Shown here: positions 1 to 64,000 of the stretch, in pieces
Layout of the letters: each line of letters starts with the position of its first letter
How positions within the stretch are numbered: position 1 is the first letter of the stretch
Assembly: GCA_030427805.1 (NCBI GenBank)
Contig: JAUICP010000001.1
Coordinates: forward strand, 682,001-746,000
Source of the DNA: Bdellovibrionia bacterium
GTDB taxonomy: Bacteria; Bdellovibrionota; Bdellovibrionia; Bdellovibrionales; JAGQZY01
Reading direction: 5' to 3'
Length of the DNA: 64,000 nucleotides
Made by a program: the position numbers and the translations under genes
The notes under the pieces: model-generated
Told to the model about the DNA's origin: nothing
Seen by the model: the letters and a program-made list of their open reading frames with translations, nothing else
The model's database searches: none

Positions 1-117
1 GGCGAAGAGTCACTTGTCTATTTACTCGTTCAACATGACGGGCGTATGTCTTACCTCTACGCAGGTCGTATGAATCCAAGTGTAACTACGGACTCTTGGG
101 TCAAAATCTCTGAATAG
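1..117 (+). CDS. 3' end of a gene cut by the window edge
   Basis: Frame 1 is open from the first base to a TAG at 115-117 and encodes the last 38 residues of a protein. The fragment reads like a beta-rich C-terminus (hydrophobic/polar alternation around LVYLLVQHDG, then YAGRMNPSV). The next gene starts only 9 bases downstream, so the two are probably co-transcribed. The visible part is too short to name a family. Confidence 0.6.
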   Translation, partial: GEESLVYLLVQHDGRMSYLYAGRMNPSVTTDSWVKISE

Positions 118-126
118 GATAGTGTT

Positions 127-954
127 GTGAAGGATCGGTTTTATTACAGTTTATTAGTTTTAATTGTTTTGGGTTTTGTTGCCCTGATAGTTTCAGATTC
201 GAAGTTGTCAGCACTCGGTGATCGTTGGCCAAGTGAAAGTCAGCAACATATGAACGACCCTGTTTCTCAATCTAAAGAGATAAAAGAAAATTCTCAAGAA
301 TTGATGAAAGAACTTTTTGATGCCAGTGAGTCCGATGCTGAACGGAGTGATCTAGAGGCTCTTCGGGTTCAGTTGGAGAAGCTAGAAGAGAGTCAAAAAT
401 GTTGGTTCGACCCAAATTGTGAATTGGAGTTCGAAGCACAATCGCCTTTGGATGCTAATTCTCACTTTCGTAAACAAACTCTGGATGCTCTCATTGCTAT
501 TAAAGACTTTTTATTGAAGAACCCCGAGTACACGGGAAAGTTCGAATACCTTTTTTCTAGTTATGTCGCTCATCAAGATGATTTTGTTAAAGAACAGGCC
601 CTTGAGTATTTTGCTTGGGTAGAGCCAAATCAGGAGAGGTTAGAAGCTATTATGGGTGGCTTATCCCAGTCCTCAAGTGTGCCTCTCTATGATTCAGCGA
701 CCTCATTACTCAAATCTTATCATCAGTTTGGATTTGGTCGCGAAGTTTCTAGCTTTATTTCGCACCAAATTCGTCATGGTGGGTTTTTCTTGTCCCGAGA
801 TCTGGCCAAGAAATCTCTTGAATTTATGACTCCTGAGACCTTCGATATTTTTCACCGTCTGCAAGAAGAATTGCCGGAAAACAGTAAAACTTCTAGAATT
901 TTGCAGTTTTCAATCAATGAATACCTTCGTTCAAGGAAGCTTTCCGGCCAATAG
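127..954 (+). CDS. Membrane-anchored hypothetical protein
   Basis: This 275-residue protein has a GTG start. Residues 7-24 form one hydrophobic segment (signal anchor), so the rest should be periplasmic. About residues 45-90 are acidic and probably coiled coil; two cysteines follow (the CWFDPNC stretch near residue 92). The remainder is alpha-helical with repeated Leu/Phe/Ala positions, loosely like HEAT or TPR folds. I recognise no family. It lies 9 bases after the preceding partial gene and is followed by a strong intrinsic terminator, so it is the last gene of that unit. Confidence 0.6.
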   Translation: MKDRFYYSLLVLIVLGFVALIVSDSKLSALGDRWPSESQQHMNDPVSQSKEIKENSQELMKELFDASESDAERSDLEALRVQLEKLEESQKCWFDPNCELEFEAQSPLDANSHFRKQTLDALIAIKDFLLKNPEYTGKFEYLFSSYVAHQDDFVKEQALEYFAWVEPNQERLEAIMGGLSQSSSVPLYDSATSLLKSYHQFGFGREVSSFISHQIRHGGFFLSRDLAKKSLEFMTPETFDIFHRLQEELPENSKTSRILQFSINEYLRSRKLSGQ

Positions 955-979
955 CTTGCTTTTTACGGCTGAGATGTAT

Positions 980-1013
980 AAAACTCCAAGTGATTCATTA
1001 CTTGGAGTTTTTT
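980..1013 (+). terminator. Intrinsic terminator
   Basis: AAAACTCCAAG (980-990) pairs perfectly with CTTGGAGTTTT (1001-1011) across a 10-base loop and ends in a run of six T. It terminates the unit ending at 954. The 3' arm also carries GGAG, six bases before the GTG chosen as start of the ureohydrolase gene. Confidence 0.85.
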
Positions 1014-1952
1014 GTGTCAGAATATAAGCCATTACCCGGTCGAGACTTTCCACGATTTTCAGCGATCAAGACCTTTTTTAGGTTACCCCATGTCGACATT
1101 GATGCTGATTACGAATTGGGAATCGTCGGAGTTCCTTTTGATGGAGGAGTTTCCTATCGTCCAGGGGCTCGCTTTGGTCCGACGCGGATTCGAGAAATCT
1201 CCTCTTTAGGTAGAGTTTATAACTGGGGACGCCACCAGAGTTTTGTCGAAAAGGTGAAAGTAGCCGATTTGGGTGATTGTCCGACTGTTCCGATTGATCT
1301 CAAACAAACATACGAAAAAATTGAAGCTTACTTTTCAAATCTACTATCCAAGAACAAAAAGTTTATTGCTGTTGGCGGGGACCATTCGACAACACTACCC
1401 CTACTTCGAGCAGTAAAGAAAAACCTGGGTCGCCCAGTTCAGTTGATTCACTTTGACGCCCATCTGGATACTTACCCTGCGGCATGGGGATGCGAATACC
1501 ACCATGGAGCTTTTGTTCGCCATGCGGTTGAAGAAGGTTTAATTCTTCCAGAGAAGAGTCATCAGTTTGGGATACGCGGACCTTTAGCGGGTTCTGACGA
1601 CCTAGACTTTGTGACGAAACACAAAATTAATGTTCATACTGTTGATGATATTCGTAGAAAAGGAATCTTTGATTTCGTAGATGCCCTGCCGGAATTTAAT
1701 GACGATCCCGTTTATATTTCTTTTGATATCGATTGTTTAGATCCTGCCTATGCGCCAGGAACAGGGACTCCGGTGCCTGGTGGACTAACGACCTATGAGA
1801 CCCAGCAGATTTTAAGATCTCTCAAAATAAAAAACCTCGTGGCTTGTGATTTGGTCGAAGTTTGCCCAGCCTACGATCAAAGTGAAATAACCTGTTTAGC
1901 CGCTCTAGACTCAATCTTTGAATTTATTGGCCTTTTTGCCCAGGCAAAGTAA
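1014..1952 (+). CDS. speB: Agmatinase/arginase-family ureohydrolase
   Basis: Manganese-dependent hydrolase of the ureohydrolase family, which releases urea from agmatine, arginine or similar guanidino compounds. The metal-binding motifs are present: GGDHS near residue 120, HFDAHLDT near 146 and SFDIDCLDPAYAPG near 236. At about 312 residues it has the family's normal length. Agmatinase is likelier than arginase from general similarity, but substrate cannot be fixed from motifs. An in-frame GTG exists at 990, but it lies inside the upstream terminator. The GTG at 1014 has GGAG six bases upstream, so I choose 1014. The K+ channel gene follows after 3 bases, suggesting co-transcription. Confidence 0.85.
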   Translation: MSEYKPLPGRDFPRFSAIKTFFRLPHVDIDADYELGIVGVPFDGGVSYRPGARFGPTRIREISSLGRVYNWGRHQSFVEKVKVADLGDCPTVPIDLKQTYEKIEAYFSNLLSKNKKFIAVGGDHSTTLPLLRAVKKNLGRPVQLIHFDAHLDTYPAAWGCEYHHGAFVRHAVEEGLILPEKSHQFGIRGPLAGSDDLDFVTKHKINVHTVDDIRRKGIFDFVDALPEFNDDPVYISFDIDCLDPAYAPGTGTPVPGGLTTYETQQILRSLKIKNLVACDLVEVCPAYDQSEITCLAALDSIFEFIGLFAQAK

Positions 1953-1955
1953 AAT

Positions 1956-2966
1956 GTGCCTAAGGGCATGGAATCAAATAGAAGTCTCGTTTTTATAGCA
2001 TTATTACTCAGCGTTTTCTCTTTTGGGGTCATCGGATATGAGCTCATTGAGGACTGGGACTTTTTAGACTCTCTCTACATGACGGTCATCACTCTAACAA
2101 CCACCGGTTACGGTGAAGTTCATAAGCTTAGTGATGAAGGCCGTGTTTTCACAATATTCCTTATGCTTTTCGGAATTGGTACCTTTGCCTACATCATACG
2201 TGAGTTTGTTTCATCTCAATTTGAAGAGATTGAGAAAAGAAGGAGAAAGAAGATGCTCAAAGAAGTCGCACGTCTCCGGGGTCATGCCATTATTTGTGGG
2301 TATGGCCGCATGGGAAAAGTCATTTGCGAAGAACTTTCTTTGAAGGGATTTCCCTTTGTGGTTATCGAGCAAAAACCAGAGTGTATCGAACAACTCAGGC
2401 AAACGAATTACTTGTGGGTTGAAGGGGATGCAGCTGAAGATGATATTCTAATTGAAGTCTGTGTTGAAAGAGCTAATGTTCTTGTTTCTGCGATCGATAG
2501 TGATGCCGATAGCCTTTATGTTCTTCTCGCTGCACGAAATATTAATCCAGAAATCTACACAGTGATTCGAGCGAGCTCGGAAACCGCACGAAATAGAATG
2601 GTGAGGATGGGGGCCAATCGAGTCGTACAGCCGCTTACGATGAGTGGAAAGAAAGTGGCCCAATCGGTAATTAATCCTGCCGTTGAAGAAATTATGGAAA
2701 TTGGTGGTTTAACAGATGGTACGGAATCTGGTGTCCAAGTAGTCGACATCACGGTTAAGTCGGGCTCACCCTTAGAGGGCAAGGCACTGGTTAATAGTGG
2801 TCTTAAAAAAGGAGACCACGGTTTTGTGGTGATTGGGATTCGACGTGGCAATGATGAATTTATTTTTGCACCAAAGGGAGATGAGATATTTCGCGTTGAT
2901 GATTGTGTCGTCGGGATCGTAAAGAGGGATGATTACAAGGAAACCTTGAAATTATTCGAAGCTTAG
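1956..2966 (+). CDS. Two-TM potassium channel with RCK/TrkA domain
   Basis: Inner-membrane K+ channel, 336 residues. A first membrane helix lies at about residues 8-28. The pore loop carries the selectivity filter TTGYGE near residue 49, and a second helix at about 67-90 completes a 2TM channel. The cytoplasmic part starts with a Rossmann RCK domain (GYGRMGK near 115, followed by an acidic GDA motif) and ends in a TrkA-C-like domain at about 255-330. This is the standard MthK/Kch architecture. The GTG at 1956 is used; an ATG at 1968 is an alternative, since an AAGG lies close to it. It ends just before a bidirectional terminator. Confidence 0.9.
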   Translation: MPKGMESNRSLVFIALLLSVFSFGVIGYELIEDWDFLDSLYMTVITLTTTGYGEVHKLSDEGRVFTIFLMLFGIGTFAYIIREFVSSQFEEIEKRRRKKMLKEVARLRGHAIICGYGRMGKVICEELSLKGFPFVVIEQKPECIEQLRQTNYLWVEGDAAEDDILIEVCVERANVLVSAIDSDADSLYVLLAARNINPEIYTVIRASSETARNRMVRMGANRVVQPLTMSGKKVAQSVINPAVEEIMEIGGLTDGTESGVQVVDITVKSGSPLEGKALVNSGLKKGDHGFVVIGIRRGNDEFIFAPKGDEIFRVDDCVVGIVKRDDYKETLKLFEA

Positions 2967-2995
2967 TTTTATTGATATAAATTTTAGAACTTAAG

Positions 2996-3022
2996 AAAAG
3001 GGAGCTGGTGGCTCCCTTTTTT
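2996..3022. terminator. Bidirectional intrinsic terminator
   Basis: AAAAGGGAGC (2996-3005) pairs with GCTCCCTTTT (3011-3020) around TGGTG. T-runs occur in both reading directions, so it can serve the K+ channel gene (+) and alaS (-), which converge here. Confidence 0.9.
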
Positions 3023-3029
3023 GCTGAGT

Positions 3030-5750
3030 CTAATTGAGCCCGCCGATAAGGTCGGCTTTAGCCTTATCCAAGTTGCCACGATCTTGAATCGCTCCCTGGG
3101 CAAAATCCGGACGACCTCCGCCTTTACCGCCTGTAATCGCGGTTATCTTTTTAATGACATCTCCGGCCTTTATTGATCCCGACAGATCCTTGGTGACTGA
3201 AACAATCAGTGGCGAACTGTCTTCTCCTTGACCAATGACAACGACGATTCCGGACTGAACCTTGTCCTTAATTTTATCGGTCATTTCCGAGAGAATTTTT
3301 CGGTCGTCTAACTGAAGAGGTGCCCAGACGAGTCGTCCAGAAGTCCCCTGAATGTTAAAGTCATGGGCTTGGCTAATGAGAGAGTCAAAATCAGTTTGGC
3401 TGGATTGGACATCTTTAAAAGATTTTTCTAGATTTTTGATTTTAGCCTGAAGTTTTAAAATATCGTCTTCGATCGGTGAATCTGCAAACTGTTCGGGGTT
3501 AAGGGGCTCTGAAAGGGCCTTCCAATCAATTCGATGATTTCTCTCTTGCAAGAGTTTTTTATGTTGCTCAGTGAGCTGATTCAAATAATTAAAAGCCAGG
3601 TTCCCAGTTAAGGCTTCGATTCGTCGCACTCCCGAGCTGACACCAGTTTCGGTGACAATTTTGAAGACTCGAATATCATTGGTATTGCCAACATGGGTTC
3701 CTCCGCAAAGCTCCATAGAAAAAGGACCCATTTTAATGACTCGAACTTCGTCTTCGTACTTTTCGCCAAAAAGCGCGAGAGCTCCATCGGCAACGGCTTG
3801 ATCGTAGGTCTTTACCGAACTCTGTACGCTATGACTGGCTCCGACCTGTTCATTGACGAGACTTTCTATCGCTAAAATTTCGTGCTGATTCAAGGGCTGG
3901 TTGTGGGTAAAATCAAATCTTAAGCGAGTCGCATCGACGAGAGAACCAGCTTGGGTTACGTGATCTCCGAGTACCTTTCTTAGGGCAGCGTGAAGCAAGT
4001 GTGTTGCCGAGTGATTAGACATTATCGCTCGACGGCGACTTTCATCAACAATTTGTAAGATTTCGGTTTGAGATTTCAATTCTCCTTCGAGAACTTCAAT
4101 ACTTAAAATGAAAATTCCATTCTTCTTTTGGCAATCTGTGACCTTTGCTAGGGCATCCGGGGCCCAAGAGAGGATAAAACCAGTATCTCCAACTTGCCCA
4201 CCACTTTCAGCATAGAAACAAGTTTGATCACAAATGATATAACCTTTATCGCCCTTCTTAAGGGATTCGCTTCGATCGCCCCCTTTTAAGAGAGCGAGAA
4301 CCTGCGCAGTCTCTGAGGTCTCGGTGTATCCAGTAAACTCAGTGTCGCCGGAACTTTTGTGTACTTCGTGAGTGATTGCGATTAAAGATTGCTCGTCAGA
4401 GTCAGGACCAGAACCCTTCCAGCTCGCCCGAGCCTGAGCTTTGGATTCTTCCATACGGGCTTCAAAAGCAGATTCATCAACTTTTATATTGCGCTCTTCA
4501 GCCATAACTCGGGTGAGATCGACGGGGAAGCCAAAGGTGTCGTAGAGTTTGAAAACCACTTCTGTATCGAGTTGGTCGCCAGGATTCAGTTTTTTAAGCT
4601 GATTATTTAAAATATCTGTTCCCTGATCAAGAGTACTGAGAAACCTCTTTGTTTCATCTTGTACGTTTCGCATGATAATTTTTTTGCGATCCAAAAGGTA
4701 GGGGTAGAAATCAGACATTTGTTCTATGACCGTACCAACGAGAATAGAAAAAAGATCTTGGGAGTCCGTTAGATTTCGACCGTAGCGAATTCCTCGGCGC
4801 ATGATTCTTCTAAGTACATAGCCGCGTCCTTCGTTTGAAGGAAGAACACCGTCGGCGATAAGAAAACAAGTTGCTCTGGCATGGTCGGCAACGACACGCA
4901 TGGCAGCGGTCGTCTTTCGAGCCTCCTCATCATCTTTTAGAATATGAGGATCAGAGACGTAATCTTTTTTTGATTGATTGGCCGCCGATCGAATGATCGG
5001 AGAAAAAATGTCTGTGTCGTAGTTATTAAATTGGTTTTGCATGACGGCCGCAACTCGTTCAAGACCCGAGCCGGTATCAACGGACGGAGATGGAAGGGGT
5101 TTTTGTCCGGTTCCATCTTCGTTAAACTGCATGAATACGAGATTCCAAATTTCGACAAAGCGATCACCACCGTCTTCCATTGTTTCTTTGTCTGCACCTG
5201 GGTAGCAATTGGGACCGTGATCAAAAAAGATTTCGGAGCAGGGACCGCAAGGCCCAGTGTCGCCCATCCTCCAGAAGTTGTCCTTCTCACCGAACCGATA
5301 AATTTTATCTTTTGGGACGCCAATCTTTTTTTGCCAGATTTCAGCAGCATCGTCGTCCGACTCAAATACGGTGACATAGAGTTTTTCTTTTGGAATGGCC
5401 AATTCTTGGGTGAGAAATTCCCAAGCAAAGGCTATTGCATCATCTTTGAAGTAATCTCCAAACGAAAAGTTACCGAGCATTTCAAAGAAAGTATGGTGTC
5501 GGGCTGTGTGTCCGACGTTTTCAAGATCATTGTGTTTACCGCCAGCACGTACGACTTTTTGTACCGTCACGGCCCGCTTTGATTCTGGTTTCTCAAGACC
5601 GAGAAATTTATTTTTAAACTGATTCATCCCGGCGTTAGCAAACAAAAGAGTCGGATCATCTTCAGGAATCAGAGATGAACTGGGCAAGTGCTGATGCCCT
5701 TGCTTTTCGAAATATTTAACAAAATGATCGCGAATCTTTTTACTCTCCAT
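3030..5750 (-). CDS. alaS: Alanyl-tRNA synthetase
   Basis: Cytoplasmic enzyme that charges tRNA-Ala. The full-length 906-residue protein has the class II catalytic domain at the N-terminus (begins MESKKIRDHFVKYFEKQGH), the editing domain with zinc ligands HSATH near residue 580 and CGGTH near 682, and a C-terminal DHHA1 domain with the Gly-rich GGKGGGRPDFAQG motif near 875. Nothing is missing compared with the family. The start overlaps the end of recX by 11 bases, so the two form a recX-alaS unit, an order also known in other bacteria. Confidence 0.98.
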   Translation of the reverse strand: MESKKIRDHFVKYFEKQGHQHLPSSSLIPEDDPTLLFANAGMNQFKNKFLGLEKPESKRAVTVQKVVRAGGKHNDLENVGHTARHHTFFEMLGNFSFGDYFKDDAIAFAWEFLTQELAIPKEKLYVTVFESDDDAAEIWQKKIGVPKDKIYRFGEKDNFWRMGDTGPCGPCSEIFFDHGPNCYPGADKETMEDGGDRFVEIWNLVFMQFNEDGTGQKPLPSPSVDTGSGLERVAAVMQNQFNNYDTDIFSPIIRSAANQSKKDYVSDPHILKDDEEARKTTAAMRVVADHARATCFLIADGVLPSNEGRGYVLRRIMRRGIRYGRNLTDSQDLFSILVGTVIEQMSDFYPYLLDRKKIIMRNVQDETKRFLSTLDQGTDILNNQLKKLNPGDQLDTEVVFKLYDTFGFPVDLTRVMAEERNIKVDESAFEARMEESKAQARASWKGSGPDSDEQSLIAITHEVHKSSGDTEFTGYTETSETAQVLALLKGGDRSESLKKGDKGYIICDQTCFYAESGGQVGDTGFILSWAPDALAKVTDCQKKNGIFILSIEVLEGELKSQTEILQIVDESRRRAIMSNHSATHLLHAALRKVLGDHVTQAGSLVDATRLRFDFTHNQPLNQHEILAIESLVNEQVGASHSVQSSVKTYDQAVADGALALFGEKYEDEVRVIKMGPFSMELCGGTHVGNTNDIRVFKIVTETGVSSGVRRIEALTGNLAFNYLNQLTEQHKKLLQERNHRIDWKALSEPLNPEQFADSPIEDDILKLQAKIKNLEKSFKDVQSSQTDFDSLISQAHDFNIQGTSGRLVWAPLQLDDRKILSEMTDKIKDKVQSGIVVVIGQGEDSSPLIVSVTKDLSGSIKAGDVIKKITAITGGKGGGRPDFAQGAIQDRGNLDKAKADLIGGLN

Positions 5751-6162
5751 AAACTACCTTCCAAATCGTCTCGTCTTCAAAGCCTCGACTTTTCAACCAG
5801 CGACAGAGTTTATCAGTGTTTTCTTTCCAGGTCTTCTTATCTGGACCTAATTTAGCTTCTGCGAAATCGAGAGCCTTTGACATTTCTATTTCAGAATTTT
5901 TGGGAACTCGAGGCAGGCCTTTTTTTCGCAGGTAATTACAGATGTAAAGGTATCCTTTACCTCTTGCATCAAGCTGCCTGGCCACTTTCTTTGAGAGTTC
6001 GCCTTCCTCGGGGAGCCAGCCGGTTTCTTTAGCCTCTTCGATGGCTTCGGAAATTTCAGAATCTTCGTAGTTGGCTCTGAGTTTTTGCCGGAGCTCCATC
6101 TCGGAATGGTCGCGTCTGGCGAGATAATCCATGAGTTTTTCGCGTGCTGGTTTTTTAGGCAT
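5740..6162 (-). CDS. recX: RecX-like regulatory protein
   Basis: 140-residue protein built from three-helix repeats typical of RecX (LARRDHSEMELRQKL, then a W-LPEEGELS segment and a basic GKGYLYICNYLRKKG segment). RecX modulates RecA filaments by binding in their groove and blocking extension. Here recA lies about 5 kb away on the other strand, so recX is coupled to alaS (11-base overlap) instead of following recA. No clear SOS box is visible upstream of recX. Confidence 0.85.
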   Translation of the reverse strand: MPKKPAREKLMDYLARRDHSEMELRQKLRANYEDSEISEAIEEAKETGWLPEEGELSKKVARQLDARGKGYLYICNYLRKKGLPRVPKNSEIEMSKALDFAEAKLGPDKKTWKENTDKLCRWLKSRGFEDETIWKVVYGE

Positions 6163-6218
6163 GATGAAGTCATAGGATGGAATGACCTATTTGTCCATAG
6201 AATCTAAGAAATCCAGTA

Positions 6219-6240
6219 AACAGGGGCTCATAGCCCCTTT
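6219..6240 (-). terminator. Hairpin after lipoprotein gene
   Basis: AGGGGCT (6222-6228) and AGCCCCT (6232-6238) form a tight hairpin immediately after the stop of the lipoprotein gene, read on the minus strand. The following T-run is poor, so it is a weak or Rho-assisted terminator. Confidence 0.5.
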
Positions 6241-6243
6241 CGT

Positions 6244-7014
6244 CTACTCTTTAAAATTTGCGTTAAAGAAACTAGTGATGGCCGCCTGATCGAGAACCAC
6301 CTGATCGTTTATGGAGTAAAGTAGGCAGAAGCCAGGATTGGCCTGCTCGCATTGGTTCATAGCATCGGCTTCAGCTTCATCCGCCGTCGGAGCTCCAACT
6401 CTATAGCCGCCACCGCCGTCAATGGTCAGGGCCAAAGCTTTGTTCGTACCGCCATTGGTGTAACCGGGAAGCGTGTTTGTATAGATGGCCTCATTCACGA
6501 AAGGCACATTATCAGCAGAGTATGTAGATACTGAAAGATCGATAAACTTTTGGAAATTTTGGTTAAAGTCAGCCTCATCATATTTTACGGTGTTGCCCTC
6601 GGCAAAGAGAGAACACGCATTGTTGTCACTCGCAATTTGACAGGCTTCCATGGCTCGAACACTGGCAATGGTTTGATTCTCACTGGGAGCATCGGAATCC
6701 CCATACATAAGGTAACCATAACCGTTTTGCGCAATTGCAATTGCTTTAAAACCACTGGCAGCGAGGTAGTTGCTCAGATTGTTGAGCATATACGACTTAT
6801 CAGTGGGAATATTTTGACTGGATACTGCATCACCCGCAGTGAATGAATTGTTAGTTGGATTGGGATTTGGAGTAGGTGTGGGATCACCGGTTCCACTTCC
6901 GTTGTTATTGCTCGGGGGAGCGGTCTTAGTGCTCGCTGGAGAGCAATTTTGAAATAAGACCATCAGCCCTAGTGAGAAAAGGATTATTGTTAGTTTTTTA
7001 AGTGAGTTAGTCAT
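6244..7014 (-). CDS. Lipoprotein, paralogue 1 of a tandem pair
   Basis: 256-residue exported protein. The N-terminus is a signal peptide ending in the lipobox LFQNC (Cys24), a Bdellovibrionota-style lipobox with Asn before the cysteine. A Pro/Thr/Asn-rich linker follows (about residues 28-58). The mature part contains two similar halves, each with a GYG or GGGGY segment and a short cysteine segment (ACQIASDNNACSLFAEG; EADAMNQCEQANPGFCLLY). This recalls the DUF4189-type pattern in which Cys-containing loops follow an Ala-rich helix, but I cannot prove that membership. It is clearly homologous to the next gene. Function is unknown; the likely site is the periplasmic face of an outer or inner membrane. 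Confidence 0.75.
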   Translation of the reverse strand: MTNSLKKLTIILFSLGLMVLFQNCSPASTKTAPPSNNNGSGTGDPTPTPNPNPTNNSFTAGDAVSSQNIPTDKSYMLNNLSNYLAASGFKAIAIAQNGYGYLMYGDSDAPSENQTIASVRAMEACQIASDNNACSLFAEGNTVKYDEADFNQNFQKFIDLSVSTYSADNVPFVNEAIYTNTLPGYTNGGTNKALALTIDGGGGYRVGAPTADEAEADAMNQCEQANPGFCLLYSINDQVVLDQAAITSFFNANFKE

Positions 7015-7110
7015 CTTCGTACCCCGTAACCTAATCGTTATACTTTTATATAGATCAAGAATAGTGCCAAAGACGAACGGGGATTCTGATCGATTTAAGC
7101 TTCAAAAGCT

Positions 7111-7141
7111 AAGCAGGTGTCTAACAATTTTCCACCTGCTT
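7111..7141 (-). terminator. Hairpin between the two lipoprotein genes
   Basis: AAGCAGGTG (7111-7119) pairs perfectly with CACCTGCTT (7133-7141). It starts 8 bases after the stop of the upstream lipoprotein gene on the minus strand. There is only a short T-rich tail, so it could be a terminator or an mRNA-stability hairpin between the paralogues. Confidence 0.6.
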
Positions 7142-7149
7142 GAATCCAC

Positions 7150-7983
7150 CTAGAACGAAGGTGGTGCTTCGTAAAAGTTAGCCATAAAGAATGCTTCAAT
7201 AATTGCTGCATCTAAAACAATCTGTCCATTGACCGCGTAGATGATGCAATCGTCGGGAGCATTAGCATTCCGACATTCGGTAAGAGCAGTGTTTCTAGCA
7301 GCATTTTGGCTGGCTTCTCCGCGACCAAATCCGCCGCCGCCATCAAGAGCGAGGGCGAGAGCTTTTTGAGTTGCTCCATTGGTATAGGCGGGTAGATTAT
7401 TAGCTCTAACATCGCTATCGATCCAAGGAACTTTAGCTGGAGCGTAGGCCGTGTCGGCGAGGTTAATTGGTAAAACAAAGTTGTTAGGAAAATCTGCTTC
7501 ATCGTATTTTACGATATTTGCTTCGGCCCAGATCGCACAAGCATTGTTGTTACTGGCAATTTGACAGGCTTCAAGGGCCCGTTGGTTGGCTTCTGCTTGA
7601 TCATTACTAACCGCGGTCTGTCCGCCATAGCTCATGTAACCATAGCCATTAGCTGCGATGGCAATGGCTTTAAAGCCACCTGAAACGATATAGGCATTGA
7701 GGCCATCTTTCATATAGGTCTTATCCGAAGGCATTTTATCAACTGATACCACATCACCGGCTCTGAATTTAGGTGGAGCGGGAGTTGGTGTTGGAGCCGG
7801 CTCTTCCACTTCTTCTTCAACTGGATCTTCGGTTTCACCAGTGGGATTGTTCTCGGCCTGATTGTTACCATTACCAATCGACTTCAAGCTAAGAGCACCT
7901 TCTTCAGCGCAATTCTGAAATGAGATGATGAATAAAGAAAGGATCGAAAAGAGCACTGCGTGCTGGATCTTGAAACGAAACAT
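7150..7983 (-). CDS. Lipoprotein, paralogue 2 of a tandem pair
   Basis: Homologue of the neighbouring lipoprotein. I place the start at 7983 (MFRFKIQH...), because GGGGGA lies five bases upstream; an upstream in-frame ATG at 8007 lacks such a site. The signal peptide ends in ISFQNC. An acidic, Pro/Thr-rich linker follows, then the shared body: NGYGYMSYGG, ALEACQIASNNNACAIWAE, KYDEADF, ALALDGGGGFGRGEA and a second Cys pair (CRNANAPDDC). The gene pair arose by duplication. No enzymatic motif was recognised. Confidence 0.75.
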   Translation of the reverse strand: MFRFKIQHAVLFSILSLFIISFQNCAEEGALSLKSIGNGNNQAENNPTGETEDPVEEEVEEPAPTPTPAPPKFRAGDVVSVDKMPSDKTYMKDGLNAYIVSGGFKAIAIAANGYGYMSYGGQTAVSNDQAEANQRALEACQIASNNNACAIWAEANIVKYDEADFPNNFVLPINLADTAYAPAKVPWIDSDVRANNLPAYTNGATQKALALALDGGGGFGRGEASQNAARNTALTECRNANAPDDCIIYAVNGQIVLDAAIIEAFFMANFYEAPPSF

Positions 7984-8148
7984 TTTTCCCCCAAATACCT
8001 GATACAAAAAATTTGTAATACCCTTATTGATTTATAGATACAAACTCGGGACCAACTCGAAGGTAATGAGTGGGATGTCGGCGTCTAGAAGACTGACAGC
8101 TGAAAAATTCGTACACACTGAAATGGATTTGTTTCGATTTGAGACTTT

Positions 8149-8187
8149 AAAAGGGGCTCATTTATAAAAATGAGTGGGTGAGCCTTT
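8149..8187 (-). terminator. Terminator of the pilT gene
   Basis: On the minus strand AAAGGCTCA pairs with TGAGCCCCTTT, with a second A/T-rich pairing in between, giving a long hairpin that ends in TTTT shortly after the pilT stop. Confidence 0.65.
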
Positions 8188-8201
8188 ACAAAAGAGAGGG
8201 C

Positions 8202-9464
8202 TTAACTTGCATCCTCACTGTCATCATCCATACCGCCGTAATCTTGGTTTTTCTGGAGTTTTAAACTGGGGTCGATGTCTTTGCGATTTTTCTCTTTCGA
8301 AGAAGGGTCGATTTCGAGTTTTTCGAGGTTGTCCCAACTCTTTTGCATATCCATCTCGCCCACCTTATCGTGTTGTGAGAAGTGATCTCCACCGGAAGCA
8401 ATACCTTGAAATCGAAGTTGAAAGTCTTCAGGGTTCGCAGCCTGTTTCATGCCCTCTTCAAAAGTGATTAACTTTTTACTCACAAGAACCATTAGGCTTT
8501 GATCAAATGACTGCATATTATTTCCGCGACCTTGTTCGATCGCAGACTTAATCTCTTTTGTGCGAGTTTCATCCTCGATAAGTTCTTTAATTCGAGGATT
8601 GTTTATCAAGACCTCTACGGCTGGAACAAACCCCTTTTTGTCGGCTTTGCGACAGAGACGTTGGGAAATTGTTGCCTTGAGGACAGAGGCCAGTTGTCGA
8701 CGAATTTGTAATTGCTGATAGGGCTCATAGCACGAAAGAATTCGGTTAATCGATTCAGTGGCATCGAGAGTGTGTAGTGTGGAGAGCACGAGGTGACCGG
8801 TTTCGGCTGCTACGAGGGCGATATCAATGGTTTCTTTATCTCTCATTTCACCAATGAGAATGATATCAGGATCTTGTCTGAGGGCCGCTCGAAGAGCACC
8901 AGTAAAAGAATAGGTATCAACTCCGAGTTCCCTTTGTGAAACGAGACTCTTGCGATCCCTAATCAAGTATTCAATAGGATCTTCAATGGTCAGAATATGT
9001 TTATTTTTAGTTCTGTTAATATGATCGATCATGGCAGCAAGAGTGGTTGATTTTCCCGATCCAGTGACTCCAGTTACTAAAACGAGGCCTCGCTCAAGAT
9101 CAGAGATTTTTTGCACAACACTCGGAAGTTGCAGTTCTTCTAGCTGGGGAACTTTAAAAGGAATGGTTCGAATGACCATTCGCATGGATCCACGTTGCAT
9201 GAATATATTAACGCGAAAACGGCCAAGACCACGAACACCATAACCCAAGTCGACTTCGTTGAATTCACGAAAGTGTTTCTTGGCCTCATCGTCCATCATG
9301 GAGGCTGCCATTTGTTCGATATTTTCTGACGACAATTGAGGAAGACCAGCGGCAAGGGGACGAAGCATACCGTGCTTTCGAACAACGGGAACAATCCCTG
9401 CTTTGATGTGCACATCACTGGCTCCTTTTTTTACTGCCAGCGTGAGTATTTCGTCTATGGTCAT
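8202..9464 (-). CDS. pilT: PilT-type retraction ATPase of type IV pili
   Basis: Cytoplasmic hexameric ATPase that drives type IV pilus retraction and twitching/gliding. 420 residues: PilT N-terminal domain (GASDVHIKAG), Walker A GVTGSGKST near residue 136, Walker B-like DIILIGEMRD near 200, and the His box ETGHLVLSTLHT near 221. The C-terminus carries about 60 extra polar, charged residues beyond the usual PilT end (acidic tail SSKEKNRKDIDPSLK...), so PilU is an alternative label. It stands alone, without other pilus genes. The start has a GAGGAG ribosome site. Confidence 0.9.
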   Translation of the reverse strand: MTIDEILTLAVKKGASDVHIKAGIVPVVRKHGMLRPLAAGLPQLSSENIEQMAASMMDDEAKKHFREFNEVDLGYGVRGLGRFRVNIFMQRGSMRMVIRTIPFKVPQLEELQLPSVVQKISDLERGLVLVTGVTGSGKSTTLAAMIDHINRTKNKHILTIEDPIEYLIRDRKSLVSQRELGVDTYSFTGALRAALRQDPDIILIGEMRDKETIDIALVAAETGHLVLSTLHTLDATESINRILSCYEPYQQLQIRRQLASVLKATISQRLCRKADKKGFVPAVEVLINNPRIKELIEDETRTKEIKSAIEQGRGNNMQSFDQSLMVLVSKKLITFEEGMKQAANPEDFQLRFQGIASGGDHFSQHDKVGEMDMQKSWDNLEKLEIDPSSKEKNRKDIDPSLKLQKNQDYGGMDDDSEDAS

Positions 9465-9623
9465 TACTACTCCTCAGTAGTTCTTATCGGTCGAAGAGAC
9501 TATTTCTGTGACAGGACCAATGTCGATATTGGTTAAATAGTTCAATTCCCTAAAAAAGACTCGATAGAGGCCTCTATTTGCGGTAGGAAGTAAATAACAG
9601 CCTTAGATGCGAATTAGGAACCA

Positions 9624-10115
9624 ATGGAAAAGTACAAGTTCATCATAGAAATATTAGCGACCTGTGGTTTTTTTAAAAAAGTTAAGTTCATGCCCGGTAC
9701 AGTGGGAACTCTCTGGGGATTACCACTGGCCTATGTTTTTAGCCTGGCTGGGATTCTCAATTACATGGTTCTCAGTTTCTTGTTTATTGGCTTTTCAATT
9801 TGGGTTTGCCATCTTTACGAACAATATTCGGGTGAGCATGACCAGAGTCATGTAACAATTGATGAGGTCGCTGGGTTTTTAGTGACCATGGTTTGGTTGC
9901 CGATGACGTGGCAGTCCCTTTTAGCTGGCTTTTTATTGTTTCGACTTTTCGATATTCTGAAACCCTATCCCATTAGTTATTTGGATAAAAAAGTTAAGGG
10001 CGGACTTGGTACCGTAGTTGATGATTTAGCAGCAGGCTTAGTCAGCAATATCATTTTACAGGTGATTTATACCCAAACGAATTGGCTTGGCAGTCAGTTG
10101 AGCTTTCCCAGTTGA
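9624..10115 (+). CDS. pgpA: Phosphatidylglycerophosphatase A
   Basis: Inner-membrane enzyme that dephosphorylates phosphatidylglycerophosphate to phosphatidylglycerol. The 163-residue protein matches PgpA in length and motifs: FFKKVKFMPGTVGTLWGLP near the N-terminus, the acidic TIDEVAGFLV in the middle, RLFDILKPYPISYLDK and GGLGTVVDDLAAG near the C-terminus. Several hydrophobic helices are present. The next reading frame (cinA-type) starts 250 bases later. Confidence 0.92.
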   Translation: MEKYKFIIEILATCGFFKKVKFMPGTVGTLWGLPLAYVFSLAGILNYMVLSFLFIGFSIWVCHLYEQYSGEHDQSHVTIDEVAGFLVTMVWLPMTWQSLLAGFLLFRLFDILKPYPISYLDKKVKGGLGTVVDDLAAGLVSNIILQVIYTQTNWLGSQLSFPS

Positions 10116-10365
10116 ACCGGGCTCGGGAGTCCTTCGGCCTCTAAAAATAAGCAAACACCCTTGTATTTCTGCTTAAAAAATAAGCATGTCTCCGGACTTT
10201 TCTCCAGAATTTGCCTGTAAACAAAAAGACGGCTGTGCTTCATGATGAACTGCGATATTTATGGGGCAGGTTCGTTCACTCCCTCGGCTTTAGGTTTGAC
10301 AGTAAACCCCTTCCACACCATTGTGAGAGAGTTTATTGGAATACCGGTTGAGCAGGAACGAGTCC

Positions 10366-10845
10366 ATGATTTCAAATTTAGTTGGAGAACTGGTAGAAGC
10401 TCTTTTGGCGAAAAGCCAAACTGTGTCTTTCGCAGAAAGTTGCACAGGTGGACTTCTCTCTTCTGAGCTCGCTAAACTCTCCGGTGTTTCAAAGATCTTT
10501 CAAGGATCGGTAGTAGCATATTCCAACCAGGTGAAAGCGGAAGTGTTGGGAGTAAGCTCAAAGGATCTAGAACAATTTGGAGCCGTCAGTGAGCAAGTTG
10601 CTTCGCAGATGGCAAAAGGTGTCGCCACTCGTCTTCACGCCCAATGGGCTGTGAGTATTACCGGGATCGCCGGTCCGACAGGGGGAACACCGGACAAGCC
10701 TGTAGGTCTTGTATGCTTTGGTTTATATGGTCCAAACATTGCCAAAACCAAGAGCGAGAATTTTACGGGTACTAGGGAAGAGATTCAGCAAAAGTCTGCT
10801 GAGTTTGCCCTAAAGTTTCTTTCTGAAGAAGTAAAAAGCTCTTAG
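10366..10845 (+). CDS. pncC: CinA C-terminal-type nicotinamide-nucleotide amidase
   Basis: Deamidates NMN to nicotinate mononucleotide in pyridine-nucleotide recycling. It is the stand-alone CinA_C domain (159 residues), without the N-terminal MoCF domain of full CinA. Motifs: FAESCTGGLLSSEL near residue 24, GSVVAYSNQVK, and TGIAGPTGGTPDKPVGLV. I use the ATG at 10366 with AGGA upstream; a TTG at 10336 is in frame but has no good site. It precedes recA by 73 bases, the classical cinA-recA order. Confidence 0.9.
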   Translation: MISNLVGELVEALLAKSQTVSFAESCTGGLLSSELAKLSGVSKIFQGSVVAYSNQVKAEVLGVSSKDLEQFGAVSEQVASQMAKGVATRLHAQWAVSITGIAGPTGGTPDKPVGLVCFGLYGPNIAKTKSENFTGTREEIQQKSAEFALKFLSEEVKSS

Positions 10846-10918
10846 AGCCTAGCGGATTTTGAAAGAAGCAAAGTGAGTGAGTAAAAAATTAAAAAATTGT
10901 ATAGAGGGAGGAAAACCC

Positions 10919-12082
10919 ATGGAAAAAATTAAAAAAGACGACAACAAAACAAAGGCACTAGATCTCGCACTTTCTGCCATTGAAAAACAATTTGGTAAAG
11001 GCTCCATCATGAAACTTGGTGAAGGAAAGACTCTTCATGATGATGTTGAAGTCATTCCCTCTGGTTCACCAAGCCTAGATATTGCTCTCGGAATTGGCGG
11101 TTACCCTAAAGGAAGAATTGTAGAAATCTACGGACCAGAAAGTTCCGGTAAAACGACTTTGGCTTTAACGGCCATCGCTGAAGCCCAGAAGATGGGTGGA
11201 GTCGCCGCCTTTGTTGATGCTGAGCACGCGCTTGATGTTGGTTATGCTAGAAAGCTTGGTGTGAACACTCAAGACCTTTTGATTTCGCAACCAGATACCG
11301 GTGAGCAGGCCCTCGAAATTACGGAGACTCTTGTTCGCTCTGGAGCCATAGATATTCTTGTGGTCGATTCTGTTGCGGCACTAACTCCGCGGGCAGAAAT
11401 CGAAGGCGATATGGGTGATAGTCACGTGGGGCTCCAAGCTCGTTTGATGTCACAGGCTCTTCGTAAGTTAACGGGTGCGATCAACCGCAGTAACTGTACT
11501 GTCGTTTTCATTAACCAAATTCGTATGAAAATTGGTGTAATGTTCGGTAACCCAGAGACGACAACTGGTGGTAATGCCCTTAAGTTTTACTCTTCTGTTC
11601 GCTTGGATGTCCGTCGTATCGGAGCCATTAAAAATGGTGATGATATTGTTGGTAACCGAACAGCTGTTAAGGTTGTAAAGAATAAGATGGCACCTCCGTT
11701 TGCTAAAATTGAATTCGATATCATGTATGGTGAAGGAATTTCTCTTGAAGGAGATGTTCTCGATCTCGCTGTTAAGTACGAAATGGTAGAGAAGTCGGGT
11801 GCTTGGTATAGCATTAATGGTGAGCGCATGGGACAGGGTCGCGATGCTGCTAAGAATTACTTAAAAGAGAATAAAGAGCTTCGCGATGAACTTCGCGCCA
11901 AGATCCTTTCTAAAAAAGGAATTGGTGAGGATCTCATTGATATGGAGACGGCAACGGAAGAAGAAAAGAAAGAGGCCTTAGAGAAAGCTGCTGCACAAAA
12001 GGCATCAGTTGACGAAGTTAAGGCTGTTCCAAAGCCACCGTCAAAGAAGAAGAAAACTTCGGCCATTCCTAAGCGCAAGTAA
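10919..12082 (+). CDS. recA: Recombinase A
   Basis: DNA strand-exchange protein and LexA co-protease. 387 residues: N-terminal polymerisation helix, Walker A GPESSGKT near 72, the [20 protein letters not shown] segment, and the [22 protein letters not shown] loop. The C-terminus is long, acidic then Lys-rich ([10 protein letters not shown]). The reading frame is open back to 10877, but a strong GGGAGG lies just before the ATG at 10919, so this is the start. An intrinsic terminator follows. Confidence 0.99.
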
Positions 12083-12108
12083 GCGACTTTGTTTACAATT
12101 TGAATTTT

Positions 12109-12137
12109 AAAAAGGGACCCACGAGGTCCCTTTTTTT
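12109..12137 (+). terminator. recA terminator
   Basis: AAAAAGGGACC (12109-12119) pairs with GGTCCCTTTTT (12125-12135) around a five-base loop and runs into seven T. It lies 27 bases after the recA stop. Confidence 0.95.
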
Positions 12138-12196
12138 GGTTTAGGAATTGCAAAATCCAAGAACAATTAAGGCAATTGTTCACAGTGGAGTTTCAT

Positions 12197-14260
12197 ATGA
12201 AAGTTAATTTGCGGTTTCTAGTCTTGTTTATTGTTACATTAACAGCATCGGGTCATGCCTTGGGCATGAGTTGCGAAGAGCTCGTCTTAGACTTCCTAAA
12301 ACCAAGCGTTCCTGAAGATTTTGTGAAGGAACAATCTGCGAGAGTTGAGGCAAAAATTGCTCCCGAAATTAAAGAGCGATTTGAAGAATTAGTCACAGTT
12401 TTACCAGATTCTTCACCGGAACAGTTTCTGCGCGGAGAAATGTATATCACCGCAGAAGGTCTCGTTTGGCGAGATAAGGGTGGTATTGAAACTCTTATGG
12501 TCAAACACTCTGACTTTGATGAGGGCTATCGAATCAGTGGATTTACAGTGAGTCCCGATGGATCAAAGGTCGCCTATCACGTAACCTTTCAGGGCCAAGA
12601 TTTGAAGCACTGGAACGCCATTCAAATTAAAAAGGGTGCGAAACCCATTTTGGAAAATCCTGTCATCAATCGAATGCAGGGCTTTTCTTGGAACGCCACG
12701 AGTGATGGACTCTATTATTCATTCTGGCACCCAAAAGATGAGGTTAAGCGCGGAGAAAAACCGATTCTTGAAACTCGTTTTCGCAGTCTCCTAGATGGCA
12801 GTGATCATCTGACCTTCGGTCATAAGAAAGCTGAGAACTTTGAAATCGCTGACCTTGACGGAGGAAAGACTCTTGTTGCCTATCGGGTTCTCAATCCTGC
12901 GGTCGGAATAAAAACGACATTCTCGATGTACAAAGGTAGTCGGCAAGAAGACGGAAGCTATAAATGGGAAGTCGTTTACCCCCGCAATAAGTATGTCGGT
13001 GTCTTTCTTGGAATTTACCAAGGAAAGGTTCTCATTCAAACAGCCGGCGAGGGAAATAATTACGGCATTTCTTCGGTTGATGTTCGAGGTGATGGTGAGC
13101 CAGTTATTGAAACCTTAGTGCCAGCTCGAAGCGATCAAGTTTTACATACTGCAGAAGTGGCGAAGGATCGTCTCATCCTCCAATACCATACCATTCCCCA
13201 TAAATATGTATCTGTTGACGTTATGGATTTGGCAAAAAAAGAAATCATTAAATCGACATCTCTTGAGTCTCTTGGAATCACTGCCTACGGAAATTTAACA
13301 CGTTTTCTATTTTCTCCCGGTGCCGAAAAAGACCGAGCCGTTTTTTCGGATGTCTACCGGGGCGATCTTGCCATCGAAATGGACTTGGCCACTGGATCTC
13401 TTGAAGTTCTTGAAAATAAAAAAGACATTAATTTTGATGCGAACAAAGTCGAAGAGGAATTTTTTGAGTTTACGGCAGAGGATGGAAGAAAGCTCTCTGG
13501 AAGAATTTATAAGCGCAAGGGAGAGGATCCCGACTTTGCATTTATGCGCTACTATGGATGGATATCCATCAAAAACTCTCCCGAACCGAGAGAGATTCAA
13601 ATGGCCCTCGAATTGGGAGGAGCTTATATCACCCTGGATATGCCAGGTGGTGGTGAAAGAGGAGAGGACTGGTTTATCGATGGATCGCGAAACCGTCTTA
13701 AGATGGTTAATTATTTAGACCAAGCCCGCGCATTTATTGAAGGCAAAATACCTAGTGTAAAAAATAAGATGGTTGCCATGGGACGATCTTGGGGTGGTTT
13801 GACATCCCTTGTTCTCGCAGCAAAACACGGGTGCAAGTACTGTATGATCAATCCCGTTGTGCCAGTGATAGATCTCATCGATATGTTTATGAATGGTTGG
13901 TTTGGTCGCATTGCCCATTCAGACTTGGCCCCTTTCATCGATGAGAATGGCGACTATGTTCTCGATAAAAAGTTTTGGGACTATGTTAAGAGTATCGATC
14001 CCATGCATTTGATCGACGATATCGAGGGTGACTTTATACTCAACCTACTTACGAATGGTCTTGATGATCGGGTCGATCAAGGTGGTAAGCAAGAGGCTGA
14101 GTTTGCCTATGAATTATTCTTACAGCTTGGGCAAGAAAACTTTAATTACCATCGATCGACAAAAGGTAATCACGGAAACCGTTTCTACCAAATATTGATG
14201 ATGTCCATTATCAAAGAACATTTTGACTTAGAATATCGACCTTTGAGAAAGGCCGATTAA
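12197..14260 (+). CDS. Secreted prolyl-oligopeptidase-family (S9) peptidase
   Basis: About 687 residues. The ATG at 12197 is preceded by GTGGAG and gives a clean signal peptide (MKVNLRFLVLFIVTLTASGHA). The N-terminal two thirds is beta-rich (beta-propeller, with TVSPDGSKVAYH-type repeats). The C-terminal third is an alpha/beta hydrolase with nucleophile GRSWGG near residue 526, Asp in NGLDDRV near 619 and His in KGNHGNR near 658: a complete S9 triad. Predicted role is cleavage of oligopeptides in the periplasm or outside. Its stop overlaps that of the convergent gene by four bases. Confidence 0.88.
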   Translation: MKVNLRFLVLFIVTLTASGHALGMSCEELVLDFLKPSVPEDFVKEQSARVEAKIAPEIKERFEELVTVLPDSSPEQFLRGEMYITAEGLVWRDKGGIETLMVKHSDFDEGYRISGFTVSPDGSKVAYHVTFQGQDLKHWNAIQIKKGAKPILENPVINRMQGFSWNATSDGLYYSFWHPKDEVKRGEKPILETRFRSLLDGSDHLTFGHKKAENFEIADLDGGKTLVAYRVLNPAVGIKTTFSMYKGSRQEDGSYKWEVVYPRNKYVGVFLGIYQGKVLIQTAGEGNNYGISSVDVRGDGEPVIETLVPARSDQVLHTAEVAKDRLILQYHTIPHKYVSVDVMDLAKKEIIKSTSLESLGITAYGNLTRFLFSPGAEKDRAVFSDVYRGDLAIEMDLATGSLEVLENKKDINFDANKVEEEFFEFTAEDGRKLSGRIYKRKGEDPDFAFMRYYGWISIKNSPEPREIQMALELGGAYITLDMPGGGERGEDWFIDGSRNRLKMVNYLDQARAFIEGKIPSVKNKMVAMGRSWGGLTSLVLAAKHGCKYCMINPVVPVIDLIDMFMNGWFGRIAHSDLAPFIDENGDYVLDKKFWDYVKSIDPMHLIDDIEGDFILNLLTNGLDDRVDQGGKQEAEFAYELFLQLGQENFNYHRSTKGNHGNRFYQILMMSIIKEHFDLEYRPLRKAD

Positions 14261-15213
14261 AGAGGTACTGAGAGAGCGACGGCGAAGACTTCGTCGTTGA
14301 TCTTTTCGTCTAAGAGATCGACGCGGTTGGTGTTGTTATAGGTAAATTGAACTTTGGCGATCTCTGCCGAATAGCTCAGGCCCGCTTTGTAATCGAGATA
14401 GTTTTTAAAGCCAAAGCTAGCCTCTGTGTTGGGGATTGAGTAACCCACTTCAGAGATAAATCCTATTTTCGAAGTTATACTCGGTGACCACTTAATGTAG
14501 TAATAACTAAATTCATCGATTTTGAAAAAGTCGGGAAAGAGGCCAAGTCCAATTCTAAAAGACTTGTAGAAGAACGCAAAGTCGTGCTGAAGAGAACTAA
14601 TCGATTCTTTAGGCACCGTATACAGTGCAGAGTAATAGCTGATACCGAGGGTCTTTCCAAAGATCAGCTGCATGTAAAAGTCATTGCGCGAATTTGAGTT
14701 ATAGCCTCTATTGTAAATCTTAGTGCCAACCTTAAAAGATGATGCAGGCTGATAGTTAAGAGCGCCCACAACCAAGGGTTGACCACGACCGAGATCGAGA
14801 CCGCGCCAGACATGGGTCGACATTAGTGTGACAACAGCCGACCAATTATCTCCCTCATCGATCTTCGTAATAAGTTCTTCGTTTGCTGGAGTTCGTTCTT
14901 TTGACTCTTCATTAGTTAGAGAAGAGTCTCCGTTTTGGGTATTGGTTTCGTCGCTTGCGACTGTTTCTTCTATCAGGGGTTCGAGGATCATTCCTACAGT
15001 GGCTTCTCCATTGAGAACGATAGCCTTGGCCTTATTCTTCTTAACCCTGGTAATTACAATTTCGGTGTCTTTAAAATTGAGGCGATCTCCAATATCGAGT
15101 GGCTCTTTATCTGAGAAAGTGAGCAATACGAGTTTGTCGCTGACTTTAACGACAACGGCGGATTGGGCCACAAGGGTGAAAAGAGAAATAAGAAGAAAAA
15201 TGATTAGTTTCAT
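14257..15213 (-). CDS. Outer-membrane beta-barrel protein, Gcw_chp-like
   Basis: 318 residues with signal peptide (MKLIIFLLISLFTLVAQSA). After it comes a small SH3-like beta domain (about 20-80), an acidic Ser/Thr/Asn linker (about 85-115), then a barrel of alternating aromatic strands. The STHVWRGLDLGRGQPLVVG segment resembles the YRGxxxxxxxPxxxG signature of the Gcw_chp/TIGR02001 family. Role unknown; localisation to the outer membrane is inferred. It converges on the S9 peptidase gene and shares the TTAA at 14257-14260 with it. Confidence 0.65.
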   Translation of the reverse strand: MKLIIFLLISLFTLVAQSAVVVKVSDKLVLLTFSDKEPLDIGDRLNFKDTEIVITRVKKNKAKAIVLNGEATVGMILEPLIEETVASDETNTQNGDSSLTNEESKERTPANEELITKIDEGDNWSAVVTLMSTHVWRGLDLGRGQPLVVGALNYQPASSFKVGTKIYNRGYNSNSRNDFYMQLIFGKTLGISYYSALYTVPKESISSLQHDFAFFYKSFRIGLGLFPDFFKIDEFSYYYIKWSPSITSKIGFISEVGYSIPNTEASFGFKNYLDYKAGLSYSAEIAKVQFTYNNTNRVDLLDEKINDEVFAVALSVPL

Positions 15214-15366
15214 ACCAAAACTTAATTTTAAGGAGCTCTGGCGCTAAAGCAATAGAGGTGAAATCTTCATGTCTAAAGGCTATTTGAATCAGGTTCTAGG
15301 CCTGGTCTGGCTGGCTAGAGAGTCTGGGTGTAAAATGTATTTTGAAAACGAAAACTTGATTTTAAT

Positions 15367-16077
15367 CTAAGTGTCACCTGATATTTTTTGCAGAGTCTTG
15401 TTTCTACGTTTATCAAGAATGACTTGTTTGATGCTGAACTGGTCGCCGACGGCAAGGCGAGTTCCGAAAAACCCAACGGCCGCACCAAAAATGAGGTCCG
15501 AAAAAAAGTGGTTAAAAACCATGGGTCGAGTCAGAGCGATTGTAAATGAAAAAATAAATACATAGGGTGCGTACTTACGATAATAAATCCAAGTGATGGC
15601 AAAAAGACAAAAGACGACTTGCGTATGGCCGCTTGGAAAAGATTGATAGACGTGAGAGCCATTGAAGGGAACGAACGTAAATGGATCAAAAGTATCGCTA
15701 CCATAGGGGCGCATACGACCAAAGAGAAACTTCAGTAGAATGGTTAAAATTCCGCAGAAAAGGAGGGAGTAAAAGAGGTGAAGGCTCGCTCGTGAGAATT
15801 TTCGAAGCTTGCGCAACCATTTAAAATCTCCAGCCGCTACGTAGATCATAATGCCATAGCGCGTGATAATAAACGAGAAGAGTGATCCAAAAATCAGGTA
15901 ACCGGCGTCGCCCAAATCCGTAATAAAATGAATGATCTCGTAATAAGGGGGGACTCGTGGTTTTAGGAAGAGGAGGAGCCTTTGGTCAATGAATGCCATT
16001 GAAAGTAAAATCAAAGTGATGAGCCAGAGTGCCTGACCCATAAAATTTTTTGCGAGAAAAACATTTTTAAGTGACAC
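15367..16077 (-). CDS. PAP2-family membrane phosphatase
   Basis: Integral membrane phosphatase of the type-2 phosphatidic acid phosphatase family, acting on lipid phosphates or undecaprenyl diphosphate. The three family motifs are present: KFLFGRMRP, FPSGHT, and RPMVFNHFFSDL. It has five or six hydrophobic helices. The start is uncertain: the frame is open to a GTG at 16137, but that would overlap the divergent gene at 16128, so I take the GTG at 16077; ATG 16041 is also possible. No clear ribosome site helps the choice. Confidence 0.8.
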   Translation of the reverse strand: MSLKNVFLAKNFMGQALWLITLILLSMAFIDQRLLLFLKPRVPPYYEIIHFITDLGDAGYLIFGSLFSFIITRYGIMIYVAAGDFKWLRKLRKFSRASLHLFYSLLFCGILTILLKFLFGRMRPYGSDTFDPFTFVPFNGSHVYQSFPSGHTQVVFCLFAITWIYYRKYAPYVFIFSFTIALTRPMVFNHFFSDLIFGAAVGFFGTRLAVGDQFSIKQVILDKRRNKTLQKISGDT

Positions 16078-16127
16078 GGAGCTATGGTACTCGAAAACTG
16101 ATAAAAAAAGAAGTTTTAAGGGTAAAT

Positions 16128-17639
16128 ATGAAATCACTAGCCATCGGTATTTTTAGCGCAGTGCTGTTAATTAAAGTCTTTCTCGCGGTAACCACGGGTC
16201 TAGGTGACGACGAGGCCTATTATTGGAATTGGGCCCAGTTTTTAGACTGGAGCTACTTTGACCACCCGGGAATGGTTGCCTGGCTCATTCATTTATCAGA
16301 GTCGATTTTTGGGCGGAATGAATTCGCAGTGCGCTTTCCTTCGATTTTGATTTATGCCCTATCGAGCTTTTTTATCTACCGTGTGGCGGATGAGCGCTAT
16401 GGCAAAAAGGCTTCCTACCTATCAATCATATTTTACGCTCTGATTCCCGTCTTCTTTATTGGTAGCACGATGATGGTTCCAGATATGCCGCTTCTCTTTT
16501 TCTGGAGTCTCTGTATTTACCTCACCCATTTATTGATGAAAACTTCGGACAGCAAAAATTACTTTTGGCTCTTTGTAGCACTTGGTTTTACCCTTGGGTT
16601 TTCATTCTTGTCGAAATACCCAGGTGTTCTACTTTTTGGAAGTTTGGGAATCCTCTATCTTTTTGGCCACTGGAAAATTCGACCGAAGTGGTACCACATA
16701 TTACTGACCCTAGTGGCTTTTATGGTCGCAAGTTCTCCTGTAATGATTTGGAATTTACTCAATGATTGGCCCAGTTTTGCCTTTCACCTTTCTGATCGCC
16801 ATCAAGGAGGTCATTTTAGTGTCGGTCGTTGGTTTCAGTTTTTAGCGACGCAGTTAATTTTTCTATCGCCGTCATTCTTTGTTTTATTTGTCGTCGTTTT
16901 GATTAAACGAATGGATCTCAGTTATATTTGGAAGTTTAAGACTCCCCAAGACAAACAAAATGATCTCTTCTTTTCGAGTTTTGCTTTGCCCAGTCTTTTG
17001 CTCTTTGGCCTACAGCCTTTGATGTCTGACTTTAAGCCCCATTGGATCGCTCCGGCCTATTTGGCACTGATTCCACTGGCCTCTGATTATTTTTTAAAGC
17101 TCTTGTCTGGTGCAAAAAAGAAACGACTTTGGGCCTTTATAAGTTGGGGTAGCCTTGGCTTTGTGATTTTTTTCAATATGTTCTTTGTCTTTGCAACTCA
17201 ATATCCAGTCATTGCAAAGCTCCACGTGGTTTTTAATCCCGATCAAAAGTGGCAAGCCCGCTTTGATATCACTAACGATCTCTACGGGTGGCCAGATTTA
17301 GCAAAAGAGCTGAATGAGTTAACAGCAAGCGAGGAGAGGGAGTTCGTTATTTCGAGCCATCGCTACCAGCTAGCGGCCCCTTTGAGCTTTTACTCGGGCC
17401 TACAGGCTTTATCAATTGGTGCTCATTCGAACCAGTACAACTATTTTCAGAAGGGTCTTGAGAAACACAAGGGCAAGGTTATCTACTTTGTTGAAGATAA
17501 TCGGTATAAACGAAGTCCTCAGGACTCTATGCAGGCTAAAGAGTGTTCCGAGATTAAAAAGGTTCAAGCTCACCGCTATGGGGTTTTAGCCAGAGAATTC
17601 AAGATCTGGCGCTGTGAAGAGTTTTTGGGTCCCAAATAG
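16128..17639 (+). CDS. GT39/ArnT-like membrane glycosyltransferase
   Basis: 503-residue polytopic inner-membrane protein of the PMT/ArnT type, which uses polyprenyl-phosphate sugars. The conserved acidic pair in the first loop is present (LGDDEAYYWNWAQ near residue 27), followed by FDHPGMVAWLIHLS and about ten hydrophobic helices, then a soluble C-terminal tail of about 120 residues. The start at 16128 (MKSLAIGIF) has AAGGG upstream; the longer frame from 16071 does not. It is divergent from the PAP2 gene, which may process the matching lipid carrier (inference). Confidence 0.85.
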   Translation: MKSLAIGIFSAVLLIKVFLAVTTGLGDDEAYYWNWAQFLDWSYFDHPGMVAWLIHLSESIFGRNEFAVRFPSILIYALSSFFIYRVADERYGKKASYLSIIFYALIPVFFIGSTMMVPDMPLLFFWSLCIYLTHLLMKTSDSKNYFWLFVALGFTLGFSFLSKYPGVLLFGSLGILYLFGHWKIRPKWYHILLTLVAFMVASSPVMIWNLLNDWPSFAFHLSDRHQGGHFSVGRWFQFLATQLIFLSPSFFVLFVVVLIKRMDLSYIWKFKTPQDKQNDLFFSSFALPSLLLFGLQPLMSDFKPHWIAPAYLALIPLASDYFLKLLSGAKKKRLWAFISWGSLGFVIFFNMFFVFATQYPVIAKLHVVFNPDQKWQARFDITNDLYGWPDLAKELNELTASEEREFVISSHRYQLAAPLSFYSGLQALSIGAHSNQYNYFQKGLEKHKGKVIYFVEDNRYKRSPQDSMQAKECSEIKKVQAHRYGVLAREFKIWRCEEFLGPK

Positions 17640-17790
17640 TCGCTAACCCCCTGAAACCTGGTGAATAATTTTCAATTGCTGGGTTAATTTGCCATTTAAA
17701 CGGGGTTTGATAGGGCTTTGAAAAAGCTCCCATTGAATCTGCGCTTTCCCTGTATTATCTAAGGCTTAGGAAACAAGCCAGGAATCGAAG

Positions 17791-18753
17791 ATGATAAGAC
17801 AAATTGTTCTCGACGGAATTGAATCCAAAAAATTCCAAGTCGAAATGAAACCCATAGACCAGGTCATGCTTGAACAGCGGGCCGCCATGTTTACTAAGCG
17901 TAGTATTAAAAAGCAGAGTAAGCTCAAAGCACTTTATGAAACTGTTCGAATGATCGATCTCACGACTCTTGAAGGAGCTGATACTCCAGAACGAGTCAGA
18001 CAACTCTGCATTAAAGCAAAGTACCCAGTGACTGATCATTTTAGGGAGCTTCTCTCTAACCACGAAGAGTTTCTCGACATCCCTCAAGTTGCGGCTGTTT
18101 GTGTTTATCCATCGATGGTTCCCTATGCGGCCGAATATTTACAGGACACCGATATTAAAATTGCTTCTGTAGCTACAGGTTTTCCGGCCGGTCAATTACC
18201 TCTAGATATTCGCTTAGCCGATGTTAAAAGAGCTGTAGATTTTGGCGCCGATGAAATTGATATGGTGATCAACAGGGGTGCCTTTCTTTCGGGGCGCTAT
18301 CAGGAAGTTTTTGATGAGATCATCGCAATTAAAGAGGCTTGTGGTGAAGCTCACCTCAAAGTCATTTTAGAAACAGGTGAACTCGGTACCTACGATAAAG
18401 TCCAATTTGCTTCTCGTTTAGCAATTCACGCAGGCGCTGATTTTATAAAAACCTCTACAGGTAAGGTGAGTCCTGCGGCCACTCTGCCGGTGACCTTAGT
18501 GATGCTTAATGTGATTGCTGATCATTACGATGAAACAGGTGAACTCATAGGAATGAAGCCCGCTGGTGGAATTCGAACAGCCAAGCAAGCTATTCACTAT
18601 CTCTGCATGGTTAACGAGACACTCGGAAGCCAGTGGTTAACACCAGATTTGTTTCGCTTTGGTGCCAGTAGTTTACTCAATGATGTTCTTAAACAGATTT
18701 ATAAATACTATACCGGCCGATATTACTACGATCGTGCCTATTCCATGGATTGA
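17791..18753 (+). CDS. deoC: Deoxyribose-phosphate aldolase
   Basis: Splits 2-deoxyribose-5-phosphate into glyceraldehyde-3-phosphate and acetaldehyde. 320 residues, the longer form of the family. The Schiff-base lysine lies in GADFIKTSTGKVSP near residue 220; other signatures are VCVYPSMV, IASVATGFPAGQ and MKPAGGIRTAKQA. It leads an operon with two aldehyde-dehydrogenase genes that can oxidise the acetaldehyde formed. In a predator or scavenger this would salvage deoxyribose from degraded DNA (inference). Confidence 0.95.
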   Translation: MIRQIVLDGIESKKFQVEMKPIDQVMLEQRAAMFTKRSIKKQSKLKALYETVRMIDLTTLEGADTPERVRQLCIKAKYPVTDHFRELLSNHEEFLDIPQVAAVCVYPSMVPYAAEYLQDTDIKIASVATGFPAGQLPLDIRLADVKRAVDFGADEIDMVINRGAFLSGRYQEVFDEIIAIKEACGEAHLKVILETGELGTYDKVQFASRLAIHAGADFIKTSTGKVSPAATLPVTLVMLNVIADHYDETGELIGMKPAGGIRTAKQAIHYLCMVNETLGSQWLTPDLFRFGASSLLNDVLKQIYKYYTGRYYYDRAYSMD

Positions 18754-18761
18754 GGTGGTCA

Positions 18762-20273
18762 GTGAAAACAACTTCAGATCAAAACTTAGAAAAGAAAAGT
18801 CCTCTCGCCCATGAGTCAGCCCATCAGGCTGGTTTTCAATTTGACTACGATGATGCACCAGAGAGCACTTCTATCGTTCAACTCAAAGAGAAGTATGACT
18901 TGTTCGTGGACGGAAAATTTACCCCGTCAAAGTCAAAAGAAACTTTGGACAGCATTAATCCAGCTACCGGTGAAGTCTTAGCAAAGATTTCTGTAGCAGG
19001 TGATGAAGATGTGGATAAAGCTGTTGAAGCTGCTAATAAGGCTTATCAAAAAACGTGGAGTCAGATTTCTCCATCGGAACGTTCTCGATACCTCTTTCGA
19101 ATTGCTCGAATGATTCAAGAGCGCGCTAGGGAATTTGCCGTTCTCGAAACTCTCGATAACGGAAAGCCCATAAAAGAAACTCGTGACGTAGATATCCCGC
19201 TCGTTGCAGCACACTTTTTTTACTATGCAGGCTGGGCTGATAAACTGGATTACCTTGTTCCCGGTCGAAAGGTAAAGCCAATCGGCGTTGCTGCTCAGGT
19301 TATTCCATGGAACTTTCCTCTTCTCATGGCGGCTTGGAAGATTGCTCCAGCTTTAGCTGCTGGAAATTCAGTTGTCATTAAACCTGCGGAGACGACTTCA
19401 CTATCCTTACTTTTATTGGCTGAAGTGATTCAAGACTCAGGTCTTCCTCCCGGGGTTGTTAATATTGTGACCGGAGCGGGAGCTACCGGTGCCGCTCTCG
19501 TGAGCCATAAAAATGTACAAAAGGTGGCATTTACCGGTTCTACTGAAGTAGGAAAGAAGATTTCCCAGGCGGTTATTGGTCAAAATAAGAAGCTGACTCT
19601 TGAGCTCGGTGGAAAGTCTGCTCACTTGATTTTTGAAGACGCTGCAATCGATCAGGCCATCGAGGGAGTTGTTTCCGGGATTTACTTTAACCAGGGGCAT
19701 GTTTGTTGCGCAGGTTCGAGACTTCTTGTCGAAGAGTCGATTTTGGATACCTTCGTCAATAAGCTTCAAAAGCGAATTGATCAAATCCGTGTTGGGAACC
19801 CTTTAGACAAGAATACCGACATGGGAGCCATCAACTCTGAAGCGGAATACAATAAAATTAAAAGTATCGTCGAGACTTCCCGTAAAGAAGGGCTCGAGTA
19901 TTTTGAGTCCCATAAACAGGATATTCCTGAAAAAGGCTTTTTCTTAAAGCCCTGTTTCTTCAAAGGAGTATCGAACTCCCATTTGATTATGCGCAAAGAA
20001 ATCTTTGGTCCTGTCTTGGGTATTTCAACTTTTAGAACACCCCAAGAGGCCATTCAAAAAGCGAACGACACCCACTACGGATTGGCAGCGGGCTTGTGGT
20101 CCGAAAAGGCCTCTAAGATTCAAAAAGTTTCCGGTGAGTTAAAGGCGGGTGTGATTTGGGCTAACACTTACAATAAATTTGATCCTGCCTCTCCTTTTGG
20201 TGGATATTTTGAGAGTGGAATGGGCCGCGAAGGCGGACTGCACGGCCTTCTTGCCTATGTGGAGGTGCAATAA
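18762..20273 (+). CDS. Aldehyde dehydrogenase (catalytic subunit, ALDH16-like)
   Basis: NAD(P)-dependent oxidation of an aldehyde, here probably acetaldehyde from DeoC. 503 residues with all catalytic parts: PWNFPLLMAAWKIAPALAAGN, the glutamate in LELGGKSAH near residue 281 and the nucleophilic cysteine in NQGHVCCAGSR near 313. The GTG at 18762 with AGGTGG upstream is the best start; the TTG at 18750 overlaps the deoC stop. It overlaps the next ALDH-like gene by one base. Together the two have the length and order of the two-domain ALDH16 family. Confidence 0.93.
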   Translation: MKTTSDQNLEKKSPLAHESAHQAGFQFDYDDAPESTSIVQLKEKYDLFVDGKFTPSKSKETLDSINPATGEVLAKISVAGDEDVDKAVEAANKAYQKTWSQISPSERSRYLFRIARMIQERAREFAVLETLDNGKPIKETRDVDIPLVAAHFFYYAGWADKLDYLVPGRKVKPIGVAAQVIPWNFPLLMAAWKIAPALAAGNSVVIKPAETTSLSLLLLAEVIQDSGLPPGVVNIVTGAGATGAALVSHKNVQKVAFTGSTEVGKKISQAVIGQNKKLTLELGGKSAHLIFEDAAIDQAIEGVVSGIYFNQGHVCCAGSRLLVEESILDTFVNKLQKRIDQIRVGNPLDKNTDMGAINSEAEYNKIKSIVETSRKEGLEYFESHKQDIPEKGFFLKPCFFKGVSNSHLIMRKEIFGPVLGISTFRTPQEAIQKANDTHYGLAAGLWSEKASKIQKVSGELKAGVIWANTYNKFDPASPFGGYFESGMGREGGLHGLLAYVEVQ

Positions 20274-21106
20274 TGACTTTACCTGTAATGAAAACGGTTA
20301 AGCTTTTTATAGACGGTCAATTTCCACGAACTGAAAGTGGAAGAAGTTTTAAACTCAATAAAAAAGATGGCGAAATTTTTGCCAATTGCTGTTTGTCTTC
20401 TCGTAAGGACTTTAGAAACTCGGTCGTGGCGGCACAAAAGGCTCTGGCTGGCTGGTCTTCAAAAACAGCTTTCAATCGCGCGCAAATTCTTTATCGAATG
20501 GCGGAGATGACCCAATCGAAGGCCGAGTCCTTCGAAGAAAACATCTCTTTGGTTTATGGCTTGAGTGACAAAGAGGCCAAGGCTGAAGTGGAAAAGGCTA
20601 TTGATCATTTGGTTTATTTTGCCGGTTTTGCCGATAAGTATCAGCACCTGGTAAGCACAGTAAACCCGGTGAGCGGCCCCTTTCACAACTTTTCAAAGGC
20701 TGAACCTGTAGGCGTTGTCGCCATGCTCTTTAGAGATCCTCTGAGTTTTTCTGACTTCGTAGAGCAGGTCGCTTCGTGTCTTTGTTCAGGAAATACAATT
20801 GTGGCTTTTCTTGGACACCAGGGCGCGAGTTTCTTGGCCGAATTTGCTGAGGTCATTGCGACCTCAGACGTACCCGGAGGCGTTATTAACCTTCTTTCTG
20901 GTGAGCAAAAGGAAGTCGCTGAGCATATGGCAGCTCACATGGAAGTTCAAAGCTTCTACTGTGATGATGAAGACCTTTTAAATGGCCTTCGCCCCCTTGC
21001 AATCGACAATATGAAACGCATTGTCGGTACTGCGCCAGAAGATCAATTACAGAAGATCCTAAAGTACACCGAGACTAAGACGGTTTGGCACCCTAACGGT
21101 TATTAA
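20273..21106 (+). CDS. Non-catalytic aldehyde-dehydrogenase-like subunit
   Basis: 277 residues similar to the N-terminal, cofactor-binding half of aldehyde dehydrogenases (LFIDGQFPRTESG, then EPVGVVAMLFRDPLSFSDF and CSGNTIVAFLG). It ends before the region holding the catalytic cysteine, so it should be inactive alone. The ATG overlaps the TAA of the upstream ALDH gene (TAATG). The 503 + 277 layout copies the C-terminal pseudo-domain of ALDH16 proteins, so it is probably a structural partner rather than a decayed fragment. The stop overlaps the convergent gene by four bases. Confidence 0.8.
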   Translation: MTLPVMKTVKLFIDGQFPRTESGRSFKLNKKDGEIFANCCLSSRKDFRNSVVAAQKALAGWSSKTAFNRAQILYRMAEMTQSKAESFEENISLVYGLSDKEAKAEVEKAIDHLVYFAGFADKYQHLVSTVNPVSGPFHNFSKAEPVGVVAMLFRDPLSFSDFVEQVASCLCSGNTIVAFLGHQGASFLAEFAEVIATSDVPGGVINLLSGEQKEVAEHMAAHMEVQSFYCDDEDLLNGLRPLAIDNMKRIVGTAPEDQLQKILKYTETKTVWHPNGY

Positions 21107-21762
21107 TCGTTTATATTTGGTATTTCTAGAACGTAATCGATAACGTAGTGGGTGGGTAGGCTCACTATGTTGTAGGCATTTTTAGCTTGGTTATCTAGCA
21201 CGAGTTGATGTGTTTTTGTGCTGATGATAGCCACGGCGTGTTTTTCGTTTTTCTTACGATCTTCAAGCAGAGCTAAATAGGTTTTAGCTTCGCTGGGACG
21301 GAAGAGTAACTGAACAATTTGAATCTTTGCCAGGGCTAAATCTTCACAATCACCACTTTGATCGAGAAGAGTTTCCATCGGAGATGCCCAGTAGTCACTA
21401 ACGCCAAAATTTTTGATATCTGGTTTATAGGTAAACTTGTTAATGTGCTGGTTGACCCGCTCTAGTACTGAAGCTTGTGTAAAGCTCTGATTGAATCTTA
21501 AACTAGGAATAAAAGCTCTTACCGAAGTCGGAATACGATTTCCGCCGCCGAAACCTTGATTTTTAAATTTCTTTTGGAATAAAGGGCGTTCAACTCGCAT
21601 TCGAGTCAGCATCCAGTCGAACTTTTCTTTGAGATCTTTCGGTACAGGTTGTTTTGCCAGAAGGTGAATGAATTGTCTGTTAAAGTCCGTTTTTTTGTCT
21701 TGTTTCGCAATCGCAGGCATCGTGCATGCGATGAGAAAAACTAAAATAAATTTCACTCTCAT
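21103..21762 (-). CDS. LapG-like (BTLCP, C93) periplasmic cysteine protease
   Basis: 219 residues with signal peptide (MRVKFILVFLIACTMPAIA). The transglutaminase-like triad is visible: Cys in SGDCEDLALAK near residue 136, His in KHAVAI near 175, and Asp in LVLDNQ near 187. In the LapG/LapD systems this family cleaves surface adhesins under c-di-GMP control. No lapD or large adhesin gene is in the window, so the substrate is unknown. Confidence 0.8.
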   Translation of the reverse strand: MRVKFILVFLIACTMPAIAKQDKKTDFNRQFIHLLAKQPVPKDLKEKFDWMLTRMRVERPLFQKKFKNQGFGGGNRIPTSVRAFIPSLRFNQSFTQASVLERVNQHINKFTYKPDIKNFGVSDYWASPMETLLDQSGDCEDLALAKIQIVQLLFRPSEAKTYLALLEDRKKNEKHAVAIISTKTHQLVLDNQAKNAYNIVSLPTHYVIDYVLEIPNIND

Positions 21763-21884
21763 CTCTTTTTGAGGCTACCAGTTTTGCTTCAGCTTGTGAC
21801 AATAAAGTTGTAAATCCCGCCGAGATCGAAATTAAAAGGATTTCGTCGTCTCAAATTGAATCAGAGCTTAAGAAAGGGGCTAGC

Positions 21885-23006
21885 CTAGTGCGAAACCTCC
21901 TGTCTTTTGTAAATCGGGTCGAGGAGCGGGCCGCGGTGGCCAAGACCCTCTAAGCGAAATACTTCTTTTACAGACCGTCGACCCTGGGGGCTGAGGTCCA
22001 GGACAACAATTATATCGAGTGAAAGACTTATTAATTGGTGAATTGTTTCGTTGGACCACTGGGGAGCTCCCATTTTAACTAACATTTCGAGTCGGATGAG
22101 GGCTTCTCGTGCGTTGGAGGAGTGAATGGTCGATACCGAACCAGAATGACCAGAAGATAGACTTAGAAGAAAGTCTTTGGCTTCTTCGGCTCGCATTTCT
22201 CCGAGTATGATTCGATCAGGCTTCATTCGAAGTACTTGTTTAAGCAGGTGACTTAGGTCAAATTCCTTGCCCGACCAATTGGCATTGGTCCATGTGTTCA
22301 GTGCTAGCGAGAGTGAATTGGGAATTCGAATTTCAGGGGTCTCCTCTAGGACCAAACACCTTTCGGTTTTCGGGAGGTGACTTAAAAGATAGCTAATAAA
22401 GCTTGTTTTACCGGACCCAGTAGGACCGACGACAAGCATACTTTCCCCCTGCAAAAAAAATTGAATGAGTTCGGCGAGTTTCTTAGAGTCGTAAAAATCT
22501 GGATCATAGGAAATGGCCCGCCGATTTGAATGCTGGGTTCTTCTTAAAGAGATTCTTTGCTGACTACTTAAGGGGGGACCTATTACGTGAAGTCGAAAGG
22601 AATTAAATTGAGCGTCTCTGTAGGGGCAATCGTGGTTCAACTGAATTTTCGCTGACTCCAGAATTTTCGAGTAACATAGGTCCTGACTAGCCTTTCCTAG
22701 GAAGTGCCTGTACTCGGGGATTTTGATTCCGTTCTTAATGACATGAACTTTGAGGTCACCGTTGAGTAAGATTTCTGTAATTGTCTCATCTTCAAATAGG
22801 TTTTTCAGGGGGCCAAAATTAAAGAAGGCATCGTGCAAGACCTCTTGGTTTTCTTCTTTACAGCCTTTTATTTGTTCTTCGAGTGCCCTAGAAAGGGGCT
22901 CAAGGTCATCGGGGTTGAGCCTTAGGCTCATAGAGTTTCGATAGCGGGACTGGTTCCTAATAAAATCGACCAGAGATTTATAGTCTTGTTCGATATCACT
23001 TGCCAT
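21885..23006 (-). CDS. cpaF: CpaF/TadA-type secretion ATPase
   Basis: Cytoplasmic ATPase of the type II/IV secretion superfamily, CpaF branch, powering Tad pili or similar secretion. 373 residues; N-terminal helical domain, Walker A GPTGSGKTS near 194, Walker B-like RIILGEMRAEEA, and SGHSGSVSTIHSSNAREAL. Its start overlaps the secretin gene by 11 bases, so they are translationally coupled. The usual Tad partners (TadB/C, Flp pilin, CpaB) are absent here. Confidence 0.88.
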   Translation of the reverse strand: MASDIEQDYKSLVDFIRNQSRYRNSMSLRLNPDDLEPLSRALEEQIKGCKEENQEVLHDAFFNFGPLKNLFEDETITEILLNGDLKVHVIKNGIKIPEYRHFLGKASQDLCYSKILESAKIQLNHDCPYRDAQFNSFRLHVIGPPLSSQQRISLRRTQHSNRRAISYDPDFYDSKKLAELIQFFLQGESMLVVGPTGSGKTSFISYLLSHLPKTERCLVLEETPEIRIPNSLSLALNTWTNANWSGKEFDLSHLLKQVLRMKPDRIILGEMRAEEAKDFLLSLSSGHSGSVSTIHSSNAREALIRLEMLVKMGAPQWSNETIHQLISLSLDIIVVLDLSPQGRRSVKEVFRLEGLGHRGPLLDPIYKRQEVSH

Positions 23007-24252
23007 AGTGGTTTACTTTCTTTAGCTGGGCTATAACCATAAGCTTCGTGTGACCACTCAAATAACTTTCGCTTCTTAAGAGAGTCCCTAAAATTGGAAT
23101 TTGAGAAAGATAACGAAGACCCGATTCGTTATTTCCTTGCTGTTCCCGCAGTAACCCGCTGACCTCATATATTTGATTCAATTTCATTTTCAATTCGGTT
23201 TGACTCCGGTGGATACTAAAACCAGGTGCGTCTGCCGTTGAATAGTTGGGATCGACTTGAGATGTTTCTAGGTCGAGTTTGAGGGTAAAGTAGTGAGGTT
23301 TTCGCTCGAACTCAGTCTTTAAGATGAGTCCATACTTCTTGAAGCTAATTCTTTGATAGGAATAGGATTGAACTTTGATAGGTATTTCACCCCCGGAGTG
23401 AAATTCGGCGACTTTTCCTGGGAATAAATTGATTCGCGGGATCGCGTGGAGCTTTCCCTGTCCGTTGTTTTCTAAGAATTGAATTTGTGCCAGGAGCGGA
23501 TCTTCTGTTTGGAGCAGGTTGAATTTATGAAATGGCTGTAGAGAAAGAGATTGTGGCCAAGAAATACCTTGGGTTTTGTTGAAGGTACTCTTTATTTCAA
23601 GAAAGGCTAAGCTCAATAAAAAATTTTCGTTCCGATCGTCCTCTTTTAATGGATACACGTTGAGTCCAAAGGGCTCAAGGAGCTTTTTTTCAGAAGCGCT
23701 TACTTTTTCGTTTTTCACGATAAAGTGGTATGGAGCATGATTCGACAGTTCAATATCGGCGAGGTTCAATGACTGGGCTCTCTGGTTGATGAACTTCATG
23801 AGTTCTTTTTTGAGAGTGGGTGGAATTTCGAACCTAAGATTTAATTTAATATTACCGGGTTTTTCATTGATGATCTTTATCCAATCGTTCAGCGAAAGAA
23901 TGTGACCCTTGATTGTGACCTCGTTGTTATTGAGATAGTAGTCAATTCCGGGAAGATTCTTAAGAATCGATAGGAAGTCACTTTGGCCTCGAGATCGGAC
24001 ATGAACTAAAAGGGCATGTCGGTTTCCCATAAGCATGAGAGTCCCTTCTTTTTTTCCGGTAAATGTGATTTTGTTCTCATAGATCTGAGAGCTCAGTATT
24101 CCGTTTACCGAAAGTTTTATTTGCTCCTTTGGACCGATAGGCAGCGAGAAGGACTCGCCAAGGTAGATCGTTCTCTGTTCAAAAGATTGGACCAGTGGAC
24201 TGTATAAGATAATTAATATCACCATGAATTTCATGGTCTTAGTAATATGCAA
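22996..24252 (-). CDS. Secretin (CpaC/RhcC-like)
   Basis: Outer-membrane channel subunit, 418 residues with an N-terminal signal peptide. An N-terminal CpaC-type domain (GESFSLPIGPKEQIKLSV) and a BON-like region are followed by the secretin domain: FHSGGEIPIKV, then VSGLLREQQGNNESGLRYLSQIPILGTLL near the C-terminus. Short for the family, in line with Tad-type secretins. The start is uncertain (ATG at 24252, 24234 or 24225). It is coupled to the CpaF-like ATPase gene. Confidence 0.85.
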   Translation of the reverse strand: MHITKTMKFMVILIILYSPLVQSFEQRTIYLGESFSLPIGPKEQIKLSVNGILSSQIYENKITFTGKKEGTLMLMGNRHALLVHVRSRGQSDFLSILKNLPGIDYYLNNNEVTIKGHILSLNDWIKIINEKPGNIKLNLRFEIPPTLKKELMKFINQRAQSLNLADIELSNHAPYHFIVKNEKVSASEKKLLEPFGLNVYPLKEDDRNENFLLSLAFLEIKSTFNKTQGISWPQSLSLQPFHKFNLLQTEDPLLAQIQFLENNGQGKLHAIPRINLFPGKVAEFHSGGEIPIKVQSYSYQRISFKKYGLILKTEFERKPHYFTLKLDLETSQVDPNYSTADAPGFSIHRSQTELKMKLNQIYEVSGLLREQQGNNESGLRYLSQIPILGTLLRSESYLSGHTKLMVIAQLKKVNHYGK

Positions 24253-24345
24253 GTTGGGAACTTTTCTTTTTTGGCACTATTAGTAGGAGGATAGGAGTAA
24301 GTTCGGAATTCGAACAAAATACTCGTTCATTGGAATCCATGCGGT

Positions 24346-25398
24346 TTAGCTTTTGATGAGATGAGCCAAATGACTGAAAGCCGTGTCGGCTTGGGTGTTT
24401 GAGACTACAATTGATAGTCCCCATTCGCCATGAAACGATTTTTTAATATCCACACCCTTCGATTGAAGGTCAGAAAGTTGAGCCTTTATGTCCTCGCTTT
24501 TTACAGACCCCCAGCTCGTCAAACTGAGGACCGTGTACTCAGAGAAATCCGTAGGAGGTATGATTGAAGGATCTAGGGCGAGATCACAACGATTCAATAG
24601 GGCCGAGCTGAGTTCATGCTTGTTCAATGCTAAGAAAAGACCTTTTTTAATGTCGACAGATTTATCGGTGATCAGGCTTGAGTTACCACTTTGGTGTGCC
24701 CTTTGAATTCTGATAGGTATATTGAGGTTTTGAGCCAGTTCTACTGATTTATAGTGTAGAATTTTTGCGCCCTTTTTACACATATCAAGTGCGACATCAA
24801 AAGGTAGTTTCTCGTAATGAATAGCATTGTTGTAAATATTGGGATCGAGACTAAAAATGCCATCGACATCTTTATAGACTTGGCATTCATCGGCTTTAAA
24901 GTGAGCAGCCATGGCGACAGCGGTCGTGTCAGAGCCTCCACGGCCAAGGGTCATGACCTCTTTTGTTTTAGGGTTGACCCCTTGAAAGCCGGCCAAGACT
25001 ATGACTTTGTTTTGACTGAGAGCCTCTTCGACACGGATGGGTTTAATTTCTGTGATATGGGCATCGTTATGGCTACCATCGGTCAAAATTCCAGCTTGTG
25101 AACCGGTAAAGCTGATGGCTGGTGTGTTCAAGTCAGACAAAGCCATACACATTAGAGACATTGAAATGCGTTCGCCCGCGGTGAGCAGCATATCCAATTC
25201 CCTAGGGTTGGGTTTAGAGCTGATTTTTTTTGCCAAATCTAAAAGTTCATTTGTCGTGCTTCCCATGGCACTAACAACTAAAATAATTTTGTGGCCTTTT
25301 TGATAGAGAGCTGAAACCTCTTTGGCGATAGACTTGAGTTTTTCAGGTGTAGACAGGCTGCTTCCACCATATTTGCGAACGATGAGATTTGAACTCAC
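24346..25398 (-). CDS. lysC: Aspartate kinase
   Basis: First step of the aspartate pathway to Lys, Thr, Met and diaminopimelate. 350 residues: kinase domain with RKYGGSSLSTPEKL, LTAGERISMSLM, TLGRGGSDTTAVAMAA and KDVDGIFSLDPNI. The C-terminal regulatory part (about 265-350) is shorter than in typical 400-residue enzymes, leaving little more than one complete ACT-like unit, so feedback control may differ. It is 6 bases downstream of the lytic transglycosylase gene. Confidence 0.93.
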   Translation of the reverse strand: MSSNLIVRKYGGSSLSTPEKLKSIAKEVSALYQKGHKIILVVSAMGSTTNELLDLAKKISSKPNPRELDMLLTAGERISMSLMCMALSDLNTPAISFTGSQAGILTDGSHNDAHITEIKPIRVEEALSQNKVIVLAGFQGVNPKTKEVMTLGRGGSDTTAVAMAAHFKADECQVYKDVDGIFSLDPNIYNNAIHYEKLPFDVALDMCKKGAKILHYKSVELAQNLNIPIRIQRAHQSGNSSLITDKSVDIKKGLFLALNKHELSSALLNRCDLALDPSIIPPTDFSEYTVLSLTSWGSVKSEDIKAQLSDLQSKGVDIKKSFHGEWGLSIVVSNTQADTAFSHLAHLIKS

Positions 25399-25404
25399 TT
25401 CAAC

Positions 25405-26490
25405 CTACAATTTTTGTGCGATACGTTTTTGTTTAATAAACTGGCTCACCATACTCGCGCTCCCTCGAGGAATGCGAACTCGATGCTGCCGAATTCCCTT
25501 AGGGATATACGATTTAATAAGCTCGGGGTTAAGCTCTTTTAGGTATTTTGACCTAACGCCTATAAACCGGGCCAGCTCCTTAAGATTGGTTCCACCTGGA
25601 ATGTACATGTACTCGTACTTTAGAGGAAGTTCATAATTGAGATTTCTAAAGCCATAGAGACCCGGGGACTTTGCAATGAGGGTGGCAGCTATGATTTTAG
25701 GCACGTAATTTTTTGTTTCGTCTGGAATGACTCCCATGTCTGCGAGCCTCCAAAAATCATTGGTTTTATATTTTTTGATAAGGCGCTTGATTCGATTCTC
25801 GCCGGTGTTGTAGCTGGCAGAGACCAGGTGCCAAGAACGAAACATTTTGTACAGGTCTTTTTTATAACGAATGGCCGCCCGTGTACTTTTTAAGAAGTCT
25901 TTTCTCTCATCGAGCCACCAATTGGTTCTAAGTCCATAGCGATTCCCAGTTCCTTTTATGAACTGCCACATTCCTACGGCTTGGGCGTGACTTTCTGCTC
26001 GATTGGAGAATCCACTTTCGACCATTGCGACGTAAGCGAGATCGAGTGGTAGGTTTTCGTCCCTTAGGAGTGTCTGGATCAATGGAATGTACTTTGTCGA
26101 ACGTTCAAGCCAACGCTTAAACCACTTTCTGCCATTTGTTTGGAAGTATGTCACCCAATAGCGAACTCTTGCATTGTAGGCCACTGGAAAGTCAAAAATC
26201 GGTCTCTGTTGTCCAGCACGTTGTTTATATTTTTTAAGATTTCCTTTTTTAATATAAAACTTTTGTGCCTGTTTCTTTCGATATCTCTGAACGGCCTTTG
26301 ATTCGACTTTATTTCTCTGAACTGTTTGTTTGGGTTTTACATTCTTTCGACGAAAAGGATCCCTTTGCTGCAATTCATTGAGGTTCGTATGGTTTTGTCG
26401 AGCGGCATGGGCCAAAGGAACGCAGAGTGCTCCAATGAGTGCAAATGTGATAAATAACTGAATTCGTTTTTTCGTCGACATATCTTCCAT
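25405..26490 (-). CDS. mltD: MltD-like lytic transglycosylase
   Basis: Cleaves peptidoglycan glycan strands in the periplasm. 361 residues; signal peptide after a short N-terminus (LFITFALIGALCVPLAHA), a very basic linker (about 45-100), then an SLT domain with the catalytic glutamate in AMVESGFSNRAES near residue 158 followed by AVGMWQF and SASYNTGENRI. The last ~70 residues resemble a degenerate LysM (GTNLKELARFIGV, then LKELNPEL). The ATG at 26481 could be the true start. Confidence 0.85.
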   Translation of the reverse strand: MEDMSTKKRIQLFITFALIGALCVPLAHAARQNHTNLNELQQRDPFRRKNVKPKQTVQRNKVESKAVQRYRKKQAQKFYIKKGNLKKYKQRAGQQRPIFDFPVAYNARVRYWVTYFQTNGRKWFKRWLERSTKYIPLIQTLLRDENLPLDLAYVAMVESGFSNRAESHAQAVGMWQFIKGTGNRYGLRTNWWLDERKDFLKSTRAAIRYKKDLYKMFRSWHLVSASYNTGENRIKRLIKKYKTNDFWRLADMGVIPDETKNYVPKIIAATLIAKSPGLYGFRNLNYELPLKYEYMYIPGGTNLKELARFIGVRSKYLKELNPELIKSYIPKGIRQHRVRIPRGSASMVSQFIKQKRIAQKL

Positions 26491-26857
26491 GAGTATCTAA
26501 AAAAAATCCTTCGCGGTCGAGGTTAGCGGGTCAAAAAGGCTTTCTAAGTTGATAGACTCTACCTAAGTCTATGCTAATTTCTTTCTTTATAACCCTTACT
26601 GATTCAAAATCGGACAACTTGGCGCAAAAGTTTACATTTAGTGAATGTAAAAAACTAAAACTCTACATGGGACGGGACAAATGTAAGAGCTTTGACGTCC
26701 GGTCAAATAAGTGACGCCATATCTTACAAAGGTCCTTTTGCTGGATTTGACTAGTGGCCCCAATCCAAAGGTATGTAAAAGGTCTTCTCGAGCAATGGAA
26801 ATGAGCTGAGTACTATCGGTAGAGGCTTTCGCGAAGTTAAGTCTAGAAATGTTTAAA

Positions 26858-26873
26858 TGGCATAGGCATTGCT
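26858..26873 (+). promoter_or_regulatory. Sigma-54 promoter of flgF operon
   Basis: TGGCATAGGCATTGCT matches TGGCAC-N5-TTGCW, with the invariant GG (26859-26860) and GC (26871-26872) ten bases apart. Predicted transcription start is near 26884, about 29 bases before the flgF ATG. Confidence 0.8.
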
Positions 26874-26892
26874 CTTTAGTTCACTGAACCGG

Positions 26893-26909
26893 AAGGTCAG
26901 GAGGACCTT
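26893..26909 (+). promoter_or_regulatory. Hairpin presenting the flgF ribosome site (candidate CsrA site)
   Basis: AAGGTC (26893-26898) pairs with GACCTT (26904-26909); the loop AGGAG contains GGA and most of the ribosome binding site AGGAGG. This is the geometry of CsrA sites that block translation. Confidence 0.6.
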
Positions 26910-26912
26910 TAG

Positions 26913-27725
26913 ATGTCTGATAAGGGAATCTATACTGCAGTCAGTGGTGCAATAGCCCAAGAGAAACGCTTGGATACCATTGCTAACAACATCGCTAATG
27001 TTAATACCCCCGCCTTTAAGCGAGATGAACAGGTATTCAAAGAGTATTTAACGGCTTATGAAAAAGCCGGTGATGTTATTGAGGTGCCAAGGGTACCAGC
27101 TAGTATAGAGAGCTTCTATGCCCTCAATGGCGGCGACAAGTCTTTTGTCGATGCCCAAGGGACAACTACAAGTTTTCGTCAGGGGTCTTTAAAGACGACT
27201 CACAAGCCATTAGATTTCGCGATCGAGGGCCAAGGTCTCTTTGAGGTCGAGACTCCAAACGGAGTTCAATACACCCGAAACGGCTCATTCATGATTGATA
27301 GCCAACGGAAGCTCGTTACTAAAGAGGGGTTTCCAGTCCTTTTACAAGCGGTTTCTCCGGATCAAGAAGCGTCTACTCGGCATATTCGACTCGATGGAAA
27401 CAATGTCTCTGTGGGTGAATCGGGAAATATTATTGTCGACGGTCAGCCGGTCGGAAACCTGTCCGTTGTTAGAGTGAACAATGTGGATTCCCTGCGCAAG
27501 GCCGGTAATTCGAGGTTTGCCCTTAAAGACATTTATGGGGAAGCGCCGACTCCAGCTCAAGGTTTCAAGCTTCATCAAGGATTTTTAGAGAATTCAAACG
27601 TTAATATTATTAGAGAAATGACTGACATGATCATGGCGACAAGGGTTTTTGAAAGTACTCAAAAAGCCATTCAAGCCTATGATTCGATGAAAGATAAGGT
27701 CGTAAATGATTTACCTCGGTTTTAA
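26913..27725 (+). CDS. flgF: Flagellar basal-body rod protein FlgF-like
   Basis: Proximal rod/hook-basal family protein, 270 residues, exported by the flagellar type III system. N-terminal rod motif GAIAQEKRLDTIANNIANVNTPAFKR-type; central domain with PLDFAIEGQGLFEVETPNG and YTRNGSFMID; C-terminal helical motif (GFLENSNVNIIREMTDMI...). It precedes FlgG in the operon, the usual FlgF position; FlgG paralogy makes the exact name inferential. ATG follows AGGAGG. Confidence 0.9.
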   Translation: MSDKGIYTAVSGAIAQEKRLDTIANNIANVNTPAFKRDEQVFKEYLTAYEKAGDVIEVPRVPASIESFYALNGGDKSFVDAQGTTTSFRQGSLKTTHKPLDFAIEGQGLFEVETPNGVQYTRNGSFMIDSQRKLVTKEGFPVLLQAVSPDQEASTRHIRLDGNNVSVGESGNIIVDGQPVGNLSVVRVNNVDSLRKAGNSRFALKDIYGEAPTPAQGFKLHQGFLENSNVNIIREMTDMIMATRVFESTQKAIQAYDSMKDKVVNDLPRF

Positions 27726-27737
27726 GGGAGGTTTTAA

Positions 27738-28523
27738 ATGATTAAGTCACTGAATACAGCGGCGACGGGAATGCAGGCACAGCAAACGAATATGGATGTT
27801 ATTTCGAATAACATTGCAAACGTTTCGACCAGCGGTTTTAAAAAGTCGCGCGCAGAGTTCGAAGACCTAATGTACGAAACCGTGAAAGAACCAGGTGCGA
27901 CGACTGGGCTCAACGCTGTATCTCCCACTGGCGTGCAAACAGGACTCGGTGTGAAAACAGCAGCCATTCAAAAAGATTTTGCTCTAGGCGCTCCCAAAAT
28001 CACGCGAAATCCACTCGATGTTCAAATCGAAGGACGTGGTTTTTTTCCAGTACAAACTCCAGAAGGACAGATTGCTTACACCAGAAATGGTGCTTTCAAA
28101 AAAGATCCCCAAGGGCGACTCGTCGATCAAAATGGAAATCCCTTACAACCTGAAATAGTAGTGCCGCCAAATACTTCGGGAATTTCGATTGCCGAAAATG
28201 GAGAGGTTGCAATCATTTTAGGAGTGAATAGTGAACCCCAGACCATTGGGCAAATTCAACTTGTGAATTTTGTTAACCCTCCTGGCCTTAAATCACTCGG
28301 TAAAAACCTATTTATGCCTTCTCGAGCCAGTGGGGCGCCCATTCAGGGATTACCTGGGCAAGAGAACTTTGGAACTCTCGCCCAAGGCCAACTTGAGGGT
28401 AGTAATGTCAATATAGTTGATGAAATGGTGAATATGATTTCGGCACAGAGAGCTTACGAAACGAATTCGAAAGTGATTCAGGCCGCAGATCAAATGCTCC
28501 AATACGTGAATAGTTTGAGGTAA
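27738..28523 (+). CDS. flgG: Flagellar distal rod protein
   Basis: Builds the distal rod of the flagellar basal body. 261 residues, the standard FlgG length. N-terminal AATGMQAQQTNMDVISNNIA and VSTSGFKKSRAEFEDLMYE, centre with PLDVQIEGRGFFPVQTPEG, and C-terminal GQLEGSNVNIVDEMVNMISA. It follows flgF by 12 bases with an AGGGAGG ribosome site. Confidence 0.97.
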   Translation: MIKSLNTAATGMQAQQTNMDVISNNIANVSTSGFKKSRAEFEDLMYETVKEPGATTGLNAVSPTGVQTGLGVKTAAIQKDFALGAPKITRNPLDVQIEGRGFFPVQTPEGQIAYTRNGAFKKDPQGRLVDQNGNPLQPEIVVPPNTSGISIAENGEVAIILGVNSEPQTIGQIQLVNFVNPPGLKSLGKNLFMPSRASGAPIQGLPGQENFGTLAQGQLEGSNVNIVDEMVNMISAQRAYETNSKVIQAADQMLQYVNSLR

Positions 28524-28525
28524 TA

Positions 28526-29470
28526 GTGCAAATTTTTAAAATAGTTTTAGTTATTTTATTTCCGATATTATCATGGGCGCAAAACTCTAAAATTCAGATA
28601 ATGCCAGAAGTGAGTCTATTCAATAAGACAGTGGTAAAACTCGGTGATATCGCCCGGTTTAAGGGTGTTGAGCCCGCACAAATTGAGAAGCTAAAGAGAA
28701 TCAGCCTAGTTACGAGCAACAAGAAGGATGCTGAATTAGTTATTTCAGCCTCTGAGATGTCTAAAATTCTTCGAGCTTATCTTGTCCAGGCGGAACGTCA
28801 AACGGGAGCAAAGATCGATGTCGTTCTCCCGCCACAGATTAAAATTTCTATAAAAGATTTACGATATAGTTCTGAGTCTGTAACTCACCAGCTAAATGCA
28901 GAGCTTAAAAAAATATGCCAGGAATGCATTTATGAATTTAATGTAAGGGCTCCCAAAATTGATAGTGCGACCGTGAGTCGGTGGGAACTTGAAGTTTCTC
29001 AGATTCCACAAGGTAACTTTTCAATTCCTATGACAGTCTTTTACAAGAATCGTGCTTCAACTACCGAATGGATTAGTGGACGAATAAAGGTTTTTCGCTA
29101 CTCGCCGGTGACCACGCGATTCATTAGAAGTGGCGACCAAATTCAAGAGGGTGATGTAAAGCTCGAATTGAGAGAGGGTAGCTATCAAAATATGCGGATG
29201 GCAAAAGTATCTGAGGTGATTGGGAAGATGGCTCTAAAAACGTTTCGCAGGGGCGAAGTTGTAGGAGCCAAGCAAATTGCTGAGCCTTATGTCATCGGCT
29301 TTGGTGATCCTGTAAAAATTGAGAGCGGTAGTTCGGCTTTAAAAATTACAATTGATGGAGTCGCTCAACAGCGTGCCCGAGTTGGTGAGGTTATTCGAGT
29401 TAAAATTCCTCGAACTCAAAAAACAGTAAATGCCCAGGTTATTTCTAAGAAAAAGGTAGAGTTGAGATGA
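28526..29470 (+). CDS. flgA: Flagellar P-ring chaperone
   Basis: Periplasmic chaperone that assists P-ring (FlgI) assembly. 314 residues with signal peptide (MQIFKIVLVILFPILSWAQ), GTG start two bases after flgG. The C-terminal third has the SAF/FlgA pattern: VTTRFIRSGDQIQEGDV, MALKTFRRGEVVGAKQI, and GVAQQRARVGEVIRVK. Longer than E. coli FlgA, with an extra N-terminal region of about 100 residues. Its stop overlaps flgH by four bases. Confidence 0.9.
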   Translation: MQIFKIVLVILFPILSWAQNSKIQIMPEVSLFNKTVVKLGDIARFKGVEPAQIEKLKRISLVTSNKKDAELVISASEMSKILRAYLVQAERQTGAKIDVVLPPQIKISIKDLRYSSESVTHQLNAELKKICQECIYEFNVRAPKIDSATVSRWELEVSQIPQGNFSIPMTVFYKNRASTTEWISGRIKVFRYSPVTTRFIRSGDQIQEGDVKLELREGSYQNMRMAKVSEVIGKMALKTFRRGEVVGAKQIAEPYVIGFGDPVKIESGSSALKITIDGVAQQRARVGEVIRVKIPRTQKTVNAQVISKKKVELR

Positions 29471-30210
29471 TACGTAATATCCTTTTACTTATTATGCTTA
29501 TGTTCCTAACTACCTCTTGTACCTCGATTGGTATGAAGGTTAAGGAGTGGATTTCTGGAAAGCCAGCGGAGCAACAAGTGCAAGCTAAGGCTGGGCCGAC
29601 GAGTTTTTCTCAAGCTAAGAAAGTAGGAAAGGTCGCCCCAAGAAACTACCAGCGAATGACAAAAGAGAAAATGCAGCAGCAAGCACAACTCAATGAACGA
29701 TCTGGTTCGCTTTGGGTTATGGAGGGGCAAGGCGCCTATCTGTTTTCACAAAATACGGCCCGAATGGTCGGTGATCTTTTAAATATTAAAATTGATGGGC
29801 AGCCAGAACAGCAGCTGATTACGAAAGTGAATGTCATCAAAGATTTACTGGCCAAACTTGAAGCGCAGGCCGAAGCCAGGCGATTAGCTTCACTTCCAGC
29901 GAGTCAACAAGCGGGGGGAGGGGACGCGACTGCTCCTCAACCGCAAGCACCTGCCTCAGCTCCTTCTGGCGGCGGTGGTGAGCAAGAATTCGAAGTGAAA
30001 GCGGTTCCTACGCGTATTGTGGAATTACTTAAGGATGGAAATTATAGAGTAAAGGGTGACCAACCTTTTATGATTGGTAAGCGTGAATACAAAGTTATTG
30101 TGACTGGAATTATTAGGCCTACGGATTTTGACGATGCCGGTATCAGTGCTGAAAAACTTTTAGACCCTAAATTTGACATTGTTAGTTTAAGAAAGCCGGG
30201 AGCCGGTTGA
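29467..30210 (+). CDS. flgH: Flagellar L-ring lipoprotein
   Basis: Forms the outer-membrane L-ring. 247 residues; lipoprotein signal with Cys in LTTSCTS near residue 18. The FlgH core is visible (GSLWVMEGQGAYLFSQNTARMVGDLLNIKI and GNYRVKGDQPFMIGKREYKVIVTGIIRP) with a Gln/Ala/Pro-rich insert around residues 140-175. The ATG overlaps the flgA stop and its stop overlaps flgI, so the three are translationally coupled. Confidence 0.95.
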   Translation: MIRNILLLIMLMFLTTSCTSIGMKVKEWISGKPAEQQVQAKAGPTSFSQAKKVGKVAPRNYQRMTKEKMQQQAQLNERSGSLWVMEGQGAYLFSQNTARMVGDLLNIKIDGQPEQQLITKVNVIKDLLAKLEAQAEARRLASLPASQQAGGGDATAPQPQAPASAPSGGGGEQEFEVKAVPTRIVELLKDGNYRVKGDQPFMIGKREYKVIVTGIIRPTDFDDAGISAEKLLDPKFDIVSLRKPGAG

Positions 30211-31235
30211 TGAAAAAGATAGTCTGTTTGCTAATCCTAGTGGTGAGTTTCGATGTTTTTGCTGCTCGTATCAAAGACATAGCCTCAATTCGCGGTGTCC
30301 GACATAACCAGTTAGTTGGTTATGGACTCGTTGTCGGATTAAAGGGAACTGGAGACGGTGGTCTTCAGTTTACGAATCAAAGTATGAAGCGAATGCTCGA
30401 TAAACTGGGCGTGAAGCTCGGCGAAGATGCTGTTGAGTCTGCTAATATCGCTGCTGTTGTCGTAACAGCTAAACTCCCGCCTTTTGCGAAGTCGGGGAAC
30501 CCACTGAGTGTTACGGTAAACTCAATCGGAGACGCATCGAGCTTGCAAGGCGGGACCCTTGTGCAAACTCCTTTGCGAGCGGCCGATAAACAAATCTATG
30601 CCGTTGCTCAGGGCCCAGTTTTAGTGGGGCCAAAAGGCGGGCAAGGGCACTCTACAGTAGCAGTGATTCCCGATGGGGCGATTATCGAAAGAGATATTGC
30701 GAGTGACATAACCAACAGAAAAATGTTTCGCCTTACACTCCATCGTCCGGATTTTACGACTGCCGCGCGAATCGCAAAGACCATAAACTTGGATCTAGCG
30801 GGGCAATATGCCAGAGCTACGGATTCGGCGACGATCGATGTCGTTGTCCCTTTTAACTATCAAGGTAAGGGCGTCGAGTTACTGGCATCCATTGAAAGTT
30901 TAGAGATTTTTACGGATTCTGTCGCAAAGGTCGTTATTAACGAAAAAACCGGAACTGTAATTATCGGAAATAAGGTGAGAGTTAAGCAAGTTGCCATTTC
31001 GCATGGTGATTTAACGGTTAAAGTAGAGAGTGATGAGCCACAAAGGGTCCTGGCTTCGGCAGGTGCTGGAGCTGAGGAGCAGAAAGAAAGAGTGGCCGTC
31101 CTTCCCAATAGCACCAATGTGGGTGATTTGGTTAGGACTTTAAACAAGCTCGGAGTTGCGCCCAAAGACCTGATTTCAATACTTCAGAACCTTAAGGCGT
31201 CTGGTGCACTCGAGGGAGAGCTTGAAATACTTTAA
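30207..31235 (+). CDS. flgI: Flagellar P-ring protein
   Basis: Periplasmic P-ring subunit. 342 residues with signal peptide (MKKIVCLLILVVSFDVFA). Family signatures: RIKDIASIRGVRHNQLVGYG, VVGLKGTGDGG, and the C-terminal VGDLVRTLNKLGVAPKDLISILQ with final LKASGALEGELEI. Start overlaps flgH by four bases. It is the last gene before the long flgJ leader. Confidence 0.98.
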   Translation: MMKKIVCLLILVVSFDVFAARIKDIASIRGVRHNQLVGYGLVVGLKGTGDGGLQFTNQSMKRMLDKLGVKLGEDAVESANIAAVVVTAKLPPFAKSGNPLSVTVNSIGDASSLQGGTLVQTPLRAADKQIYAVAQGPVLVGPKGGQGHSTVAVIPDGAIIERDIASDITNRKMFRLTLHRPDFTTAARIAKTINLDLAGQYARATDSATIDVVVPFNYQGKGVELLASIESLEIFTDSVAKVVINEKTGTVIIGNKVRVKQVAISHGDLTVKVESDEPQRVLASAGAGAEEQKERVAVLPNSTNVGDLVRTLNKLGVAPKDLISILQNLKASGALEGELEIL

Positions 31236-31307
31236 CTTCGGTAGAGTTTTTATTAAAAGTGTTTTGTTATGAGACACTCGATTATAAAATAAAATTAGGG
31301 CCGTATA

Positions 31308-31452
31308 GACACACGGATGTGTCTGGCCGGGGGATGGTCGAGTTAGAGACCAAGCCAAGGATTGGCAGATTGTTTTTGCAGGAAACAGAGGCACTGGGTT
31401 CACACAAGCCATGGAATGGTAAGAACCAGCGCTGAGAAAGTACAGGATGTAC
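31308..31452 (+). promoter_or_regulatory. Leader with four GGA hairpins (candidate CsrA-binding RNA)
   Basis: Four perfect small hairpins carry GGA in the loop: GACACACGGATGTGTC (31308-31323), GCCAAGGATTGGC (31354-31366), CCATGGAATGG (31409-31419) and GTACAGGATGTAC (31440-31452). The first and last are close to the CsrA consensus RUACARGGAUGU. The third is inside a larger stem (CTGGGTTC/GAACCAG). The element is 40 bases upstream of flgJ. It may be the flgJ 5' leader or an RsmY/CsrB-like sponge RNA. Confidence 0.6.
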
Positions 31453-31491
31453 GACTAACTCACCTCCCTTTTTCTTTTTTTAAGGCAAGCC

Positions 31492-32181
31492 ATGTCCAAG
31501 GTTTTCAATCTCAATAGGCAAGCGATACCTCTGCAAAAACGTGAACTTCCAGCCAATCAAGATCAGAAGTTACGCGAGGTTTCTAAGAAGTATGAAAAGT
31601 ACTTTTTAGGAGAGATGTATAAAGCCATGCGCAAAACCGCTTCACCCAATGGATATATGAAGCCGAGTATGGCGGAAAAGATTTACCAAGATAAACTTGA
31701 TCAAGAGTATGTTGATGTATGGGGTAACAAAGGTGGCATTGGTCTCAATGAACTTATTTACAATGAGTTGAAAGAGAAAATTTTACCACAGATTTATGGT
31801 GCTCCTCAGAAGCTGAGACCCTCTGATTTAAAACCCCTCAATGCACAACCTGAAGTTTATCCCCTAAGTGATCCACCAGCCGAAAAAGTGCAAAAGTCTA
31901 TCGATGGAAAAGAATTAAAATTTGAAATTCCAAAAGGTAAAAACGGACAAAGTGCGAAGATTCTTAACCCCATGGGTGGAACGATTGAGTCGATTAGTAA
32001 AGATTCTAATGGAGCAGTCATTGCAGTTATAAATCATGGAGAGCAGTTACAGAGTCAGCTTAAATTTAAAGGTGACCCTAGACTGTTCTCAGTAGGTGAT
32101 TCGAGTAAAAAAGGTGACGTTATTGGTCACCTGGATCCCGCATCTCAGACCTTAATCTGGCAAATGAGAGGGCGGGTTTAA
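31492..32181 (+). CDS. flgJ: FlgJ-like rod-binding protein with degenerate M23-like domain
   Basis: 229 residues. The N-terminal ~100 residues match the FlgJ rod-binding domain (VSKKYEKYFLGEMYKAMRKT, then YQDKLDQEYVDVWGNKGGIGL), which caps the growing rod. A Pro-rich linker follows (~105-145). The last ~80 residues read like an M23/LytM fold (NPMGGTIESISKDSNGAVIAVINHG and FSVGDSSKKGDVIGHLD) but lack the HxxxD and HxH zinc motifs, so they should not cut peptidoglycan. Enterobacterial FlgJ has a glucosaminidase here. It heads flgJ-flgM-flgN-flgK-flgL. Confidence 0.82.
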   Translation: MSKVFNLNRQAIPLQKRELPANQDQKLREVSKKYEKYFLGEMYKAMRKTASPNGYMKPSMAEKIYQDKLDQEYVDVWGNKGGIGLNELIYNELKEKILPQIYGAPQKLRPSDLKPLNAQPEVYPLSDPPAEKVQKSIDGKELKFEIPKGKNGQSAKILNPMGGTIESISKDSNGAVIAVINHGEQLQSQLKFKGDPRLFSVGDSSKKGDVIGHLDPASQTLIWQMRGRV

Positions 32182-32216
32182 GGAATCCCTTGAGTTTTTA
32201 GAAACAATAGGTATTC

Positions 32217-32293
32217 TCACCACTTAGGAGCGCAAGACTAGACGTCAGTGAGTTTGCGACAGAGTGTTTCATTGTGATACAATTAAGTGGTGA
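32217..32293 (+). promoter_or_regulatory. Structured three-way-junction leader upstream of flgM
   Basis: TCACCACTT (32217-32225) pairs perfectly with AAGTGGTGA (32285-32293) and encloses two further helices: CGCAA/TTGCG (32231-32235/32254-32258) and ATTGT/ACAAT (32271-32275/32279-32283). This could fold as a three-way junction 24 bases before the flgM start. It matches no riboswitch class I know. Confidence 0.45.
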
Positions 32294-32302
32294 ACGTATG
32301 CG

Positions 32303-32314
32303 ACCCTGGAGGGT
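32303..32314 (+). promoter_or_regulatory. Hairpin over the flgM ribosome site
   Basis: ACCC (32303-32306) pairs with GGGT (32311-32314), leaving TGGA as loop. GGA of the ribosome site is thus presented in a hairpin loop, as in known CsrA targets. The stem is short. Confidence 0.4.
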
Positions 32315-32317
32315 TCA

Positions 32318-32641
32318 ATGAAAGTAACAAAAGGCCAAAACCCATTAATGAAGTCAATCGATTCGGCGAAGGCGAATGATTCGACAAAAGATATCAAGAG
32401 CCTGGATAAAAATGCTAAGAACCCAGCAATGAATGCTAATAATGTAGGCACTACTTCAAAAGTTAACGTGTCGGAGCAGGCAAAACACATTCAGAAGGCC
32501 AAAGAAATTGCATCTGATCAAAGTATCGATCACGCTAAAGTCGCTCGTTTACAAAAGTTAATTGATGAAGGTAAATATAATATCGACGCTTCTGCAGTAG
32601 CAGATAGAATGGTCGACGAACACTTTATGATGAAATCATAA
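32318..32641 (+). CDS. flgM: Anti-sigma-28 factor
   Basis: Cytoplasmic inhibitor of FliA (sigma-28) until the hook is complete, then exported. 107 residues. The C-terminal half has the FlgM pattern: SKVNVSEQAKHIQKAKEIA, then a basic VARLQKLIDEGKYNIDASAVADRMVDE. The N-terminal half is polar and probably disordered, as in other FlgM. The gene lies between flgJ and flgN, as expected. Confidence 0.88.
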   Translation: MKVTKGQNPLMKSIDSAKANDSTKDIKSLDKNAKNPAMNANNVGTTSKVNVSEQAKHIQKAKEIASDQSIDHAKVARLQKLIDEGKYNIDASAVADRMVDEHFMMKS

Positions 32642-32667
32642 AGAACTAAGAAAGTAAGAGGACAAGG

Positions 32668-33195
32668 ATGAGCCTCGATAGTAAGACTCTCAAAGAAAAT
32701 TATTATAAGTCTCTCGTTAGCTGTCTTGAGCAGCTGGTAAAAGTTTATAGGCACCTACTAGAAGTGGTTCGCCAGGAAAAAGAAATTCTCATTGCTTCTG
32801 AGCTCGATGAACTGGCCGAAAACAACAAAGGTAAAGAGGCAACCCTCATAAAATTGAAGTCTCTTGAGACTCAGCGGATAAAACACGCTAAAGACCTCGC
32901 CGGTGTTTGTGGTGTTGATATTGAGCAGCCTCGGCTTCTCGAGATCGCGGCCCACTTTTCGGGGGCCCAGGCCAACAAGCTACATAACCTCCATTCGGTT
33001 TTAGACTTACTTGTTAGAAGAGTGAACGACCTTAATAAAGAGAATGAACAGCTCGTACAATCAGCGCTCCGATCCATTTCGGGAGCGATGGATTCTATTA
33101 AAGACGAGTACCAAGATAAGAATACGTATGGTGACAAAGGGGGCATGAAGGCTTCAAAAAATATTGGAGCTTCCATCTTGAGCAAAGATGTTTAA
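32668..33195 (+). CDS. flgN: FlgN-family chaperone
   Basis: Export chaperone for the hook-junction proteins FlgK and FlgL, whose genes follow. 175 residues, almost entirely alpha-helical (LEQLVKVYRHLLEVVRQEKEILIASELDELAENNKGKE near the N-terminus). The start context ACAAGGATG (32662-32670) matches the CsrA core ACARGGAUG and includes the ATG. A weak hairpin with a T-rich tail follows near 33196-33232. Confidence 0.85.
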   Translation: MSLDSKTLKENYYKSLVSCLEQLVKVYRHLLEVVRQEKEILIASELDELAENNKGKEATLIKLKSLETQRIKHAKDLAGVCGVDIEQPRLLEIAAHFSGAQANKLHNLHSVLDLLVRRVNDLNKENEQLVQSALRSISGAMDSIKDEYQDKNTYGDKGGMKASKNIGASILSKDV

Positions 33196-33246
33196 GAAGG
33201 TTCTAGGGAGGAGCCTTTTGTTTAGGGAATAGGATTTCCCAATGAT

Positions 33247-33265
33247 CGAAACTAGGATGGTTTCG
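33247..33265 (+). promoter_or_regulatory. Hairpin with AGGAT loop before flgK (candidate CsrA site)
   Basis: CGAAAC (33247-33252) pairs perfectly with GTTTCG (33260-33265), loop TAGGATG. Two further GGA motifs (33267-33269 and 33277-33279) lie between it and the flgK ATG, so CsrA could bridge sites over the ribosome site. Confidence 0.6.
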
Positions 33266-33279
33266 AGGATAGGTTAGGA

Positions 33280-34704
33280 ATGCCGAAGATTAACTCTTTA
33301 ATGGACATTGGAAAGCGCTCGATGATGAACAGTCAGACGGCGCTACAAACGGTGGGTCATAATATTTCCAATAAGACCACCGAGGGCTACTCCAGACAGC
33401 GAGTAGAAATCCAATCCAATCCGGCCGTCGGTGGTGGAAAAAAACGAGTGGGTACAGGTGCCCGCGTCGTCGGAGTGACTCGCACAAATAATCCCTTTTT
33501 AGAAAGACAAATTGGTAACGAACGATCGACTCAAGGTTTTCTCGATGGAAAATCAGATAGTCTGAATCGGGTTGAGCAAGTTTATAATGAACAGCTTGTC
33601 GATGGCTTAAACTCTTCGGTGAGTGATTTTTTTAATTCGTTTCGAGAACTTGCCAACAATCCAGAAAACCTTGCAACAAGACAATTGGTCGTAGAACGAT
33701 CCGATGTGATGGCTTCGGACTTTAACCGGGTTAGAAGCCAACTTAGAGATATTCAGTCTGATTTAGATCAGCAAGTGGAGCTGGCTGTGACTGAGATCAA
33801 TCAATACGCTAAAGAAATTGCAAACCTCAATGAGAAAATACAAACCGTTGAGTTAACAGGTGCCGATGCGAATGATGAAAGAGACCGAAGGGATCTTCTC
33901 ATCAAGAAATTGGGTGAGCTTGGTAATATCAAATGGGCCGAGGGTAAAGATAGTCAGGTGGCAATCACCCTGGGTAATGTCGCGGTTCTCGTTGCCGGTA
34001 GGGAGCATAGACCTATTGATTTTGCGTCCACTCCGAGGGATGGAAACAAACTCGAGGGGAACTATGATGTCATTTATCACGGAGACAACAAGAGTAATCC
34101 GACGACCATTACCAACTTTATAAAGGGTGGTAAGGCGGGTGCCATTATTGAGGTGCGGGATCAAATCGTAACAGGTTTAATAGAAGATCTCGATGAAATG
34201 GCTTACACGATTGCTGATCAGGTGAATACTCTACACCGCGCCGGTTACGACGGTAACTTTCAAAAGGGACAAAATTATTTTGATCCGATTGCTAAAGAAC
34301 AAGCTGCAGAGTTTTTAAAAATTAACGTCAATGTCCGTGAAGATGTTTCGAAAATTGCCGTCGCAGGACAGCCTGGCTCTCCTGGGGATAACCGTGTGGC
34401 CAACTTGATTTCGGACCTTCAATACAAAAAAGTAATGGCCGATGGGTCAGCGACTTTTGATGATTTTCACAATAAGACGGTGGCAAGCCTCGGTGTTATC
34501 ACACAAAGAACCCATCGCGAGCAAGAAGCGCAGGAGAACATTGTAAATCAACTGAGTAATATCCGTGAAAGTATTAGCGGTGTCAGTATCGACGAGGAGA
34601 CAACTCAGATGATTAAGTTTCAAAAGGCATTCGATGCCTCGGCTCGTCTCATTCGCGCAGCTGATGAAATGATGGATACAGTTATTAATTTGAAGAGATA
34701 TTAG
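33280..34704 (+). CDS. flgK: Flagellar hook-associated protein 1
   Basis: First hook-filament junction protein. 474 residues, on the short side. N-terminal motif SLMDIGKRSMMNSQTALQTVGHN, then NKTTEGYSRQRVEI; central NLNEKIQTVE and DERDRRDLLIKKLGELGNI; C-terminal coiled coil ending in MIKFQKAFDASARLIRAADEM-type sequence. The order flgN-flgK-flgL is the standard one. Confidence 0.96.
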   Translation: MPKINSLMDIGKRSMMNSQTALQTVGHNISNKTTEGYSRQRVEIQSNPAVGGGKKRVGTGARVVGVTRTNNPFLERQIGNERSTQGFLDGKSDSLNRVEQVYNEQLVDGLNSSVSDFFNSFRELANNPENLATRQLVVERSDVMASDFNRVRSQLRDIQSDLDQQVELAVTEINQYAKEIANLNEKIQTVELTGADANDERDRRDLLIKKLGELGNIKWAEGKDSQVAITLGNVAVLVAGREHRPIDFASTPRDGNKLEGNYDVIYHGDNKSNPTTITNFIKGGKAGAIIEVRDQIVTGLIEDLDEMAYTIADQVNTLHRAGYDGNFQKGQNYFDPIAKEQAAEFLKINVNVREDVSKIAVAGQPGSPGDNRVANLISDLQYKKVMADGSATFDDFHNKTVASLGVITQRTHREQEAQENIVNQLSNIRESISGVSIDEETTQMIKFQKAFDASARLIRAADEMMDTVINLKRY

Positions 34705-34772
34705 CCCAAGGGCATGAATAATTAAGCAAAGACAAAGTGATTGGATAAAGGGATTAAAAGGTAAAGTAAGGG

Positions 34773-35867
34773 ATGAGAATCGCAGATAAGATGGCCTACT
34801 CTCAGGTCGAAACCAGTCTAAATAAAAATAGAGGCGAGATTCAGAAGCTTCAGAATCAGGCTGCGACTCAAAAGCGTATTACTAAGCCTTCGGACGACCC
34901 GGTTTCGTCCCACAGGGTACTCGTGCAGAAAACAGAGCTTAAAGGTATGGAGCAATATCTAAAAAATATTGCGTCGGCAAAAAACTTTCTTGAGTACTCA
35001 GAGCAAAGTTTAGGAGAGCTGACCGAAGCATTAACTCGGGCAAAAGAGCTGGCAATCGGTCAAGCTAACGATGCCAGTGGTAACTCCGAAACAAGAAGGG
35101 TTGTTGCGGCAGAAGTGGAACAACTTTTTCACCAAGCCGTTAGAATCGGTAATCGGAAATTAGGTGATCGGTTTCTTTTTGGTGGGTTTAAAACGACCCA
35201 GCCACCGTTTAAACTCGATGGAGATTTTCAGGGTGACAATGGGGAGATAAAAATCCCAATCAATAAAGAGGCAAAGGTTGCCATTAATTTGTCTGGAGCT
35301 GCAGTTTTTAAAGGCGCAGATCTTCGTTCGCCGATTCCCGACCCCGAAGTTCAAGAGGAGATGACGCCGACAGAATTGCAATTACAGGATCCAAACAACA
35401 CCAAAGAGCTGCGCCAAGTTCGAGGGCCGGCGTCGATTTCTTCGGTGGCAGTAAAGGATGCTAATGATTTTGAAAGTGAAATGGCAGAAGAACCAAAAAC
35501 CAAAGGAACATCCTATAGCTGGCAATCCGATGGTGTGGACATTTTCAAGGTGCTCAAGGACCTTGAAATCAGTTTGAAATCTAATGACAAATCTGGAGTG
35601 CAAGATTCACTAGAAGAAATTGATGAAGCCTTAGCCCAAGTTGTGTTGTCGAGGGCAAAGCTCGGTGCTCGTGTATCGACGATCGAAAAGACGTTTCAGA
35701 CTCTTCAGCAGGCTGAAATTGATGCGAAACTGGTTCGCTCTCAGGCTGAAGACGTAGACACGTTTGAGTTGGTGAATAATATCAATAAGGCAGAAAATAC
35801 GCTCCAGGCCTCGCTGCAAACTTCATCGAAGTTGATGCAGCCTTCGCTTCTCGATTTTCTACGCTAG
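34773..35867 (+). CDS. flgL: Flagellar hook-associated protein 3
   Basis: Second junction protein. 364 residues, flagellin-like at both ends: N-terminal MAYSQVETSLNKNRGEIQKL and KRITKPSDDPVSSHRVL, then LTEALTRAKELAIGQANDASG; C-terminal coiled coil. The ATG at 34773 has AAGGG immediately upstream. A gap of about 290 bases follows before csrA. Confidence 0.95.
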   Translation: MRIADKMAYSQVETSLNKNRGEIQKLQNQAATQKRITKPSDDPVSSHRVLVQKTELKGMEQYLKNIASAKNFLEYSEQSLGELTEALTRAKELAIGQANDASGNSETRRVVAAEVEQLFHQAVRIGNRKLGDRFLFGGFKTTQPPFKLDGDFQGDNGEIKIPINKEAKVAINLSGAAVFKGADLRSPIPDPEVQEEMTPTELQLQDPNNTKELRQVRGPASISSVAVKDANDFESEMAEEPKTKGTSYSWQSDGVDIFKVLKDLEISLKSNDKSGVQDSLEEIDEALAQVVLSRAKLGARVSTIEKTFQTLQQAEIDAKLVRSQAEDVDTFELVNNINKAENTLQASLQTSSKLMQPSLLDFLR

Positions 35868-36134
35868 AAATTACATGCAAAAAACTTTTGATTTCTCGAT
35901 CGCTTGAATAGGGTGATGACCAAGAAAAATTGGTAATACCTTGAACCGGTTTTGCCCTATAAAACTTATCAAAAAATAGGCAGAACTAGCGTTTTACCTA
36001 TAAAAATCGCTGTTTTCTGGGGTGACTCCCTGTATCGCTTGACTTTCATCCTGTTAAATAATAGCTAATGCCCCAGCCAAAAATAGCCGATTGAGCCAAT
36101 AAGAAAGTGTTCGAAACGCTTTTGGAAACTTTGA
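35868..36134 (+). promoter_or_regulatory. Intergenic region upstream of csrA
   Basis: Contains a hairpin AGCGTTTT/AAAATCGCT (35992-36014, one bulge), a TTGACT at 36039-36044, and a GCCGATTG element at 36087-36094 resembling a sigma-28 -10 box with a poor -35. Promoter assignment for csrA is therefore open. Confidence 0.3.
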
Positions 36135-36157
36135 CTAGGACGTTGAAGGAGTCCCAG
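36135..36157 (+). promoter_or_regulatory. Hairpin over the csrA ribosome site (candidate autoregulation)
   Basis: CTAGGAC (36135-36141) pairs with GTCCCAG (36151-36157), one A/C mismatch; the 9-base loop ends in AAGGA. The csrA ATG is the next base. Csr autoregulation at this kind of site is known in other bacteria. Confidence 0.5.
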
Positions 36158-36385
36158 ATGCTGGTGCTAACAAGAAAACTAGGCGAGAGTATCGCCATAG
36201 ATGATCACATTAAGATAAGAGTCGTTCAGATTAAGGGGAAACAAGTCCGTCTTGGAATCGAGGCCCCACGAGATACGAAGATTCACAGAGAAGAAGTCTA
36301 TCTCGCTATTCAAGATCAGAACCAAGAGTCAGTTAAAACCGATTCAGAGAAGACGCGCCAAGTCGCTAAGCTCTTGAAATCATAG
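36158..36385 (+). CDS. csrA: Carbon storage regulator CsrA
   Basis: RNA-binding dimer that recognises GGA in hairpin loops and usually blocks translation. 75 residues, start [18 protein letters not shown], with the RNA-binding [19 protein letters not shown] at residues ~42-60. The frame is open to 36107, but AAGGAG and the conserved CsrA N-terminus fix the ATG at 36158. Located next to fliW and between two flagellar blocks, as in FliW-CsrA circuits. Confidence 0.97.
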
Positions 36386-36427
36386 GTTTTTCTTATAACT
36401 CCCTCTTTACTACCCCTTTTGTAGATG

Positions 36428-36468
36428 CTGGACGCGTCAATTTCCACTCTATTAAGGTCCAGTTTTTT
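36428..36468 (+). terminator. Probable terminator after csrA
   Basis: CTGGAC (36428-36433) pairs with GTCCAG (36457-36462) and is followed by six T. The loop is long (23 bases), so efficiency is uncertain. It separates csrA from fliW. Confidence 0.55.
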
Positions 36469-36556
36469 CTTGATATCCTCCATAATTACTGAATACTTAC
36501 ATTAGATTTAGCCGTTAATGGTTGTTCGTGTGTCATAGGACTGTGAATAACCTCAA

Positions 36557-36571
36557 TGGGAGGGGAACCCA
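36557..36571 (+). promoter_or_regulatory. Hairpin over the fliW ribosome site
   Basis: TGGG (36557-36560) pairs with CCCA (36568-36571), with loop AGGGGAA that carries both GGA and the ribosome site directly before the fliW ATG. Confidence 0.4.
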
Positions 36572-37090
36572 ATGGTGATACAAACCACGCGTTTTGGAGC
36601 GGTGACGATTACAAAGGAAGATCTGATCAACTTTCCTGAGGGCCTTCTCGGCTTCAACGATCTTAAGTCCTTTGTCTTGCTCGATGATCCAAATGACGAA
36701 ATCTTTGCTTGGCTACAAAGCTGCGAAGAAAGCTCTATTGCCTTCCCCGTTCTAGAGCCCGAGTTATTCACGGATAAATACACCATTAAATTCAATAGAC
36801 ATGAGCTTGAAGCCCTTCAATCTGAAGACCAATCTCGTGTTCGAAGCTTTGCTATAATCACGATTCCGGAAGATCCAACGCAAATGACTGCCAACTTAAA
36901 AGCGCCCATCGTCATCAACGTCGAGAAGCGTATTGGCCGCCAGTGCGTTCTTCAGGATAACAGCCTAAATATTAGAGAGCCTATTTTCAGTAAACTCCAG
37001 CAGCGAGTTGTACAGAACCCGGGATCTCCTCTCAAGTCTCAGGTGCCTACAACTGGAATGGCGATTCGTCTTCCAGAAATGAATGGTTAA
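36572..37090 (+). CDS. fliW: Flagellar assembly factor FliW
   Basis: Binds CsrA and flagellin and so couples flagellin level to CsrA activity. 172 residues; FliW signatures FPEGLLGFNDLKSFVLLDD near residue 20, WLQSCEESSIAFPVLEP, and the late ANLKAPIVINVEKRIGRQCVL. Partner of csrA 186 bases upstream, probably with its own promoter (GCCGTTAA at 36510-36517 resembles a sigma-28 -10 box but has a weak -35). Confidence 0.95.
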   Translation: MVIQTTRFGAVTITKEDLINFPEGLLGFNDLKSFVLLDDPNDEIFAWLQSCEESSIAFPVLEPELFTDKYTIKFNRHELEALQSEDQSRVRSFAIITIPEDPTQMTANLKAPIVINVEKRIGRQCVLQDNSLNIREPIFSKLQQRVVQNPGSPLKSQVPTTGMAIRLPEMNG

Positions 37091-37259
37091 CCAAAGACTG
37101 TCGTGCCCATCGAATATACTAAGTTCAAATGAAAACTGGTGGCCCTAGGCTTCCTAGGCTAAAGGTCCTGGTCCGTTGTCAATTCAGTGCAACTTGATAT
37201 TGGCCTGTAAACACGGACAATAAGCACAATAACTTATTATTTTTTATGGGGAAAATGAC

Positions 37260-37745
37260 ATGAAGTTACTTTTAGTATTTATGATTGCATTCAGTGGAAT
37301 TATTGCAGTTCAAGCTCAAGCAAAAGATGAACAGTTTAAACCTAAAATCTCATATGCAAATGATGGCGAGAAGCTGACGATTAAAGAGAGAAAGAAGCTT
37401 AAATCAAACGAAGGCTATATGGAGCGCGATCTCACTCGAGTTAATAAAGATTGCGGAAAAGTCATTCCAATTGTCTTTGATAAGAAATTTGTGAAACCTT
37501 TCATGAAGGCCAACCGAAGCCTCACCATGTGTACAACATTTGCTCAGGGGATTAGTCACTTCTGCAAAGATCCTGACGTTAAAGATACAGTTCTCAAGGC
37601 TGTAGAGAAGGTTCAGTGTATGTATGGAGAAACTGGGAAGGATCCTAAGTTTGAAGTTAAAAATAAAACGTTTCTTGTAACTTTTGGACCGAATATTTCA
37701 AATTCGTGGCAGAAGACAAAAGAGTGGCTCGAGAATAACCTATAA
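37260..37745 (+). CDS. Small secreted protein, WLxNNL family member 1
   Basis: 161 residues; signal peptide MKLLLVFMIAFSGIIAVQAQA. The mature part is basic with four cysteines in the arrangement DCGKVIPI, then C(TTFAQGISHF)C, KDPDVKD and VQCMYGE, and ends in KEWLENNL. It shares this pattern with the next gene (37910) and, more distantly, with the gene at 42224. No known family recognised. It has its own terminator. Confidence 0.7.
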   Translation: MKLLLVFMIAFSGIIAVQAQAKDEQFKPKISYANDGEKLTIKERKKLKSNEGYMERDLTRVNKDCGKVIPIVFDKKFVKPFMKANRSLTMCTTFAQGISHFCKDPDVKDTVLKAVEKVQCMYGETGKDPKFEVKNKTFLVTFGPNISNSWQKTKEWLENNL

Positions 37746-37769
37746 GAGTCTGTCAAATTTAGAACTCCA

Positions 37770-37803
37770 AGAGGCAAGCAGAATACTGCTTGCCTCTTTT
37801 TTT
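37770..37803 (+). terminator. Intrinsic terminator
   Basis: AGAGGCAAGCAG (37770-37781) pairs with CTGCTTGCCTCT (37786-37797) around AATA; seven T follow. The core GGCAAGC/GCTTGCC is repeated in the terminator of the paralogue downstream. Confidence 0.95.
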
Positions 37804-37909
37804 GCCACCGGACAATAGGCTTATTTGGTTGAATTCACTTGGAGATTGATTCGCTTATGGGAAAAATAGAGTCTAGTGTTTAAAACCTAATAAAGTGGAG
37901 CTCCATACT

Positions 37910-38371
37910 ATGAAACGAATCCTATTAATCGTTCTATGTTCATTTATGTCTTTTGGAATTATGTCTTTTGGGACAACCTCTGAAGCTAAGGAAGTGAAGT
38001 TAAATATCAAGCAAAAGAAAAAGCTAAAATATTGGCAAAAGCAACTCACTAAGTTCGAAGGTCGTATTGAGAAGGCCTGTGGTACAAAGATTCCTATTAC
38101 ACTCGATAAATCGGGTGTCGCCGAGTTCTTAGAGAAAAATACAAGCTTAAGTTCCTACTGTGAGTCGATTGCTTATCCGGTAATGACGTTCTGTAAAGAT
38201 CCCGACGTTAAGTCGACAATTGTAGAGAAAATTAAAAGTATCAAGTGCATGCGTGGTGAGCCTAAGGCACTTACCTTTAAAATGGAAGGGACGAGTTACA
38301 TTGGAACTTTCGGTTTAGGGGCCTCTAATATCAATAGAAAAGCTAAAGAGTGGCTCGAAAATAATCTCTAA
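37910..38371 (+). CDS. Small secreted protein, WLxNNL family member 2
   Basis: 153 residues from the ATG at 37910, which has GTGGAG upstream (the frame extends to 37895). The signal peptide ends near TSEA. Same pattern as its neighbour: ACGTKIPITLD, SSYCESIAYPVMTFCKDPDVK, IKCMRGE and the end KEWLENNL. Tandem duplication is clear. Function unknown. Confidence 0.7.
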   Translation: MKRILLIVLCSFMSFGIMSFGTTSEAKEVKLNIKQKKKLKYWQKQLTKFEGRIEKACGTKIPITLDKSGVAEFLEKNTSLSSYCESIAYPVMTFCKDPDVKSTIVEKIKSIKCMRGEPKALTFKMEGTSYIGTFGLGASNINRKAKEWLENNL

Positions 38372-38396
38372 TAATTTCAAAAATTCTACGATCCTC

Positions 38397-38427
38397 AAAG
38401 GCAAGCTCTCTATCGCTTGCCTTTTTT
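38397..38427 (+). terminator. Intrinsic terminator
   Basis: AAAGGCAAGC (38397-38406) pairs with GCTTGCCTTT (38415-38424), with an 8-base loop and T-run to 38427. Confidence 0.93.
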
Positions 38428-38564
38428 ACGACTCGCTTTCTTTTCACTCGTCATGTTCGCAAACTTTACAATGCTAGATCCCAGTCAAAATCTCTGCTAG
38501 CCGCCCTTTTCAGGTCGTGGTACAAACCGCAGAAAAGAGGGTATTGGTTAGTAAGGGAGTGAAT

Positions 38565-39695
38565 ATGTTTTTAAGGCAGGTTCTTGCCGCAATAATGGCA
38601 CTATTAGTTTTGTCTTCTCAAAATCTATTAGCTGAAGAAGAAATTCAGTTTTACCCAGGAATAGGCGAGTTACAGCATCCAGTTGTCGATGATCATCTAG
38701 AGCAGCTTTATCAGGTGAACAATAGTGATCTCAGTCAATCTGATCTCATGAATGTTTTGCCAACCATCACAGACGTTAAAGAACAAAAAGGTCGAAATCT
38801 GTGTACTGTTTTTGCTTTGACTGCCGTTTTGGAATCAACCTTCATTAAGGCTGGAGGAAGCGACCGCATCGATCTCTCTGAAGAGTGGTTGCAATACTTG
38901 GTTTCTGTCTACTCTCCGTCGGGAGGTGGCAATGGATCGATTGTTTCGAGAAATTTTAACCTGTCAAAGAAGCACGGTATTTCTCAAGAGAGATTTATGA
39001 AGTATACCCGTGGTGAGTGGTCTGAAAAGAGTCATTCACGGGAGATCAATCGATATTGTAGCGGTCTTGAGGGTATGCTGTTGACTCGATGTATGAATGG
39101 CAAGCGACCTTCAAGTTACCTCGGTATGAATGCAGGAGCCTTAGCACAGCTTCCTGGTGGAGATGATTTTGTTGAAGCACGAGAAAGCGCTACGAATGTT
39201 AGGGATGGATTCACAAAACACCTAAGCGGTGGAGTTGTCAGTAGATCCAGTTCGATAAAAGGTTTGTTGCGAGCCAATGAGACCCTAACCCTCGAAATCA
39301 ATATCTACTATGGTTCGTGGAACATTACTTCTAAAGCGGGGCAAATGGGTATTGAGGCGGACGGCAACCTCTACAATCAGGGTGTCGTAACCTATCCTGA
39401 GAGAAACTCAATGGATCGTATTAAGTCTCGTACGGAACCAGCTCGTCATGCCGTACAAATTATTGGGTATGATGATAATGTTGTTCTTACTTATGAAAGA
39501 CGCATGAAGGACGGGAGTTTGAAGTCGTTCAGCAGAAAAGGGGTTTATTACTTTAAAAACTCTTGGGGAACCAGTCGTTTTGGTAGAAATTTTCGTTATA
39601 AGGGTAAGAGAATTCCTGGCCTAGGGATGATTTCACAAGATTTTGCCCACGAATTTGGCCAATTTTATTCGGTTCGATACAACGGAACTCTGTAA
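38565..39695 (+). CDS. Secreted papain-like (C1) cysteine peptidase
   Basis: 376 residues from the ATG at 38565 with AAGGGAG upstream; the frame opens at 38517 but that adds a non-signal extension. Signal peptide MFLRQVLAAIMALLVLSSQNLLA. The papain triad is present in order: oxyanion Gln and Cys in KEQKGRNLCTVFALTA near residue 79, His in PARHAVQIIGYDD near 293, and Asn in YYFKNSWGTS near 332. Cys replaces the usual CWAF with CTVF. No long propeptide is evident. Suits an extracellular or periplasmic protein-degrading role. Confidence 0.88.
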   Translation: MFLRQVLAAIMALLVLSSQNLLAEEEIQFYPGIGELQHPVVDDHLEQLYQVNNSDLSQSDLMNVLPTITDVKEQKGRNLCTVFALTAVLESTFIKAGGSDRIDLSEEWLQYLVSVYSPSGGGNGSIVSRNFNLSKKHGISQERFMKYTRGEWSEKSHSREINRYCSGLEGMLLTRCMNGKRPSSYLGMNAGALAQLPGGDDFVEARESATNVRDGFTKHLSGGVVSRSSSIKGLLRANETLTLEINIYYGSWNITSKAGQMGIEADGNLYNQGVVTYPERNSMDRIKSRTEPARHAVQIIGYDDNVVLTYERRMKDGSLKSFSRKGVYYFKNSWGTSRFGRNFRYKGKRIPGLGMISQDFAHEFGQFYSVRYNGTL

Positions 39696-39724
39696 ATTTA
39701 GATTCTGATTATAAAACTAAGTAG

Positions 39725-39753
39725 AACTCTCTAAGAAATTAGAGAGTTTTTTT
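39725..39753. terminator. Terminator overlapping a convergent gene end
   Basis: AACTCTCTAA (39725-39734) and TTAGAGAGTT (39739-39748) pair around a GAAA tetraloop; seven T follow on the + strand. The 3' arm encodes the last codons and stop of the minus-strand kinase gene. Confidence 0.9.
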
Positions 39754-41571
39754 GTAACTTTCGGCAACAATCTTTCTATCAAATTTCTCAGAGTCTAGGT
39801 AAAGGCGGTGGGGATTATCGGAAGAACCATCGATATGAACATAAATGACAGGCCGTTCGGAGCCCTCTATCGTTCTCTTTTCGCCGTTAAAAATAATGGT
39901 CTCATAGTTGAGGCCAGAAATTTCTTGGGTGTACTTCCAGCGGTTGGCGAGACTCTTTTTGAATTTATGAAGAAGGCTCACTCCATCCCACTTGGCATCA
40001 AAGCCATCAAAGTAAATCAAATATTCGTTATTTATCTTTGGACCAATGCGAACAATTGATACCTGTTTTCCGTCGATAGACTTATACGTAACAACTTTTC
40101 TAGAAAGTTTTTTTAGTAAAGATTCCAGTGCTTTGCTTTCGACTTTTGGTTCGATCTTGTTTTTAGTCGAAGAGATCGTTCTTTCGACATCTGTCGTGGT
40201 ATTCAAATTGTTGTTCGGCTGAGTCGTCGGAGGATTTGGATTGGCTTGAGCGGTGTTCGTATTGGTGCTGGTCGTGTTCGCCACGTTGCCGGTTTGACTT
40301 GGAGGAGGAGATTGAACAGTTTTGACTGAATTCGTCTCGGGTTTGTTGGCCGTTTTTTGGGCCTGTTTTTCGAGTCCAAGAATGACGATGATCATTACAC
40401 AGACAATTGCGATTGCTCCGGCCATGGCCGTAATTGTTTTGGGTGTAAAAAAACTCGCTGACGATTTTTTGGCAATTTCTTTTAGTTTAGAGCGCGCCGC
40501 TCGAAATTCGCCAATAGCTTTTTTAAGTGCCTCTTTGGAAATCTTAAGTTTAGGCTTGGCATCCATTCTAATGGTCGCGTCAGTATCAAAGGTATTTACC
40601 TCTTCTTCGTGACAAGCTGCCATTGAGATAATAATTCCGATTTCTCTAGTTTTAAAGCCCTCCGAGAGGAGCTTAAGGCGAATCGATTCTTCGTTAACGA
40701 TTTGAGCTTCGGGTCTTCTGTATTTTGAAAACTGCTCGAGTTCGTCGCTAAAGTTAACTTTTTCTAAGTCGCTGATAACTTCAGCTAAACTCTTGTAGCG
40801 ATCATCCACAGATTTTTCGGTCATCTTAATGACAATGTCGACAAGGTCTCTCGGGAGAACCTCAAGGGACTCTTCATCAAATTCTAGGGCCTTGGACTCA
40901 ATATTTCGCATAGTTTGATAGTGGTTGTCTTGATAGAAAGGGTGTTCTCCGGTCAACATGAGATAAAGCAATACTCCGAGGGAGAAAATATCTGACTGAT
41001 ATGAAACTGTTCCACCAACGACCACTTCAGGGGCACAGTAAGAAAAAGTGCCGACAAAATGACCGGTAAGGGTCAGTGTCTTTTTATCGGTCATAAAACT
41101 TTTAGCGATTCCAAAATCGAGAACCTTAGCGCGCCCGTCTTTGTCGAGGATAATATTCTGTGGCTTAATATCTCTGTGAACTATTCCTTTTTCGTGGGCC
41201 GCGAATAGTCCTTCCGCAATTTGCTTAAAAACTTTTACGGCTTCAAGAACACCGAACCCTCGACTTTTAATGATCTGATCTAGGGGCTTTCCATCAATGT
41301 ATTCCATTACAATGTAATGAGTGCTGTCGGAAACTCCTAAGTTATATATGGATACGACATTGGGGTGATTGAGAGTCGCGAGGATTCGTCCTTCTTGATA
41401 AAAACGTTCTAACTGGGTTTTGTCTTCGAGGCGGTCTGGTAGGACCGTTTTTATGGCCACCTGTCTCTGCAGAGCATGGTCATACCCAAGGTAGACCTCT
41501 CCCATGCCACCTTCACCAATTTTAGATTTTACTTCATAGTTTTGGAGCTTTTGTCCGCCTCTAAATCCCAT
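39739..41571 (-). CDS. Membrane-anchored Ser/Thr protein kinase
   Basis: Hanks-type kinase, 610 residues from the ATG at 41571 with GGAGGC upstream. Kinase domain at ~6-270: GEGGMGEVYLGYD (Gly loop), IAIKT-like AIKTVLP lysine, HRDIKPQN near 131, DFG near 151, and APEVV. Then a linker, one membrane helix (~380-400, AMAGAIAIVCVMIIVILGL), a Thr/Asn/Pro-rich spacer and a C-terminal beta-rich domain of about 110 residues outside the membrane, without PASTA repeats. It may sense a periplasmic signal. Confidence 0.92.
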   Translation of the reverse strand: MGFRGGQKLQNYEVKSKIGEGGMGEVYLGYDHALQRQVAIKTVLPDRLEDKTQLERFYQEGRILATLNHPNVVSIYNLGVSDSTHYIVMEYIDGKPLDQIIKSRGFGVLEAVKVFKQIAEGLFAAHEKGIVHRDIKPQNIILDKDGRAKVLDFGIAKSFMTDKKTLTLTGHFVGTFSYCAPEVVVGGTVSYQSDIFSLGVLLYLMLTGEHPFYQDNHYQTMRNIESKALEFDEESLEVLPRDLVDIVIKMTEKSVDDRYKSLAEVISDLEKVNFSDELEQFSKYRRPEAQIVNEESIRLKLLSEGFKTREIGIIISMAACHEEEVNTFDTDATIRMDAKPKLKISKEALKKAIGEFRAARSKLKEIAKKSSASFFTPKTITAMAGAIAIVCVMIIVILGLEKQAQKTANKPETNSVKTVQSPPPSQTGNVANTTSTNTNTAQANPNPPTTQPNNNLNTTTDVERTISSTKNKIEPKVESKALESLLKKLSRKVVTYKSIDGKQVSIVRIGPKINNEYLIYFDGFDAKWDGVSLLHKFKKSLANRWKYTQEISGLNYETIIFNGEKRTIEGSERPVIYVHIDGSSDNPHRLYLDSEKFDRKIVAESYKKTL

Positions 41572-41659
41572 GAACGCCTCCATTTAACAGTGTAAACGAT
41601 TCCTTTAATTAGCACTTGAGAGAAGACGTTCAGAATTAAAAAGCCTGGCCAAAGTCCAG

Positions 41660-42208
41660 TTATTTTGACTTGTTTTGAGCCTTACACTTCTTAGCTTTGA
41701 GCCCTTTGAGTTTTCCCTTTTCGATGAGCTGAGAACAACTGTTTTTAAACAAGTAACTGCCAATTGAAGCTTTTTCAGCGATTTTTTCGGTCATCTGGTC
41801 CGGGCACATTGTAAAAGCAATTTCTTTAGCTTGGTTAAGTGGGTCACCATAGCTCTCCGGGAGTCCCAAGCCAGAGATTACCGCTAAATGTAAGTCTTTA
41901 TCGGTACAATCTGGCTTTGTCGTTTTAAAAGCTTTGTAAAAAAACTCGAGAGCACTCCAGTGAGTCATTCTTCTACGAGTCATTTTAGCGGCCTTGAGCA
42001 TATCTCCTGGATTCTTTTCTACCCATTCCTTAAGGGCCTCATGGCAATATCGGCCTGAGCGATCTCTGGTGTGGCAGACGTCATAATCATCTAGTTTTTC
42101 AAGAATAAACTTTCCGTCCTTAAAAAGAAGAGCTGAAGCCTGGTGACTAAAACTTGTAATCGCAAAAGCGAGTAAGCAGATTTTAAGTGTATTAATTAGA
42201 ATTTTCAC
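41660..42208 (-). CDS. Secreted Cys-containing hypothetical protein
   Basis: 182 residues; GTG start with GAGGGG upstream; signal peptide MKILINTLKICLLAFAITSFSHQASA. The mature part holds six cysteines (DVCHTRDRSGRYCHEAL, then KPDCTDKD, FTMCPDQM, NSCSQL, KKCKAQ), pointing to periplasmic disulfides, and is helical and basic. It lies 15 bases downstream of the 42224 gene and is likely co-transcribed. No family recognised. Confidence 0.6.
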   Translation of the reverse strand: MKILINTLKICLLAFAITSFSHQASALLFKDGKFILEKLDDYDVCHTRDRSGRYCHEALKEWVEKNPGDMLKAAKMTRRRMTHWSALEFFYKAFKTTKPDCTDKDLHLAVISGLGLPESYGDPLNQAKEIAFTMCPDQMTEKIAEKASIGSYLFKNSCSQLIEKGKLKGLKAKKCKAQNKSK

Positions 42209-42223
42209 GTTTTACCCCTCTTC

Positions 42224-43012
42224 TTAAAGGTTGTCAGCTAACCAAAGCTTTGCGGTGTCTATACTGTTAAACTGATTCATCGAAGTTTTGATCACAATAC
42301 TGGTGCTTGAAGGTTTTGAGACTTTAATATCATCTCCCTTGGCTTGGCCAACACTGACTTTCTTATATTTTTTAATTTCGTCTTTGTAATCTTCATCTTC
42401 GCAAAGCTCTACTAGAGCATTGGCAGCCTTTACCCCTCGGAGCTTCAGTTTAGTGTTTTTAGTGGAGAATTCGACGTTAATTTTTCCACCACACTTTTGA
42501 TTAAAGTCGCTTTGAAATTTTGCGACGTGAACTTTAACTTCTGATTCTGGAATCTTCTTTTCAGATAAAAATTCACTATCTAGAAACTCTTTTTTAAGAG
42601 GGTTCGACTGCATGGTCTTCATAGTTTCAGCATCTGCGATGAGTTTAATTGGGTCTCTCTGTCCAGCGATATAAAAGTCGTAGACTTTTGTTACCGTGCC
42701 CTTAACGAGTGTTTTAGAGCGTTTGCGATCATAAAGTCTAAATCCCTTAAATCCGTGGGGGGAGTAGTCGTAGTCACCACGTGAGGGTCGATTTTGCTTT
42801 GTCACCATGACCCGTTCCTGTATTCCATCGACGCCAATGATCTTTATAAGATAAAGTTGTTTGTCTTTGTTGAGCGGCGACAAAATTATCTGGGCATTTC
42901 CGTAGTCGGGCATTGCTTTCAAAGCTAATGTTTTACCTAGAGCCTTCTGAGCTCCCAATAGCAAGAGAGCGGCAAAGCTGACGACCGTTAAGCGAATCAC
43001 TAATTTACTCAT
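42224..43012 (-). CDS. Secreted protein, distant WLxNNL family member 3
   Basis: 262 residues with signal peptide. The N-terminal ~130 residues are beta-rich and unique. The C-terminal ~110 residues resemble the two small secreted proteins at 37.3-38.4 kb: QKCGGKINVEFS, ALVELCEDEDYKDEIKKYKKV, and the end TAKLWLADNL. Only two of the family cysteines remain. Function unknown. Confidence 0.6.
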   Translation of the reverse strand: MSKLVIRLTVVSFAALLLLGAQKALGKTLALKAMPDYGNAQIILSPLNKDKQLYLIKIIGVDGIQERVMVTKQNRPSRGDYDYSPHGFKGFRLYDRKRSKTLVKGTVTKVYDFYIAGQRDPIKLIADAETMKTMQSNPLKKEFLDSEFLSEKKIPESEVKVHVAKFQSDFNQKCGGKINVEFSTKNTKLKLRGVKAANALVELCEDEDYKDEIKKYKKVSVGQAKGDDIKVSKPSSTSIVIKTSMNQFNSIDTAKLWLADNL

Positions 43013-43282
43013 TTGAACTACTCCAATTTTTAAAGAGTCTATATTGTATTCATCTTACGTACCGGAAAGAAGAAGTTTTCTTATTTGTCTCATTGTACCG
43101 AAAGAGGGCGTCTTTCCTTGTCATGGACTTAGGTCCTACTTGTATTCATAAGTGATATCAATAGGTTAGGCGGTCATTTTTTCTGGACTCAAAGAAGGCT
43201 CTCAAATCCCGATCTAATACATAAGCCAGGATGGTTGAATAGGGTTCAAGGATAGAAATGCCCGCCAAGGAAGGGATTATTA

Positions 43283-43867
43283 ATGAGCCATTTAGCACTC
43301 AACCTGGCGTTGGTTGCGGCCTTAATTTGGTTTACGACGGTTTGTAGAGCAGATTTAGGGCATCGAATATCAATCTTTCAGGTCAAAAAATCGATACCTC
43401 TAGCGGATGAAGCTCCTGTATACCGAGATTTCTATATCAATAGCGGAAGCGAATCCGAAATAAAAGTTGGAATGATCATCCCAGTGAAACGAAGAGTTCC
43501 AGTACACGACCCGGTACATAACAAGTTAGCCGGAGATCTCTACATTAAAGTTGGAGAACTCAAGGTGATTCACGTCGGAAACGGTCTTTCGGTGGGACGT
43601 TTGGTAAACACTCTCAATGAATCGAATCGTCCGATTTTAGAATTTGAGGGAGTTATGGTCGGAGACCGATTGGATGTTCATCGCGCTCGTTTCGAGGACG
43701 ATGAGCTTGAGACGGAGACGCCCATGATGCTTCCAAGGGCCGAGGTTCAACCCGAGCCGCAAAAGCCAGAAGTCCCTAAGGATCCACAGATTGAAATGTC
43801 TTCAGAAATGCCACCTAAAGAACTCCCAAAACGTAAGGCTCAGGCACCGGGACCTTTACTTTTATAG
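43283..43867 (+). CDS. Exported hypothetical protein with beta domain and Pro-rich tail
   Basis: 194 residues; signal peptide MSHLALNLALVAALIWFTTVCRA. The centre (~45-135) is beta-rich with VGMIIPVKRRVPVHD, LYIKVGELKVIHVGNGLSVGRL and VMVGDRLDV, a pattern seen in FlgT C-terminal-like or SH3-like domains. The last 50 residues are Pro/Glu/Lys-rich. It lies 40 bases before prmA. Identity is not established. Confidence 0.6.
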   Translation: MSHLALNLALVAALIWFTTVCRADLGHRISIFQVKKSIPLADEAPVYRDFYINSGSESEIKVGMIIPVKRRVPVHDPVHNKLAGDLYIKVGELKVIHVGNGLSVGRLVNTLNESNRPILEFEGVMVGDRLDVHRARFEDDELETETPMMLPRAEVQPEPQKPEVPKDPQIEMSSEMPPKELPKRKAQAPGPLLL

Positions 43868-43907
43868 ACTTTCCTTTTAGGTTCAGGTCTCAAGTCAAAG
43901 GGAGCTT

Positions 43908-44798
43908 ATGAAAGAGACCTACTGCCAAGTGGAAGTGAATAATTTGCTAAGTGAAGATGAAGATCGCCTGACTTCATTTGCCTTTGAATGGGGAGCATCA
44001 GGGCTCGCAGAAAACCTTGCCTATACCCAGAAGAATGTCGCCTACGACCCTAAGTTAATCGATCAAGAACGAATTTCTCTTTTTATATTTTTCGCAGACA
44101 AGCCTGCAGAAGACTTCTTCTTACAATTACAGAATCAGTTTAAGGGCAGCCAAGTTCGTTTTAAAGTTGAAGACCACAAGGATTGGCTCGAAGAGTGGAA
44201 AAAGGGTTTCGAGCCTTTCCAGTTCGCCGGCCCTTTTTGGATTGTACCGAGTTGGCGTCCGGTGCCGGCAGGTGTGAGCCAGCCTGTTTTTATTGATCCC
44301 GGTATGGCCTTCGGAACAGGAACTCACGAGACGACTCAGCTGGCCGCTGGTTTAATGCTCGATCATATGGGAAGCCCAGCGCCCGAAACATTGCTCGATG
44401 TGGGTACTGGTACGGGCCTATTAGCTATTCTCGCATCGAGGCTCGCCGTAAAAACCATACACGTTAATGATATCGATCCTGAATGCTTGAGAGTAGCGGG
44501 TGAAAACTTTGCCAAGAACCAAGTTGAAAACGTCAACATCCTTAAGAAGCCAGTTTCTGAAATCAAAAAACCTTACGACTGGGTCGTGGCGAACATTATT
44601 GATGGAGTTTTGATTCAGTTGAGTAAAGACCTGAGGCGTTTAATGAAGCCTAAAGGACGAATGCTCGTCTCGGGAATTCTCAGTGAAAATGAGGATTCAT
44701 TTAAAAAACAATTTGTCGAAGCTAATGAACTACAAATTATCGAACGCAGACAACAAGGTGAGTGGATTGGCCTCATTCTTAAGGACATACTTGCATGA
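43908..44798 (+). CDS. prmA: Ribosomal protein L11 methyltransferase
   Basis: SAM-dependent methylation of ribosomal protein L11. 296 residues: N-terminal substrate-recognition domain and a Rossmann methyltransferase with IDPGMAFGTGTHETTQL, LLDVGTGTGLLAILA near residue 164, VNDIDPECLRVAGEN and the catalytic-loop VVANIIDGVL. Its stop overlaps rsmE by four bases. Confidence 0.96.
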   Translation: MKETYCQVEVNNLLSEDEDRLTSFAFEWGASGLAENLAYTQKNVAYDPKLIDQERISLFIFFADKPAEDFFLQLQNQFKGSQVRFKVEDHKDWLEEWKKGFEPFQFAGPFWIVPSWRPVPAGVSQPVFIDPGMAFGTGTHETTQLAAGLMLDHMGSPAPETLLDVGTGTGLLAILASRLAVKTIHVNDIDPECLRVAGENFAKNQVENVNILKKPVSEIKKPYDWVVANIIDGVLIQLSKDLRRLMKPKGRMLVSGILSENEDSFKKQFVEANELQIIERRQQGEWIGLILKDILA

Positions 44799-45556
44799 GA
44801 CGTTACTGGCTAGAGCAAGAGTCTTTTTCGGAGCTGGATCAATCAAATGAAATTTTGATTTCAGGTGACTCCTTTAAACATATTGTCGGTGTTTGTCGGA
44901 TGACTGAGGGAGCTCGCTTTGAAGTTTTGGGTTTAGGTGAAAGAGCTTTGCTCGTTGAATTAGTCGATGTAGCGAAAAAGCAGGCACGCGCTCGTCGTAT
45001 CGAAGAGCGCGAGATTCCGCCTTTAAAAAAACCCTATGTCAATTTGGTGAGCAGCCTTCCTAAGTTTGACGTTTTAGAAAACACACTTGAAAAATCAGTT
45101 GAACTTGGGGTTAAGGAGTTTTTCGTAGTCGATAGCGACTACTCTTTTGTTAAATCAAAGAACCGAGATCTCGATAAGAAGATTTCGCGTTGGCAAAAAA
45201 TAATAAAGTCGGCGACCCAGCAAAGTGGTCGAAGTCATTTAATGCCACTCCATACTGGCTTAGACTTAAAAGCCTTCGTTGAAGAAAAAACGAAACTCAA
45301 TAACACTCTTCATATTTTTGCTTACGAAGGGGATTCCTCTTCGAGTTTAAAAGAGGGGTTGGCCGCTGAAAATCAATCCATCGATGAGGTCTTTATTTAC
45401 GTGGGTCCCGAAGGCGGATTCTCTAAAAACGAGGTCGAGTTTTTTGCGCAAAAAGGGATCCAGACTCTGACCCTGGGGGACCAGGTTTTACGGGTGGAAA
45501 CGGCTGCGATCAGCTTGATTGCCGCAGTAAAATTTCATTTTGGGCTTTTTTCATAA
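44795..45556 (+). CDS. rsmE: 16S rRNA m3U1498 methyltransferase
   Basis: SPOUT-fold methyltransferase that modifies U1498 of 16S rRNA. 253 residues with the trefoil-knot motifs YVGPEGGFSKNEVEFF and LTLGDQVLRVETAAISLIAAVKF at the C-terminus. Translationally coupled to prmA through an ATGA overlap, a common pair. Confidence 0.96.
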   Translation: MRRYWLEQESFSELDQSNEILISGDSFKHIVGVCRMTEGARFEVLGLGERALLVELVDVAKKQARARRIEEREIPPLKKPYVNLVSSLPKFDVLENTLEKSVELGVKEFFVVDSDYSFVKSKNRDLDKKISRWQKIIKSATQQSGRSHLMPLHTGLDLKAFVEEKTKLNNTLHIFAYEGDSSSSLKEGLAAENQSIDEVFIYVGPEGGFSKNEVEFFAQKGIQTLTLGDQVLRVETAAISLIAAVKFHFGLFS

Positions 45557-45715
45557 AAATTAACCTATTCCCTGATTTTCTGGGTCAAACACTTGGAGTT
45601 GCGCCGCATTACTTCTCGGCAATTGCCTTCAGATCCAGGCTAGACTTGCAAGCTGCCAGACTGCATTCTATAAAAGATATGAAGTGTATGATGCGTTCAA
45701 TCATGGAAGGGAATC

Positions 45716-46741
45716 ATGGGGACTGATCAATTTGACGACTTTGAATTTAGACCGCTGACCGAAGGCCTCGGTTTTAATAAAAAAGTTGAGTCCAATCGCG
45801 CTGAAGAAAAACGACGTCATCTCATCGATGAGCAAATCGATCGAGAACTGCCGACTCGTCCAGCAGACCCACTTCTTTCCCTTTCTCTTGAAACCAATCG
45901 GCCTGGAGCTCAATCTCTCGATGAAATGATGAGTGCTCTACCACCATCAATTGATTTTCTAGAAGATGATCAAATCGAAGAAAAATCTAAAGTTCACGAG
46001 CCCATGGCGCCTACTGCAGTCAGAGAAATGAGTATGAGTCAGAGTGCTGTTGAAGCACCTACTCCTCAAAGACAACTTAACGAAAATGTACGCCCGATGG
46101 CTGCTCAATCGGTTCCCACGGCTGACACCCGCACGAGTTTTGAATCTCCAGTTGAGTACGAAGAGAAGACTCGACCCATTCAGCCTGTGCAAAACCCTTC
46201 TTCTTATAAAAGAACTATCGATGAGAGCTTTGAGCGGGCTTTTCCTAAAGCGCCGGCACGTAGACATCATGCCGCGACTGAGGCTATTCCTCAGTATGAA
46301 GCTCCTGAACTCAATAAACTTAAGGAAATTCCATGGAGTTTTGTTTCTGGGATGTTAGACACTATGGTTGTAGCTGGCCTCAGTTTACTATTTCTTGTTA
46401 GTTTATTGGCGATCACCAATGTCGATCTTATCGCCTTACTTTTTAATGCTTCCACAGCCGTTTCAGCTTTTGTTCAATTGAGTTTGTTGTTTTGTTTTGT
46501 GACGACTCTTTATTACCTTACGGCCCGAGGAATTTTTGGAGCTACTCTTGGTGATTGGGCTTTTGATCAGCAATTGGGAACCGATGATGATCGGGCCTTT
46601 ATAGCTTACCCAATTCTTGTCCTTTGGCGGTCTGTTCTTAACACCATTACTGGCTTTATCTTCTTTCCCGTTTTGTCGAAAATCTGGGGTAAGGATATTC
46701 TCGGTGTTCTTTCAGGGTTGAAGCTGCAGCAGAGATACTAA
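45716..46741 (+). CDS. RDD-like membrane protein with long disordered N-terminus
   Basis: 341 residues. The first ~200 are acidic, Pro/Glu-rich and probably disordered. Residues ~207-341 have three or four membrane helices with LDTMVVAGLSLLFLVSLLAI, TLYYLTARGIFGATLGDWAFD and a Trp-Arg pair, in the order of RDD-family proteins, although the first conserved Arg is not obvious. Followed 4 bases later by the heptose adenylyltransferase gene. Confidence 0.65.
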   Translation: MGTDQFDDFEFRPLTEGLGFNKKVESNRAEEKRRHLIDEQIDRELPTRPADPLLSLSLETNRPGAQSLDEMMSALPPSIDFLEDDQIEEKSKVHEPMAPTAVREMSMSQSAVEAPTPQRQLNENVRPMAAQSVPTADTRTSFESPVEYEEKTRPIQPVQNPSSYKRTIDESFERAFPKAPARRHHAATEAIPQYEAPELNKLKEIPWSFVSGMLDTMVVAGLSLLFLVSLLAITNVDLIALLFNASTAVSAFVQLSLLFCFVTTLYYLTARGIFGATLGDWAFDQQLGTDDDRAFIAYPILVLWRSVLNTITGFIFFPVLSKIWGKDILGVLSGLKLQQRY

Positions 46742-46745
46742 TTCA

Positions 46746-47216
46746 ATGATATTTACCACAGCTGAAGAGTGTTCCGAGTACATTGCAAAAAATTTCCCCA
46801 ATAAAAAGTTAGTTTTTACTAACGGCTGTTTTGATCTTATTCATACTGGTCACCTTCGATATCTTAATGATGCCAAGGAATTAGGTGATTTATTGGTCAT
46901 AGGACTTAATAGTGATTCGAGCGTGCGAACTCTCAAGGGGAGTAAGCGCCCCATTATTCCCGAAATGGACCGGGCTGAATTACTCGATAACCTTAAATCG
47001 GTAGATATGGTCGTTCTTTTTTCTGAGGAAACCCCCAAAAATCTCATAGAAACAATTAGTCCCCAAGTATTAGTTAAAGGGGGAGACTACGATTTGAAAT
47101 CGATCGTGGGTGCTGAGCATGTTTTGGCTCGCGGTGGGGAAGTAAAAGCTCTGCAGTTTGTTGAAGGGTTATCTACCAGTCAAATCATAGATAAAATCAG
47201 TCAACTTTACTCTTAA
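46746..47216 (+). CDS. rfaE2: D-glycero-beta-D-manno-heptose 1-phosphate adenylyltransferase
   Basis: Makes ADP-heptose for lipopolysaccharide core and possibly protein glycosylation. 156 residues matching the stand-alone C-terminal half of HldE: FTNGCFDLIHTGHLRYL near residue 25, GLNSDSSVRTLKGSKRPI, and VKGGDYDLKSIVGAEHVL. The kinase half is not encoded next to it. Confidence 0.93.
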   Translation: MIFTTAEECSEYIAKNFPNKKLVFTNGCFDLIHTGHLRYLNDAKELGDLLVIGLNSDSSVRTLKGSKRPIIPEMDRAELLDNLKSVDMVVLFSEETPKNLIETISPQVLVKGGDYDLKSIVGAEHVLARGGEVKALQFVEGLSTSQIIDKISQLYS

Positions 47217-47269
47217 TTCTTCTAATAGAATGACGTGCCTAACCTTCAATGAGCTCTAATTATTCAACC

Positions 47270-47989
47270 TTAAAAATTGTATCCAAGTCGACCTGAGAAG
47301 TAGGTCGATGACATTCGATCAACTGAAATTCCGACAAAAAATGAATCTATGTCGAGACTAAGGCTAATGCTTGTTCTTGGGCCTGAAACACTCATGGTGT
47401 CTTCTATGAGCGAATCTGTAATGGCGCTAGAGAATTTACCAAAGGATTTAATGTAACCGGCGCCAAAGAGGATCGAGAAAACACTCATTTTAAATCCCAA
47501 ATAAAGTGTCGACGAAAAATTCTGTAAACTGATTTGATTAATTACATTTGTGCTATCGACACTCATAACTAGGTTGAGGCTCGCCGGCATGAAGCTCGCT
47601 TGTAGAAATCCCCATCGCACTAAAGCTCCGTGGGAACTGACCTGACTGGCTTGGGAAAGAGGTGAGAAGTGTCCATAGATATCGAGGTTTTCAAAAAGTC
47701 CCTTTCCCACCATAAGGCGAGGAAAGTTGAGGTCCTCTTGAATGTTTGACGTGCTCCCAAGGACTCCTAGGTCAGCAGTATCGATGGTCTCAATACTCAA
47801 GCCCACTTCGAGACCATCGTATCCACCCAACGGGAAGGGGTTAGAAATAAACTTGGTGGACGTACCATAGCCAAGTGTTTCTAAAACCTGTTGCCGGTCA
47901 CTTTGGGTCAGTTGAGTTGGGAGTCTCAGTCCAGCCATGGACTCGATTGAGATAAGCACGGCTAGAGATAGGAATAAGAAAAATCTCAT
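47270..47989 (-). CDS. Putative outer-membrane beta-barrel protein
   Basis: 239 residues with signal peptide (MRFFLFLSLAVLISIESMAG). The body has alternating hydrophobic strands and ends in a strand with terminal Phe (SGRLGYNF), the usual signal for barrel insertion. Family not recognised. It lies 42 bases after the 48032 gene on the same strand. Confidence 0.6.
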   Translation of the reverse strand: MRFFLFLSLAVLISIESMAGLRLPTQLTQSDRQQVLETLGYGTSTKFISNPFPLGGYDGLEVGLSIETIDTADLGVLGSTSNIQEDLNFPRLMVGKGLFENLDIYGHFSPLSQASQVSSHGALVRWGFLQASFMPASLNLVMSVDSTNVINQISLQNFSSTLYLGFKMSVFSILFGAGYIKSFGKFSSAITDSLIEDTMSVSGPRTSISLSLDIDSFFVGISVDRMSSTYFSGRLGYNF

Positions 47990-48031
47990 ACCACTAATAT
48001 AGTGCCTGGACGGGTAAGGGTCATTTGAAAT

Positions 48032-49186
48032 TTAGTTTGCGGCGACGGACAGGTTTTCAATTCGACTTAGAGCCTGATTGGCACCTTGTTGAATATTGGT
48101 GTTCTGGGCGTTTATGGAGAGATTCTCTAAGAGAATTGAAAGCGGCTCAAAGAATTCGGCCTGGACCTGTGCTCGATTGTCCTGTTGGTCGACGCCTCCA
48201 GCAGAGGGCTGCGAAAGATGAATGAGGGCAGCCTCTTCGATCAGACTCATGGCGAGCAAAGCACTTTCGATTTGCTCTTCAGATTGCAGCACTTGACCTA
48301 GTATTTGTAGATATTGAAGGTTTGTATAAACCGCAAACTTTCTGTCAGTTAATTCAATTAAAGGAGACTCCTCCGGGAGGCTCAATTGAAAGCTAACTAA
48401 CTCAACAAAACTATTTAAACTCGGTGTCGCGCCAAGAGCATAAACTCCGAATTCTTTCAGTTGTTGGTTCTGATCTTCAAGCATGAGGCGAATAATTGGA
48501 TAGAAGACCTCGGGGCCGACAATGTTCACCTGGTAGTATTGAATAAATTGAAGCACAACTTTGAAGTCAGGCTCTCCGATAAATATAAGGTCGGTCCACT
48601 CTTGAATGGTCTTAGGAACATCAGGATTTTCTTCTTCAGCTCTGAAGGGGTCTTCGATGCTTTCTGGGGGAAGGGCGCCGTTAACTGCAGTGTCTTGAGG
48701 GTCGGTTTGCTCATCGTCTTTGGCTATTTTGGGAGCCTCGATTTCTTCGACGGGCTCATCTGCAACTTCTTCTTCAGGTTTTTTCTTTTTCTTTTTTTTC
48801 TTTTTCTTCTTCTTTTTAGTTTTTTTAGATTTGTCCTTGGACTCGACACCCTCGAGACCAGCTTCGTTTTTGGCTACGACATCTCCATCGTCATCACCCG
48901 CTCCGGGCTCGTAGGGCTCGTAACTTTCATCTTCATAATCGCCATTGTCAGCGACCTGAGTTTGGTCAGAAGTTCGATTGAAAGGAAAATTCTTGGGTCG
49001 AATTCTCTCTTTTTCGGATCTTGTAAGAAGAGCTCTTCTGGGGTCAAAACTAAAGGAGAGATCATCTTCAAGAATCTTGAAAATATCATTCTTTGAAGGG
49101 GCCCAGTCGAATCCCTTCATGGCCTCAAAGCTCAGGCCGAGAGTTAAAATGATAGCAATTAAGCTCCAGTATGTTCTCGCTTGCAC
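48032..49186 (-). CDS. Membrane-anchored protein with Lys-rich linker and helical repeats
   Basis: 384 residues; GTG start with GGAG upstream. One N-terminal hydrophobic segment, then an acidic stretch (~70-105), a run of about 16 Lys residues broken by one Thr (~120-138), an acidic Pro-rich stretch, and a C-terminal helical domain (~190-384) resembling HEAT repeats (LMLEDQNQQLKEFGVYALGA). No known family. The domain plan resembles the protein at 127-954 (anchor, acidic linker, helices), without proof of homology. Confidence 0.6.
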   Translation of the reverse strand: MQARTYWSLIAIILTLGLSFEAMKGFDWAPSKNDIFKILEDDLSFSFDPRRALLTRSEKERIRPKNFPFNRTSDQTQVADNGDYEDESYEPYEPGAGDDDGDVVAKNEAGLEGVESKDKSKKTKKKKKKKKKKKKKPEEEVADEPVEEIEAPKIAKDDEQTDPQDTAVNGALPPESIEDPFRAEEENPDVPKTIQEWTDLIFIGEPDFKVVLQFIQYYQVNIVGPEVFYPIIRLMLEDQNQQLKEFGVYALGATPSLNSFVELVSFQLSLPEESPLIELTDRKFAVYTNLQYLQILGQVLQSEEQIESALLAMSLIEEAALIHLSQPSAGGVDQQDNRAQVQAEFFEPLSILLENLSINAQNTNIQQGANQALSRIENLSVAAN

Positions 49187-49498
49187 TATATCTCCTGCTT
49201 CTTTAATTGGCAGGAACTGTGCCGAGAGCCCTTTTATAAACTATTGATTATATTAGGTTTTTATCAGTAATATTTTACACCGTCTCATTATGAGTGCCTA
49301 AATATCATACAGGTTAAGGGGTGAAACTATTTTTCTCTTTAATATCAATAACTTAGATCCTAGAAATGAATTTCGCCTAAAAAGCCCTAATCGCCCTAAT
49401 TTGTCTTTTTTTAATTGGAATTTCAGAGATTGAAGCCCCTCAACGAAGGTCTAGACCAAATGAATGCAACGCGTTAAAATGGCGTAACGAGGTGCTTT
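49187..49498 (+). other. Intergenic region before the PilZ pair
   Basis: About 310 bases, A/T-rich, between divergent genes. No convincing sigma-54 or sigma-28 promoter, terminator or small gene was found. Confidence 0.4.
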
Positions 49499-49828
49499 TT
49501 GAAAATTTCAAGTCTTGGGCCGTTTAGTGCCGGCGAAGTCTACACAGAGGGACAGGAGCTAGCAAAAGCGCGCAAAGAAATTCAAAAGAAACTAACCGGT
49601 GAAGTAAAGGCTTCACAGGCTTCTGCTGATTCAAAACAAGAGTTTGATCGGAAAGTGCATCCCATTGATCTTGATGAAGCAAGAAAGCGTCGCCAAAAGC
49701 AGAAGCGCAAGTTTGCAAAGGGAAGAGTAAAAGCAAAGAAGTTAAACGGCTTGAAGGCCTATCACAAAACTCTTTGTTTCGAACAAGATCGAAGACAGAT
49801 CGGTAGTGTCGTTGACCGTCGCATTTAA
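49499..49828 (+). CDS. Small basic hypothetical protein in the PilZ operon
   Basis: 109 residues with TTG start, preceded by GAGGTG at seven bases. The N-terminus (KISSLGPFSAGEVY) is followed by a helical charged region and a very basic segment (RKRRQKQKRKFAKGRVKAKK). It lies 31 bases before the PilZ gene. No known domain; possibly a flagellar or nucleic-acid-binding accessory (inference). Confidence 0.55.
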   Translation: MKISSLGPFSAGEVYTEGQELAKARKEIQKKLTGEVKASQASADSKQEFDRKVHPIDLDEARKRRQKQKRKFAKGRVKAKKLNGLKAYHKTLCFEQDRRQIGSVVDRRI

Positions 49829-49859
49829 TATGGGCTAGAACATTATCAAGAGGGGAACT

Positions 49860-50555
49860 ATGGCTTCTGAGAATTCACCACCGGGCTACGAAGTTGTCGA
49901 TTCTGATAAAGAGTTAAATCATATCTTTGAAGTCTTTAAAGATAAGAAGCTCATCATCCATTGTTCTACTAAAACCAGTGGCCGTCATGTTTTTGAATCC
50001 CTCGCCTTTCAAACTCCATTTTTAGTTGTTAGACCGATCGATAATAGAATTCTACGCTTTGAAAATAGAGAAAAGGTAGTCGTCAATTTTGGTATTGATC
50101 AGGGTCTTTACTTTTTGCAAACGGACCTCAAGCTTCAAGGCAAGAACGAATACGCCATTAATTTTGATCAAAAAATTTATAAGATTCAAAGAAGAGATAA
50201 CTTTCGATTAACTCTTCCCGAGGATTATTCCGTTGAAGTCGAATTTGAAAAGAGTTTTATTCCCGGTTCGAATCGTTTTAAATTATCGAATTTAAGTCAG
50301 GGAGGGATGGGCGTTTCCATTCCTCAGTCAAAATCAATGTCTGTCGAGAGAGGTCGTCGCGTCGATGCCACTCTTTACCTTCCAGACCGCGATGCCTTTG
50401 CAATCCACGCCGTTATTAGACATTACCGAGATGAAGCGGAGTTTGTTCAAGTGGGATTTGAATTTGAGGCCTTGGCCCCAGAGCTAGAACAGTTGCTCGG
50501 TAACATAATGATGGATCTCTATCGCCTCATGTTTTCTCGCTACCGCGATGCTTGA
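49860..50555 (+). CDS. PilZ-domain c-di-GMP-binding protein, YcgR-like
   Basis: 231 residues: an N-terminal YcgR-like beta domain (~1-105) and a C-terminal PilZ domain with the c-di-GMP motif RRDNFR near residue 118 and LSQGGMGVS near 150. Proteins of this plan act as flagellar brakes or output modulators. Its place directly before the flagellin genes supports that. Confidence 0.85.
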   Translation: MASENSPPGYEVVDSDKELNHIFEVFKDKKLIIHCSTKTSGRHVFESLAFQTPFLVVRPIDNRILRFENREKVVVNFGIDQGLYFLQTDLKLQGKNEYAINFDQKIYKIQRRDNFRLTLPEDYSVEVEFEKSFIPGSNRFKLSNLSQGGMGVSIPQSKSMSVERGRRVDATLYLPDRDAFAIHAVIRHYRDEAEFVQVGFEFEALAPELEQLLGNIMMDLYRLMFSRYRDA

Positions 50556-50674
50556 ATGAGAATCCTCTGTTGAGACGAGCTCGGAGATTGTTCTCACGGC
50601 GCGACTCTGGATCGAAGCCCATCCGGTAAAATATCAAAATTACTTCACAATTTAAGAGACGCAGGACTAAAGTC

Positions 50675-50701
50675 TAAAGTTATAACGCGGCGCACCGATA
50701 C
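50675..50701 (+). promoter_or_regulatory. Sigma-28 (FliA)-type promoter of flagellin gene 1
   Basis: TAAA (50675-50678), a 15-base spacer, then ACCGATAC (50694-50701), against consensus TAAA-N15-GCCGATAA. The gene start is 70 bases downstream. Confidence 0.75.
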
Positions 50702-50770
50702 CTATGGTGACTGTTAAAAGGATCTTTCTGTGGGCGGCACTCCTTTATTGGCTTAACTGGGAGGGCCTAG

Positions 50771-51595
50771 GTGTCTCTACGTATTAATTCAAATGTCGCG
50801 GCCTTGACGGCTGCCAGACAGCTTAATCAAGCACAGCGTAAGGCTGAGAATGCCATGGATTCTCTGGCTACTGGCTCCCGTTTTTCGCGGGCTTCAAACG
50901 ATCCCGCAGGTCTTGCGGTAGCGCAAACTCTCAAAGCACAAATCCAGAGCAATAGGGCGGCTCAAAGAAATACAGATCAGGCGATCTCACTCATTCAAGT
51001 AGCAGAAGGCGGGCTTAACGAACAAAACAATATATTGATAAGAATGCGCGAGTTGGCAGTTCAATCTGCTAGTGACACTCTTTCTGATACGGAAAGAAAC
51101 TTCCTCGACCTTGAGTTTCAAGAACTTCTCGAAGAAATGGATCGAATTGGTAAAACGACCTCATTTGGTAATAAGAAATTACTGGTGGGTTCTGGGGAAT
51201 CTTTCGATTTTCAGGTAGGGGTTAACAAAGGCGATGAAAATGTTGTCAGGTACCAACTCAAATCTGATACGACCTCGGAAGGACTTGGTATTGATTCATT
51301 GGGGATAGCGGATCAGGATGATGCACTTGATTCTCTAGAAGAGTTGGATAGTGCCATTATTAGTACTGTAGAGGCGCGCGCCGATTTCGGGGCCATTCAA
51401 AGTCGTCTCGAATTTGCGCAAACCAATTCTGAGATTCAGGATGAAAACCTTTCGGCGGCTCGATCGCGAATTGAAGATACAGATATTGCACGAGCTACTG
51501 GAGAGTTAGTCCGGTCACAAATAGCGACTCAGGTTGCGACGGCTGTACTCGCTCAAGCCAATCAAACTCCAGAATCGGTGATTCGTTTGATCTAA
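50771..51595 (+). CDS. fliC: Flagellin 1
   Basis: Filament subunit, 274 residues, GTG start after GGGAGGG. Only the conserved D0/D1 parts: N-terminal LRINSNVAALTAARQLNQAQ, SRASNDPAGLAVAQTL and LIQVAEGGLNEQNNIL; C-terminal AARSRIEDTDIARATGELV and QVATAVLAQANQTPESVIRL. No variable D2/D3 insert. It has a sigma-28-type promoter. Confidence 0.97.
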   Translation: MSLRINSNVAALTAARQLNQAQRKAENAMDSLATGSRFSRASNDPAGLAVAQTLKAQIQSNRAAQRNTDQAISLIQVAEGGLNEQNNILIRMRELAVQSASDTLSDTERNFLDLEFQELLEEMDRIGKTTSFGNKKLLVGSGESFDFQVGVNKGDENVVRYQLKSDTTSEGLGIDSLGIADQDDALDSLEELDSAIISTVEARADFGAIQSRLEFAQTNSEIQDENLSAARSRIEDTDIARATGELVRSQIATQVATAVLAQANQTPESVIRLI

Positions 51596-51956
51596 AAATG
51601 AATCATCTGTTCTGTTAAGAAACTCTTTATCTATCAAAAAACTCAAATTTTTTTTGAATTGAGACTTGTGTTATTTCAGGCACAAGACGCGCAGTGTTAT
51701 AAAAAACCTGGACCAAGGTATTAAGTTACCTGGACCAAAGCCGAGACGAAGTCTGAACACGTTGGAAGACTCCTCCCGGAATGGTCCTTTTAACAGTCAT
51801 GGCCTTTCGGATGTGGGGAGATCAGTCAGTCACCTGATTTCCCTTCTTTGCTTCCAACACATTCGAATTTTTTTATTAACTTTTTTACGCGGTGAAAGCT
51901 TGAGGTGCTGGAGCGTAAAAACGGCGGACTTTTCCGTCTAGCTTTGGAGGCAAAAA
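51596..51956 (+). promoter_or_regulatory. Intergenic/leader region of flagellin gene 2
   Basis: Holds two direct copies of ACCTGGACCAA (51706-51716, 51728-51738), a GCCGAGAC with weak -35 (TTAA, 15 bases before) at 51740, and a strong stem GGGGAGATCAG/CTGATTTCCC (about 51815-51843). No gene. Confidence 0.4.
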
Positions 51957-52784
51957 ATGGGCTTAAGAATTAACACGAATGTTGCGTCGATCAACGCGCA
52001 ACGAAGACTCTCTTCTCAGCAAATGCGAGCTGAGAAAGCATTATCACAATTAGCATCGGGTAGTCGTATTACAAAAGCGGCAGACGATGCAGCAGGACTC
52101 GCCATTTCAGAGAACATCCGTGGGCAAACTCGAGGTCTTGCAATGGCTAGACAAAACGCATTTAATGCGATTTCTCTAGTGCAAGTGTCTGAAGGGGGAT
52201 TGAACGAAATTTCTAATATCCTTATTCGACTCAGAGAACTTGGGGTACAAGCGGCCAGTGATAACATATCAGATACCGAGCGCGCGTTCCTCAACACAGA
52301 AGCAACCCAGTTAATTGCAGAATCAGATCGTATTGCCAGAACAACTCGATTTGGTGATCAAATTCTCCTCGATGGTAGTGGAGAGCAATTGGACTTTCAT
52401 GTCGGTCCATTTGCCGGTGATGAAAACGTTATCTCATATAACGTTGATGCCGATGCGACTGCAGAGACTTTGGGGATCGATGATATCGATATCGCCGATA
52501 AAGATGGAGCGAAAGAAACATTGGGTGCGGTCGATGATGCACTCGTGATGCTCGGTGAGCTTCGTGCTGACTTCGGTGCGGTTCAAAGTCGATTGCAAAC
52601 GACCACTGCGAATTTAGATATTCAATATGAAAACTTAAGTGCTGCGAAATCAAGAATTAAGGATGCCGACGTTGCCCTAGCAACTTCAGAGTTGGCCTCT
52701 GCGAATATTCTTCAGCAAGCAGCTGTTTCAGTGTTAGCACAAGCTAATAACTTCCCATCATCTTCTTTGAGACTTCTGGCTTAG
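51957..52784 (+). CDS. fliC: Flagellin 2
   Basis: 275-residue D0/D1-only flagellin with LRINTNVASINAQRRLSSQQ, ITKAADDAAGLAISENIRGQ, QVSEGGLNEISNILIRL, SAAKSRIKDADVALATSEL and terminal SSSLRLLA. Ribosome site TGGAGG. Followed by a terminator-like hairpin (52861-52884). Confidence 0.97.
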   Translation: MGLRINTNVASINAQRRLSSQQMRAEKALSQLASGSRITKAADDAAGLAISENIRGQTRGLAMARQNAFNAISLVQVSEGGLNEISNILIRLRELGVQAASDNISDTERAFLNTEATQLIAESDRIARTTRFGDQILLDGSGEQLDFHVGPFAGDENVISYNVDADATAETLGIDDIDIADKDGAKETLGAVDDALVMLGELRADFGAVQSRLQTTTANLDIQYENLSAAKSRIKDADVALATSELASANILQQAAVSVLAQANNFPSSSLRLLA

Positions 52785-52860
52785 GTCATCAAGAAGGCTT
52801 TGGGGTACTTATACAAAAAAAGATTTGAGTAGTCGCCCACAGAAACTACTCTTAAGCCCG

Positions 52861-52892
52861 CCTTGGGGAATCCGTTCCCCAAGGTATATTTT
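52861..52892 (+). terminator. Terminator after flagellin 2
   Basis: CCTTGGGGAA (52861-52870) pairs perfectly with TTCCCCAAGG (52875-52884) around TCCG, followed by TATATTTT. Confidence 0.8.
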
Positions 52893-53079
52893 GGGCCTAA
52901 TAGGGCATTCCATTTCAAAATTCAGGTTTCAGAAAGCGTTACTTCACTTTTAAGCCTGGTTCCAGCGGCCATTCGAGAACGTATAATAATTGGACATATC
53001 TAATATTTAGACGTTGAAACCGTTTTAATTTTCAATACAGCTCCATTTTTCTGGCGTCGACTTTGCTCGTATATAGAGT

Positions 53080-53487
53080 ATGAATTGGTTTTTCGGATGG
53101 ATTACCTTTATTTTAAGGCTCCTACATCGAAATGCTCCAGTGAAGAGAAGGTTAGAGTCGGATTTTGCTAGTATGGATGATACTCAAAGAGAGATGGCCG
53201 AAGGTGGGTCAGGCCTCTTGTTGTGGATCCTAGTTATAATCGGACCGCTCGGATGGGGTAGTTTTTTTCTCGGTGATAAAAATTTAAATCTCGATCGCAA
53301 AGCTGCAAAAGCTTTTCTGGAGATGTTTGTTCCCGAGAAGGAAGTCGCTTCGAACCGTCTAAAGATTTACGATATTTCTTCTAAAGCCCCAGAGGTCAAA
53401 ACTCTCCCTACTTATTACTACGAAGGCAGTAGTAATTCTAAAAATCTGCTGGACCCAAAAGACAAAAAAAGCTCGACTCGACAATGA
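53080..53487 (+). CDS. Small membrane protein between flagellin genes
   Basis: 135 residues. One hydrophobic helix at ~45-65 (GLLLWILVIIGPLGWGSFFLG); an amphipathic, basic N-terminus; polar C-terminus. The ribosome site is weak (TAGAG). Coding use looks ordinary and the frame is uninterrupted, but no family was recognised. It sits between flagellin genes 2 and 3. Confidence 0.5.
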   Translation: MNWFFGWITFILRLLHRNAPVKRRLESDFASMDDTQREMAEGGSGLLLWILVIIGPLGWGSFFLGDKNLNLDRKAAKAFLEMFVPEKEVASNRLKIYDISSKAPEVKTLPTYYYEGSSNSKNLLDPKDKKSSTRQ

Positions 53488-53865
53488 GTGGGGCAAACTA
53501 TCTTTAGTCGGGTCTTGAAATCTGTAACTTGATACTTGTCTAGTCAATTAACCCTATCTTAGTAGTGTTTTCTTTACCAAAGTCTAGTTTCAACATGACG
53601 AAGGTCCAGTTTGCCTGGACGAGACTTCAGGCTGCCCAGACCTCGCCGAAAGGGGAGTTGTCAGTTGCAAAACACTAGACTGCTTATCCCAAAGTTCCTG
53701 GACCTTGAGTGACTGCTTGGTGCAGAAATTGAGCTTCGAAGTGATTTGTATTTGATACCAACGTGTTCAACCAAAGGGCGACAGTGATGTCGCCTCCTTG
53801 GCCCAAACTAAATAGGTCTAGTGGCTAAGGGTAAGAGGGATTTTGCAAATTAAAGGAGCAAACTC
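53488..53865 (+). promoter_or_regulatory. Leader of flagellin gene 3 with several hairpins
   Basis: Perfect hairpins: GTCCAG/CTGGAC (53604-53620), GGCGACA/TGTCGCC with GTGA tetraloop (53777-53794, flanked by CCAA/TTGG), and TTTGC/GCAAA (53842-53862), whose loop holds the ribosome site AAAGGA. A TCCTGGACC copy is at 53697-53704. No good promoter was identified. Confidence 0.5.
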
Positions 53866-54699
53866 ATGGGTTTGAGAATAGCAACTAATATTACTTCTCT
53901 AAACGCGCAAAATACTTTGGCGAGAAGTACAAGAAACATTGAAAAAAGTATGGCTCAGTTAGCCTCGGGAAGTCGTATCACAAAAGCGGCCGACGATGCA
54001 GCGGGCTTATCAATTTCAGAAAACTTTAAAAGCCAAATTCGTTCACTCAAGCAAGCAAATAGAAACGCTAGTGATGGTATTTCACTCGTTCAGGTTGCTG
54101 AAGGTGGTCTTAACGAAATTTCAAATATCGTAACTCGATTGAGAGAATTGGCTATTCAGGCATCTTCTGACACGATTTCGGATGTTGAGCGAGGCTTCGT
54201 AAACAAAGAAGTTCAACAACTCGTCAACGAATCAGAGAGAATTGCTTTATCTACTACTTTTGGAAAAACACAACTCCTCGATGGATCAGCTGGTACTTTT
54301 GACTTCCAAGTTGGTGCACTTAATGATGACTTCAACGATCGAATTTCATTTGACGCTGCCGAAAACGTAGCGACAACTTCTGAATTGGGGATCGATAGTC
54401 TCGACTTCAGCGAAAAGGGAAGTGCCCAAGAAGCACTTGAGACACTTGATAATGCTCAAACCACGGTTTCTAGCTACAGAGCGAACTTAGGTGCCCTTCA
54501 AAACAGGCTCATCTCTACAACTGATAACTTAGGTATTCAGGTAGAAAACCTTTCGGCTGCGAACTCTCGAATTAGAGATACGGATGTAGCAGATGCGACT
54601 TCGAATATGGTTAAATCAAATATTCTTCTTCAAGCATCTACTGCCACGTTATCGCAAGCGAATCAGATTCCACAAAACGCTCTTAGATTACTTGGCTAA
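53866..54699 (+). CDS. fliC: Flagellin 3
   Basis: 277 residues with LRIATNITSLNAQNTLARST, SRITKAADDAAGLSISENFK, LVQVAEGGLNEISNIVTRL, LSAANSRIRDTDVADATSNM and terminal QNALRLLG. D0/D1-only. Its leader is the longest and most structured of the three. Confidence 0.97.
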   Translation: MGLRIATNITSLNAQNTLARSTRNIEKSMAQLASGSRITKAADDAAGLSISENFKSQIRSLKQANRNASDGISLVQVAEGGLNEISNIVTRLRELAIQASSDTISDVERGFVNKEVQQLVNESERIALSTTFGKTQLLDGSAGTFDFQVGALNDDFNDRISFDAAENVATTSELGIDSLDFSEKGSAQEALETLDNAQTTVSSYRANLGALQNRLISTTDNLGIQVENLSAANSRIRDTDVADATSNMVKSNILLQASTATLSQANQIPQNALRLLG

Positions 54700-54715
54700 T
54701 CTGAGTGAAATATTT

Positions 54716-54783
54716 GAGGCAAAGCTCCTTTGCCTCTAGTACCCGACCTATCCAGAGAGACTTCTGTCTCTCTGGGCGGTACT
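54716..54783 (+). terminator. Two tandem stem-loops after flagellin 3
   Basis: GAGGCAAAG/CTTTGCCTC (54716-54736, loop CTC) is followed by AGTACC/GGTACT (54738-54743/54778-54783) enclosing CCAGAGAGAC/GTCTCTCTGG (54752-54761/54766-54775, loop TTCT). There is no strong T-run, so mRNA 3'-end protection is as likely as termination. Confidence 0.6.
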
Positions 54784-54825
54784 AAGGGTCTAGAATAGGT
54801 CTGGTTTATTGAACATTGTATATAA

Positions 54826-55224
54826 ATGAACCGATCTAAAAGTGAGATGGATATCAAGCTAGCAGTTCAAAATTTTATCTCACGGAGTATTTCACCGAGC
54901 CCGGCTAAGCAAAAGCAGGTTAAGTCTGAGTCGAGTTCCGATAGAGATGCTGACGGGAGAAGAGAGAAAGAGGATAAGCGCAGGGCTTTAACACCCGAGG
55001 AAGAAGCGCAGCTTATTGAATCCCTCAAGCAACTTTCAGGCGTTAAAAAGAATAATCTAAGTGTAGAAATCAGCCAAGAAAACTCAGCCAAAGTCTTGCT
55101 CATTAAAACCCCTGAAGGCAAGGTCGTTCGCAGGATTCCCCAGAGTGAGTTCTATCCTCTCTTCGAAAATCAAAACCAAGGTACTAAGAAAAAAACCGGT
55201 CAGATTCTCAATAAGGCCATGTAG
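54826..55224 (+). CDS. flaG: FlaG-like protein
   Basis: 132 residues. The C-terminal ~60 match FlaG: NNLSVEISQENSAKVLLIK, EGKVVRRIPQSEFYPL. The N-terminal half is polar and basic. FlaG influences filament length; its position between flagellin and fliD is the usual one. The start is uncertain (54826 or 54847). Confidence 0.8.
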   Translation: MNRSKSEMDIKLAVQNFISRSISPSPAKQKQVKSESSSDRDADGRREKEDKRRALTPEEEAQLIESLKQLSGVKKNNLSVEISQENSAKVLLIKTPEGKVVRRIPQSEFYPLFENQNQGTKKKTGQILNKAM

Positions 55225-55338
55225 AAGAAATTTCCCAGCACAGTGTCTAAATCCAAGGTCCAAGCCATATTATTGACTCACGCTTAGAGGGCAAAGTCTG
55301 AGAAACTAAGGTATGCGGAAGTGTGTCAGGAGGACCCT

Positions 55339-56724
55339 TTGCCAGCAATTACTTTTGGAGGAATGGCTTCTGGATTGCCCCCAAATATTGTGGAGACAAT
55401 CTTAGATGCAGAACGAATTCCGATAAATACGATTAATGCCAGGAAGGCGAAAACTGAGAATAAGCTCAAGCTTGTTCAAGATCTCGAATCAAAAGTCTCC
55501 GGTATCAGAGGTTCACTCGGTGAGCTCGCGAGCACCCGTGGTTTCCAAGATATGAAACTCATATCTGGTGATCCGAATATCATCGATGGTGTTGTTGACC
55601 CAGAACTGTCGAAAGCAGGTAGCTGGAACGTAGAAGTTGTAAGTCTTGCGCAAAAGGCCGCGGCTCTAACCAATGGTTTTCCAGATAAAGATCGTACAGA
55701 AATTGGGATTGGTTACTTTAAATTTGATACTCCAGACGGCAGTAAAGACGTTTACATCGATGGCTCATCAAACACTTTGGAAGGGGCGGCCAACGCCATA
55801 AATAGAGCAAACCTTGGCGTGCGAGCTTCTATTATTCAAGATAGCGAAGATCCAGATAATCCCTACAAACTTCTTCTTTCGGGCGAGACTGTTGGTAATG
55901 ACAGTAAAATCAATTATCCGACACTTTACTTCTTGGATGGCGATCAAGATATGTATTTTGATGGCGCTCGAGAGGCAAAAAATGGAATTGTTAAAGTTGA
56001 TGGTTTTGAAATCGAAATTGACTCAAACAAACTGGAAGGATTGATCCCGGGAGTGACCTTGGACCTTAAGCAAGCGGCACCTGGCAGGCAAGTTAATGTC
56101 ACGGTCAAAGAGGATTTGGAGCTCGTTGTTGGCAAGGTCGAAGAGTTTGTTAAGTCGATGAATGAGGTCCTAGGCTTTATTCAGCAACAAAACGCGATGG
56201 ACCAAAATACAGATACCACATCGACTTTAGGTGGTGATTCTCTTTTAAGAACTGTAGAGAGTCGTATGCGATCTCTAATCCTTACCCCACAGTCCGGAAT
56301 TTCAGGTCCTATAAAGAGACTTAACCAGATAGGTATAGAATTTAACCGCCAAGGTACATTACAATTTAATAAGGACAAATTTAATAAAACCGTAGCCTCG
56401 ATGCCTCAAGAAGTCAGCCAATTGTTTGCTGGAGACGGTTTTACCAAGGGAGTTATTCCCTCTGTTAGAAGAGTCGTTGGTGATTTACTCAACTCTGCAT
56501 TTGGCCCCATATCTAACAGGAAGCGCGGACTCGAGCAAAAGATTCGCAGAGCGGATCAGAGAATTGAAAGTAAAGAGCGTCAGCTCGTAAGAAAAGAGCA
56601 AAATTTGCGCATGAAGTTTGGGAGATTAGAAGAAACAATCTCGCGATTGAAATCACAGGGTGCTGCTCTTGGACAATTAGGTGGAGGCGGAGGTTTACTG
56701 TCCTCTCTCCAGGCTAGCAGTTAA
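55339..56724 (+). CDS. fliD: Flagellar filament cap protein
   Basis: Filament cap, 461 residues from the TTG at 55339, which has AGGAGG upstream; the GTG at 55321 would lie before that site. N-terminal ITFGGMASGLPPNIVETILDAER; FliD_C-type ending with GVIPSVRRVVGDLL, then a coiled coil (RIESKERQLVRKEQNLRMKF) and Gly-rich end. The leader shares the 12-mer GTCAGGAGGACC with flgF. Confidence 0.94.
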   Translation: MPAITFGGMASGLPPNIVETILDAERIPINTINARKAKTENKLKLVQDLESKVSGIRGSLGELASTRGFQDMKLISGDPNIIDGVVDPELSKAGSWNVEVVSLAQKAAALTNGFPDKDRTEIGIGYFKFDTPDGSKDVYIDGSSNTLEGAANAINRANLGVRASIIQDSEDPDNPYKLLLSGETVGNDSKINYPTLYFLDGDQDMYFDGAREAKNGIVKVDGFEIEIDSNKLEGLIPGVTLDLKQAAPGRQVNVTVKEDLELVVGKVEEFVKSMNEVLGFIQQQNAMDQNTDTTSTLGGDSLLRTVESRMRSLILTPQSGISGPIKRLNQIGIEFNRQGTLQFNKDKFNKTVASMPQEVSQLFAGDGFTKGVIPSVRRVVGDLLNSAFGPISNRKRGLEQKIRRADQRIESKERQLVRKEQNLRMKFGRLEETISRLKSQGAALGQLGGGGGLLSSLQASS

Positions 56725-56736
56725 TGATGAGGTGAA

Positions 56737-57144
56737 ATGAGTAATCCGTATCAGAAGTATAAAGCGACATCTGTACAAAGTGCTTCAAAGGAGAAGTTAC
56801 TGCTGATGCTCTATGAGGGCGCTATTAAATTCTGTAAAAAAGCGGTTATCGCTATCGAAAAAGGTGATATTGCCGGACGCGGAGAAAATGTAAGTAGGGC
56901 CTACGATATCGTTTTGGAGTTGATGAATACTCTAGATCACAAAGTGGGCGGAGATATAGCGGCGAATTTAGAGCAGCTTTATATGTATATAACGGATGAG
57001 TTAACGCAGGCGAATATTAACAACGATGTAAATCGTTTGAATAACGCGATCAAAATTTTGACAACTCTTTATGATGGCTGGAAACAAGCAATTGAGCAGC
57101 TAAAAAAGAATGACGCAAAAAAGACTTCATCTTCGGGAGGGTGA
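56737..57144 (+). CDS. fliS: Flagellin export chaperone
   Basis: Binds the C-terminus of flagellin before export. 135 residues: NPYQKYKATSVQSASKEKLLLMLYEGAIKFCKKA near the N-terminus, GENVSRAYDIVLELMNTLD, and YMYITDELTQANINNDVNRL. 12 bases after fliD. Confidence 0.96.
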   Translation: MSNPYQKYKATSVQSASKEKLLLMLYEGAIKFCKKAVIAIEKGDIAGRGENVSRAYDIVLELMNTLDHKVGGDIAANLEQLYMYITDELTQANINNDVNRLNNAIKILTTLYDGWKQAIEQLKKNDAKKTSSSGG

Positions 57145-57145
57145 A

Positions 57146-57562
57146 ATGAATAGGATCATACAGCTATTTAAAGAGAGAAATCACTACTTAGATAAGTTCA
57201 TTGATCTCAACGCCTGTGAATTACAGAAGTTTAATTCTGGCAACTTTGAAGATGTCGAAGTGTTCTACGAAACGAGGGATCGTCTCCTGAATCTCTTAAA
57301 GTGTCTTGAAGATCTCATCGAGCTTGAGTATGAAACAATAAAAAATAAAGCGATAGAAGTGAACGGCGCTCTAAAGCAAGACATTCGATATCTCTTAGGT
57401 CAGAAAGAGGAGAAGATTCAACTCATAGTAGAGCAGGACATAGAGCTTATTTCCCTTGTCGATCAAGAGAAAACAAAAATCTATCACACCATGAAGACAA
57501 TCAAAAAGGGGCGTAAAGTGATAAGCGCCTATAAATCTAAAAATGAAGGTACTGTTCCTTAG
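57146..57562 (+). CDS. fliT: FliT-like chaperone
   Basis: 138 residues, start at 57146 with GGGAGGG upstream; the longer frame from 57110 overlaps fliS. Helical throughout (LFKERNHYLDKFIDLNACELQKF..., GALKQDIRYLLGQKEEKIQL). Position after fliDS and helix pattern suggest FliT (FliD chaperone); sequence alone is weak. Confidence 0.65.
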   Translation: MNRIIQLFKERNHYLDKFIDLNACELQKFNSGNFEDVEVFYETRDRLLNLLKCLEDLIELEYETIKNKAIEVNGALKQDIRYLLGQKEEKIQLIVEQDIELISLVDQEKTKIYHTMKTIKKGRKVISAYKSKNEGTVP

Positions 57563-57667
57563 TCGATATAGTCTGAGGTCTTAGCCAAAATAATGACGTT
57601 CCAAATTTGATAGCAGTCAAAAGCTCGACTTAATTATTCCTAAATAAAACATGTTCGAATAGGTTTG

Positions 57668-57683
57668 TGGCATCCACGTTGCT
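57668..57683 (+). promoter_or_regulatory. Sigma-54 promoter of the TPR/GT9 operon
   Basis: TGGCATCCACGTTGCT: TGGCAT-N5-TTGCT with GG (57669-57670) and GC (57681-57682) ten bases apart. Predicted start near 57694, 17 bases before the next ATG. Confidence 0.8.
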
Positions 57684-57710
57684 ACTAAAAGTGTTAAGTG
57701 GAGGTCGCCT

Positions 57711-58658
57711 ATGTCAGGACTCTTGTCGGTCGAAGGACAAAAGGAACATAATAAAGTTCAAGACATCAATTCAGAAAACGAATTTTTGTACAATGCTCTC
57801 ATTTTAATTCAAAACCGAGAGTTTCAACTAGCTACCCAACTTTTGAAAAAATCTGTAGACATTTATCCAGAAAATCAGGATCTCAATTATTGGTTGGCTT
57901 TGAGCTTGAGAGAGTCTGGGCGCTCAGACGATTCCATCGAGCAGTTTCTGAGTTTTATCAGTGAGAACTCAAAGCCAGAAGCTTTGTTCCGGTTTGCAGA
58001 GACTCTCTATCAAAATCACAAAGATGCTATGGCTATTGAAGCTTTTCAGATCTTCTTTTCAACGGTCGAGCAAGGTAATCCATTTCTTTTTGATGCTTTT
58101 AAATTCTGTGGAATCTCTTACCTCAGACAAGGGGATCTTGATGGGGCTGAGGAATATTTCAATAAAGCCTTTACTCTCAATAACCAATCCTCTGAATTAT
58201 TAGTTAACTACGGAACTCTCGAGATCCAGAGAAATAACTTTGCTGAGGCCCTTGTCCGATTTAGAGAAGCCCTGCACGTCAATAAAAATAATGACCGTGC
58301 CTGGGTTGGACTGGCAATGATTCACAATCAATTGGGTGATATCGAGCTAGCCTATGGCAACTTAAGAGAGGCCCATAGCATCGAGCCGTCAAATACTACG
58401 GCTATTGACCTTATGATTTCATGGCTCTTTAGGGATCAGAAGCTCACTGAGCTTGTCGACTTTATTGAGTCGCTCGAGAAAACAGGGCAATTGAATGACA
58501 ACTACCGAGTCCTTTTAGCAAAAATATACTTTAAAAAAGCCCAGTACACCAAAGTGAGAGAGGTTTTGCAGAGTATTGAATCGTCAGGTAAGTCGTCTGA
58601 AGAGTATAGAGAAATTCTCCAATGTTTAGAGCAGATGGAGGAAGTTCAAAATGTTTGA
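57711..58658 (+). CDS. TPR-repeat protein
   Basis: 315 residues, about six TPR units (EFLYNALILIQNREFQLATQL, LNYWLALSLRESGRSDDSIEQF, LRQGDLDGAEEYFNKAFTLNN, LEIQRNNFAEALVRFREALHV, AWVGLAMIHNQLGDIELAY). No signal peptide, hence cytoplasmic. First gene under the sigma-54 promoter; overlaps the next gene by 8 bases. Possibly a scaffold for the glycosyltransferases that follow (inference). Confidence 0.85.
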   Translation: MSGLLSVEGQKEHNKVQDINSENEFLYNALILIQNREFQLATQLLKKSVDIYPENQDLNYWLALSLRESGRSDDSIEQFLSFISENSKPEALFRFAETLYQNHKDAMAIEAFQIFFSTVEQGNPFLFDAFKFCGISYLRQGDLDGAEEYFNKAFTLNNQSSELLVNYGTLEIQRNNFAEALVRFREALHVNKNNDRAWVGLAMIHNQLGDIELAYGNLREAHSIEPSNTTAIDLMISWLFRDQKLTELVDFIESLEKTGQLNDNYRVLLAKIYFKKAQYTKVREVLQSIESSGKSSEEYREILQCLEQMEEVQNV

Positions 58659-59244
58659 GGTGGTGAGTGCTCGTTCTGGCGATGAGGTCGTAAAGCTAGA
58701 CGGTCGTTTCTTGTCTTCCAAATATGATCCAAAGAAGGAAGCTTCTTCGTTTGTGGATTCAATTTCCGTTGATTTAGAAAAGTTCGAATATATTTTTTTG
58801 ATTGGCGCGAGTTCCGGGTATGAGATTCGCTGCCTTTTAGATAGGCATAAATCTTTAAAAATCGTCATCTTCGAAGAAAACACTGCACTTGTCGAATGGG
58901 TAAAGAGTAAGATTCAATCCGATCGGGTTCAATATATAAGTGAGCCTCTTGGAGCATTTAAAACCCAGGCTCAAGTGCAAAAGCTTTTGAGAAAAGTATA
59001 CTTCACTACAATTCTTCCAGCCTACCGTGTGAATCCCAGCGAGATTAAAATTCAGTTTTACGAATTGTTTCAAGCAAGAAAGCCAGAGCCCTTTAGACAG
59101 TGGCAAAAGCTTCTCAAGAGGGATAAGCACCTTAATTTAAATTCTGAAATTAAGGGCGATTTAATTTCAATTAAAGATGTAGAAAGTGACGAGCTAAGTC
59201 GACTCAGTTCTACTTACAGAGTTCTTAGGGAGCTTATCGCATGA
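58651..59244 (+). CDS. Maf N-terminal-like domain protein
   Basis: 197 residues. YIFLIGASSGYEIRCLLDRHKSLKIVIFEEN (about residues 50-80) matches the N-terminal region of Maf-type flagellin glycosyltransferases (pattern FLFGxGxGYhxxxL...ivviEp). The rest of Maf (the MptE-like DUF115 domain) is missing. Either a stand-alone accessory or a reduced Maf. It overlaps both neighbours (8 and 4 bases). Confidence 0.55.
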   Translation: MFEVVSARSGDEVVKLDGRFLSSKYDPKKEASSFVDSISVDLEKFEYIFLIGASSGYEIRCLLDRHKSLKIVIFEENTALVEWVKSKIQSDRVQYISEPLGAFKTQAQVQKLLRKVYFTTILPAYRVNPSEIKIQFYELFQARKPEPFRQWQKLLKRDKHLNLNSEIKGDLISIKDVESDELSRLSSTYRVLRELIA

Positions 59245-60917
59245 AGATCTTAATCGTTCAAATGTTGAGAATGGGAGATATTGTTCTATCGACACCAGTC
59301 ATTTCTGGATTAATGAAAAAGTACCCCAATGCGGAAATTCACTTTCTTGTAAATAGAGAGTGTCAGCGCATTTTTGAGCTAATTCCTGAGGTAGTGCAAA
59401 TTCACCTCTTTGACCGAAACGAACTGCAAGAGTCCATTGCTCACTCAGACCGTTCATTTTTTGAAGCCTTCAATCGTTTAGACCATTTGATTGAAGATCT
59501 AAATGCTGAAAATTTTGATCTAATGATCAATTTGACCCATAACAAACTGAGTGGGTACCTTTGTGGCGAGGTCAATGCGAACGAAAAACTGGGGCTTAAT
59601 ATCAAAGGCGATGCCGTCGAGTTTGGTAGCGCATGGTTTCAGTTTCTAAATGAGTACGGAAGTGATGATGGAGAAGAGTGTTTTCACTACGCCGACATTT
59701 ATTACAAGGGAAGTCTTCTCGAAGGTCGTACAGAAAAATTTCTTTTGAGTGAAAATGAAGAGGCGCAGAAAAATGTCCTATCCCGTTTTTCGGGTATTCA
59801 GGATCTCATCCTTGTCCAAGCCTTTACTTCTGATGTAAAGAAAAATTTTGGAGTTGAAAATTGGCTGCAATTCGCTCGTAGTCTTCATTCGGTATATTCC
59901 CATGGGACTCTTGTTTTTGTAGGAGCTCCCAATGAAGAGCCGGAGATTGAAAAAATTGTGCACACTCTTATTGCGGAAGGGATTTCGGCGGTTAAATATA
60001 TTTGCAGCATTCCGGAACTCTATTCGTTGTTGAAGATCGGTAGGGTTTTAGTTTCTGGAGATACACTAACAAAACATATGGCTGTTGCGGCTGAGGTTCC
60101 GGTAATTGAATTGGCCCTTGGGTCTAGTAGGCCATCACAGACAGGGGCTTTTGATCAGTCTTCCATTATTGTCCAGCCCAATGTACTTTGCTCGCCTTGT
60201 GGTCATAGTGAACAATGCTTTAGAACATTTCACGCCTGCGCTAGTTCCATTGACCCTTATGCCGTCGCTCTATTAACTGTCTATAGAATGCTTGAGGATT
60301 GGGAGAACATCTTTCAATTAGCTTCTGAAACTCACGATAAAATGAAAATATCTACGAGCAACCTTCTCGATGGTCCCGTTTGGTATAAAGTTCCCGTGCA
60401 AGACGTTTTCAGTGAAAAGTCGGTGGCATTTTGGATTAGTAAAGTTTCATGGTCCCTGTTTTTGAATAGTAGAGATACGGCAGGTTTCTTTGAAATTGGT
60501 ACGGAGACTTACAAATTGCACAGAGTGCTCTCTTATCGTTATTCAGATATCGATTCGACTGATTGGAAGTACATGTACGAACAGTTGAGAAGAATTTACG
60601 AGTCGTGTGAAGAGCAAATTAGTCTCTGCTTGTCTGAACTACGTTCGATCGCTCACAAGTATGAAGAAGAAAATATTGCCAGTGAGATGAGTATAAAACT
60701 AATGAAGATTCGAAGAGAGTTTCAGGGGTTTCCATTTATGGAAACTTACCTGCATAGTTTAGATGACATTCTCGAGGATAACATCTCTTCGTCATTTGTT
60801 CGGTTTCGCAGAATCATAGAAGTGCTCAAAGTTTTAAGAGAGCGCTTAATAATTGAATCAAAAGTAACAAAATCTCTTGTATCGCGTGTGGAGGAGTCTC
60901 ATGGAAGAGAAATATAG
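59241..60917 (+). CDS. GT9 glycosyltransferase (heptosyltransferase-like), 1
   Basis: 558 residues. GT-B fold: N-domain MKILIVQMLRMGDIVLSTPV with NLTHNKLSGYL; C-domain with ILVQAFTSDVKKNFG, LVSGDTLTKHMAVAAEVPVIELALG and CSPCGHSEQCF, as in GT9 heptosyltransferases. About 180 extra helical residues at the C-terminus. Start overlaps the preceding gene by four bases. Confidence 0.85.
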   Translation: MKILIVQMLRMGDIVLSTPVISGLMKKYPNAEIHFLVNRECQRIFELIPEVVQIHLFDRNELQESIAHSDRSFFEAFNRLDHLIEDLNAENFDLMINLTHNKLSGYLCGEVNANEKLGLNIKGDAVEFGSAWFQFLNEYGSDDGEECFHYADIYYKGSLLEGRTEKFLLSENEEAQKNVLSRFSGIQDLILVQAFTSDVKKNFGVENWLQFARSLHSVYSHGTLVFVGAPNEEPEIEKIVHTLIAEGISAVKYICSIPELYSLLKIGRVLVSGDTLTKHMAVAAEVPVIELALGSSRPSQTGAFDQSSIIVQPNVLCSPCGHSEQCFRTFHACASSIDPYAVALLTVYRMLEDWENIFQLASETHDKMKISTSNLLDGPVWYKVPVQDVFSEKSVAFWISKVSWSLFLNSRDTAGFFEIGTETYKLHRVLSYRYSDIDSTDWKYMYEQLRRIYESCEEQISLCLSELRSIAHKYEEENIASEMSIKLMKIRREFQGFPFMETYLHSLDDILEDNISSSFVRFRRIIEVLKVLRERLIIESKVTKSLVSRVEESHGREI

Positions 60918-61074
60918 TGCGAGCTTCTTTGTTGCACTGAAGCGTCTCAATTTAGAAATTAGAAAAGTCTGCGGAGAAGATAAGCAGTCGCAGAAAATCA
61001 AGAGAATGAAAACAATTGTTGAATTACTGAAAGAGCAGGTTCCCGGTGAAAATTCTAATCGTTCAGCTCGCTAG
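60901..61074 (+). CDS. 57-residue conserved-context small protein
   Basis: ATG with GGAGGAG upstream, inside the end of the first GT9 gene (17-base overlap) and overlapping the second by 29 bases. Lys/Arg/Glu-rich, helical (FFVALKRLNLEIRKV, KRMKTIVELLKEQV). Translational coupling in both directions supports it being real. Confidence 0.55.
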   Translation: MEEKYSASFFVALKRLNLEIRKVCGEDKQSQKIKRMKTIVELLKEQVPGENSNRSAR

Positions 61075-62530
61075 ACTAGGTGATATCTATCAAACATGGC
61101 CCGTCCTTAGGCAACTAAAGAACAAGGGGCATGAAGTGCACTTTTTAGTCAGAGAAAAATTTAAGACTGCGGCTATTGGGTGTGATGCAATTGATAAGTT
61201 ACATGTGCTCGACAGTAAGCAAATGCTGAGTGGAGTGCTTCATACTGATTTTCGCGTCGGTGAGAGTCTCTTTATTCTCGATCAGCTTATTCGAGACATG
61301 AAAAAAGAAAATTATGACCACCTCATTAATCTCAGTTTTTCTCCCTTTTCCAGTTATCTTTCTTCGGAGATCATTCACCATACAAAAACCAGCGGGTATA
61401 CCTTATACGAGGATGAATTTCTTTGTATTCCGGATGACGCAAGTGCCTACTTTTTTGCCCAGGTAGGCCCTGGCAAACCCAATAGAATTCATGTGACTGA
61501 TCTTTTTGCAGAGGTTGCGGGCGTTGAGTTGAGTGATCAATCGTGGCTGACTGATTTCGAAAAGGACGAAAGTAAATCAAGGCCCAGAATTTGTATTCAC
61601 TTAGGGGCGAGTCAAAAAAAGAAGACCTTCTCTCCACGTCACATAGCCGAAGCTATTGTTAAATTGCGCGAAGAACGAGATTTCGAAGTTGTTTTGATTG
61701 GAAGTCCCCAAGAGGTAGGACTTGCAGAGCAGTTCAAAAATATTTTTGGAACTCAAGATCTCGATTGTTTAGTAGGGAAAACTCGTGTCCCCGACTTACT
61801 TGGCATTATTGGAAATAGTGATATCCTCCTTGGAGCCGATAGCGCTCCAATGCATATCGCGAGTCTTGTCGGTACGCCGGCGCTGAATTTAAGTTGCAAA
61901 GAGGTCTCATTTTACGAGACCGGGCCACGCTCCTGGGGGAGCCGAGTTCTGGTATTTGATCACCCCTTAGAAATCTCTAGTGATGAAATTCATTGTGAGT
62001 TGCGTTCCATGCTCGATGGGTCTGAGCCGATTTATTCTCCAGTTATAGTTGCTGGTGAAGGAAGAACTTTTGTTGAGGTCAATTCTGAGGAGTCAATTCC
62101 CTTTGAAGTTCAATTATTGGGAGCTCTCTACTTGAGCAAAGACTTTCCAAAGAACCTTAGTTCCGAAGATCAGATGGTTGTAGATCAAATGTATCAAGCT
62201 AATTTAGTCGCAATTCAAACTTTGCAAAAATTTGGCGATGAAAAAATAGATAGTCGTTCGAATCTGGTACTGAATCAAGTGGACCAGTTAATGAATCAAG
62301 TTGAGAGAAACTTTGTTCGCTGGGCTCCATTGGTTCGTTGGTATAACTGCGAAAAATTGCGAATTGGACCAATGGACTTAAATGAGCTCATTGTAGCGAA
62401 TTTGCGCGTCCACCAGTGTTTCCAAGATATCCTAAATTATTATCATTCTATATGTAATTCAATTTCTAAGGAGAGGGTTGAAAATGAAGACCGAAGTGAT
62501 TACAAAAAATCATATACAAAAGAAGTTTAA
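61046..62530 (+). CDS. GT9 glycosyltransferase (heptosyltransferase-like), 2
   Basis: 494 residues, GTG start. KILIVQLARLGDIYQTWPVLRQL at the N-terminus, ICIHLGASQKKKTFSPRHIAEAI and ILLGADSAPMHIASLVGTPALNL in the C-domain: the canonical GT9 signature. A helical tail of ~150 residues follows. Similar to GT9 gene 1. Confidence 0.87.
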   Translation: MKILIVQLARLGDIYQTWPVLRQLKNKGHEVHFLVREKFKTAAIGCDAIDKLHVLDSKQMLSGVLHTDFRVGESLFILDQLIRDMKKENYDHLINLSFSPFSSYLSSEIIHHTKTSGYTLYEDEFLCIPDDASAYFFAQVGPGKPNRIHVTDLFAEVAGVELSDQSWLTDFEKDESKSRPRICIHLGASQKKKTFSPRHIAEAIVKLREERDFEVVLIGSPQEVGLAEQFKNIFGTQDLDCLVGKTRVPDLLGIIGNSDILLGADSAPMHIASLVGTPALNLSCKEVSFYETGPRSWGSRVLVFDHPLEISSDEIHCELRSMLDGSEPIYSPVIVAGEGRTFVEVNSEESIPFEVQLLGALYLSKDFPKNLSSEDQMVVDQMYQANLVAIQTLQKFGDEKIDSRSNLVLNQVDQLMNQVERNFVRWAPLVRWYNCEKLRIGPMDLNELIVANLRVHQCFQDILNYYHSICNSISKERVENEDRSDYKKSYTKEV

Positions 62531-63128
62531 GACCTGTTCAACCTTCGGGGACCTAATTTCCTCACTCGAAGAGATTAAAGAGAAAGAAGGCAATGTCATT
62601 TGCGGGATGCGAATTAACGGTCAAGAAGTCAGTCTTGATGACGAGAAATCAATGGCTCTTTCTGGCGTTGATTTTATCGAAACCATCGAGCTTAAGTTTG
62701 AAAATTCTAGGGACCTGGTTTTCAATACTATGAACTCTCTAATTAGTTTTCTACAAGAGTTGAGAAAGCAGAGTAAGATCGTAGCTCTCTCCTTTAGAGA
62801 GGGGCATCACAAGGACGGTATTCAACAGTTTGCTCAATTTATAGACTCCTGTGAATGGGCTAATGACTCTCTGTTTGAGCTTCGGGCTGCCTTTCACAGT
62901 CAGGATATTAAGGTAAAGAGTGAAAGCCTCTGGATATCGACGAGCCAAACCTTCGCCGGGGTCCTAAAAGCCATGATTGGTACCTTTGAAGTCAGAGACT
63001 ATGTACTTCTTGCTGACCTCCTGGAATACGAGCTCACCGAAGTCATCGACTATTGGGTAGAGCTTTTGCAGGGTGAGTTTGATCATAATAAAAGAAAAGG
63101 ATTGATTTCAGATTCAAGCCTTGGTTGA
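62484..63128 (+). CDS. Unknown protein in the GT9 operon
   Basis: 214 residues from the ATG at 62484 with AGGAGAGG upstream; overlaps the previous gene by 47 bases. N-terminal ~75 residues look like a small beta-alpha domain (GNVICGMRINGQEVSLDD and FIETIELKFE); the rest is helical (DLVFNTMNSLISFLQEL, FEVRDYVLLADLLEYELTEV). No family recognised. Confidence 0.6.
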   Translation: MKTEVITKNHIQKKFKTCSTFGDLISSLEEIKEKEGNVICGMRINGQEVSLDDEKSMALSGVDFIETIELKFENSRDLVFNTMNSLISFLQELRKQSKIVALSFREGHHKDGIQQFAQFIDSCEWANDSLFELRAAFHSQDIKVKSESLWISTSQTFAGVLKAMIGTFEVRDYVLLADLLEYELTEVIDYWVELLQGEFDHNKRKGLISDSSLG

Positions 63129-63138
63129 TTCTATATAG

Positions 63139-64000
63139 ATGGATATAGAGTCTCGGACCGATCAATTCGAAAATTCGAAAGTATTGTGGGTGAGCCCGAC
63201 GGAGCTCACCTCACACTTATTCGACCACATGCAGTCGAGTGGGTTTTCTGTTATTCATCACAAAAGTTTTTCTCAGCTCCAGGGTGAGTTGAAAAGTGGT
63301 ACTTTTTCACTCCTTTTTCTAGATTGGAATCTCGGTGCGGATGTTATCGGTGAGGTTCTTAATTTTGTGAAGCAGGCATCTGTATCTGTGGGGGTGATCT
63401 TACTCATCGAAAAACTCGATCCGGAACAGTTACAACGGTTTGTGAATAATTACGCCCCATTTGATATAATCATCAAGCCCATTGATAAAGACCATCTGCT
63501 AAATGCTTCCAACAAGGCTTATCGTCGATATCTTGCAAATGAAAATCGCAAGTCTCTGATCCTCAAGTTTAGAGAGCAAAATGACAAACTCGAAGAATTA
63601 ACATTTGGCCTAGAGCAAATAGTTCACGAAAGAACACTCAATGAGGAGAAGTCCAAGAAACAAGCCGAAGAGAAATTGAATCACGTCAGAAGTTTGGTGA
63701 GATTTATTAAAGAGCTCGCTTTTACCAATACGGTGGACGATTGGATTTTGTTGTTTAGAAAGAGCTTGAAGTCCTTTTCCTCCATTCGGCAGCCCATATT
63801 GTGCTACGCTACGCCCGATCGAAAGATGAACGTTGTCTATATGCAAAAGCAACAGGTGGTTGAGCGGCAGACAGAAGAGTTAATTAGACAGCGTTCTCGA
63901 ATTATTACTGACTCCGAAGAAGACCGCCACTTTCTAGCAAATTTTTTCGGTCGACCTTTTGGGAAGATTATTTCGATCCCCATTTTTTTATCAAATATTT
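63139..64000 (+). CDS. Receiver-like/coiled-coil/GAF-like sensor protein, cut by window edge
   Basis: Open from ATG 63139 to the window end (287 residues visible). Residues ~14-130 fold like a receiver domain with the phospho-acceptor position Asp62 (LLFLDWN) and Lys113 in IIIKPID, but the acidic pair is replaced by Ser-Pro. Then a coiled coil (~140-190) and a GAF-like start. The C-terminal part (possibly a kinase) is outside. It starts 10 bases after the previous gene. Confidence 0.7.
   Translation, partial: MDIESRTDQFENSKVLWVSPTELTSHLFDHMQSSGFSVIHHKSFSQLQGELKSGTFSLLFLDWNLGADVIGEVLNFVKQASVSVGVILLIEKLDPEQLQRFVNNYAPFDIIIKPIDKDHLLNASNKAYRRYLANENRKSLILKFREQNDKLEELTFGLEQIVHERTLNEEKSKKQAEEKLNHVRSLVRFIKELAFTNTVDDWILLFRKSLKSFSSIRQPILCYATPDRKMNVVYMQKQQVVERQTEELIRQRSRIITDSEEDRHFLANFFGRPFGKIISIPIFLSNI

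Follow-up and report, generated by a model that had tools for sequence, protein, structure and literature searches.

A conserved RNA with GGA hairpins between flgI and flgJ, homologous to APsRNA1 of Bdellovibrio bacteriovorus HD100, is a probable CsrA-sequestering RNA in the flagellar region of Bdellovibrionales

CsrA-sequestering RNAs have been described principally in Gammaproteobacteria (PMC13407953). The consensus selected by CsrA in SELEX is RUACARGGAUGU, with the GGA mostly in a hexaloop, and the gammaproteobacterial Csr RNAs are anti-correlated with FliW; according to the same review of 2020, joint action of FliW and an sRNA on CsrA remains to be determined in any species (PMC7652899). 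In B. bacteriovorus HD100, the RNA APsRNA1 (499,375-499,581, + strand, 207 nt; Table 2 of PMC3627812) reaches 50,451 RPKM in attack phase and 3,181 RPKM in growth phase, a 16-fold difference, with no FliA promoter noted, and the published description goes no further than an attack-phase RNA with no function assigned (PMC3627812). No other paper naming APsRNA1 was found, in a search that left most subscription journals and preprints outside its scope, so that earlier work may have been missed.

The window, i.e. the whole stretch of DNA analysed here, comprises 64,000 nucleotides of a Bdellovibrionia bacterium (contig JAUICP010000001.1, positions 682,001 to 746,000). The RNA described below was found through a scan of the window for perfect hairpins with a GGA loop, which besides the flgF hairpin returned 31307-31324 and 33247-33265. 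The first of these lies in the 256-nt gap between flgI and flgJ, about 4 kb downstream of flgF; this gap contains a T-run and six GGA motifs, each within or at a hairpin, and in relatives it contains an RNA that can be aligned with that of the window. The RNA is about 187 nt long, its start having been inferred from TATAAA at 31283-31288 and its end from the T-run. In its layout a 5' hairpin (H1) is followed by a long closing helix that encloses H2, H3, H4 and H5, with the T-run after the 3' arm:

31295-31481 (approximate), + strand: predicted noncoding RNA, homologue of HD100 APsRNA1; covariance model match at 31301-31473, 105 bits
31306-31325, + strand: hairpin H1, GACAC-ACGGAT-GTGTC; loop GGA in 52 of 54 relatives
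31329-31346, + strand: 5' arm of the closing helix, GGGGGATGGTCGAGTTAG; from alignment and covariation
31354-31366, + strand: hairpin H2, GCCAAGGATTGGC; loop GGA in 53 of 54
31372-31386, + strand: hairpin H3, GTTTTTGCAGGAAAC; GGA at the loop-stem junction
31408-31420, + strand: hairpin H4, GCCATGGAATGGT; loop GGA in 43 of 54
31440-31452, + strand: hairpin H5, GTACAGGATGTAC; near the CsrA SELEX consensus, loop GGA in 52 of 54
31454-31481, + strand: 3' arm of the closing helix and T-run (terminator); the published end of APsRNA1 lies in the matching T-run

The predicted structure is supported by covariation. RNAalifold supplied the structure for a MAFFT alignment of 26 sequences, in which 89.6% of the cells were paired, against 81.4% in shuffled and about 44% in slid controls, and 103 cells were compensated, against 38.9 and 11-28, respectively. 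When 54 distinct sequences were fitted to the covariance model, 90% of the cells were paired and 232 were compensated (67 shuffled, 31-63 slid), although this alignment (A3) leans toward its own model. Related genomes are not independent, and the E-values of the model are rough. The stem of H5 covaries, occurring as GTACA, GTGCA, GCGCA and GCACA.

The model matched 109 of the 141 genomes of the order (85 of the 103 good ones) and also three genomes from a different family in the class. The RNA is single-copy per genome, save for one weak extra match in one genome, and lies directly downstream of flgI wherever the position of flgI is known; no match was found in relatives without a flgI match. 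In a Pseudobdellovibrio-like genus it is degenerate or missing, with csrA and flgI still present. A candidate second copy in the window's own genome, a single match of 15 bits (E 0.12), was disregarded, and a weak match elsewhere in the phylum (genome G326), off the contig that carries flgI in that genome, was treated as chance. No Rfam family, the Csr/Rsm covariance models included, matched the RNA even at E up to 10. It is an unclassified small RNA shared by the predatory Bdellovibrio group, of which the conservation, the structure and the GGA sites are newly described here.

In HD100 (genome G031, taken as this strain because the published merRNA interval contains a c-di-GMP-I riboswitch), the model match covers 499,379-499,583 on the + strand. 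APsRNA1 and the homologue of the window RNA therein share locus and strand, with ends within a few bases of each other, and the published end of APsRNA1 falls inside the T-run. An independent transcript with a terminator is documented for HD100 by published data, namely its own mapped start and its T-run end; for the species of the window it is predicted.

Several conserved parts of the RNA resemble CsrA sites. In 54 sequences the loops of H1, H2, H4 and H5 preserve the motif A(N)GGA in 52, 53, 43 and 52 cases, respectively, while the stems change, and even the diverged members L033, L038 and L085, with different stem sequences, retain GGA hairpins. H1 (ACACAUGGAUGUGU in most relatives) and H5 (GUACAGGAUGUAC in the window) fit the SELEX consensus closely. 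There are on average 3.5 GGA hairpins per RNA against 0.65 in shuffled sequences, and 0 to 2 in the other seven attack-phase RNAs of HD100. The gene for the presumed partner, csrA, is present in all 103 good genomes of the order. With four to five GGA sites in conserved loops, the RNA has the make-up of a CsrA-sequestering sRNA. Like CsrB/CsrC and RsmX/Y/Z of Gammaproteobacteria, it is a small noncoding RNA that presents GGA in several hairpin loops and ends in an intrinsic-type terminator; it differs from them in lacking sequence or model similarity, in its long closing helix and in its position between flgI and flgJ, and E. coli CsrB has more GGA sites. Unlike the gammaproteobacterial Csr RNAs, which are anti-correlated with FliW (PMC7652899), it occurs together with FliW.

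Since the RNA lies just upstream of flgJ, with the T-run directly before the start codon in several species, it might be regarded as a cis-acting leader or attenuator of flgJ instead of a trans-acting sponge. We consider this unlikely, given that the HD100 RNA starts at a mapped site of its own, ends in the T-run and accumulates as a 207-nt transcript at 50,451 RPKM, and that flgJ is found hundreds of bases further on in other species. CsrA could act on the flgI-flgJ RNA also in cis. Slightly more improbable still is a structural RNA with some other partner, such as a housekeeping RNA or a diverged 6S RNA. CsrA alone does not explain the invariant GCAGG at H3 or the G-rich closing arm; their conservation exceeds the needs of CsrA binding and counts against a CsrA sponge, as do the number of GGA sites, lower than in E. 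coli CsrB, the lack of a match to CsrB/Rsm models and the genus in which the RNA is degenerate or missing beside csrA and flgI. Against such another partner stand the lack of any Rfam match, the absence of the RNA from relatives without flgI, which is not the behaviour of a housekeeping RNA, and the loops that keep GGA while the stems vary. An identity with 6S RNA was rejected, as RF00013 did not match and the genome has its 6S RNA elsewhere, at C1:864429-864600. In our judgement the RNA is likely to be a CsrA antagonist.

The genes for CsrA and FliW follow downstream, together with two leaders that carry candidate CsrA sites:

33247-33265, + strand: flgK leader hairpin, CGAAAC-TAGGATG-GTTTCG; 73% of the flgK leaders in relatives have a GGA hairpin with 5 or more pairs
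33280-34704, + strand: flgK; Pfam FlgK_D1
36129-36149 (approximate ends), + strand: csrA leader hairpin, CTTTGAC-TAGGAC-GTTGAAG; conserved in most genera read
36158-36385, + strand: csrA, the sole copy in the genome; genome search
36572-37090, + strand: fliW; Pfam FliW, 3.4e-39

Across its RNA-binding fold, CsrA of the window can be aligned with RsmE and CsrA proteins whose structures are known; it has a C-terminal extension and N55, features linked to FliW binding (role of the residue: PMC13407953). The gene fliW, found in 95 of the 103 good genomes of the order, adjoins csrA; in one relative (G094, C88:8126-8485) fliW was read through one TAG stop. The adjacency of csrA and fliW in a flagellar region is shared, along with the C-terminal extension and N55 of CsrA, with the CsrA-FliW-flagellin switch of Bacillus subtilis and Campylobacter jejuni, from which this locus is distinguished by the conserved leader sites at csrA and flgK and by a dedicated RNA. 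Unlike hag and flaA of other FliW bacteria, the three flagellin leaders of the window (50771-54699) have no strong GGA hairpin.

Leaders of orthologues were scored from -55 to +20 for GGA hairpins of at least 5 Watson-Crick pairs, with the starts chosen by rule. Such hairpins were present in 79% of the csrA, 73% of the flgK and 13% of the flgF leaders, against a background of 4% drawn from part of one genome (400-476 kb); for fliW (3%) and flgL (0%) no conserved GGA hairpin was found in the leaders of relatives. From these rates it follows that the conserved CsrA-type targets are flgK and csrA, not flgF. The csrA leader hairpin, CTTTGAC-NAGGAY-GTTGAAG, adjoins the ribosome site in most genera read; as its stem hardly varies, covariation gives no support to this hairpin. 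The flgK leaders have an upstream hairpin with unrelated stems and a similar GGA loop, and often AGACA-GGA-TGTCT across the start codon; for this last stem the covariation with codon 2 is weak (p about 0.02-0.03 per pair, without correction). Both leaders are reminiscent of the two-site targets typified by E. coli glgC, with a GGA hairpin upstream and another GGA located at the ribosome site or at the start codon; unlike in glgC, these sites are predicted from sequence, and flgF has one site only.

The flgF leader itself was the subject of the first-pass annotation, in which the ribosome site was placed in the loop of a 6-bp hairpin and the gene in a sigma-54-driven operon under possible block by CsrA:

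26858-26873, + strand: flgF sigma-54 promoter, TGGCAT-N5-TTGCT; from sequence, predicted start near 26884
26893-26909, + strand: flgF ribosome-site hairpin, AAGGTC-AGGAG-GACCTT; from sequence and fold, in the genus and several genera of one family, not order-wide
26913-27725, + strand: flgF; Pfam rod/hook domains

The hairpin and its coordinates proved correct, with AAGGTC at 26893-26898, the loop AGGAG at 26899-26903, GACCTT at 26904-26909 and the ATG at 26913. The sigma-54 element is also found upstream of flgF in nearly all relatives read. As this site predicts a start near 26884, the flgF leader is about 29 nt long. The 17-mer alone folds with a minimum free energy of -6.1 kcal/mol, and the minimum free energy structure of the predicted leader (26884-26912) is the same hairpin, at -8.5 kcal/mol. 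The sequence GTCGAG recurs near flgF sigma-54 promoters (e.g. L038, L050, L053) and is possibly an activator site.

In 476 kb of the own genome, 239 genes were counted whose ribosome-site position carries GGA. In five of them (2.1%), flgF included, the GGA is enclosed by a stem of 6 or more Watson-Crick pairs. Such a stem is unusual for one gene, yet dozens of such genes are expected in the 4.5-Mb genome. The longest stem in the sampled background, 9 pairs around an AGGA ribosome site, belongs to a gene start near 15635 (+) at L125.

When flgF leaders of relatives were compared, as had been proposed, the hairpin was seen to be identical within the genus (L052, L151) and to recur with compensated stems (CGTC-AGGAG-GACG, GGTC-AGGAG-GACC, TCGTC-AGGAG-GACGA, GTCC-AGGAG-GGAC and CGTGA-GGAG-TCACG) in the closest family, where seven genomes from three genera have it; the family's other genera, like most of the order, do not. 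Conservation across the order was rejected, only 13% of 38 flgF leaders having a GGA hairpin of at least 5 pairs. A ribosome site that fell by chance into a small stem, without a dedicated regulator, has close to an even chance of being the explanation, the roughly 2% of genes with such a stem and the absence of one from most flgF leaders of the order being in its favour. It does not readily account for the identity within the genus, for the compensated stems in three genera, or for recurring loops that are always AGGAG or GGAG directly before the ATG. Repression of flgF by CsrA, as suggested at the outset, is consistent with the single csrA of the genome, with a loop of the CsrA-type AGGA whose GGA overlaps the ribosome site, as in CsrA targets, and with the retention of the hairpin in the genus and its compensated stems elsewhere; the narrow conservation of the hairpin speaks against it. 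From the leader sequence such control is plausible, if tentative and somewhat short of even chances. The hairpin, itself confined to its lineage, probably belongs to a larger group of CsrA-type sites with GGA in the loop in this flagellar region.

It had also been noted that the 12-mer GTCAGGAGGACC recurs before fliD with a 3-bp stem, and both statements hold: there are exactly two occurrences, at 26896 and 55325, and two matches with at most one mismatch arose in 2 of 100 shuffles. The 3-bp stem is absent from the minimum free energy fold of 55310-55370, and the fliD 12-mer was rejected as a second hairpin site because it has no supporting stem.

The hub of these CsrA-type sites is likely to be the conserved flgI-flgJ RNA of about 187-207 nt, with its four to five GGA hairpins and predicted sequestration of CsrA. 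What we infer for this RNA is CsrA binding, sequestration and an effect on targets, as follows. CsrA would repress translation of csrA itself, of flgK and, in some genera, of flgF. The RNA, abundant in the attack phase of B. bacteriovorus, would titrate CsrA off the csrA and flgK leaders and so permit their translation, and in a few genera titration would also free flgF. FliW would be a second antagonist of CsrA in the same cells. On balance, we slightly favour an order-wide CsrA sponge, unrelated in sequence to CsrB/Rsm, that is located in the flagellar cluster, operates alongside FliW and, through its abundance in attack phase, couples flagellar assembly to the predatory switch. The flgI-flgJ RNA would thus be a place for testing joint action of FliW and an sRNA on CsrA; the reading provides a hypothesis of function for a decade-old Bdellovibrio attack-phase RNA and suggests a post-transcriptional layer in the switch between hunting and growth.

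In HD100 the RNA's promoter is overlapped by an inverted repeat, TGTYTC-N4-TGARACA (also written TGTTTC-N4-TGANACA), at 499339-499355 (L067:7340-7356), and a weaker form is present upstream of the window RNA, near 31259-31276. The repeat, which differs from the element of RNAs controlled by BarA-UvrY/GacS-GacA, may be the operator of some regulator. Genome-wide it is enriched over the reversed pattern, with counts of 31/28 against 6/8 in HD100 (G031) and 48/48 against 18/16 in genome G000.
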